Part shown: one piece after another, positions 1-40,779 of the stretch
How positions within the stretch are numbered: the stretch's first letter is position 1
How the letters are laid out: every line of letters begins with the position of its first letter
Assembly (NCBI GenBank): GCA_016870855.1
Contig: VGAF01000002.1
Coordinates: 1 to 40,779, forward strand
DNA from: Actinomycetota bacterium
GTDB lineage: Bacteria > Actinomycetota > Actinomycetes > Nanopelagicales > Nanopelagicaceae
Length of the DNA: 40,779 nt
Direction: 5' to 3'
Notes under the pieces: model-generated
Seen by the model: the letters and a program-made list of their open reading frames with translations, nothing else
Told to the model about the DNA's origin: nothing
The model's database searches: none
Program-made: the position numbers and the translations under genes

Positions 1-3
1 CCC

Positions 4-534
4 GTGGAGCACACGAAGGCGAATTTGCGTGAATCAATCAGATTACGTCGCCGAGATAACCAATCTCACTTCAATCTTGCGCTGCTGATTGACTCTCCGG
101 AATTCCAGAGCTCCAAGGTAATCGCTAGCTATCGCTCTTTTGGCGATGAACCCAATACTGAAGAACTCAATCAACTAATTCTTAGAGCTGGAAAGAAGTT
201 ATTGCTCCCCACTCGCTTATCCGATAACTCATTGGAGTTTCGAAACTGGGATGGCGACATTGAAAAACTTAAGCGCTCTGGAAATGTGGAGGAGCCAATT
301 GGCGAGAAGTTCCTTGGTGTTATTGATCTGATGATTGTGCCTGCGTTGGCAATCGACTCCAAGGGAAATCGTCTTGGACAAGGCGGTGGTTCATATGATC
401 GCGCGCTGCGAGATTTTTCTGGAATCTCCTTAGGGATAATTAACGAAGCTGAATTCGTAGATACTTTGCCAAGTGAAATTCATGATGTGCCAGTCAAAAT
501 GGTCTTAACGCCGAGTAAGTTACTTAGAATTTAA
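4..534 (+). CDS. 5-formyltetrahydrofolate cyclo-ligase family protein
   Basis: ORF with the C-terminal family motif RLGQGGGSYDRAL and N-terminal LRESIRLRRR; GTG start at window edge, so a start further upstream cannot be excluded. Confidence 0.88.
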   Translation: MEHTKANLRESIRLRRRDNQSHFNLALLIDSPEFQSSKVIASYRSFGDEPNTEELNQLILRAGKKLLLPTRLSDNSLEFRNWDGDIEKLKRSGNVEEPIGEKFLGVIDLMIVPALAIDSKGNRLGQGGGSYDRALRDFSGISLGIINEAEFVDTLPSEIHDVPVKMVLTPSKLLRI

Positions 535-1676
535 TTTACGCCGAGATTGCGCGCCATTACTAGGCGCTGAATCTGGTTTGTGCCTTCATAAATCTGGGTT
601 AGCTTTGCATCTCGCATCATCCGCTCGACTGGATAATCGTTTACATAGCCATACCCGCCTAGGACTTGTACGGCATCGGTGGTTACTTTCATAGCAACAT
701 CGGTCGCGAAACACTTTGAGGCGGCCGAGAAGAATGTTAGATCGCGTTCACCGCGCTCACTCTTTACGGCTGCGGCGTAAGTTAATTGTCGAGCCGCTTC
801 AATCTCCATCGCCATATCAGCGAGCATGAATTGAACGGCCTGGAAATCAAAGATTGGTTTTCCAAATTGGCGTCGCTCTTTTGCATACTTAGTAGCAACT
901 TCAAAAGCGCCTTGTGCAATGCCGAGAGCTTGCGCGGCGATTGTGATTCGGGTGTGGTCCAGAGTCTTCATAGCAAGGCCAAAGCCTCCGCCAATCTCGC
1001 TAATTCTTCGATCATCTCCAATTTCAACGTTATCGAAGTAGACCTCTCGAGTTGGTGAACCCTTAAAGCCCATCTTCTTTTCCGGGGCGCCAAATGAAAC
1101 GCCTGGATCGCTCTTCTCAACTACAAAAGCAGTGATCCCTTTAGCCCCTTTTTCCGGATCGGTAGATGCAAGTACGGTGTAAAACTCAGATACGCCAGCA
1201 TGAGAGATCCACTTCTTACTTCCATTTAGAACCCAACCATCACCCTTTTTTACTGCTCGGGTCTTCATCGCGGCAGCGTCAGATCCCGCTTCTGATTCAG
1301 ATAAGCAATATGAGAAACCTTTTCCTTTTGCCAGTTGGGTTAACCAACGTTCTTTCTGGGAATCATTGCCGCCCAACATCAACGGTACGGAACCAAGTTT
1401 GTTTACAGCCGGAATCAGGGAAGACGATGCACAAACTCGAGCGACTTCTTCAATAACGATAACAACGCCAAGTGAGTCAGCGCCTTCGCCACCAAATTCG
1501 ACAGGGACATGTGGTGCTGCAAGCCCTGCGGCTTGTAGCGCATCGAGAGCTTCTTGAGGGAATCGAGCATTTGCATCTACATCATGCGCAAAAGGTTGGA
1601 TCTTCTTATCTGCGAGCGCACGAACACTTTCGCGTAGCGCTACATATTCTTCGGGTAGCGAGAAGAGCGGATCCAT
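531..1676 (-). CDS. acyl-CoA dehydrogenase
   Basis: Full-length ORF; motifs YCLSESEAGSDAAAMKTRA, ERRQFGKPIFDFQAVQFMLADMA, QVLGGYGYVNDYPVERMMRDAKLTQIYEGTNQIQ. Confidence 0.95.
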   Translation of the reverse strand: MDPLFSLPEEYVALRESVRALADKKIQPFAHDVDANARFPQEALDALQAAGLAAPHVPVEFGGEGADSLGVVIVIEEVARVCASSSLIPAVNKLGSVPLMLGGNDSQKERWLTQLAKGKGFSYCLSESEAGSDAAAMKTRAVKKGDGWVLNGSKKWISHAGVSEFYTVLASTDPEKGAKGITAFVVEKSDPGVSFGAPEKKMGFKGSPTREVYFDNVEIGDDRRISEIGGGFGLAMKTLDHTRITIAAQALGIAQGAFEVATKYAKERRQFGKPIFDFQAVQFMLADMAMEIEAARQLTYAAAVKSERGERDLTFFSAASKCFATDVAMKVTTDAVQVLGGYGYVNDYPVERMMRDAKLTQIYEGTNQIQRLVMARNLGVN

Positions 1677-1686
1677 AGTGGGAATA

Positions 1687-3462
1687 CTACGAGTCCTTTC
1701 GGCGCTCGGCGAGTTTAGATAGATACTCGTTATACTCCGCTAAATCACGCTCTGAATTCTTATCTGCTCGTTTTGCTTCACGTGCATCCGAGCGCATCCA
1801 TTGGATAAAGGTTGCAACTAGAGCGATGATGATTGGAATCTCGCCCATCGCCCAACCAATTGCTGCTCCGGTTTTCTGATCAGCTAGTAGGTCTGTGGCC
1901 CAAGGGCGTTCTAACGAAGCGTAGTAGCCACCATCAATCAAAGTGTTCGATGCTTGTAGCGCTATCGAGAAGAAGGCGTGGATACTGATTGCTCCGAGAA
2001 GAATCACCACTCGGACTAGATGATGAACCTTTTTTGGATTTGGATCAATGCCGACAATTACATGAAAGAAGAGCAGCCCAGCGGCTATGAAATGAAAGTT
2101 CATTAAAAGATGCCCGAAGTGGCTCGACATCAAATCTCCAAATAGCGGCGTGAAGTAAAGAGCAAAGAGGGAACCATCAAAAATTGCCAAGGCCACAATT
2201 GGATTTGTCCAGATTCCAGTAAGCCTTGAATGGAGCGATTCAATCAACCAACCGCGGATACCGCGCTCTTCTTTTCTCCTTCCAATCGGGAGGGAGCGGA
2301 GAGCTAAAGTAATCGGCGCGCTTAACACAATAAAAATCGGTGCGATCATGCTCAAGATCATGTGAGCAATCATGTGATACTGAAATGAAAAGATTGCGTA
2401 AAGTCCAAGTCCACCACTTGTGCTGTAATCCAAAAGTGAGATTCCGATCGCAAAGGCAATAGTTCTTCCTACTGGCCACTTATCGCCACGGCGAGCGAGA
2501 ACTACTACGCCACGGATGTAGAGCGCGGTGGCAAATACAAGTGCGCCGAGCATTAGCGCATCTGCTTCATATTCAAAGAAGAGTCGTTGCCAAGTTGGTT
2601 CTGGCGGCATGCCTACACCAGTGATCTCCTTTACTCGGTCATATTCATAGTCGCTCTCAACAATCGGGGTGAAGCGAGAGAGAAGTGATCCGATCGCCGT
2701 AACCAAGAGAAGCAGCGCTACTTCAAATCGAATTAAGCTTGAATCGGCCAGGCTCTTACGAATCTTTATTGCGGTAAGAGCGATGAAACCAAGAAGTCCG
2801 ACCTTGAGAAGTATTAGCGCTCCATATGTAGTCAACCAATCGCGCGAGAACCCCAGTCTCAATATCGAACTTGTACTCCCGCTAAGTACCACAGCAACCA
2901 AAGACCAGGTCGCAATCACTCCAACTCTTGTGATAACTAATCTTCGAGTTACTTCATCCATGAAGAGAAGTGAAGCGACCGCGCCAATCCACGAGGAAAA
3001 TGCGATGACATGAATTATGAGAGAACCAATAGCTAGGCCATGGCCACTTGCTTGGCTTGTGTGGCTCTGAAAGAGCGGCGCAACAACCCCTATCGTTGCG
3101 ATCCAATAAGCAATGAACGCACCGCCAACTCTCCGAACTCTTCCTAGGATCAATAAAAGTAAGACGGCGGTGAGAACTTGAATGAGTTGCAATCTTCCCA
3201 AAGCTGTCTGAGTTACGTATGAGCGAATCGTTGTGAGATCAAGCATTGAAACAATTGAGGACTCAAAGAGATTTGCCAGAGTAGCTAGAAGACTTCCAAA
3301 AGTTGAAACTGCCCACAACAAGACAACAAAAGGAAGAATCTTTCGCAGTCTCAATGAGGAATCAGCTAGACGTCCGCCAACTTCTGGAAAGAGGAAGGTG
3401 AGAGATAACAACGCTCCCATTACCAAAGCTCCAGTGAGAGTATTCAATAAATCAAAGAGCAC
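1687..3462 (-). CDS. Multi-TM protein, CopD-like domain fused to CtaG/caa3-type cytochrome oxidase assembly-like domain
   Basis: About 590 aa, many TM segments; C-terminal half with HMIAHMILSMIAPIFIVLSAPITLALR and HFGHLLMNFHFIAAGLLFFHVIVGIDP typical of CtaG-like proteins; N-terminal half CopD-like; GAGG SD before GTG start. Confidence 0.85.
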   Translation of the reverse strand: MLFDLLNTLTGALVMGALLSLTFLFPEVGGRLADSSLRLRKILPFVVLLWAVSTFGSLLATLANLFESSIVSMLDLTTIRSYVTQTALGRLQLIQVLTAVLLLLILGRVRRVGGAFIAYWIATIGVVAPLFQSHTSQASGHGLAIGSLIIHVIAFSSWIGAVASLLFMDEVTRRLVITRVGVIATWSLVAVVLSGSTSSILRLGFSRDWLTTYGALILLKVGLLGFIALTAIKIRKSLADSSLIRFEVALLLLVTAIGSLLSRFTPIVESDYEYDRVKEITGVGMPPEPTWQRLFFEYEADALMLGALVFATALYIRGVVVLARRGDKWPVGRTIAFAIGISLLDYSTSGGLGLYAIFSFQYHMIAHMILSMIAPIFIVLSAPITLALRSLPIGRRKEERGIRGWLIESLHSRLTGIWTNPIVALAIFDGSLFALYFTPLFGDLMSSHFGHLLMNFHFIAAGLLFFHVIVGIDPNPKKVHHLVRVVILLGAISIHAFFSIALQASNTLIDGGYYASLERPWATDLLADQKTGAAIGWAMGEIPIIIALVATFIQWMRSDAREAKRADKNSERDLAEYNEYLSKLAERRKDS

Positions 3463-3510
3463 TAGCCACCTCGATTAGAAGAATCGCCATCACGTACCTA
3501 AGATTACGCC

Positions 3511-3756
3511 GTGCCTACCTACCAATATCAATGTGAAGCTGAGCATGAATTCGAGGTAGTCCAATCATTCACAGATGCCGCTATAGATACCTGCCCCGAG
3601 TGTGGCGCAAAGGCACGTAAGGTCTATTCAAATGTTGGGGTCGTTTTTAAAGGATCTGGCTTCTATAAGACAGATTCGAAAAAATCAGAGACGAAAACTG
3701 ATTCAAAACCCGCAGCTAAACCAGCTGCAAAACCAGAGAGTAAATCCGAGAGTTAA
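3511..3756 (+). CDS. FmdB-family zinc ribbon protein with low-complexity Lys/Ser/Pro/Ala tail
   Basis: MPTYQYQCEAEHEFEVVQSFTDAAIDTCPECGAKARKVYSNVGVVFKGSGFYKTD; TAAGAT 6 nt before GTG. Confidence 0.9.
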   Translation: MPTYQYQCEAEHEFEVVQSFTDAAIDTCPECGAKARKVYSNVGVVFKGSGFYKTDSKKSETKTDSKPAAKPAAKPESKSES

Positions 3757-3869
3757 TCGTGGTGCGGCGGCTTATCCGCCTTTATCTCTTCTTCTCGCTT
3801 CGATTTGTCAGCAAGGTCACTCTCATCATCTCTCTCATCACTAGTTACCAAAGGAAAGATTTCACTCAT
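3753..3869 (-). CDS. Putative 38-aa acidic/charged small protein (MSEIFPLVTSDERDDESDLADKSKREEEIKADKPPHHD)
   Basis: ORF read from sequence, below ORF-track cutoff; fills the otherwise empty gap between fmdB-like gene and MMPL gene; stop overlaps the fmdB-like stop; CATACT 6 nt upstream of ATG resembles the leaderless -10 pattern. Confidence 0.4.
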   Translation of the reverse strand: MSEIFPLVTSDERDDESDLADKSKREEEIKADKPPHHD

Positions 3870-3886
3870 ACTCCTAGTATGACAGT

Positions 3887-6004
3887 GTGAAGACGACTTC
3901 TATGTTTGAAAGACTTGGTCATTCGATAGCTAGACGGAGCAAGGCGATCTTCCTACTTGCTATAACCGCAGTGCTTGTATTCGGAACACTTGGAACCCAA
4001 GTCTTCTCAAGGTTCGATTCCGGTGGCTACTCAGACCCGAATAGTGACTCAGCCAAAGTTTGGGAGTACCTCGAAGATACCTTCGGCGTTAAAGACCCAG
4101 CCGTTGTAATCGCACTTGAGTCTTCGGCTGGTTCCGTTGATGCCGAAGCAACGGTCACAGCCGCTACCGCTCTTGAAAGTGAGTTACGTGCCGAGCCAAG
4201 CGCTGAGAACGTACTTTCTTATTGGAGCGCAGGAAGAAACCCCGCTTTTAAGAGTACCGATGGAACGGCCGCTTACATCTTTATCTATCTTAAATCTGAA
4301 GACTTTACTGAGATCGATTCACTCGGTGGCTATTACCAAGAGAAATATGAAGGCGAGTATCAAGACCAACGAATTCGAGTTTCCGGCGGCGCAGTATTCG
4401 CAAATGCTATTAACGGAAGAATCCAAGATGATTTAAAGCTCTCTGAAGCAATCTCGATTCCAATCACCTTTATCTTGCTCGTTTTAGTCTTTGGCGCGCT
4501 AGTAGCTTCGGCAATGCCGCTCATCATTGGAGTAACTGCAATCTTGGGCACCTTCTTTGGCCTCTATCTACTTACCCTCATTACAGATGTAAGTATCTTT
4601 GCGCTGAATTTGACGACTGGTTTGGGTCTTGGTTTAGGAATTGATTACGCCCTCTTAATAGTAAATAGATTTAGGGAAGAGTTACGTCGCGGCATAAGTC
4701 GTGAAGATGCGATCGTTAACACGATGAGAAGCGCTGGTAAGACCGTGTTCTACTCTGGCTTGACCGTTGTACTTACTCTAGTTTCGCTCACTTTCTTTCC
4801 GATGAACTTCCTTAAATCGATGGGCTATGCCGGTGCAATCGTCGTTGCTCTCGCTGTAGTTGGAGCGTTAATTCCGCTTCCCGCACTATTGATGATGCTT
4901 GGTGAGAGAGTAAATAAGGGCGTAGTTCGAAAGAAGGGACTAAAACCTAAAGAGGATGGCGGCTGGGCTCGTCTCTCTAGATTTGTTATGCGCCGACCAG
5001 TTCCAGTTGTTGCCTTCTCGCTTCTTCTTCTTGGCTTAATGATTGCTCCACTTACAAATGTGAAGTTCTCCCAAGTTGATTCCAGCGTGTTGCCAGCAAG
5101 TGATCCCGCCTATCAGGCTTCCGCTTTTATTCAAGAGAAGTTCCCCGGCGAAGAGAGCAACCCGATTGAGATTGTCTTCCCATCTGGCGCGAGCAATGTT
5201 GAGGCAATAAGTGCTTATGCGACTCGAGTTGGCCAAGTCACCGATATCGTCCGCGTCGGTGTACCGGAAGTAAAAGGTGAAGCCGTTCGACTAGTCGCAA
5301 TTCACTCGATGGCTCCTCGCACTCCCGAAGCTCAAGCGCTCATAAATGAGATTAGAGCGATTGAGTCTCCATTAGAAGTTCTTGTAGGCGGAGTTGCAGC
5401 GGATTACGCCGATACACAAGATGCGATTGCTGACATGCTGCCATGGGTGCTCCTATGGATTACCATCACAGTTCTGATTCTCCTCTTCTTGTTTACCGGC
5501 TCAGTACTTCTTCCAATCAAAGCGATAGTTCTGAACTTCCTTTCCCTTGCAGCAACAATGGGAGTTTTGACTTGGGTCTTTATCGATGGAAATTTGAACT
5601 TCCTGACTGGTGATTTCATAAATACTGGAGCTCTCGATACAAGTACCCTCGTTCTAGTCGCGGTCGTCGCATTCGGACTTTCGATGGACTACGAAGTATT
5701 CCTACTCTCCCGAATCAAAGAAGAACATGATGCTGGTCGCTCAAATATCGAATCAGTCGCGCTAGGACTTCAAAAATCAGCGCGCATCATTACCGCGGCC
5801 GCGATGATTCTTGCAGTCGTCTTCGCAGCATTCGTCATCAGCGGTGTTACCTCCATCAAAACCATGGGATTTGGAATCGCCTTTGCAATTCTCTTGGATG
5901 CGACCCTGGTCCGGGCATTCCTAGTTCCTGGCTTGATGCGACTCTTTGGTGATTGGAATTGGTGGGCGCCGAAAGCGCTCCAAAGATTCAAGATCAACCA
6001 CTAG
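3887..6004 (+). CDS. MMPL/RND family transporter
   Basis: 705 aa, two repeated TM/SSD-like halves (GLGLGIDYALLIVNRFREELRRG; VVAFGLSMDYEVFLLSRIKEEHDAG); TAGTAT 6 nt before GTG. Confidence 0.95.
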   Translation: MKTTSMFERLGHSIARRSKAIFLLAITAVLVFGTLGTQVFSRFDSGGYSDPNSDSAKVWEYLEDTFGVKDPAVVIALESSAGSVDAEATVTAATALESELRAEPSAENVLSYWSAGRNPAFKSTDGTAAYIFIYLKSEDFTEIDSLGGYYQEKYEGEYQDQRIRVSGGAVFANAINGRIQDDLKLSEAISIPITFILLVLVFGALVASAMPLIIGVTAILGTFFGLYLLTLITDVSIFALNLTTGLGLGLGIDYALLIVNRFREELRRGISREDAIVNTMRSAGKTVFYSGLTVVLTLVSLTFFPMNFLKSMGYAGAIVVALAVVGALIPLPALLMMLGERVNKGVVRKKGLKPKEDGGWARLSRFVMRRPVPVVAFSLLLLGLMIAPLTNVKFSQVDSSVLPASDPAYQASAFIQEKFPGEESNPIEIVFPSGASNVEAISAYATRVGQVTDIVRVGVPEVKGEAVRLVAIHSMAPRTPEAQALINEIRAIESPLEVLVGGVAADYADTQDAIADMLPWVLLWITITVLILLFLFTGSVLLPIKAIVLNFLSLAATMGVLTWVFIDGNLNFLTGDFINTGALDTSTLVLVAVVAFGLSMDYEVFLLSRIKEEHDAGRSNIESVALGLQKSARIITAAAMILAVVFAAFVISGVTSIKTMGFGIAFAILLDATLVRAFLVPGLMRLFGDWNWWAPKALQRFKINH

Positions 6005-6027
6005 CTCGTAACACTTAGACTACGTGG

Positions 6028-6870
6028 GTGGAAATCCTCGCCACCCTTCAATGTGAAGATCGAAGCGGCATCGTTAATGCCTTGACCTCTGCTGTCCTGG
6101 AGATCAATGGCAACATCTTGGAGAACCAACAGTTCACCGATTCGATCACCAATACCTTTGTGATGCGCACCCGCTTTGAATTCAGCGGCAGCCTTACTGA
6201 TGCGAAAACTAGTCTCTCGGCCCGTCTCTCCCGGTTCAATCCAACTCTTAATATCCGTGATGCCAACCAAGCTAAGCGAGCTCTAATTCTTGTAACGAAA
6301 GCAAGCCACTGTTTACGCGATCTTCTGTACCTTCGAGATCTAGAGGAGATGCCAGCCGATTTTCCAGTTGTAGTCGGCAATCATGAAGACCTAAAGCCGC
6401 TGGTTGAATCCCATGGAATTCCCTTCGTTTACCTAGATACCGAGAAGTTAGCTAAAGAGGAAGTGGAGCGAGAAATTGAAGGCTTAACCAAGGCACACAA
6501 TATTGATTTCCTCATCCTTGCCCGATACATGCAGATTCTCTCACCCGAGTTCTGTAGAAACTTCGCAGATCGCATCATCAATATCCATCACTCTTTTCTT
6601 CCTGGCTTCAAAGGCGCTCGCCCCTATCACCAAGCTCATGACAAGGGCGTAAAGGTAATTGGAGCGACGGCGCACTTTGTTACTTCCGATCTTGATGAAG
6701 GACCAATCATTGAACAAGATGTAACGCGGGTTAACCACGCTGCAAGCCCGGAAGAGTTTGTTGCAATTGGGCGCGATATTGAACGGCGCGTTCTCTCTAG
6801 CGCGGTAAAACTTTATGCTGAAGATCGAATATTTATTGTTGGAAATCGAACCATTGTTTTCTCAAAATAA
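6028..6870 (+). CDS. purU: formyltetrahydrofolate deformylase
   Basis: ACT-like N-terminus (CEDRSGIVNALTSAVLEINGNILENQQF) plus formyltransferase core ARYMQILSPEFCRNFADRIINIHHSFLPGFKGARPYHQA; TAGACT 6 nt before GTG. Confidence 0.95.
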   Translation: MEILATLQCEDRSGIVNALTSAVLEINGNILENQQFTDSITNTFVMRTRFEFSGSLTDAKTSLSARLSRFNPTLNIRDANQAKRALILVTKASHCLRDLLYLRDLEEMPADFPVVVGNHEDLKPLVESHGIPFVYLDTEKLAKEEVEREIEGLTKAHNIDFLILARYMQILSPEFCRNFADRIINIHHSFLPGFKGARPYHQAHDKGVKVIGATAHFVTSDLDEGPIIEQDVTRVNHAASPEEFVAIGRDIERRVLSSAVKLYAEDRIFIVGNRTIVFSK

Positions 6871-6883
6871 TCAATTTTTAAAG

Positions 6884-6956
6884 TGTCCTTGGCCGGAGTT
6901 GAACCGGCGACCTACCGCTTAGGAGGCGGTTGCTCTATCCACTGAGCTACAAGGAC
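6884..6956 (-). tRNA. tRNA-Arg (anticodon CCT)
   Basis: Reverse complement GTCCTTGTAGCTCAGTGGATAGAGCAACCGCCTCCTAAGCGGTAGGTCGCCGGTTCGAACTCCGGCCAAGGACA folds as a cloverleaf; loop CTCCTAA gives anticodon CCT. Confidence 0.96.
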
Positions 6957-6974
6957 TTATCTGAGAATTATCTA

Positions 6975-7003
6975 ATAATAATTGAGCGTAATCACGCGGT
7001 AAA
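6975..7003 (-). promoter_or_regulatory. Predicted sigma70-type promoter for tRNA-Arg: TTTACC-N17-TATTAT
   Basis: -35 TTTACC (7003..6998) and -10 TATTAT (6980..6975), 17-bp spacer, immediately upstream of the tRNA. Confidence 0.6.
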
Positions 7004-7032
7004 TTGCTTTAAAAATTACTCTGAGTTAAACT
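7004..7032 (+). promoter_or_regulatory. Predicted sigma70-type promoter for the 7065 gene: TTGCTT-N17-TAAACT
   Basis: -35 at 7004-7009, -10 at 7027-7032, 17-bp spacer; abuts the divergent tRNA promoter. Confidence 0.45.
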
Positions 7033-7064
7033 CCATTCAAATCTCGTTTGGAGTTGATTTCACC

Positions 7065-8291
7065 ATGAAAGCGCTGGTAATAGGTGCTGGTGGCGTCGGT
7101 AGAGCGATTATCAATATCGCATCACGGAGATCGTTTATATCTTCGCTGGTCATCGCTGATCGAACCCTGGCACGTGCCCAAGAGGCTGTTTCAAGGGTCA
7201 AAGACCCTCGGTTTTCGGCTGCCCAAGTAAATGCAGCTGAACTTGAAGACTTAAGAGAGCTGATTCGCAAGGCTGATCCTGATGTTGTAATCAACGCGGT
7301 TGATCCGCGCTTTGTAATGCCTATTTTTCTTGCCTGTGAAATCGAAGATACAAATTACATCGACATGGCAATGTCTCTCTCTCGCCCACATCCCCACTAT
7401 CCACATACCGAAACTGGCGTGAAGTTAGGCGATGAGCAATTCGCGCGCGATTGGAATTGGGAAGAGCGAAAAATCTATGCGCTAGTGGGTATGGGCGTTG
7501 AACCAGGCATGAGCGATATCTTCGCTAAGTTCGCCGACAATGAGCTGTTCAGCCGAATTGATTCGATAACTATTCTCGATGGCTCAAACTTGAGAGTCGA
7601 GGGCGCGAACTTTGCTCCATCTTTCTCAATCTGGACGACAATTGAAGAGTGTTTAAATCCACCGTTAGTTTGGGAAGATGGTCGCGGTTGGTTCACCACC
7701 CCGCCATTTAGCGAGATTGAAACCTTTGACTTCCCTGAAGGTATCGGCCCAGTCGAGTGTGTAAATGTCGAGCACGAAGAGGTTGTTCTAATCCCCCAGA
7801 AAATTGACGCCAAGAAAGTTAACTTTAAATACGGACTTGGCGCTGAATTCATCCAGATTCTTAAGACCATCAACATGCTTGGCATGGATCGTAAAGAGAA
7901 TGTCGAGGTACAAGGAGTATCAGTTGCGCCACGCGACCTGCTCGCCGCATCGCTCCCAGATCCCGCAACGCTTGGTTCTCGTATGAAAGGTAAGACCTGT
8001 GCTGGTGCGCTAGTGCGCGGACTTGATAAGAAGGGTGAACCAAAGGCTGTTTACATCTATAACGTTGTAGATAATGAGTGGTCGATGAAGGAATATGGCG
8101 ATCAAGCAGTTGTCTGGCAGACCGCAGTAAATCCAGTCATCGCGATGGAATTAATTCATAACGGAACTTGGAAACCGCTTGGTGTAAATGGTCCAGAATG
8201 GTTTGATCCAAAGCCATTTTTGAAGCTTATGGAGGAATACGGTACTTCCTGGCATATCCGTGAGGAGCCCACTGCCGGTATCGTGAAGTAG
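7065..8291 (+). CDS. Saccharopine dehydrogenase-family / carboxynorspermidine dehydrogenase-like oxidoreductase
   Basis: MKALVIGAGGVGRAIINIASRR Rossmann start, NYIDMAMSL, VGMGVEPGMSDIFAKFA; ORF-track start 6930 lies inside the tRNA, so ATG 7065 is preferred. Confidence 0.8.
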   Translation: MKALVIGAGGVGRAIINIASRRSFISSLVIADRTLARAQEAVSRVKDPRFSAAQVNAAELEDLRELIRKADPDVVINAVDPRFVMPIFLACEIEDTNYIDMAMSLSRPHPHYPHTETGVKLGDEQFARDWNWEERKIYALVGMGVEPGMSDIFAKFADNELFSRIDSITILDGSNLRVEGANFAPSFSIWTTIEECLNPPLVWEDGRGWFTTPPFSEIETFDFPEGIGPVECVNVEHEEVVLIPQKIDAKKVNFKYGLGAEFIQILKTINMLGMDRKENVEVQGVSVAPRDLLAASLPDPATLGSRMKGKTCAGALVRGLDKKGEPKAVYIYNVVDNEWSMKEYGDQAVVWQTAVNPVIAMELIHNGTWKPLGVNGPEWFDPKPFLKLMEEYGTSWHIREEPTAGIVK

Positions 8292-9076
8292 TGGCCGCGA
8301 CAACTTCGAAACCAATTGCGCTAATCACTGGCGCTACTGCAGGTATCGGCGCTGCATTTGCCGAACACCTAGCTCAACTTGGCCATGATCTTGTTATTAC
8401 CGCGCGCGATCTTGCGCGATTGGAGCAATCCGCTTCTGAGCTTAGAAGTAAGCACGGAATCGAAGTGGAAGTTATTAAAGCCGATCTTGCAACAAATGAA
8501 GGAATTAGAACAATTGAGCTCCGTTTGGAGAACATAAGCAGGCCGATTGAAGTCTTGATCAACAACGCTGGCTTTGGAATAAATAAGAGTTTTTCCGTTA
8601 GCGACCGGCAATCAGAGAATGATCTACTTGATGTTCTGGTCCGCGCGCCGCTTCGTTTTATGCACGCTGTTTTGCCGGCCATGAAGGAGCGGGATAGCGG
8701 AACCATCATTAATGTCTCAAGCGTTGCGGGGTGGATTTCTGGGGGTAGCTATAGCGCCGCGAAGTCATATCTCACGGTGATGAGTGAATCGCTACATACC
8801 GAACTTCTGGGCACAAATGTGAAGGTGCATGCGCTCTGCCCCGGTTTTACTCGTACTGAATTTCACCAACGAGGGCGTATGAAGATGAGTGGACTTCCGG
8901 AATTTCTCTGGCTTGATGCAAGTGAGGTTGTGGCAACCGCATGGAGGAGCTCCCAAAAAGGTAAGGCGCTATCTATCCCGGGCTCCCAATACAAGTTACT
9001 TACATTCCTAATGCGCTACATACCCCGTCCGATTGTGAGAAAAGTTGGCATGAACGCTCGTAAACGACAGCGCTAA
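8291..9076 (+). CDS. SDR-family oxidoreductase
   Basis: TGATAGIGAAFAEHLA, NNAGFG, NVSSVAGWISGGSYSAAKSYL (SxnYxxxK); overlaps upstream stop, likely co-translated. Confidence 0.93.
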   Translation: MAATTSKPIALITGATAGIGAAFAEHLAQLGHDLVITARDLARLEQSASELRSKHGIEVEVIKADLATNEGIRTIELRLENISRPIEVLINNAGFGINKSFSVSDRQSENDLLDVLVRAPLRFMHAVLPAMKERDSGTIINVSSVAGWISGGSYSAAKSYLTVMSESLHTELLGTNVKVHALCPGFTRTEFHQRGRMKMSGLPEFLWLDASEVVATAWRSSQKGKALSIPGSQYKLLTFLMRYIPRPIVRKVGMNARKRQR

Positions 9077-9185
9077 GGGACTTTCTCAGCAAATTCCTTA
9101 CTTTCTGTGGAGGTTCGTTGAGCAATTTTTGACCTTCCAACCTTTAGGATTTCGACTAATAACTGCGGTATCTCTGGGAGGAATT

Positions 9186-9842
9186 GTGCAAAACACTTTT
9201 GTGAAGTTCGGTAAGAAAGCCACTGTCGTTGCCGCTATGGCGTTACTAACGACCACCACTTCCTTCATACCTGCCGAGGCCGCTAATAAAGCTGGAGCGC
9301 GTTGCACAAAAGAGGGCTCCACAACAAGAATTGGTGGCGATCGCTACGTCTGCACAAAAAATCCTCGTTACCCAAATGAGCGCCGTACCTGGGTATGGGT
9401 TGGTTGTATCGAAGCAAATACTCTTTACACAGATTCAATTAAGCGCCTTGATGGTTTGAAGGCTGGCCTAGTAACCGCCACAGCGAAACTTGCAGAAATA
9501 ACAGCAGAAATTCCCGCAGCTGAAGCCAAAGCAAAAGAGTACGATGCCAAGATTGCCGCGACTCAAGTAAAACTAGATGCTGCTAAGGCAAATTACGAAG
9601 AGAATCGAGTTAAGGGCACCACTTACGCAAAGGCAACTGAACAATGGAACAACGCCGTGAAGAGTTACGAGCGCGCCATCGCAGGTTTCAAGCGTGCTGC
9701 CGATAACTGGCGCGAGAAGAGTTCAGATGTTGCCGCACAACAGAAGCGTCTAGATCTCCAATCCCAAACAATTGCCGCTTCTGAAGTTGAGATTAAGTCC
9801 AATCTAAAGGGACGTAATCAGGCTTGCCAAAAGGGCTTGTAA
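9186..9842 (+). CDS. Secreted coiled-coil protein of unknown function
   Basis: Signal peptide-like VQNTFVKFGKKATVVAAMALLTTTTSFIPAEA, Cys-containing segment CTKEGSTTRIGGDRYVCTKNPRYPNERRTWVWVGC, then long Ala/Lys/Glu coiled coil; GGAGGA SD before GTG 9186. Confidence 0.7.
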   Translation: MQNTFVKFGKKATVVAAMALLTTTTSFIPAEAANKAGARCTKEGSTTRIGGDRYVCTKNPRYPNERRTWVWVGCIEANTLYTDSIKRLDGLKAGLVTATAKLAEITAEIPAAEAKAKEYDAKIAATQVKLDAAKANYEENRVKGTTYAKATEQWNNAVKSYERAIAGFKRAADNWREKSSDVAAQQKRLDLQSQTIAASEVEIKSNLKGRNQACQKGL

Positions 9843-9845
9843 GAA

Positions 9846-10271
9846 CTAACCGACAGTAACTTTTGTCTTGGTTGCCTTAACTGCAACAGTTCTAAGGTCG
9901 CTTCGGGCTGGGCCAACTTCTACTTTTCCATTGACTGCAAATTCAGCGCGATGATTTGGGCAGATCCACTTACCGCCGCTTAAACCAACTGTTGTTCCTT
10001 GATGCGTGCACGAAAGATCTAGCGCCCTAAAGCCATTAACTGCTTTCGAGGTGCGGACTAACGCGAGTGATCTTCCAGAGGAATCTTCAAACTGAACTAC
10101 ACCGCCGACTTTGCGGAGCGCAGTATTTTGCGAGATTAGAAGCTCTACCTTTCCATTCGCTAGCACCTTTACCTTCGATGCAGCAATAGCTTTATCAGGC
10201 ACAAAACCAAGCGTGAGGAGCGCAAGCCCACAAAGTAGGGAACGCCTAGATAGAGAATTCTCGTTTTCCAT
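9846..10271 (-). CDS. Rieske [2Fe-2S] domain protein with Tat-like signal
   Basis: SRRSLLCGLALL twin-arginine leader; CTHQGTTVGLSGGKWICPNHRAEF Rieske Cys/His pairs; AAAGG SD before ATG at 10271. Confidence 0.85.
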   Translation of the reverse strand: MENENSLSRRSLLCGLALLTLGFVPDKAIAASKVKVLANGKVELLISQNTALRKVGGVVQFEDSSGRSLALVRTSKAVNGFRALDLSCTHQGTTVGLSGGKWICPNHRAEFAVNGKVEVGPARSDLRTVAVKATKTKVTVG

Positions 10272-10297
10272 CTTCAACCTTTCAATACGCTTCAATG

Positions 10298-11671
10298 ATG
10301 CGAATCTACTCCTCGGCACGATGGCTGGCTACTGCATCCTTAGTTAGCTACTTGATTCTCAGATACTTTTCAGAACCAACGTGGTGGAGCGAACTACTCG
10401 TCTATAACTCAGTTCTTATCTCTGCGATTATCGGAATTGTCTTTACCCCGCTTCCCGATGATCATCTAGGCCAGAAAGTCTTCGCACTCGCCCTCCTAGC
10501 TTGGGGAGTGGGCTCCATAACTTCTTCCATCGATTCTTTCTTCAATACCGAGTTGAGCATCTTTTCTGAGGCCGCTTACTCGCTCTTCTATCCCTTAGCG
10601 ATTTTTGGTGCGATCCGATCTCTTCGAAATCAAGCAAAGAGTCGTCGCCTGGAATTGATAGACACACTAGTAATCGCGCTAAGTGGCACAACGCTACTTT
10701 CAACTTTCTTTCTTAAACCTGCGTCTTCAGAAATCTCTGGTAGTCAATATGAAGTCTTTCTCACGATTATCTATCCGGTAGGAGATTTAGTGTTACTACT
10801 AACAGTTATAGGTATTGTCTTACTTCAAAGATTGAGCCCGCGAAGTCTTCTCTTCTTACTAGGAGTTACTACTTTTACAGCAAGTGATTTCTATTATCTT
10901 TGGTTGAGCCAGAATGATCTATACATCTTTGGCAGCCTTAGTGATGCGGGCTGGTTAATTGGATTTGTCCTAATGGCCCATAGTTATTGGTTTGCCTCTG
11001 ATGAAGAGGAGCACCCGCGCACTTTCAATCCGGCAATCGTCACGCTAGCCCTGGTCTTAAGTTCAATAATCCTTGCAATCTCAGTCTTGCGGCCCGAGTA
11101 CTTTCCCCGCTTCGTATTGATTCCGGCATTTGCAACGATTGCGCTCGCCTTTTTGCGGATGGCGGTCGCCATGGCAGATGCGCGAAAAATGAGCGAAGAA
11201 CAGATCCTCGCGCGAACCGATGAGCTAACTGGCCTGGCAAATCGCCGTCGCTTTATCGCTGAGTTTGAAGAGTTCCAAAGATCCCCCGGCTCCTTGCTCA
11301 TCCTCGACTTAGATGGCTTCAAGCCAGTTAATGATCAATTGGGCCACGATGTCGGCGATCAACTCCTTGCCCAAGTCGCGCGGCGCCTTGAGCGAGTAGT
11401 GCCGAAAGGTGCGCTCCTCGCTCGACTCGGTGGTGATGAATTCGGCGCGCTGATTCCAGGGCACGAGGGCATGGAGATCGCAGTCGCGCTCCGCGCCACC
11501 ATGGAGTTTCCGTTTAGCGTTGCTGGCCATGAAATCAAATTAGGCGTCTCCATTGGCGAAGCTTTCAATGAGAGTGAGAATGAGAGCGAGAGCCAGAACT
11601 TGTTGCGTCGAGCCGATGAAGCGATGTACCGAGCAAAGCGCGAGAAAGTTGGCGTTGTCCGAGCCGGATAA
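10298..11671 (+). CDS. Membrane-bound GGDEF-domain protein (putative diguanylate cyclase)
   Basis: N-terminal multi-TM region, then ARTDELTGLANRRRF and ARLGGDEFGAL; ATG ATG at 10295/10298, TACGCT lies 6 nt before the second ATG. Confidence 0.92.
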   Translation: MRIYSSARWLATASLVSYLILRYFSEPTWWSELLVYNSVLISAIIGIVFTPLPDDHLGQKVFALALLAWGVGSITSSIDSFFNTELSIFSEAAYSLFYPLAIFGAIRSLRNQAKSRRLELIDTLVIALSGTTLLSTFFLKPASSEISGSQYEVFLTIIYPVGDLVLLLTVIGIVLLQRLSPRSLLFLLGVTTFTASDFYYLWLSQNDLYIFGSLSDAGWLIGFVLMAHSYWFASDEEEHPRTFNPAIVTLALVLSSIILAISVLRPEYFPRFVLIPAFATIALAFLRMAVAMADARKMSEEQILARTDELTGLANRRRFIAEFEEFQRSPGSLLILDLDGFKPVNDQLGHDVGDQLLAQVARRLERVVPKGALLARLGGDEFGALIPGHEGMEIAVALRATMEFPFSVAGHEIKLGVSIGEAFNESENESESQNLLRRADEAMYRAKREKVGVVRAG

Positions 11672-11732
11672 ATTAGGTGCTACTTCAATTTGGTCGTAAA
11701 GTTCGGGCGTCCAAATATCCACATCGAACGGG

Positions 11733-11745
11733 GTGAGATTCTCAC
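11733..11745. repeat. Perfect dyad GTGAGA-T-TCTCAC upstream of homospermidine synthase
   Basis: Direct reading: 6-bp inverted repeat with 1-nt centre, about 20 nt upstream of the start codon. Confidence 0.6.
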
Positions 11746-11766
11746 ATCTCCAATAGGAGGTCCTAA

Positions 11767-13200
11767 TTGTCAGCACGCTTCACCAATAAGGTCTTAATTC
11801 TCGGAGCTGGTTCAGTCTCCCAATCAGTCCTACCTCTTCTTATCGAGCATCTTGTAGATGCAAAACAGATCACCATCATGGATCAACGCGATAATCGCTC
11901 GCGAGTCCAAGGCGCGCTTAATCAAGGCGCTACATATGTCCAAGACCAGATAACCCGTGGCAATCTCGATGCCCAACTATCAAAGTATTTAAAGGCCGGC
12001 GACTTTCTCTTGGATCTCGCTTGGAATATCGATGCCAACACAATTTTGCAATGGTGCCATGATCATGGCGTTCTTTATCTAAATACTTCCATCGAAGAAT
12101 GGGATCCCTATGAAGGAGGATCCAACAAGCACCCGCTTGAGCGCACTCTTTATTACCGCCATATGCGGATGCGCGATATGAAATCAAGATGGACTAAGAC
12201 GGGTGCCACCGCAATTGTTGAGCATGGCGCTAACCCTGGTCTCGTTTCCCATTTAGTAAAGAAGTCACTAGTAGATATCGCAACTCGCGCCCTTAAAGAA
12301 GGAAAAGTAAGTAGCGATGTTGAAACAGCACTAGTAAATGAGAATTATCAAAGCCTCGCCCACGCCCTTAATGTGAAGGTTATTCATATCTCAGAGCGTG
12401 ATACCCAGGTAACTAATAAGCCAAAGCAATGGGGCGAATTTGTTAATACCTGGTCTGTTGAGGGTTTCTACGAAGAGGGCGTTGCGCCGGCCGAACTTGG
12501 TTGGGGTACTCATGAAAAGAGCCTTCCGATAGATGCATATGAGCATCCATCAGGCCCTAAGAATCAAATCGCAATTGCCCAACCAGGCGCTACGACTTGG
12601 GTCCGTTCCTGGGTTCCTAACTTTGAGATTCAGGGAATGGTAATTCGCCACGGCGAAGCCTTCACGATCTCGGATCACTTAACGGTGTGGGATAACGGAA
12701 AAGCGATTTACCGGCCAACTGTTCACTATGCGTACTGTCCTTCAAATGAAGCAATCGTTTCTATGAAGGAACTTGAGATGCTCAATTGGGAGTTACACAA
12801 GAATCAACGGATCATGAATGATGAGATCACGGCCGGTGATGATCGCCTTGGAGTTCTCTTAATGGGCCATCCATATAAATCTTGGTGGACCGGTTCGCTA
12901 TTGAACATCGAAGACTCGCGCAAGCTAATCCCAGGACAATCTGCAACAACAGTCCAAGTTTCCTCGGCTGTTTATGCCGCAGTTGCTTGGACGATGAAGA
13001 ATCCAAATTCTGGATTGCTTGTCCCAGATGAACTACCTTGGCGTGAAGTACTTGGTTATGCCGAGAAGTACTGGGGAGGAATCCACTCCGAAGCTGCCGA
13101 TTGGGATCCGCTTGTTAATAGACGCGATCTCTTTGAGGGTTGGAACGATAAGAAAGTTGATCGCGCCGATCCATGGCAGTTCTCGAATTTCCTGGTCTAA
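11767..13200 (+). CDS. hss: homospermidine synthase
   Basis: 477 aa; KVLILGAGSVSQSVLPLLIEHL, DFLLDLAWNIDANTILQWCHDHGVLYLNTSIEEWDPY, TAIVEHGANPGLVSHLVKK; AGGAGG SD before TTG start. Confidence 0.9.
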   Translation: MSARFTNKVLILGAGSVSQSVLPLLIEHLVDAKQITIMDQRDNRSRVQGALNQGATYVQDQITRGNLDAQLSKYLKAGDFLLDLAWNIDANTILQWCHDHGVLYLNTSIEEWDPYEGGSNKHPLERTLYYRHMRMRDMKSRWTKTGATAIVEHGANPGLVSHLVKKSLVDIATRALKEGKVSSDVETALVNENYQSLAHALNVKVIHISERDTQVTNKPKQWGEFVNTWSVEGFYEEGVAPAELGWGTHEKSLPIDAYEHPSGPKNQIAIAQPGATTWVRSWVPNFEIQGMVIRHGEAFTISDHLTVWDNGKAIYRPTVHYAYCPSNEAIVSMKELEMLNWELHKNQRIMNDEITAGDDRLGVLLMGHPYKSWWTGSLLNIEDSRKLIPGQSATTVQVSSAVYAAVAWTMKNPNSGLLVPDELPWREVLGYAEKYWGGIHSEAADWDPLVNRRDLFEGWNDKKVDRADPWQFSNFLV

Positions 13201-13208
13201 AGCAGTAA

Positions 13209-14570
13209 TTAAAGTTTTGGATTGACCGGCTTCGCCGCTTTGATCTCCTCGAGCCGCGCCAAGGACTCTAACCGCTCCTTGGCGTGGTCGACGATTGGTT
13301 CTGGATAACCTTTAGAAAGTCCATCGATTACCGTCCATGGCTCATGAATATCATCACCACTTAAGTGAGCGAGCTCTGGGATATAGCGCTTGATGTAAGC
13401 GCCTTCTGGATCAAAGCGTCTTCCTTGCTCAATTGGATTAAATACTCGGTAATAAGGCGAGGCATCAGTGCCGCAACCTGCGGTCCATTGCCAGCCATGG
13501 GAATTAGATGCAACATCATTATCAATCAAATACTTCATAAAGAAGTTAGCGCCATGTTGCCACTCGATATGCAGATCTTTAACTAAGAATGAAGCAACGA
13601 CCATCCGGGTCCGATTATGCATCCAGCCCTCTTTCACTAGTTGGCGCATTGCGGCATCGACAAATGGATAGCCAGTGCGACCCTCGCACCATGCTTCGAA
13701 CTTCTTGCCCGGCTTGTCATAACGCATCTTCTTAAACTTTGCATCGTAATAATCGCGAGATGTATGAGGGTTGTTATGGAGAACATCGGCATAAAACTCA
13801 CGCCAAGCAATCTCTTTTCGATAGACCTCATGGCCCTTACCCTGTCCTAGAACGTTGAGCATGGTCCGTGGATGAATCTCACCCCAGCGAAGATGCGGGC
13901 TCATTCGACTTGTTCCTTCAATTCCCGGAATATTGCGCGCATCGCCATAATCATCTGAAGCGCGCTTTATGAAATCTGTGTAGCGCTTTAGCGCCGCGGC
14001 TTCGCCGGCCTCTTGAACCTCAACTTTTTCACTCTTATCCCAATTAGGAAGTTGGTGATCAGCCTTAGTCGGCGCTACCCACTTTGGATCTTTTGGCGCA
14101 GCAACTGGTTTACGCCAGCCATGTGCGCTCCATGCTCTATAGAAGGGCGTGTAAACACGATATGGAGTTCCATCATCTTTAAGTACCCGCCCTGGGGCTA
14201 CGGCATAGCCGCTACCAAGTTGAGTCAATTCAATTCCAACCTTCTTCAATCTCACATCAAGTTCATTGCCAAATGGTGCAAAAGGAAAAGCGCAGTGAAT
14301 CGAAGTCGCACCGTACTTTTTCGTTAAGCGCGTTAGGACTTCCACGGGATCCCCCGAAACAACATGTAAAGCGCCATTTATTGAAGCATCAAGGGCCTTA
14401 AGAGAAGCGGCTAGATATGCGCGGCGATGTGCACCGGCGCGCTCTGCGATCTCATCATCCATTATGAATAGCGGCACAACTTCATCGGCTTCATCAAAGG
14501 CTGCGAGTAACGCGGGATTATCACTAAGTCTTAAATCTCTTCGGAACCAGAAGATTGCTCGCTTGCTCAT
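13209..14570 (-). CDS. phrB: deoxyribodipyrimidine photo-lyase (cryptochrome/photolyase family)
   Basis: RAIFWFRRDLRLSDNPALLAA; NDVASNSHGWQWTAGCGTDASPYYRVFNPIEQGRRFDPEGAYIKRYIPEL; start taken as ATG 14570 (TTG 14582 also possible). Confidence 0.94.
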   Translation of the reverse strand: MSKRAIFWFRRDLRLSDNPALLAAFDEADEVVPLFIMDDEIAERAGAHRRAYLAASLKALDASINGALHVVSGDPVEVLTRLTKKYGATSIHCAFPFAPFGNELDVRLKKVGIELTQLGSGYAVAPGRVLKDDGTPYRVYTPFYRAWSAHGWRKPVAAPKDPKWVAPTKADHQLPNWDKSEKVEVQEAGEAAALKRYTDFIKRASDDYGDARNIPGIEGTSRMSPHLRWGEIHPRTMLNVLGQGKGHEVYRKEIAWREFYADVLHNNPHTSRDYYDAKFKKMRYDKPGKKFEAWCEGRTGYPFVDAAMRQLVKEGWMHNRTRMVVASFLVKDLHIEWQHGANFFMKYLIDNDVASNSHGWQWTAGCGTDASPYYRVFNPIEQGRRFDPEGAYIKRYIPELAHLSGDDIHEPWTVIDGLSKGYPEPIVDHAKERLESLARLEEIKAAKPVNPKL

Positions 14571-14587
14571 GGCAAGATTCAACCATT

Positions 14588-15394
14588 ATGGAGCAGATAA
14601 AGCGCTTTCAAGTTCGAGGACTTCCCGGATGGGTCAATCGGGTCAGCTTCTCCGGGCGAATCGTTGATTATTGGGCGCCTGTGGGTGGCAGCGACCATGT
14701 ACTTATCGCTCATGATGGCCAGAACATTTTTGACCGCAGGACCGCGACATTTATCTACACCTGGAAACTAGCCCAGACTGCAGCTCGAATAGCAAGAGAG
14801 TGTGGCAATAAACCTCCTCTGGTGATTGGAGTTTTCCATAGCTCCACAAAAGAAGATCCACATGGTCGAGCTAAAGATCTAGCTCCAGAAGATCCATTTC
14901 GCGATGGCATTAAGACCATGAATCCCCCAACATTTGCCGCAAGTGAACTGCGTGGAAATTCTTATCTGAAAGCAATTTTCGCAGAGATCACGCCAGAACT
15001 TGCAGCACATACCAAAACCAATTTTGTAGCCGAGAAGACTGCGATGATTGGATCATCAATGGGCGGACTTGCAACTCTTTATGCGCTTTCAAAATTTAGC
15101 GATAGTTTCCATACTGCGCTCTCGCTCTCACCGCACTGGGTACTTGCAGGCGACTCGTTAGTTGATTACCTAGTAAATAATTTACCGAATCGCCCCAAAT
15201 ACCGGGTTTGGATGAGTCGCGGCACTAAAGGCCTTGATGCCTCATATCTCCCCTACCAAAATCGCGCCGATGAATTGATGCGCGAGTTGAGTTGGGGAAA
15301 TAGATATCGCAGCAAGGTCTATCACCGCACTACTCATAACGAGAGATCCTGGGCTAGTTATGTTGATGAGCCTCTTAAGTTCTGGCTAACTTAA
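14588..15394 (+). CDS. alpha/beta-hydrolase, putative esterase family
   Basis: VLIAHDGQNIFD; nucleophile elbow MIGSSMGGLATLYAL; HWVLAGDS. Confidence 0.85.
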   Translation: MEQIKRFQVRGLPGWVNRVSFSGRIVDYWAPVGGSDHVLIAHDGQNIFDRRTATFIYTWKLAQTAARIARECGNKPPLVIGVFHSSTKEDPHGRAKDLAPEDPFRDGIKTMNPPTFAASELRGNSYLKAIFAEITPELAAHTKTNFVAEKTAMIGSSMGGLATLYALSKFSDSFHTALSLSPHWVLAGDSLVDYLVNNLPNRPKYRVWMSRGTKGLDASYLPYQNRADELMRELSWGNRYRSKVYHRTTHNERSWASYVDEPLKFWLT

Positions 15395-15451
15395 CCGGTA
15401 TATCCCAACAGCCGCAGCTACTACGAACCCTTTGAACAATTTGTTCTTCAT
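15386..15451 (-). CDS. Putative 21-aa membrane-type microprotein (MKNKLFKGFVVAAAVGIYRLS)
   Basis: AGGAG SD 6 nt before ATG, 5' hairpin leader and TTGACT-N17-TGTAAT promoter on the same strand; below ORF-track cutoff. Confidence 0.55.
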   Translation of the reverse strand: MKNKLFKGFVVAAAVGIYRLS

Positions 15452-15479
15452 TGGTTCTCCTATTTATCCTGCAGGGATC

Positions 15480-15498
15480 CTGTAGCGAGGGGCTACAG
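15480..15498. repeat. Perfect hairpin CTGTAGC-GAGGG-GCTACAG
   Basis: 7-bp perfect inverted repeat, 5-nt loop; sits at the predicted 5' end of the minus-strand microprotein transcript. Confidence 0.75.
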
Positions 15499-15505
15499 TG
15501 GAGGA

Positions 15506-15534
15506 ATTACATAACGCCCAAATCGGACAGTCAA
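15506..15534 (-). promoter_or_regulatory. Predicted sigma70-type promoter TTGACT-N17-TGTAAT
   Basis: -35 at 15534..15529, -10 at 15511..15506, exact 17-bp spacer. Confidence 0.6.
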
Positions 15535-15590
15535 AAGGAAATCAGGCTCAAATCGCTAATTATCGATTTGTTATAAAGGGCGCTTTTTTT
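15515..15590 (+). terminator. Plus-strand intrinsic-terminator-like structure with alternative stems and T7 tract
   Basis: CGCCC (15515-19) pairs GGGCG (15578-82) next to TTTTTTT; internal hairpin CAAATCG-ctaattat-CGATTTG (15549-15570). Confidence 0.5.
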
Positions 15591-15630
15591 CATTACGCAC
15601 TTGCAGGGGTTGAACCATTTAGGAACTGAA

Positions 15631-16743
15631 TCAGGAGTGAAGCATCCCCACGGTCGAATCCCAGCCATCGACGGCCTCAGGTTTGCGAGGACCCTTTCCG
15701 ACATAACGAGCTGATGGGCGGATCAATCGACCAGTGCGCTTCTGTTCCAAAATATGTGCAGACCAACCCGCAGTACGCGCCGATGTAAACATCGGAGTGA
15801 ACATATGTGGTGGAACTTCAGCAAAATCAAGAAGCACAGCAGCCCAGAATTCAACATTTGTTTCAAGGACGCGATCCGGACGACGCTCTCTTAATTCAGC
15901 GAGCGCCGCTTCTTCAAGCGCTTTTGCAACTTCATATCTTGGCGCACCTAACTCTTCACAAGTACGACGGAGCGTGCGCGAACGTGGATCTTGGGCGCGA
16001 TAAACGCGATGACCAAATCCCATCAAGCGCTCACCCTTATCTAGTAATTCTTTTACATATGCTCTCGCATCTCCGCGTTGTTCAACAGCTTGAATCATAT
16101 GGAGTACGCGTGATGGTGCGCCGCCATGCAGCGGTCCGCTCATTGCGCCAATTGCGCCAGAAATTGATGCCGCAACATCAGCACCGGTTGATGCAATCAC
16201 ACGAGCGGTAAATGTCGATGCATTCATTCCATGTTCTGCGGCCGAGACAAAATAAGCATCGATTGCCCGGACATGTTTTGGATCTGGTTCCCCGCGCCAA
16301 CGAATCATCATTCGCTCAACAACGGTATGAGCTTTATCAACTTCACTCTGTGGAATCATGGGCGCAGATCCACGCGCTGCTTGGGCAACATAAGAAAGAA
16401 CCATGACTGATACCCGGGCGAGATTTGAACGCGCCTCTTCATCAGAAATATCAAGTAGTGGCTTTAAGCCCCAAGCTGGTGTGAGCATCGCAATTGCAGA
16501 TTGAACATCGACTCGAACATCGCCAGAGTGAACCGGAATTGGGAATGGTTCAGCCGGTGGAAGGCCAGGATTGAATTCATCATCAACTAGAAGTCCCCAG
16601 ACATTTCCAAAGGTGACGCGACCGACTAGATCATCAATATCTACTCCGCGATAGCGAAGCGCGCTTCCCTCTTTATCTGGTTCTGCGATTTGTGATTCGA
16701 AGGCGATGACGCCCTCAAGGCCGGGCTTAAAGTCATCTGACAT
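15631..16743 (-). CDS. citrate synthase (citrate synthase 2-like)
   Basis: GLEGVIAFESQIAEPDKEGSALRYRGVDIDDL; SGAIGAMSGPLHGGAPSRVLHMI; KGERLMGFGHRVYRAQDPRS. Confidence 0.93.
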   Translation of the reverse strand: MSDDFKPGLEGVIAFESQIAEPDKEGSALRYRGVDIDDLVGRVTFGNVWGLLVDDEFNPGLPPAEPFPIPVHSGDVRVDVQSAIAMLTPAWGLKPLLDISDEEARSNLARVSVMVLSYVAQAARGSAPMIPQSEVDKAHTVVERMMIRWRGEPDPKHVRAIDAYFVSAAEHGMNASTFTARVIASTGADVAASISGAIGAMSGPLHGGAPSRVLHMIQAVEQRGDARAYVKELLDKGERLMGFGHRVYRAQDPRSRTLRRTCEELGAPRYEVAKALEEAALAELRERRPDRVLETNVEFWAAVLLDFAEVPPHMFTPMFTSARTAGWSAHILEQKRTGRLIRPSARYVGKGPRKPEAVDGWDSTVGMLHS

Positions 16744-16803
16744 GGCGCGTATTCTGCCCACAATTACACCTAGTGCGAAACCCAAGATGACCCGAGCCGG
16801 TAA

Positions 16804-17478
16804 GTGACGTTAGATACACCTATGGCAGCTATGGACCGTGATGAGATTTCCAAGATGCGCCGTTCCTATGGCGAAATCGGCCTCCGGGAGAGCGAATTGA
16901 ATTCAAATCCAATCTCGCAATTCCAGCTCTGGCTCAAGGAAGCTTCGGATAATCCGATGGTCGTCGAGGCGAATGCGATGGTTCTCGCAACCAATTCTGA
17001 GGATCAACCCACAACAAGAACAGTGCTCTTAAAAGATGTAACCGAGGCGGGCTTTACCTTCTTTACAAATTACAACTCGGCGAAATCTAAATCGATTGAA
17101 GGCAATTCCAAGGTATCTCTGCTCTTTCCTTGGTATCCCATGGAACGGCAAGTCAAGATATTGGGAAGCGCTTCTCGAATAAGCGGTGCAGACTCAGATG
17201 CATATTTCGCAACGCGTCCCTGGTCTAGCCAGATCGGAGCTTGGGCAAGTGATCAATCAGCTCCGCTATCTTCAAGAGAAGAGTTAGAGAAGCATTGGGC
17301 AGAATTTGCTACAAAATATCCAGAAGGTAGCCAAGTCCCACGTCCGCCACATTGGGGCGGCTTCCTTGTGATTCCTACCATGATTGAGTTCTGGCAAGGA
17401 CGTTACTCACGTCTACATGACCGGATTCGTTACACCAGAGATGCTTCTACATGGAAGCTTGAGCGCTTCTACCCCTAG
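16804..17478 (+). CDS. pdxH: pyridoxamine 5'-phosphate oxidase
   Basis: NAMVLATNSEDQPTTRTVLLKDVTEAGFTFFTNYNSAKSKSIEGN; WGGFLVIPTMIEFWQGRYSRLHDRIRY; C-terminal W-ERFYP. Confidence 0.96.
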   Translation: MTLDTPMAAMDRDEISKMRRSYGEIGLRESELNSNPISQFQLWLKEASDNPMVVEANAMVLATNSEDQPTTRTVLLKDVTEAGFTFFTNYNSAKSKSIEGNSKVSLLFPWYPMERQVKILGSASRISGADSDAYFATRPWSSQIGAWASDQSAPLSSREELEKHWAEFATKYPEGSQVPRPPHWGGFLVIPTMIEFWQGRYSRLHDRIRYTRDASTWKLERFYP

Positions 17479-17489
17479 TTAATAGATAG

Positions 17490-18623
<1,134 letters not shown>

Positions 18624-18626
18624 AAA

Positions 18627-19787
18627 TTGCAGACTATTTATAAGCGGGACCGGGTTTTCTGGCTGATCTCTCTTCAAACCGGAATTTATGGATATTTCAT
18701 GGGCGGTTTTGGCCCGGCAATTCCGCTCCTTCAAGCCGATCAAGGGACAACGGGTGCCATCGCTGGATTGCATGGAACAGCCCTTGGCCTTGCCTCTTTA
18801 GTCGCAGGCGCTCTCAACTCAAGAGTCGTGCATCGCTTCGGAAGATATAGATCAGCTTGGCTCGGTATCTCAATCTTTCTCTTTGGTGCACTTTTCTTTG
18901 TCACTCTCTCGACTCCAGTTCAAACAATCACCTCGATCTTCTTCGCTGGAATCGGAATGTCGATGGCGATTGCAAACACGATTACTTATTTAGCTGGTCA
19001 CTATGGTGATCAATCCCCGCAAGCCCTCTCACAAAATAATGGAATCACTTCGCTCTTCAATATTTTCGGAACCATCACAATTGGCTTACTTGCCGCCACT
19101 GCAGTTTCCTGGCGACTAGGACTCTTAGCCTGCTTTCCATTTGCGGCAATTCTCTATCTCACTATGGGTAAGACTCATACTCCCGAGCACATCCCGGATG
19201 TAGATGGACATCAACGCGGCCCGCTTCCAAAGTACTACTGGTTTGCCTGGGTTGGTCTTGTGTTCGCCATCGGTAGCGAATTTGCAATCATCTTCTGGTC
19301 GGCTGCGCTGATTCGAGAGCGAACAGGAATAGATCCCGCGCTTGCCACCACTCTGATGTTGGCATTCCCATTAGGGATGTTCTTGGGACGTTGGTTTGGC
19401 GCGTACGTTGCACCAAATAGAACGGTCGACTTTAGATTAAAGCTATTTCTTATCCTTCAACTAATTGGATTTCTTCTGCTCTGGAGCTCAAGAGCTCCCC
19501 TATTTTCTTTAGTATCGCTACTCATTGCCGGAGTTGGTACCTCGATGCAGTTCATACTCTCTACCAATCGCTTACTCCGATTCAGCGGCGGTAAAGAGGA
19601 TCTGGCAATGGGATATGCATCTCTTGCCGCCGGTATAGCTATCGCAGGCTCGCCATTTCTCTTGGGCGCTATCGCAGATGAACTCGGAATTGTTAAGGCC
19701 TTCTTGATTGTTCCTATCTTTATGGCTTCCGCCTTCGCTATAGTTTTGGCAGTTCCCGTCAAGAGCCTTTTGAAAGAAGCAAAATGA
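18627..19787 (+). CDS. MFS transporter
   Basis: 12-TM pattern, GRYRSAWLG loop; TTG start 3 nt after serC stop, probable operon. Confidence 0.85.
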   Translation: MQTIYKRDRVFWLISLQTGIYGYFMGGFGPAIPLLQADQGTTGAIAGLHGTALGLASLVAGALNSRVVHRFGRYRSAWLGISIFLFGALFFVTLSTPVQTITSIFFAGIGMSMAIANTITYLAGHYGDQSPQALSQNNGITSLFNIFGTITIGLLAATAVSWRLGLLACFPFAAILYLTMGKTHTPEHIPDVDGHQRGPLPKYYWFAWVGLVFAIGSEFAIIFWSAALIRERTGIDPALATTLMLAFPLGMFLGRWFGAYVAPNRTVDFRLKLFLILQLIGFLLLWSSRAPLFSLVSLLIAGVGTSMQFILSTNRLLRFSGGKEDLAMGYASLAAGIAIAGSPFLLGAIADELGIVKAFLIVPIFMASAFAIVLAVPVKSLLKEAK

Positions 19788-19864
19788 ACTACAAGTTCCG
19801 CAGGACCGTAACGCTTGTGATCCTCTTTGGATTAATCCTTCTTGTCCTCGTAAGCGGCCTCTAA
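19784..19864 (+). CDS. Putative 26-aa single-TM microprotein (MNYKFRRTVTLVILFGLILLVLVSGL)
   Basis: ATG overlaps the MFS stop (ATGA coupling); basic N-terminus then continuous hydrophobic helix; below ORF-track cutoff. Confidence 0.4.
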   Translation: MNYKFRRTVTLVILFGLILLVLVSGL

Positions 19865-21085
19865 TACATCGCTAACTAGAACGCTTTCTGGGGCATCGCC
19901 TCTATCTTTAAATTTTGCATAAGTTATTGCAGCAGCGGTAAAAGCAATCGCGCCACAGATACTTATCGTGATCCGCGTTCCCAACTCTTGGGTCATCCAA
20001 CCTATAAATGGCGAAACAATCGGAGTTCCGCCTAGGAATACCGTTAGGTAAATACCCATAACACGGCCACGGATTGCTGAGTCAGTTCGAAGTTGCACCA
20101 TCGTATTTGCTGCAATAAATGTAACAAGTGCAATAAATCCAATGATCGGTAGCAAGATCGCATATGTAATGTAGTTAGGAGCAAAGGAAGAGATAACCAG
20201 TACGAGGCTGAAGAGCATCGCACCGCGCATGACGAACCTTGGATCACGCTTCTTCTCAAGGCGAGCCGAAACAATCGCTCCGCTTAGTGAGCCAATCGCC
20301 AAAATACTTCCTAATAATCCGTACTCCGCCGCGCTCTTATCAAAAACGGCCGTAGCCATCATCGTGTTGAATATATTGAAGTTCAATCCAAAGCTAGTAG
20401 CAAAGAAGACGGTGAGCATCACAGCAATTATGTCGGGGCGAGCCGCTACATACTTAAATGCCTGGCGAATCTTGGTCGAGCTTCGTTCATGGACTTCAAT
20501 GAATAACTCGCGCTCTCTTATATTTAGTAGCGCAATCATCACGCCTAGGTATGAAATTCCATTGAGAATAAATGAGAATCCCGTTCCATAAGCCGCAATC
20601 AGAACTCCGGATAGACCAGGACCTAGCAACCTACCAATATTGAAATTCGTTGAATTCAACCCAACCGCATTTGGAAGATCTTCTTTACCTACTACTTCGA
20701 TATTAAAGCTCTGGCGGGTAGGGGCATCGATAGCGTTACCCATTCCAAGGAGAAAGGCAAAGAACATCACATGCCAGATTTGAATCTGATCTAGGAGCAC
20801 CAAAGTTCCAACCGAGAGCGCTGATGTGGCGCCAATTAAGTTTGTTAGAAGTAAGACTTTTCGTTTATTGAATTTATCCGCGATCTTGCCACCGGAGATA
20901 CTAAAGAAAAGGGTTGGGGCGAATTGCAGCGCCGTTACGATTCCTAGATAGGAGCCGCTATTAGTTAGCTCGAGGATCAACCAAGCTTGGGCGACGCCTT
21001 GTGCCCAGGTTCCGATATTTGATACGAAGTTTGCGGCGAAAAGGATTCGGAAGTTGCGATGACGGAAAGATCGCAACGTACTCAC
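19832..21085 (-). CDS. MFS transporter (EntS/MFS_3-like)
   Basis: SFRHRNFRILFAANFVSNIGTWAQGVAQAWLILELTNSGSYLG; GGKIADKFNKRKVLL; TAGACT 6 nt before GTG. Confidence 0.9.
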   Translation of the reverse strand: MSTLRSFRHRNFRILFAANFVSNIGTWAQGVAQAWLILELTNSGSYLGIVTALQFAPTLFFSISGGKIADKFNKRKVLLLTNLIGATSALSVGTLVLLDQIQIWHVMFFAFLLGMGNAIDAPTRQSFNIEVVGKEDLPNAVGLNSTNFNIGRLLGPGLSGVLIAAYGTGFSFILNGISYLGVMIALLNIRERELFIEVHERSSTKIRQAFKYVAARPDIIAVMLTVFFATSFGLNFNIFNTMMATAVFDKSAAEYGLLGSILAIGSLSGAIVSARLEKKRDPRFVMRGAMLFSLVLVISSFAPNYITYAILLPIIGFIALVTFIAANTMVQLRTDSAIRGRVMGIYLTVFLGGTPIVSPFIGWMTQELGTRITISICGAIAFTAAAITYAKFKDRGDAPESVLVSDVLEAAYEDKKD

Positions 21086-21099
21086 AAAGCGAGTCTAGT

Positions 21100-21288
21100 A
21101 TGCTTCACGATATGCGCAGCGCGATTCCAGTCATCATCATCGGAATTATTCTTTGGACGATTGCGCTTGTGATTGCAATCATCGCAAATGCAATGGCAAA
21201 AGTAATTCTTGCTTGTGTACTAGGAATCACCCTTGGATTTATCGGAATCACTTACACAAAACGGCGCGCTAAGCGCGAAGGAAATTAA
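21100..21288 (+). CDS. DUF2530-like small two-TM protein
   Basis: PVIIIGIILWTIALVIAIIANAM...ACVLGITLGFIGITYTKRRAKREGN; start could be ATG 21100 or 21112; the ORF-track extension runs into the divergent MFS gene. Confidence 0.7.
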   Translation: MLHDMRSAIPVIIIGIILWTIALVIAIIANAMAKVILACVLGITLGFIGITYTKRRAKREGN

Positions 21289-21665
21289 CCCTCGATTTCT
21301 TGTGCGATTCCGCGCAAAACCTTTGCTACTCGAGCAGCTTCAGTTTCACTTGGATAACGGCCATGGCGTAGGCCATTTCCAACGCGATCTAGCATCTTGA
21401 TAGATTCTTCGATGATTACCGCGAGATCCTCGGCGCCAGATTTTGATGCAGCAAGGGATGGTGGCGCTTCGACAACTCTTACCGAGAGAGCTTGTGGACC
21501 TTTACGTCCCTCAGCAACGCCAAACTCCAACTTAGTTCCTGGTTTTAGAGTTGTGACGCCATCAGGAAGCGCTGAGGCGGCGATATAAACATCTTCACCT
21601 TCATCAGATGAGATGAAACCAAAACCTTTTTCGAGGCTAAACCACTTGACGCGACCGGTTGGCAT
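21285..21665 (-). CDS. Cold-shock domain protein with C-terminal extension
   Basis: MPTGRVKWFSLEKGFGFISSDEGEDVYIAASAL; AAGGAGG SD. Confidence 0.95.
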   Translation of the reverse strand: MPTGRVKWFSLEKGFGFISSDEGEDVYIAASALPDGVTTLKPGTKLEFGVAEGRKGPQALSVRVVEAPPSLAASKSGAEDLAVIIEESIKMLDRVGNGLRHGRYPSETEAARVAKVLRGIAQEIEG

Positions 21666-21731
21666 GAGGGGAGCCTCCTTCAACTAAAAACTATTTTGGT
21701 GTCGTGTGCGCCGCGCTTTGCGGACAGGGGG

Positions 21732-22433
21732 CTAGTTTATCGCCTCGGAGTGAGCGCCGCACCCATGATTTACAGAGACCACACGCGCATCCTCAGGCGA
21801 GATCGCATTGGCGCATGCGCCGAAGGCTTGGCGGAGCGAGCCGCTAATCGGAAGATAGAAACCACAAGTTCCACAGTTCTTTGGCGCCCAGCGGGCGATA
21901 TCTGTATTTGGTCCGCGGTCCCCTTCAATCCAACGCTTTACTGCTTGATCGCGCCCCTCAACAGAAAGAACGCGCAATCTTCCGGCGCCTAATTCAAATA
22001 GTTCATGTAAATCTAAATCTTCATCGCCAGGTAGTACGGCAGATGCAGGAACTAAGCGCGCATCATCAACTTCAGTTGGAACGATTGTTCCGGCGGAGAC
22101 ATCTTCTTTAGTAACTCGAGCGCTATATGGAATCCATTCTGGAGCGCGAAGTGAGTCAGGTCCTGGAAGTAGTACGACATCACAGACAGTCGCAGGGCTA
22201 TCTTCATCGACCTTTGCGACCGTGACCGCCCAACGCCAATCAACATAACCTGGGAGAAATGCTTCGAAGAGATAAGTGGCAATATGGTCATCATCGGTAT
22301 CAACCGAGAGAAGTGAACCAACAAATTTTTCGTTCTTTGAATCTTCAATCGCCGCGCTACGAGCAAGTTCAGCGGCGCCGAAGTTATCGACGCCGCTACT
22401 TGCTTGAGAATTCTTCGACTTCTTGCGGGACAT
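21732..22433 (-). CDS. DUF3027 domain protein
   Basis: Actinobacterial family organisation beside cold-shock gene; CGTCGFYLPISGSLRQAFGACANAISPEDARVVSVNHGCGAHSE; TAGAAT 7 nt before ATG. Confidence 0.88.
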   Translation of the reverse strand: MSRKKSKNSQASSGVDNFGAAELARSAAIEDSKNEKFVGSLLSVDTDDDHIATYLFEAFLPGYVDWRWAVTVAKVDEDSPATVCDVVLLPGPDSLRAPEWIPYSARVTKEDVSAGTIVPTEVDDARLVPASAVLPGDEDLDLHELFELGAGRLRVLSVEGRDQAVKRWIEGDRGPNTDIARWAPKNCGTCGFYLPISGSLRQAFGACANAISPEDARVVSVNHGCGAHSEAIN

Positions 22434-22455
22434 GAAGCCGATTCTAACTGTCTTT

Positions 22456-24117
<1,662 letters not shown>

Positions 24118-24144
24118 TTATCACTCTCGCCCGGCGAGTGCTAA
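24118..24144. promoter_or_regulatory. CIRCE operator (HrcA site) of groEL
   Basis: TTATCACTC-TCGCCCGGC-GAGTGCTAA versus consensus TTAGCACTC-N9-GAGTGCTAA: one mismatch, exact 9-bp spacer. Confidence 0.95.
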
Positions 24145-24149
24145 CGCCA

Positions 24150-24178
24150 AGCCTAGGGCGACTTATTCCAGCCCTCAA
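24150..24178 (-). promoter_or_regulatory. Predicted groEL promoter TTGAGG-N17-TAGGCT
   Basis: -35 at 24178..24173, -10 at 24155..24150, 17-bp spacer; predicted TSS falls on the CIRCE edge. Confidence 0.65.
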
Positions 24179-24329
24179 ATCAGCGTTATCCCTCCCTCAA
24201 ATCAGGTTCGGAGCGGGGAGCCGTAAGCGAACGTTGTCGAGCGCAGGCGAGACGGTTCGCGTCGGCGACCCCGACGCACCCTCGGGCCGGGCCATAGTCA
24301 GCAAACATTTAGGCCGAATTCACCCAGCC

Positions 24330-25655
24330 ATGAGCCATAGCCCTTACCTTGGTGGAGTGAATCTGGTGGAACGACGCGCAATCTCTCGCCTCATTCATCG
24401 GGTCGGGTTTGGGCCAAAACCAGGCGAGTTTGAGAAATTACTCAGTTTAGGTTTTGACCGAGCGAGCGCACAATTACTTAATCCCCCCGCAACTTATTCT
24501 GAAACCCAAGCTCAGTCTCTGGGGCTTTTCGATTTAGGAGTACAGCCGAGACCGAACACGCCAGAAATTCTCGACTACGTCGATAAGAAAAGATTTCAAC
24601 TTCGGACGATGACTCTCTGGTGGCTAGATCAAATGGTCACACTTGATAACCCACTCCTCGAGCGAATGACTTGGTTCTGGCATGGACATTGGGCCACATC
24701 GTACGCAAAAGTTGATGAGCCACTCGTCATGTTTGAACATGTAAACAAACTTAGACAACATGCAATCGGCAATTTCCGAGCAATGGCTAAAGAAATGGTG
24801 CTTGATGGAGCGCTAATTTTTTGGCTAGATGGACAGAAAAATACTGCTGCTGCCCCAAATGAGAATCTCTCCCGAGAATTGATGGAGTTATTTATCTTAG
24901 GAGTTAATCGCTATAGCGAAGCCGATGTAAAAGAAACTGCAAAAGCACTTACCGGTTACAAGGTCAAAAAGAGTTCTGGCGTAGTTACAAGTAATCTCAG
25001 ACAGTCGTACACTGGTTCTATCTCTTTCCTGGGAACTAGCGGAAACTTTAATGCGCTCTCGCTAACCGATTATCTGGTTTCTCAGCGAAATTGTCAGCGA
25101 TTTATCCCAGAGCGACTCTGGTACCGATTTATTACTTCTGCCACGGATTTACCCATGAATTCGAATATTGAAAGTGCTTTCACAGCGCGAGAAATTGCAA
25201 GCACAATGGGAGCGTTAGTTCGAGATTCTGCATTGCAAAACCCAAACTTCTCGCAGGTGCGCTCACCCTTGGAGTGGCTCATAGCAATACTCCGTGCCAC
25301 CAAGATAACGCCATCAAAATTCGAACGCCCTGACTACTTGATTAATCTTCTGAATGGCCTTGGGCAACGACCTTTCTATCCGCCAAATGTAGGTGGTTGG
25401 CCGGCGGATGAAGCCTGGCTTTCAGCTGCATCTACCCAGACTCGTATTTCTGCGGCACAGTACTTGATGAAGCGGGCTGATCTCTCCCCAATAAGCGCCC
25501 TCCCACAAGCTTCACGAATTGAAGGTTTGGCAAATTGGTTGGGTGTTAGCAGCTGGAGCGAGCGAACAAGACAGGCCTTCTCTGGAGCGCTTCGCGATCC
25601 AGAACGGTTAGCAGTCCTGGCAGTTTGTAGTCCGGAATATCTGGTCAACGCATGA
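24330..25655 (+). CDS. DUF1800 domain protein
   Basis: RAISRLIHRVGFGPKPGEFEKLLSLG, WWLDQMVTLDNPLLERMTWFWHGHWATS, NENLSRELMELFILGVNRYSEADVKETAKALTGY. Confidence 0.92.
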   Translation: MSHSPYLGGVNLVERRAISRLIHRVGFGPKPGEFEKLLSLGFDRASAQLLNPPATYSETQAQSLGLFDLGVQPRPNTPEILDYVDKKRFQLRTMTLWWLDQMVTLDNPLLERMTWFWHGHWATSYAKVDEPLVMFEHVNKLRQHAIGNFRAMAKEMVLDGALIFWLDGQKNTAAAPNENLSRELMELFILGVNRYSEADVKETAKALTGYKVKKSSGVVTSNLRQSYTGSISFLGTSGNFNALSLTDYLVSQRNCQRFIPERLWYRFITSATDLPMNSNIESAFTAREIASTMGALVRDSALQNPNFSQVRSPLEWLIAILRATKITPSKFERPDYLINLLNGLGQRPFYPPNVGGWPADEAWLSAASTQTRISAAQYLMKRADLSPISALPQASRIEGLANWLGVSSWSERTRQAFSGALRDPERLAVLAVCSPEYLVNA

Positions 25656-25680
25656 ATAACCGCACAATTGGAGGGAAGCA

Positions 25681-26907
25681 ATGGACACGATAACTCGTCG
25701 CAGATTCATCCAGATGACAGGCGCCGGTGCGGTGGCAACTGCTGCACACACGCTCTCAATTGAAGAGATTGCCAACGCTGCAATTTCGCGTCCGCTTCCT
25801 CTAGGCACACCAATTCTTGTGGTCGTTACTCTTTATGGTGGAAACGATGGACTAAACACCGTCGTTCCATTTCAAGATTCTGTTTATCACACACTTAGGC
25901 CACAACTTGCTTACAAAGATAATCAGGTAATTCCAATTGGTGATGGCCTCGCGCTAAATGGTGCAATGACTGGTTTTAAATCGCTCTGGGATAAAGGGCA
26001 ACTTGCAATTGTCCGCGGCACCGGATACCCAAATCCGGATCGTTCTCACTTCTCATCCATGGCGATTTGGCAAAGCGCAGAACTGAATGCAAGTAAGAGT
26101 GGTTGGTTAGGTCGTTGGGTTGAATCACAACCTGAAGATCCGTTGTTAGCAATAAGCCTTGGTTCCGTGCTGCCACCATTATTGGCAGGAAATCGACGTT
26201 CGGGTTCAGTTCTACCACTTGGGGGCCTTAAGGTCCCTGGCGGCTCACTTGCGAGTGACTGTGCAAAGCTATCGATTACTAGTCCGCAAGATGATCGCCT
26301 CACGGCTATGGCCGCAAGAAGTATGCGAAACTTGTTCGAAGTTTCCGGTGAAGTAACGCCTATTTTGAAAGATCCAGCGCCACCTGCCAGTGATTTGCCA
26401 ACATTGGTGGGCGGTAATGCTGGGGGTGATTCGAATCTCTCGGCCCAATTAGAAATCGTCGCTAAATTAATTGCTGCGGGTTCACCAACCAAAGTGTGGT
26501 CGGTATCTCTTGGCGGCTTTGACACTCATGCCGATGAGAACACCGCTCAATCTCTTCTACTAGGAGCAGTCTCTAGTTCGCTCTCGAAATTCATGTCTCA
26601 AATGCGTTCGACCAATCGCAGTAAAGATGTCACTGTCTTGGTTTACAGTGAATTTGGTCGACGCGTGAGAGCGAATGCTTCACAAGGAACCGATCACGGC
26701 ACTTCCGGACCAGTATTTTTACTCGGCGAAAAGGTAAAGGGTGGCTTCCATGGAGAACAACCATCTCTAAATAATTTGAAAGATGATGACTTAGCAGTCA
26801 CAACTGATTTTCGAGATATCTATGCAGAAATGTTAGAGAGTGTTTTAAAGACCGAGAGTTCACGAGTGCTTGCTAATTGGCGGAGCAAACTCTCGCTAGT
26901 TAACTAG
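25681..26907 (+). CDS. DUF1501 domain protein with Tat signal
   Basis: TRRRFIQMTGAGAVATAA leader; LVVVTLYGGNDGLNTVVP, HFSSMAIWQSA, VYSEFGRRVRANASQGTDHGTSGPVFLLG; GGAGGGAA SD. Confidence 0.93.
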   Translation: MDTITRRRFIQMTGAGAVATAAHTLSIEEIANAAISRPLPLGTPILVVVTLYGGNDGLNTVVPFQDSVYHTLRPQLAYKDNQVIPIGDGLALNGAMTGFKSLWDKGQLAIVRGTGYPNPDRSHFSSMAIWQSAELNASKSGWLGRWVESQPEDPLLAISLGSVLPPLLAGNRRSGSVLPLGGLKVPGGSLASDCAKLSITSPQDDRLTAMAARSMRNLFEVSGEVTPILKDPAPPASDLPTLVGGNAGGDSNLSAQLEIVAKLIAAGSPTKVWSVSLGGFDTHADENTAQSLLLGAVSSSLSKFMSQMRSTNRSKDVTVLVYSEFGRRVRANASQGTDHGTSGPVFLLGEKVKGGFHGEQPSLNNLKDDDLAVTTDFRDIYAEMLESVLKTESSRVLANWRSKLSLVN

Positions 26908-27157
26908 TACGTCTTTGGAGCCTTGCTTCACGCAGGCGGCGAAGGCGCTTGATGAGAAGCGGTGATGCGGCGAGGGCATCCTCGCGGTCAATCAGGTTGT
27001 TAAGGAGCTCGTAGTACTCGCGAGCGGAGAGGTTGAATTGTTCTTTAATTCCGGTCTCTTTTGCCCCGGCATAACGCCACCATTGCCGTTCAAAATCCAG
27101 GATGCGGACCTCAAGGTCGCTCAGGGCAGCCGAAGTCTCAAGTCTTAGCTCTTCCAT
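26900..27157 (-). CDS. DUF3263 domain protein
   Basis: LSDLEVRILDFERQWWRYAGAKETGIKEQFNLSAREYYELLNNLIDREDALAASPLLIKRLRRLR. Confidence 0.9.
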   Translation of the reverse strand: MEELRLETSAALSDLEVRILDFERQWWRYAGAKETGIKEQFNLSAREYYELLNNLIDREDALAASPLLIKRLRRLREARLQRRTS

Positions 27158-27197
27158 GGGGGGTAATTCAACTAGAGAGTCGGCAAAAGTGTGGGAT

Positions 27198-28547
27198 TTA
27201 GAGGGTAGCGAGAATTACCTTTATATCGGTAAGTGATGTCCAGGGATTAACGATTGCAAATCGGAGGATTGGTTTTCCTTCATGTGTCGATGGAGTCACA
27301 AATCCGATCTGGTCATTTAATAACTTATCGCTCCACTTTTTATAGTCCGGCGCTTCCCAACCTTTTCTAGTGAAGGCAACGATTGATAACTCTGGCTCCA
27401 TCAAGAGGTCAAGATTTGGATGCTCCTTAATTAACTCAGCGCTTTCGCGCGCAACTTCCATCGTCTTATCCATCGCTTCGGCATATTTCTTCTTGCCATG
27501 TGCAGCAAGTGAGAACCAAAATGGAAGTCCACGAACCCGTCGCGTTAAATGAATTGCATAATCGGACGGATTCCACTCACCACTTTCAAGAGCCTCTAAA
27601 TAACCAGCATGTTGGGTATGCGCAGCGCGAGCGATCTCCGGATTGCGATAAATGAGTGCGCAGGCATCAAATGGTGCAAACAACCACTTATGTGGATCAA
27701 CGATAAATGAATCAGCTAGTTCGACGCCCGCAAACAAGTGTTTAGTCTTTGGTGAAGCAAGCGCTGCTAGCCCATATGCGCCATCAACGTGATACCAAAC
27801 ACCGCGCTCCTTAGCCGCTTTACCAATCCCCTTTAAATCATCGATGATTCCCAAATTCGTAGTTCCCGCAGTAGCCACTACCGCAAAGACTCGTTTAGTT
27901 GTATTCTTTCGATGAAATTCATCAATCTCACTAGCAACTGTGGCGCCTTGAAGCCTATGGTTGCTATCGCACTTGATGGTTAGAACTTCTACATCCATAA
28001 CGCTTGCGGCGCTCTTTATCGATGAATGGGCTTGGTCGCTACAAGCAATTACCCATTTACTAGTTTCTGGATGCTTAATTCGGGCTTCATATCTTGCTGC
28101 AACGAGCGCAGATAGATTTCCGACGGTTCCACCTTGGACAAAGACTCCGCCTGAAGTTGTTGGGAAACCGGCTAAATCACTTAACCATCGAAGCGCTTGA
28201 TTCTCGGCAAAGACCGCGCCAGCGCCCTCCATCCACGATCCGCCATAAAGCGATGAGGCGCCGACAACTAAATCAAACAAGTTCGAAGATTCTGTAGGAG
28301 CTGAAGGAATGAAGGCCAAGTTCCGTGGATGATCTGTTGAGATACAAGCTTGGGCTAATACATGTTTAAATAAATCAAGCGCCTTCTCGCCACCAAGACC
28401 GCTTTCAGTAATTGTCTCGCCGACTTCTGCGTACAACTCATCGTAGGTCCAAGGTCCATCAAGGGGTGGATCTTTCTTTAATCGGATTAGCGAATACTCG
28501 AGGATCTTTGCCGCTAGAGCATCAATCTCTTCATCAAACTCATGCAT
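27198..28547 (-). CDS. Pyridoxal-dependent decarboxylase family protein (group II / aromatic-L-amino-acid decarboxylase-like)
   Basis: VWYHVDGAYGLAALASPKTKHLFAGVELADSFIVDPHKWLFAPFDACALIYRN. Confidence 0.88.
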   Translation of the reverse strand: MHEFDEEIDALAAKILEYSLIRLKKDPPLDGPWTYDELYAEVGETITESGLGGEKALDLFKHVLAQACISTDHPRNLAFIPSAPTESSNLFDLVVGASSLYGGSWMEGAGAVFAENQALRWLSDLAGFPTTSGGVFVQGGTVGNLSALVAARYEARIKHPETSKWVIACSDQAHSSIKSAASVMDVEVLTIKCDSNHRLQGATVASEIDEFHRKNTTKRVFAVVATAGTTNLGIIDDLKGIGKAAKERGVWYHVDGAYGLAALASPKTKHLFAGVELADSFIVDPHKWLFAPFDACALIYRNPEIARAAHTQHAGYLEALESGEWNPSDYAIHLTRRVRGLPFWFSLAAHGKKKYAEAMDKTMEVARESAELIKEHPNLDLLMEPELSIVAFTRKGWEAPDYKKWSDKLLNDQIGFVTPSTHEGKPILRFAIVNPWTSLTDIKVILATL

Positions 28548-30024
28548 CCCCGAATAGCGCCTTTCGCTTTGAACTTCTCACAATGTTACGGAGCATTGTT
28601 GGAAATACAAAGGCATGTAGTGGAAGTACGAAGTACCAATAGAGCTGGCCACCAAGTCCACGCGGTGAGAATGTCGCTTCTTGAGTTATCCGCACCTTTC
28701 CATCTTCGGGTGCAATCCGAAACTCAAGCCACGCCTTACCCGGGAGAATCATCTCGGCATAAAGTCTCAAGACTCTTTCTTTATCGATTGCTTCAACTCT
28801 CCAAAAATCCAATCCATCCCCGACTCTTAAGAATTTTGGATCGCGTCTTCCGCGCCGAAGGCCAACGCCACCAACAATGCGATCGAGTACCCCTCGCGCC
28901 CACCAGAGGAAATCGGCGCCATACCAACCGGTTTCACCGCCAATCTGCTCGATGGATTTCCAAACGCAATCGATTGGCGCATCAGTTAATACATCTCGCT
29001 TATCGCGATGAGTGATTTCACCAGCCCAATCCGGATCGCTCTGGGCTTTCTGCCACGGCGCGGTGATTGCGGTGGCATCAGACCAACGCGTCTCAACTTG
29101 GTTACTAGTTGTACGCGAAAGGGCGAGGTTTATCGCGGTAGTTACATCAATGAGCCCTTCGGGGGGCTTAGGAATAATCGCATCGATGCTCTTCTTAGGA
29201 TCTGCAACAGTTTCATTTATTAGCGAGCCAATTAGCGGCCGAGCCAATCGAGTCGGGACTGGGGTAACAAAACCAATCCAGAGGGATGACAACTTCGGAG
29301 TAAGGACTGGGACTCTGATAATCCAACGTCTTCTCAAGCCTGAACACTTAGCGAATTTCTGCATCATGTCGGCGTAAGAAAGAATCTCTGGTCCACCGAT
29401 ATCAAAGATTCCACTTACCGGATTTTCCAATTTTGCCGCGTTAGCTAGATACCAGAGCACATCACGTACTGCGATTGGATGCGTGCGATTAGAAACCCAC
29501 TTTGGCGTTGTCATAATCGGAAGACGATGCGTTAAGTGACGGAGCATCTCAAAGGATGCTGAACCCGAACCGATCACGATTCCAGCTCGAAGCTCAAGTA
29601 CCGGTACCGATGTTGAACTTAGCTCTACCCCAGTTCGGGCACGCGAAGCTAGATGCTTACTTTGTTTTTGGTCGTTAGCAATTCCACCAAGATAAACAAT
29701 CTGCTTTACGCCAGAAGCTTCAGCTGCTTTAGCAAAGTTTCGCGCCATCTTTGCTTCGAGTTCATCAAAATCTGCTCCAACGCCAATTGAGTGAAGCAGA
29801 TAGAAAGCTGTGTGCACACCATCAAGTGCGCTCTTCATCTCATCGAAATTAGTTGCATTTCCTACGGAGACTTCAACTTCATTTACCCAAATCTGGCCGG
29901 AAATCTTCTTCTCATCCCGAACCGAAACTCTTACCTTCAAACCTTCATTTAATAGCGCACGCACTAATCGACCACCTACGTAACCAGAAGCTCCAGTTAC
30001 GAGTATCCGGCGAGAGTTATTCAT
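28540..30024 (-). CDS. NAD(P)-binding SDR-type protein with DUF2867 domain
   Basis: RRILVTGASGYVGGRLVRALLNEGLKVRVSVR; C-terminal WWARGVLDRIVGGVGLRRGRRDPKFLRVGDGLDFWRVEAID. Confidence 0.9.
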   Translation of the reverse strand: MNNSRRILVTGASGYVGGRLVRALLNEGLKVRVSVRDEKKISGQIWVNEVEVSVGNATNFDEMKSALDGVHTAFYLLHSIGVGADFDELEAKMARNFAKAAEASGVKQIVYLGGIANDQKQSKHLASRARTGVELSSTSVPVLELRAGIVIGSGSASFEMLRHLTHRLPIMTTPKWVSNRTHPIAVRDVLWYLANAAKLENPVSGIFDIGGPEILSYADMMQKFAKCSGLRRRWIIRVPVLTPKLSSLWIGFVTPVPTRLARPLIGSLINETVADPKKSIDAIIPKPPEGLIDVTTAINLALSRTTSNQVETRWSDATAITAPWQKAQSDPDWAGEITHRDKRDVLTDAPIDCVWKSIEQIGGETGWYGADFLWWARGVLDRIVGGVGLRRGRRDPKFLRVGDGLDFWRVEAIDKERVLRLYAEMILPGKAWLEFRIAPEDGKVRITQEATFSPRGLGGQLYWYFVLPLHAFVFPTMLRNIVRSSKRKALFGDA

Positions 30025-30047
30025 GGTTCAACACTAGACTTTCCTCT

Positions 30048-31271
30048 ATGTCTCGGCCAAAGGTAGTTGTATTGGGCGCTGGCTTTGGCGGTTTAACAGC
30101 GGCTAAAGCCCTCGATTCCATCGCAGATGTGACTCTCGTCGATCGCCACAACTTCCAGACCTTTTTGCCACTTCTCTACCAAGTCTCAACCGCTGGTCTT
30201 GCTGCTGACCACATTGCTCACCCGATTCGAGGCGCGCTCCGCAAGACCAAGATCAAATTCCGCATGGGCTCACCAATCACTATCGATCATAAGAACAAAT
30301 CAGTGAAATTAGATTCGAGTGAGGTTCTTGACTTTGATTACTTAGTAGTTGCGCTCGGTTCTGCCACAAATGATTTTGGAGTTAAAGGCGTCGCTGAAAA
30401 TGCTCTCGGCATGAAGAGCGTTTCGGAAGCCCTTGAGATTCGCTCCTCAATTTTGCGTCGCTTTGAGGATCTCTGTCGCTTTGAAGATGACACGAAGTTA
30501 TCAATCACCGTTGTTGGCGGTGGTCCAACTGGAGTTGAAATGGCCGGCGCAATCGCTGAGCTAAAGAAGGGTCCACTTAAATCTGATTTTGCATCTGCTG
30601 CTAAGAACATACAAGTAAACCTGGTGGAAGCTGGGCCAAGAATTCTTCCCTCATTCTCACCACTTCTTTCAAGTCGGACTAAGAAAGACCTCGAGAAGTT
30701 AGATGTAAAAGTTTTGGTAAACACATCAGTTAAAGAAGTAAAGCCGCACGAAATTATCCTTGGTGATAAAACCAAGCTAGCTTCTGAAGTCACGATCTGG
30801 GCGGCCGGTGTAACCGGCGAACCAGTTATGAAGAAACTTAATCTCCCAATTGAAAACGGTCGAATTGCAGTCGATGAAACTCTTCAAGTAACTAACTACC
30901 CACACATCTTTGCAATCGGCGATATCTCAGGGGCTAAAGGTAAAGATGGCCGATTCCTGCCAATGGTTGCTCCGGTTGCGATGCAACAAGGTCGCCATCT
31001 AAAACTTCAAATCGCAAACTTAATCACCAAAAAACCACTACTGCCTTTTAAGTATCGCGATAAAGGATCGATGGCCACCATCGGACGCCATAAGGCCGTC
31101 GTTGAAGTTGGCCCGCTAAAGCTCGCTGGAATTCCCGCTTGGTATGCCTGGTTATGGCTCCACCTCTTCTATCTATTGGGTGGCCGCAACAAGATCGGCA
31201 CGATGGCGGATTGGACCTGGAATTACCTAACTTTTGATCGCGGCAATCGCCACATCATGGACATTAATTAA
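30048..31271 (+). CDS. ndh: NAD(P)/FAD-dependent oxidoreductase, type II NADH dehydrogenase-like
   Basis: KVVVLGAGFGGLTAAKAL, FLPLLYQVSTAGLAADHIAHPIR, VVGGGPTGVEMAGAIAEL, IFAIGDISG; ORF-track extension to 29853 overlaps the divergent gene. Confidence 0.9.
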   Translation: MSRPKVVVLGAGFGGLTAAKALDSIADVTLVDRHNFQTFLPLLYQVSTAGLAADHIAHPIRGALRKTKIKFRMGSPITIDHKNKSVKLDSSEVLDFDYLVVALGSATNDFGVKGVAENALGMKSVSEALEIRSSILRRFEDLCRFEDDTKLSITVVGGGPTGVEMAGAIAELKKGPLKSDFASAAKNIQVNLVEAGPRILPSFSPLLSSRTKKDLEKLDVKVLVNTSVKEVKPHEIILGDKTKLASEVTIWAAGVTGEPVMKKLNLPIENGRIAVDETLQVTNYPHIFAIGDISGAKGKDGRFLPMVAPVAMQQGRHLKLQIANLITKKPLLPFKYRDKGSMATIGRHKAVVEVGPLKLAGIPAWYAWLWLHLFYLLGGRNKIGTMADWTWNYLTFDRGNRHIMDIN

Positions 31272-32946
31272 CTCTTAACGCACCGAGTGCATGTTCTGGA
31301 ACAAATGGTGAGTTAGGTCGTACCCACTCGATTTTTCTATATCCAATTCCTTGTGGCGGGCGTGGATCGCTCTCGCCTTTATTTGGCCAAAGTGAGAAAG
31401 CGCGCTCTGCTTGGGCAGTAATTGTTAGTGATGGATTAACGCCGAGGTTTGCGGTCACGCTTGCGCCATCGACAACATGAAGCGTTGGATAATTCCAAAC
31501 TCGGTGGTAGGGATCAATCACTCCCTTGTTTGGATCATCACTAATCACACAACCACCAACAAAGTGAGCCGTAAATGGCGCGCTAACTAAATCTCCAATA
31601 TGCCCGCCAGGAGTTCCGCCATAGTTCTTAGCAATTTTTCGCACTACTTCATTTGCGGCCGGGATATACGTTGCATTGGGATGTTCGCTATCGTTCTTAG
31701 AAGTCAATCGCCAACCGAAGATTCCTCGCTTACCTCGAACTGGTATTGATGAATCAACGTTCTGCATAACAAGGGCAATCACAGTCCGCTCGCTCCATTT
31801 TCTAACATCCAAGATCTTGGCAACCATCGAAGGTTTCGTAATTAGGGTTTTAGCCCATTGGCGACGGCGAACTTTCGCTGAATGACCATCGGTCATTACG
31901 GTCTGTAATAACCCCATGAAATTTGAGCCTTTGCCATACCGAACCGGCTCAACATGTGTGTGCTCATCTGGGAAGAATGAGGAAGTAATTGCGGCGCCTT
32001 GTGAGAAATCAATCTCTCCACCATGAGGCATAACCGCGCCAACTAGCGATTCAGAATTAGTTCTCGATAACTTTCCGAGCGCTGGAGATAGTTTTGCTAA
32101 CTTCTTTGAGCCCTTCATCTTATGAAGAAGTTTCTGGGTGTTATAGGTACCCGCCGCTACAACTACCTCGCCCGCAGTAAAAGTTCGCTTTCCGCCAAAC
32201 CAGGCGCTGCTCTTTCGCGCCGTTATCTTCCAACCACCACTTGGTAGCTCTTCAATAGATTCAACGGTGTGCTCTGGGAAGACTTTTGCGCCGGCGCTTT
32301 CAGCAAGACCCAAATAATTTTTTGGAAGCGTGTTCTTTGCATTAAAGCGACAACCAGTCATACAAGCGCCACATTGTTGGCAGCCATGGCGATCTGGCCC
32401 AACGCCACCAAAGTAAGGATCTTTTTCTATAACTCCCGGACCTTTTCCAAAGTGCACACCAAGTGGCGCCATTTTGAAAGTATTGCCAACTCCCATCTCT
32501 TCAGCGACATCTTTCATCGCTTGATCAGATGGTGAGAAGTAAGGATTCTTTGCAACTCCTAACATTCTTGAGGCTTGGTCATACCAAGGAAGTAATTCAG
32601 ATTTCCAATCCGTTATGTGGCGCCATTGGGAATCTTCAAAATATGAATCGGGAGGTTGATAGAGAGTATTTGCGTAAACAAGTGAACCGCCGCCAACTCC
32701 AGCGCCAGCAAGCACTAGAACATCAGGAAGGGCGTGAATTCTCTGGATTCCACGTAAACCAAGTCGTGGCATAAATAAAAATCTAGATAATCTCCAGGAA
32801 GTCTTCGGAAAATCTCGCTCCGTAAATCTTCGCCCCGCTTCAAGGACAGCTACTCGATAGCCTTTTTCTGTTAATCGCAGCGCCGCTACCGAACCGCCAA
32901 AACCAGAGCCAACAACCAGCACGTCAAAGTCACGGTTTTCGGCCAC
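31264..32946 (-). CDS. GMC-family oxidoreductase (cholesterol oxidase-like) with Cys motif
   Basis: FDVLVVGSGFGGSVAALRLTEKGYRVAVLEAGRRF, CQQCGACMTGCRFNAKNTLPKNYL, HVVDGASVTANLGVNPSLTITAQAERAF; GTG 32946 preferred because TAGATT lies exactly 6 nt upstream. Confidence 0.9.
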   Translation of the reverse strand: MAENRDFDVLVVGSGFGGSVAALRLTEKGYRVAVLEAGRRFTERDFPKTSWRLSRFLFMPRLGLRGIQRIHALPDVLVLAGAGVGGGSLVYANTLYQPPDSYFEDSQWRHITDWKSELLPWYDQASRMLGVAKNPYFSPSDQAMKDVAEEMGVGNTFKMAPLGVHFGKGPGVIEKDPYFGGVGPDRHGCQQCGACMTGCRFNAKNTLPKNYLGLAESAGAKVFPEHTVESIEELPSGGWKITARKSSAWFGGKRTFTAGEVVVAAGTYNTQKLLHKMKGSKKLAKLSPALGKLSRTNSESLVGAVMPHGGEIDFSQGAAITSSFFPDEHTHVEPVRYGKGSNFMGLLQTVMTDGHSAKVRRRQWAKTLITKPSMVAKILDVRKWSERTVIALVMQNVDSSIPVRGKRGIFGWRLTSKNDSEHPNATYIPAANEVVRKIAKNYGGTPGGHIGDLVSAPFTAHFVGGCVISDDPNKGVIDPYHRVWNYPTLHVVDGASVTANLGVNPSLTITAQAERAFSLWPNKGESDPRPPQGIGYRKIEWVRPNSPFVPEHALGALRVN

Positions 32947-32971
32947 CTCCAAAATCTACTACTCTCGACTA

Positions 32972-33622
32972 ATGAGCGAACAGAAGCGCGAGATAAAGCG
33001 AAAGCCACATCGCAGCGTTGAAGAACTCGATGAGATCTACTCGATCCTCGATGAAGGAATGGTCGCTCATGTTGGGTTTGTTGATCCTGAGTCGAAAGAA
33101 CCGGTAGTTATTCCCGTTGCCTATGGCCGCGATGGAAATCGCATTCTCTTTCATGGCTCTACCGGATCAAGGATGTTCATGGCTTTGAAGTCCGGCGTTC
33201 AAATCTGTGCGACGGTGACGCTTCTCGATGGAATCGTCTCAGCCCGCTCCCCATTTAATTCCTCAATGAACTATCGCTCAGTCATGGCATTCGGTATTCC
33301 AAAAGTCCTTGAGGGCGAGGCTAAAGAGAAGGCGCTATATGCTGTTTCTGAGCGTTTGATTCCAGGGCTTTGGGATGCAGGGCGCGAACAGACAAAGAAG
33401 GAATTCGCTCAAACGATGATGGTTGAGTTAACTCTTGATGATGTGACTGCAAAGAAGCGAAGTGGTGAAGCTTTAGATGATGAGGAGGATAAATCACTTC
33501 CAATTTGGGCGGGGTATATCCCAATCGAGAATAGCTATGGCGAGCCGATTACAAATGAGAATGCGAAGCATCTCCCGATTCCGGATTACATCAAGAATTT
33601 GGTGAAACGGAAGGCAAAGTAG
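32972..33622 (+). CDS. Pyridoxamine 5'-phosphate oxidase-like flavin-binding family protein
   Basis: RSVEELDEIYSILDEGMVAHVGFVDPESKEPVVIPVAYGRDGNRILFHGSTGSRMFMALKSG; TACTCT 6 nt before ATG. Confidence 0.85.
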   Translation: MSEQKREIKRKPHRSVEELDEIYSILDEGMVAHVGFVDPESKEPVVIPVAYGRDGNRILFHGSTGSRMFMALKSGVQICATVTLLDGIVSARSPFNSSMNYRSVMAFGIPKVLEGEAKEKALYAVSERLIPGLWDAGREQTKKEFAQTMMVELTLDDVTAKKRSGEALDDEEDKSLPIWAGYIPIENSYGEPITNENAKHLPIPDYIKNLVKRKAK

Positions 33623-34070
33623 ACCAAGGAAAGTTGATCCACTTATCGGTCTTCTGCCACGAGTAATCGGGCTTGATAACCGAATGTGGCTTCTCATAAA
33701 GAACTGCGGAACGCGCTTGCCGCACATGCGGAGCTACAAATTCTTGAACTAGCTTCAACGTCTCCCCAGTATCGGCAACATCATCTGCAATAAGTATCGA
33801 TAAACCTTGGAAATCGGAGACTTTAGGGATTGGCGGAAGGACTACTGGAACTGGGAGGCGCTGATTCTCGCCGGTATAGAACTCAACGCTCATGGCAAGG
33901 GTGTTCTTGACTCCGAGCGCATAACCGAGGGCGCCACCGATAAGAAAACCACCACGTGCAATGGAGAGAATGGCATCAGGTTTGTATCCAGAATCTGCAA
34001 TTAATTGCGCTAGCTCGCGAATTGCAAGGCCAAAGCCCTCGTAACTAAGAGTTAGCTTTTCGGAGTTCAC
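33591..34070 (-). CDS. Phosphoribosyltransferase family protein
   Basis: PRPP motif SILIADDVADTGETLKLVQEF; DAILSIARGGFLIGGALGYALG. Confidence 0.88.
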   Translation of the reverse strand: MNSEKLTLSYEGFGLAIRELAQLIADSGYKPDAILSIARGGFLIGGALGYALGVKNTLAMSVEFYTGENQRLPVPVVLPPIPKVSDFQGLSILIADDVADTGETLKLVQEFVAPHVRQARSAVLYEKPHSVIKPDYSWQKTDKWINFPWSTLPSVSPNS

Positions 34071-34080
34071 GTACAGTTAT

Positions 34081-34593
34081 TCACTTACCTAGAAGCGCCT
34101 TCATGGCTTGGATCTCAGCTTCCTGTGACGCGAGTATCGAACTACCTAACTTTGCGACTTCTTGATTCGCAGAATCGATGATCTTCTCGGCCATATCGAT
34201 CGCGCCCTCATGATGCTTAATCATTCCCTCTAAGAAAAGTCGATCGAAATCTGCACCCGTTGAGACGCGGAGCATCTCCATCTCATTTTCATCGAGCATT
34301 CCCGCCATCGTATGGCCGGCATGGCCCATCGCATCAACGCCTGGCCAACTCTTCATCAACTCGATTTCTGGCTCTTGTGCACTACTTATCTGTTCGGCGA
34401 GCGCTAAAACATCAGGATTAGTTGTATTTGTAAATGCAAGCTCTGACATCTCAAGTGCTTGTTCGTGATGTGGAATCATCATCTCTGCAAACATGATGTC
34501 TTGCGAGCTGAGCGCTCCGTTTGAATTCTCGGAGCCACTTGCACAGCCCGTAAGTAAAAACAGGGAAATCAATAGATGCGCAAGGCGTCTCAT
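34081..34593 (-). CDS. DUF305 domain lipoprotein
   Basis: Lipobox LLTGCASG; DIMFAEMMIPHHEQALEMSELA and MIKHHEGAIDMAEKI; ORF-track extension runs into tRNA-Thr so ATG 34593 is preferred. Confidence 0.9.
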   Translation of the reverse strand: MRRLAHLLISLFLLTGCASGSENSNGALSSQDIMFAEMMIPHHEQALEMSELAFTNTTNPDVLALAEQISSAQEPEIELMKSWPGVDAMGHAGHTMAGMLDENEMEMLRVSTGADFDRLFLEGMIKHHEGAIDMAEKIIDSANQEVAKLGSSILASQEAEIQAMKALLGK

Positions 34594-34610
34594 GGGGTTA
34601 AGGTACCTGG

Positions 34611-34682
34611 AGCCCCCCGTCAGGATTGAACTGACGACCTTCCGCTTACAAGGCGGATGCTCTACCACTGAGCTAGGGAGGC
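34611..34682 (-). tRNA. tRNA-Thr (anticodon TGT)
   Basis: Reverse complement GCCTCCCTAGCTCAGTGGTAGAGCATCCGCCTTGTAAGCGGAAGGTCGTCAGTTCAATCCTGACGGGGGGCT; loop CTTGTAA. Confidence 0.95.
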
Positions 34683-34742
34683 GTGATGCAGTCACCAATT
34701 ATGTCAGGCAGTACGCAAAACTCTGACCGATAGATTCTCCTC

Positions 34743-37736
34743 GTGAAAACTCCAGTCTGGATTAGCCCCGAGACCACCTCAATAAATCGCCTCCCGATGC
34801 TCAATATCGGTCACTTGATGTCGATCTCGCTTGATGGTGATTGGAACTTTCAGCTACTAGACCGCCCCGATCAAGAGCCAAGTAAGCGTTGGCAAACAAT
34901 TCCCGTCCCTGGTCTTTGGACGATGATTAATGGCGAGCAATCATTTGGCGATAAGCCCATCTACACAAATGTCCAAATGCCATTTGAGCAACTTCCACCA
35001 TTTGTACCTGAAGAGAACCCAACCGGAATTTATGAGCGCGAGTTCTCGCTACCGAATACTTGGAAGAACAAGCGAGTAGTTCTATCAATTGGTGGGTTTG
35101 AATCTGTCGCGATTCTTTCGATAAATGGTAATGAAGTAGGAGTGGCTAAAGACTCACGCTTAGCAGCCGAGTTCGATATTACAAACTTCTTAAATAACGG
35201 CTCTAATCGAATTCAAATCAAAGTAATTAAGTGGTCAGATGCGACTTTTATTGAAGATCAAGATCAATGGTGGCATGGTGGAATCACCCGTTCGGTAAAA
35301 CTCTATGCAACTGAAGAAGTATTTATCGAGCGTCTCTACCCAACGCCTGGGCTCTTGACCGATAACAAGACCGGCACACTTCACGTCCGCGCCCATATCA
35401 ATTCAATCAATGATGCTTCGATCGCTAACTACAAGCTCCGTGTCAAAGTAATGGGCGTAAAGGGAGCAAGTGAAGTTGCGCCGGTCATAAGCAAGAAAGC
35501 TCCGCAATGGACCGAAAAGAGCGCAGAAGAACTAAAGGCTGGCGCTGACTATTTTCTTGGCACATATTGGGATGGGAGCATGCCTAAGGCAAAGTTTGAA
35601 GCCTTTCTTGCTACTGAAAACATCATCCCAGGACCTCTTGAGTTCACTATCAAGGTTCCAAATATCGCGCCTTGGAGCGCTGAATCCCCCACTCTCTACG
35701 ACGTTGAGTATGAATTAGTCGATCCTTCCGGCCAAGTAATTGAGATAACCACCCAGAAAATCGGCTTTAGAAGGGTAGAAATCAAGGGCAATGAGCTCTT
35801 GGTAAATGGCCAGCCGGTCATCTTCTACGGAATTAATCGCCATGATTTCAATCGAGAGACCGGGCGAGTACTAACTAGAGATTTGATGCGTCAGGATCTG
35901 TTGGAGTTAAAGCGATGGAACTTCAACGCTGTCCGCACCTCTCACTATCCAAACGATCCAGCATTCTTAGATCTATGTGATGAGCTTGGTTTTTATGTAG
36001 TTGGTGAAGCAAATATCGAGTCACATGCATTCCAAAATACGCTTTGTAATGACCAGAAATATCTAAACGCATGGGTCGACCGGGTCGCGCGGATGATTCA
36101 ACGCGATATCCATCACCCATCAGTTGTTCTATGGTCACTCGGTAATGAGTCAGGCGCCGGTTTAAATCATCGTGCGGCCGCCCAATATGCCCGCTTCTTT
36201 GATCCAACTCGCCCACTTCACTATGAAGGCGCAATCCGTGGTAATTGGACTATCAACCATGGCTTAACCGATGTTGTCTGTCCGATGTATCCAGAAATCT
36301 CCGCAATCATCTCTTATGCAAAGTCAAAGAAAGCAACTCGTCCGCTAATCATATGCGAGTACTCGCATGCAATGGGAAATAGCAATGGCACGATTGCTGA
36401 ATATTGGGATGCAGTGCATTCGCTTAAGGGACTTCAAGGTGGCTTTATCTGGGAGATGTGGGATCACGGATTAGATCAACGCCTCGAGGATGGAACCATC
36501 CGCGCCGCTTACGGTGGTGATTACGGTGAAGTTAAGCATGATGGAAATTTCGTTTGTGATGGAATGTTCTTCCCAGATCGCTCGCCGAAGCCAGCTCTCC
36601 AAGAGTTTAAATACATCGCAGCTCCAGTAAAGATAAGCGCCAAGAACCTCAAAACCGGTCGCTTTGAAATCTTCAACAAACAGTTCTTTAACGACCTGCG
36701 TGAATTCAAACTCCGCTACGAGATAACGGTAAATGGAAAGGTTGCTCTATCTGGAGATGTGAAATTGCCGGTAGTAAAGGCTAGAAAGAGCGCTATTTTC
36801 ACTATTCCCGCTAAATTATTAAAGGCAGGAGATGGTGTTGGCGAGCGCTTCATCAACTTCAATTTGGAGAGCTCGGTAAGTAAGCCTTGGTCGCATATGG
36901 GAACGGAAGTTGCGTGGTCCCAATTCGCTCTTGCCGCTAAGCCGCTTCCAAAAGCAAAGCCGGCTAAGGAAGGTAGAAACTTTGTTTCGCAAGATGGTCT
37001 TATTCTTCTTCCTAGTTGTGAGGTTGCACCGAAGTTAACGTTTTGGCGCGCGCCGACCGATAACGATCTAATCGGCCACATCGCAGAAAAATGGGATAAG
37101 TGGGGCTTGCGTGAACTAAGTCGCTCAAACGTTCAAGTTACTCATAAGGGCGCAACAACTCGCATCACCACTACTTGGAAAACGAGCGCCGGCATAACTC
37201 TTAAACACCAACAATTAGTTGAATCAGTCGTGGATGGAATCCGAGTTACCGAGACCGTGACTCTTCCTAAGCAACTAGATGATGTTGCCCGGGTTGGAAC
37301 TAACCTTGAGTTAAGTGGCGACCTAGATCAACTTGTTTACTTTGGAACTGGGCCATTTGAAACCATGCCAGATCGCGCAATCGGAAAGATTCATCGTTGG
37401 TCTTCAAGTGTTTATGACCAATATGTTCCATATGTGAAGCCACAAGAAAATGGTGGCCACGTTGGAGTCCGTTGGTTCTCAATCTCAAATCGCAATAACC
37501 ACGGCGTATATTTCCAACTAGATAAGCCGCGCATGGTCACGGTTACGCCGATGAGATCAACTGATCTCGCTGATGCCACGCATAATGTCTTCGTCAATAA
37601 GTGTGGAAATACAGTTGTGACGATCGATGTAGCGCATCGTGGAGTGGGAACAGCATCATGTGGTCCAGATACTTTAGATAAGTATCGGATTAAGCCCGGC
37701 GTTTATAAGTGGAGCTGGACTGCACTTAGCTTCTAG
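34743..37736 (+). CDS. lacZ: Beta-galactosidase (GH2 family)
   Basis: FYGINRHDFNRETGRVLTRDLMRQDLLELKRWNFNAVRTSHYPNDPAFLDLCDELGFYVVGEANIESH; WSLGNESGAG; CEYSHAMGNSNG; TAGATT 6 nt before GTG. Confidence 0.94.
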   Translation: MKTPVWISPETTSINRLPMLNIGHLMSISLDGDWNFQLLDRPDQEPSKRWQTIPVPGLWTMINGEQSFGDKPIYTNVQMPFEQLPPFVPEENPTGIYEREFSLPNTWKNKRVVLSIGGFESVAILSINGNEVGVAKDSRLAAEFDITNFLNNGSNRIQIKVIKWSDATFIEDQDQWWHGGITRSVKLYATEEVFIERLYPTPGLLTDNKTGTLHVRAHINSINDASIANYKLRVKVMGVKGASEVAPVISKKAPQWTEKSAEELKAGADYFLGTYWDGSMPKAKFEAFLATENIIPGPLEFTIKVPNIAPWSAESPTLYDVEYELVDPSGQVIEITTQKIGFRRVEIKGNELLVNGQPVIFYGINRHDFNRETGRVLTRDLMRQDLLELKRWNFNAVRTSHYPNDPAFLDLCDELGFYVVGEANIESHAFQNTLCNDQKYLNAWVDRVARMIQRDIHHPSVVLWSLGNESGAGLNHRAAAQYARFFDPTRPLHYEGAIRGNWTINHGLTDVVCPMYPEISAIISYAKSKKATRPLIICEYSHAMGNSNGTIAEYWDAVHSLKGLQGGFIWEMWDHGLDQRLEDGTIRAAYGGDYGEVKHDGNFVCDGMFFPDRSPKPALQEFKYIAAPVKISAKNLKTGRFEIFNKQFFNDLREFKLRYEITVNGKVALSGDVKLPVVKARKSAIFTIPAKLLKAGDGVGERFINFNLESSVSKPWSHMGTEVAWSQFALAAKPLPKAKPAKEGRNFVSQDGLILLPSCEVAPKLTFWRAPTDNDLIGHIAEKWDKWGLRELSRSNVQVTHKGATTRITTTWKTSAGITLKHQQLVESVVDGIRVTETVTLPKQLDDVARVGTNLELSGDLDQLVYFGTGPFETMPDRAIGKIHRWSSSVYDQYVPYVKPQENGGHVGVRWFSISNRNNHGVYFQLDKPRMVTVTPMRSTDLADATHNVFVNKCGNTVVTIDVAHRGVGTASCGPDTLDKYRIKPGVYKWSWTALSF

Positions 37737-38508
37737 CCTCAAAGGTAATCGGGGTTGGATATTTCGCATCTCGGCCATCTCCAGATGACCTTCCGCGGAT
37801 CCTTCTTCCCATCCAAGGCAGGGCGTATTTACCAAACCAATTTAGATTAATCTGAATCTTCTCTAGCGTCGTAATCGGTTTAGCATTAGGAAGAGGTGTA
37901 CGCCAATCTGGATCATGTGGCAGTTCAAGGCGAGATAAGACGGCTTGGGCCACGCGACGGTGCCCCTCGGAATTTAGATGAAGTCGATCTTCGTGGATAA
38001 ATCGTTCATCACGCCAAAAGTCATCATGATTTGGGTCGAAGAGAGTCGCATCAACAGCCGCGGCTCTCCTTCGCACATTCTCATTAAAGACTTTAAAGCG
38101 CTCTTTCCAAACTTGGGCTGCGCGAGTAGTCGCACCAGAATCCTCAAGCACACAGAACAACATCAACGTTGCACCAGATCGAACTAGCTCATCGACGCCA
38201 TGGTTGTAAGTCGCAATAGTTCTCATCGGGTCATATTTCGGGCGGATCACATCATTTGCGCCGGCATGAAAGGAAACTAGCGTTGACTTTCCTTCGATTA
38301 ATTTTTTCGCCTTTGGAATCTGTTCATTTACAACCTGTGCAACTAACTTTCCTCTAATCGCAAGATTTGCATATGTGAAGCCATCCCAATTTACAGTGGC
38401 AACTTCAGCTACCCGATCAGCCCAGCCGCGATATCTTCCACCGATTACCTCATCAGACATACCCTCGGTCATCGAGTCACCGAGCGCTATGAAACGGTTA
38501 TATTGCAT
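37726..38508 (-). CDS. SGNH/GDSL hydrolase family protein
   Basis: NRFIALGDSMTEGMSDE, VSFHAGANDVIRP, DRLHLNSEGHRRVAQAVL. Confidence 0.9.
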   Translation of the reverse strand: MQYNRFIALGDSMTEGMSDEVIGGRYRGWADRVAEVATVNWDGFTYANLAIRGKLVAQVVNEQIPKAKKLIEGKSTLVSFHAGANDVIRPKYDPMRTIATYNHGVDELVRSGATLMLFCVLEDSGATTRAAQVWKERFKVFNENVRRRAAAVDATLFDPNHDDFWRDERFIHEDRLHLNSEGHRRVAQAVLSRLELPHDPDWRTPLPNAKPITTLEKIQINLNWFGKYALPWMGRRIRGRSSGDGRDAKYPTPITFEARS

Positions 38509-39502
38509 GCCGTTTCCTGTCGACTGCGTAAAGAGCAATCGACATCGCCACACTAGCGTTTAGTGATTCAACGGTATTGCTCATCGGTATCTTGATTAAT
38601 AAATCGCAATTCTCGCGGACTAACCTTGAGAGCCCACGCCCTTCGCTTCCAACAACGATGTAAAGCGGCTGGTCGGCTATCTCTATAGCCTCAACCGCAG
38701 TATCGGCATCCCCATCTAGCCCCACGATAAAGCAGCCAAATTCCTTTGCGTCCTGCATTGAGCGAACTAGGTTTGTAACCTGAGCGATTGGCAACCGTGC
38801 AGCAGCTCCCGCGGATGACTTCCAGGCCGCTGCAGTTAAAGGGGCGTTGCGTCGCTCTGGGATCAATAATCCATCTGCGCCAAATGCCGCAGCGCTTCGA
38901 GCAATCGCACCGATATTCCGTGGATCAGTTACGCCATCAACAGCAACAAATAGCGCGGGCTCTTTTGCGCGAGCGAAAATTTCTTTCTGGGATGAGTATC
39001 GGAATGGTTTTGCAACGAGGGCGATTCCTTGGTGATTGGCGATACCAGTCATATTTTCGATCTGACGCCGCTCCACCTCACGGATCCCAAGTCCCATCTT
39101 CTGGGCGAGCTTTACGCTCTCCTCTAACCGCTCATCAATATCAACGCCAGTTGCAACAACTAACTCTTTGGCCGGAATTCCAGCGCGAAGCGCTTCAACT
39201 ACCGCGTTACGTCCAGCAATCGTGTCATGGTGTTCGCGTGGCTCACGTCTGAAGTCGCGCTTTCTATCACCGCGCTTACTATCAATTCGCTTACGTTCAA
39301 CGCGCTTTCTTCCAAAATCACCACGCCCCGAACCGCGTCGCTCTGAATCTCTGCCTGAATCTCTGCGCTCTGATCGGTCGCGATCTCCTCGTTTCTGTTC
39401 AGAATCTTTACCACCGCGATACTTCTTATGGTTTGGGCGATTCTCCGCTTTTGGCGTTGGCCCTCTGCCGCGAAGAGCGCGTCGCTTTGGTTGCTTCGCC
39501 AT
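38498..39502 (-). CDS. rlmB: 23S rRNA (guanosine-2'-O)-methyltransferase RlmB, with about 95-aa basic N-terminal extension
   Basis: AGRNAVVEALRAGIPAKELVVA, DGVTDPRNIGAIARSAAAFGADGLLIPERRNAPLTAAAWKSSAGAA, VVGSEGRGLSRLVRENCDLLIKIPMSNTVESLNASVAMSIALY. Confidence 0.95.
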   Translation of the reverse strand: MAKQPKRRALRGRGPTPKAENRPNHKKYRGGKDSEQKRGDRDRSERRDSGRDSERRGSGRGDFGRKRVERKRIDSKRGDRKRDFRREPREHHDTIAGRNAVVEALRAGIPAKELVVATGVDIDERLEESVKLAQKMGLGIREVERRQIENMTGIANHQGIALVAKPFRYSSQKEIFARAKEPALFVAVDGVTDPRNIGAIARSAAAFGADGLLIPERRNAPLTAAAWKSSAGAAARLPIAQVTNLVRSMQDAKEFGCFIVGLDGDADTAVEAIEIADQPLYIVVGSEGRGLSRLVRENCDLLIKIPMSNTVESLNASVAMSIALYAVDRKRHAI

Positions 39503-40779
39503 TTAGTTCACGCTCCATCTCGGTCCATTAGGTGTATCTTCAATTGAGATTCCCATCGCAACAATCCGATCTCTAATCGCATCCGCTGCTGAGAAGTCCT
39601 TACGGACTCGGGCCGCTTCTCGTTGTTCAAGAAGCAAGGCAATCAAGCCATCTACGGCCTTATCCAACTTCTTATTGCCAGATTCACCAAATGCTGGGTC
39701 AAAGGGATCGCAACCCAAGATATCTAGCGCTCCACGGATCTTCTTTGCGTATGAAAGCGCGGTCTTGGCCTCACTTAACGCGCTATTTCCAGCACGCAAC
39801 CATTCGGAAATTTGTGCAAGCGCTTGTGGCACAGCAAGATCGTCATCAAGAGCAGCCTTTAGCTCCGGTGCAATCTCTTTACCAATCTCGCCTTCCAACT
39901 TTTTAACCCGGAGTAAGAAGTTCTCAATCCGGCGAAATGCGGTTGCGGATTCATCGAGGGCTTCAAATGAGAACTCCAACATCGATCGATAATGAGCGCT
40001 GCCGAGATACCAACGAAGTTCGATTCCGCGCACCCGCTTTAGTACTTCCGTAACGATGAGCGAATTACCAAGTGACTTGCTCATCTTCTCACCGCTCGTT
40101 GTAACCCAAGCGTTATGCATCCAACGCCGGGCAAACTTTTGACCGGCCGCTTCAGATTGGGCAATTTCATTTTCATGGTGCGGGAAGATCAGATCTAATC
40201 CACCGCCATGGATATCAAACTCATCTCCTAGATATGCGCGCGCCATTGCCGAGCACTCAAGATGCCAACCAGGACGCCCGGCTCCCCATGGAGTCGGCCA
40301 AGCAGGTTCACCTGGTTTTGCAGCTTTCCATAACGCGAAATCTCTTGGATCTCGTTTGAAAGTATCTTCTGCATCCCCCGCGCTCTGGAGATCATCTAAT
40401 TTTTGGTTTGAGAGCGTGAGGTAGCGCTTCAATTTACGAACCTCTAGATAAACATCGCCATTTCCTGGCGCATATGCCGAACCATTTGCAATCAGAGTCT
40501 CCATCAACTCAATCATCTGGGTTATGTGCCCGGTTGCACGCGGTTCGTAGGTAGGAGGCAGAACATTTAATGCGCGATAAGCATCAGCAAAGGCCCGTTC
40601 ATACTTCATCGCTACCGCCCACCAAGGCATCGCTTCATGAGTAGCTTTATGTAAGACCTTGTCATCAATATCAGTCACATTCCGTACGAAAGTAACCGCT
40701 AAGCCGCTCGCCTCAAGCCATCTCCGCAAGATATCGAAGTTAACTCCGCTTCGAATATGGCCAATGTGTGGAGCTGCCT
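39503..40779 (-). CDS. cysS: Cysteinyl-tRNA synthetase, 5' end truncated by window edge
   Basis: Frame continues past the track's TTG to the window end as [68 protein letters not shown]. Confidence 0.95.

Follow-up and report, generated by a model that had tools for sequence, protein, structure and literature searches.

Gene Content and Expression Signals of the Locus

The window (the whole 40,779 nt stretch of DNA that was analyzed, from the draft genome G000) carries three protein-coding genes around the locus of interest. The gene gltA (citrate synthase, 15631..16785, minus strand) is the upstream neighbor, an esterase gene (PF00756, 14555..15394, plus strand) lies on the other side and is convergent, and a photolyase gene (13209-14582, minus strand) follows further downstream. 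The longest ORFs of the esterase and the photolyase are divergent, and their starts overlap by 28 bp (14555-14582). Between gltA and the esterase, a series of expression signals on the minus strand precedes a 21-codon ORF, and an earlier note had described this arrangement as a hidden microgene with a hydrophobic peptide of its own. The elements it listed are all present: a -35-like TTGACT (15529..15534), a spacer of 17 nt, a -10-like TGTAAT (15506..15511), a perfect 7 bp hairpin with a 5 nt loop (CTGTAGC-CCCTC-GCTACAG, 15480..15498) where the transcript is expected to begin, a Shine-Dalgarno (SD) sequence AGGAG (15457..15461), and the ORF itself, MKNKLFKGFVVAAAVGIYRLS, which begins with an ATG at 15451 and whose stop codon ends at 15386. 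The SD-to-ATG gap needs correction, from 6 nt to 5 nt. The reported 9 nt overlap of the ORF with the convergent esterase is confirmed by the coordinates.

The -35-like box reads TTGAC in all aligned genus members and the -10-like box reads TGNAAT in all relatives, and the two are 17 nt apart at all 24 loci examined. The TGTAAT escapes the stock promoter scan because it has a non-consensus G, and not A, at position 2, where A is near-universal in -10 elements. This G is found in all 24 aligned promoters, which is unusual for a promoter of the sigma-70 type.

The Two Halves of the ORF

When positions 15380-15620 were used in a DNA search, 10 of 100 genomes gave matches, counting that of the window itself. 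The match in relative G019 (82% over 211 nt) runs from the region downstream of gltA through the hairpin and leader, where GGATCCCTGCAGGATAAATAGGAG is likewise found, and into an intact MalE-type gene. Its product is 416 aa long, starts with MKKQILKGFAVAAALALSAGVVTPAQAANEIVVWADETRGPN, belongs to SBP_bac_8, and has MalE as its best NCBIfam match, though below the cut-off. Across 13 aligned leaders the -35-like box, TGNAAT, hairpin and start codon follow one another in constant order. The 5′ part of the window's ORF (15411..15451), about 13 signal-peptide codons, aligns with the intact malE genes of G019 and others. Read from this alignment, MKNKLFKGFVVAA in the window represents the first part of a MalE signal peptide, without the cleavage site, and the promoter and SD sequence in front of it would be those of a former malE.

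A second match in G019, on another contig, accounts for the remainder. Here, 37 of 37 nt are identical to the 3′ end of an amylase-family gene encoding 600 aa, the best NCBIfam match of which is maltodextrin glucosidase, again below the cut-off. That gene ends in ETGSAAVGIYRLS (SAAVGIYRLS-stop) and, like the ORF in the window, is convergent with the esterase and overlaps it to the same extent. The 3′ part of the window's ORF (AAVGIYRLS-stop, 15386..15416) lies within the identical run, and 182 of the 200 nt that start at the junction agree with G019. The C-terminus of the enzyme is GIYR plus two residues in 9 of the 10 genomes listed, while in the tenth GIYRLS is followed by a few more residues. 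Since the two halves match the start of malE and the end of the enzyme gene, the 21-aa peptide (MKNKLFKGFVVAA followed by AVGIYRLS-stop) is read as a MalE start that continues in frame into the C-terminal residues of the last enzyme.

The Maltose-Type Operon in Relatives

In relatives among Ca. Nanopelagicaceae, the promoter, hairpin and start codon have gltA on one side and on the other a maltose-type ABC operon consisting of malE, malF, malG and two amylase-family genes, the last of which converges on the same esterase. G008 and G022 each retain the complete order on a single contig, from gltA through malE and the last enzyme to the esterase, and the start of malE is 7.48 kb from the end of the enzyme gene; about 7.4 kb of this interval is missing from the window. 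Compared with this operon, the window shares the promoter, hairpin, SD sequence and first codons of malE as well as the last codons of the last enzyme, but everything between them is gone. The intact operon is found between gltA and the esterase in G008, G022, G013, G016 and G015, and the fusion in the present genome only, which points to the unfused (split) state as ancestral. A literature search on maltose operons in Nanopelagicaceae found nothing specific.

Operon presence varies within the genus: gltA directly faces the esterase in G003 and G006, and is directly followed by the photolyase in G004 and G018. Between gltA and the photolyase, G002 (contig C34) has a short secreted ORF resembling a starch-binding or pullulanase N-terminal fragment, which suggests that further carbohydrate genes have decayed here. 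Yet another arrangement is seen in G010 (contig C273), where a different mal operon occupies the gltA site and its leader has another small hairpin, TTGCCCGAGGCAA (by eye, about 140-165), unrelated in sequence to that of the window.

Orthologs of the lost genes were not found elsewhere in the draft genome (88.8% complete, 177 contigs). There was no match to MalE in this assembly, the search for an ortholog of the lost enzyme returned only partial amylase-family matches (best E 1.6e-14), and MalG found only distant permeases, with 31% identity at near-full length and no more than 39% over short stretches. The DNA of malE-malF likewise had no match in the draft, in a search run without a positive control. 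The missing genes could sit in gaps of the assembly. An assembly artefact, in which the organism retains the operon but its ends were joined by the assembler or through a mixture of strains, might be suspected from the fragmentation of the draft, the variable presence of the operon within the genus, and the division of the G019 operon itself between two contigs. However, the lost genes are on no other contig of the draft, both flanks are collinear with relatives, and the ends have only a few bases in common, presumably not enough for an assembler to overlap them in the ordinary way. We consider an artefact of this kind very unlikely.

A Probable Deletion-Born Fusion ORF

The homology of both halves, the synteny, and the absence of the lost genes from the draft assembly lead us to conclude that the apparent microgene is, very probably, a scar left when a deletion of some 7.4 kb removed a maltose-uptake operon. 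The ancestral order would have been gltA, then promoter, 5′ hairpin and SD sequence, followed by malE, malF, malG, an amylase gene and a maltodextrin-glucosidase-like gene converging on the esterase, so that gltA and the esterase would mark the near and far edges of the deletion. The two ends of the deletion would have fallen within Ala codons, in the MalE signal peptide on one side and close to the 3′ terminus of the last enzyme gene on the other, and would have been joined in frame by chance, leaving a 21-codon ORF behind an intact malE promoter and leader. The junction is placed around 15411-15418, in Ala codons present on both sides. Microhomology at this point is plausible; TGCGGC is common to both sides, but with the malE of G019 only 3 nt out of register.

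Fusion genes born by large deletions, in which the beginning of a gene is joined to the final part of a different one, have been described (Kaul et al. 2026 preprint, PMC12803068), and for one of these, the yjcO-lysU fusion, expression is expected without evident function. The present case is similar in that the fusion lies behind the expression signals of the first gene, but it differs in encoding only 21 aa, in joining the first gene of an operon to its last, and in that the evidence is comparative and comes from one draft genome. It represents a clean example of operon loss and in-frame fusion in a small-genome freshwater actinobacterium. For small-ORF prediction it also illustrates a trap, in that a deletion can produce gene signals that look convincing as a set.

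The microgene proposed in the earlier note can be assessed from the distribution of its peptide. Among 151 family genomes, no other encodes the whole 21-aa sequence or keeps the frame as a small ORF, and the sole other match is one MalE N-terminus (E = 0.011); the expected conservation of the reading frame is not borne out, and an independent microgene was rejected. The broader suggestion, that a functional small membrane peptide uses these signals, either recruited after the deletion or as an independent gene, could draw on the intact promoter, hairpin and SD sequence and on an ORF that is open and in frame, with the basic N-terminus and short hydrophobic stretch that had been pointed out. 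Those last two features do exist, but charge and hydrophobicity would be inherited from the signal peptide, an in-frame joint has a one-in-three chance, and the peptide has no homolog in the 151 genomes. A functional peptide is accordingly regarded as extremely improbable. Judging from its signals, the fusion ORF is probably still transcribed, and its peptide is most likely functionless; the signals would be those of the lost malE operon, and the peptide a MalE start with an enzyme tail.

A transcript from the retained promoter would extend antisense into the esterase. Under a further proposal, compatible with the deletion scar, the promoter itself is the functional part, producing RNA antisense to the esterase and perhaps also transcribing the photolyase beyond it in the sense direction (promoter capture). 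The promoter and hairpin look undamaged, the photolyase (minus strand) lies downstream in the same orientation, terminator-like matches in 14500-16800 are no more numerous than in shuffles, and promoter capture has been described beside large deletions (PMC12803068). Against this, about 870 nt, mostly antisense to the esterase, would first have to be crossed, an intact promoter may merely reflect a recent deletion, and the antisense or photolyase expression is a prediction from sequence. A functional role of the promoter in this sense is rated as unlikely.

The Promoter-Hairpin Element of malE

With the deletion scar largely accounting for the ORF, the malE leader hairpin is the part deserving a separate look. 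A covariance model of the promoter-hairpin-SD unit was searched against 201 family genomes, and the unit was found in 24 of them, from six genera, once per genome. Its order is kept in 15 genus genomes and in these 24 of the 201 family genomes, and in this respect the view that the alignment of signals goes beyond coincidence was well founded: the conservation of promoter and hairpin goes back to their having belonged to malE. Outside the genus, at nine loci, the unit lies upstream of genes that resemble, by translation, MalE-type substrate-binding proteins. In all six genera, a hairpin with a C-rich (CCCUC-like) loop occurs just after a TTGNN-N18-TGNAAT promoter (leaders L116-L138). The hairpin pattern has a single site in the present genome, even with up to three mismatches, and the exact pattern has at most one site in each genus member, which rules out a genome-wide palindrome regulon. 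It also occurs in four records from other phyla among 257 billion bases of genome_contigs; by simple arithmetic, about 30 chance matches would be expected there for a pattern of such degeneracy.

Among 23 distinct sequences, in an alignment that was fitted to the structure, 96.7% of stem cells are paired, compensatory changes affect both partners of all 7 pairs, and the covariation score is reached by no shuffle. An independently made alignment of 13 sequences gave the same 96.7% pairing, and three of its pairs show changes in both partners. Folding confirmed the hairpin. The folding energy of the 36 nt after the -10 box is 3.2 SD below simple shuffles, while the whole 72 nt leader is only 1.7 SD below dinucleotide shuffles. 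At the gathering score, Rfam gave no match to the hairpin or leader, either in the window or at the loci of four relatives; a match to SNORD109A (E = 0.19) was far below that score, and a known RNA family was set aside. A short leader ORF seen by eye in relatives (ATGGAGGAAAATTAATG) was also dropped, as its frame is not constant.

Operators of the MalR/AcrC type (LacI family) near actinobacterial malE genes are CTTGC(A/T)G inverted repeats with 2-3 bp spacers (PMC5526262). The window resembles these in having an inverted repeat with 7 bp arms beside a malE-type promoter, but its arms are CTGTAGC, which differ by inspection from CTTGC(A/T)G, and the spacer is 5 nt. The arms vary freely between genera and the C-rich spacer or loop is largely kept, and for this reason an RNA hairpin appears to be favored over a MalR-type DNA operator. 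We tentatively propose, as a possibility somewhat short of an even chance, that the malE-type 5′ hairpin of Nanopelagicaceae is an undescribed cis-acting RNA element, an mRNA stabilizer or translation regulator whose C-rich loop might pair with the SD region, and which now fronts a 21-codon scar. The malE promoter-hairpin is a testable candidate for the control of sugar uptake in this family.

One other conserved sequence was noted by eye downstream of gltA, where the window (about 15555-15580) and relatives carry a TTTATAAC-N6-RTAAY element. It is also present in G002 and G010, in which the hairpin was not found. The element may be similar to an 11 bp direct repeat known for regulators of the OmpR type (GlnR and MtrA, for example).
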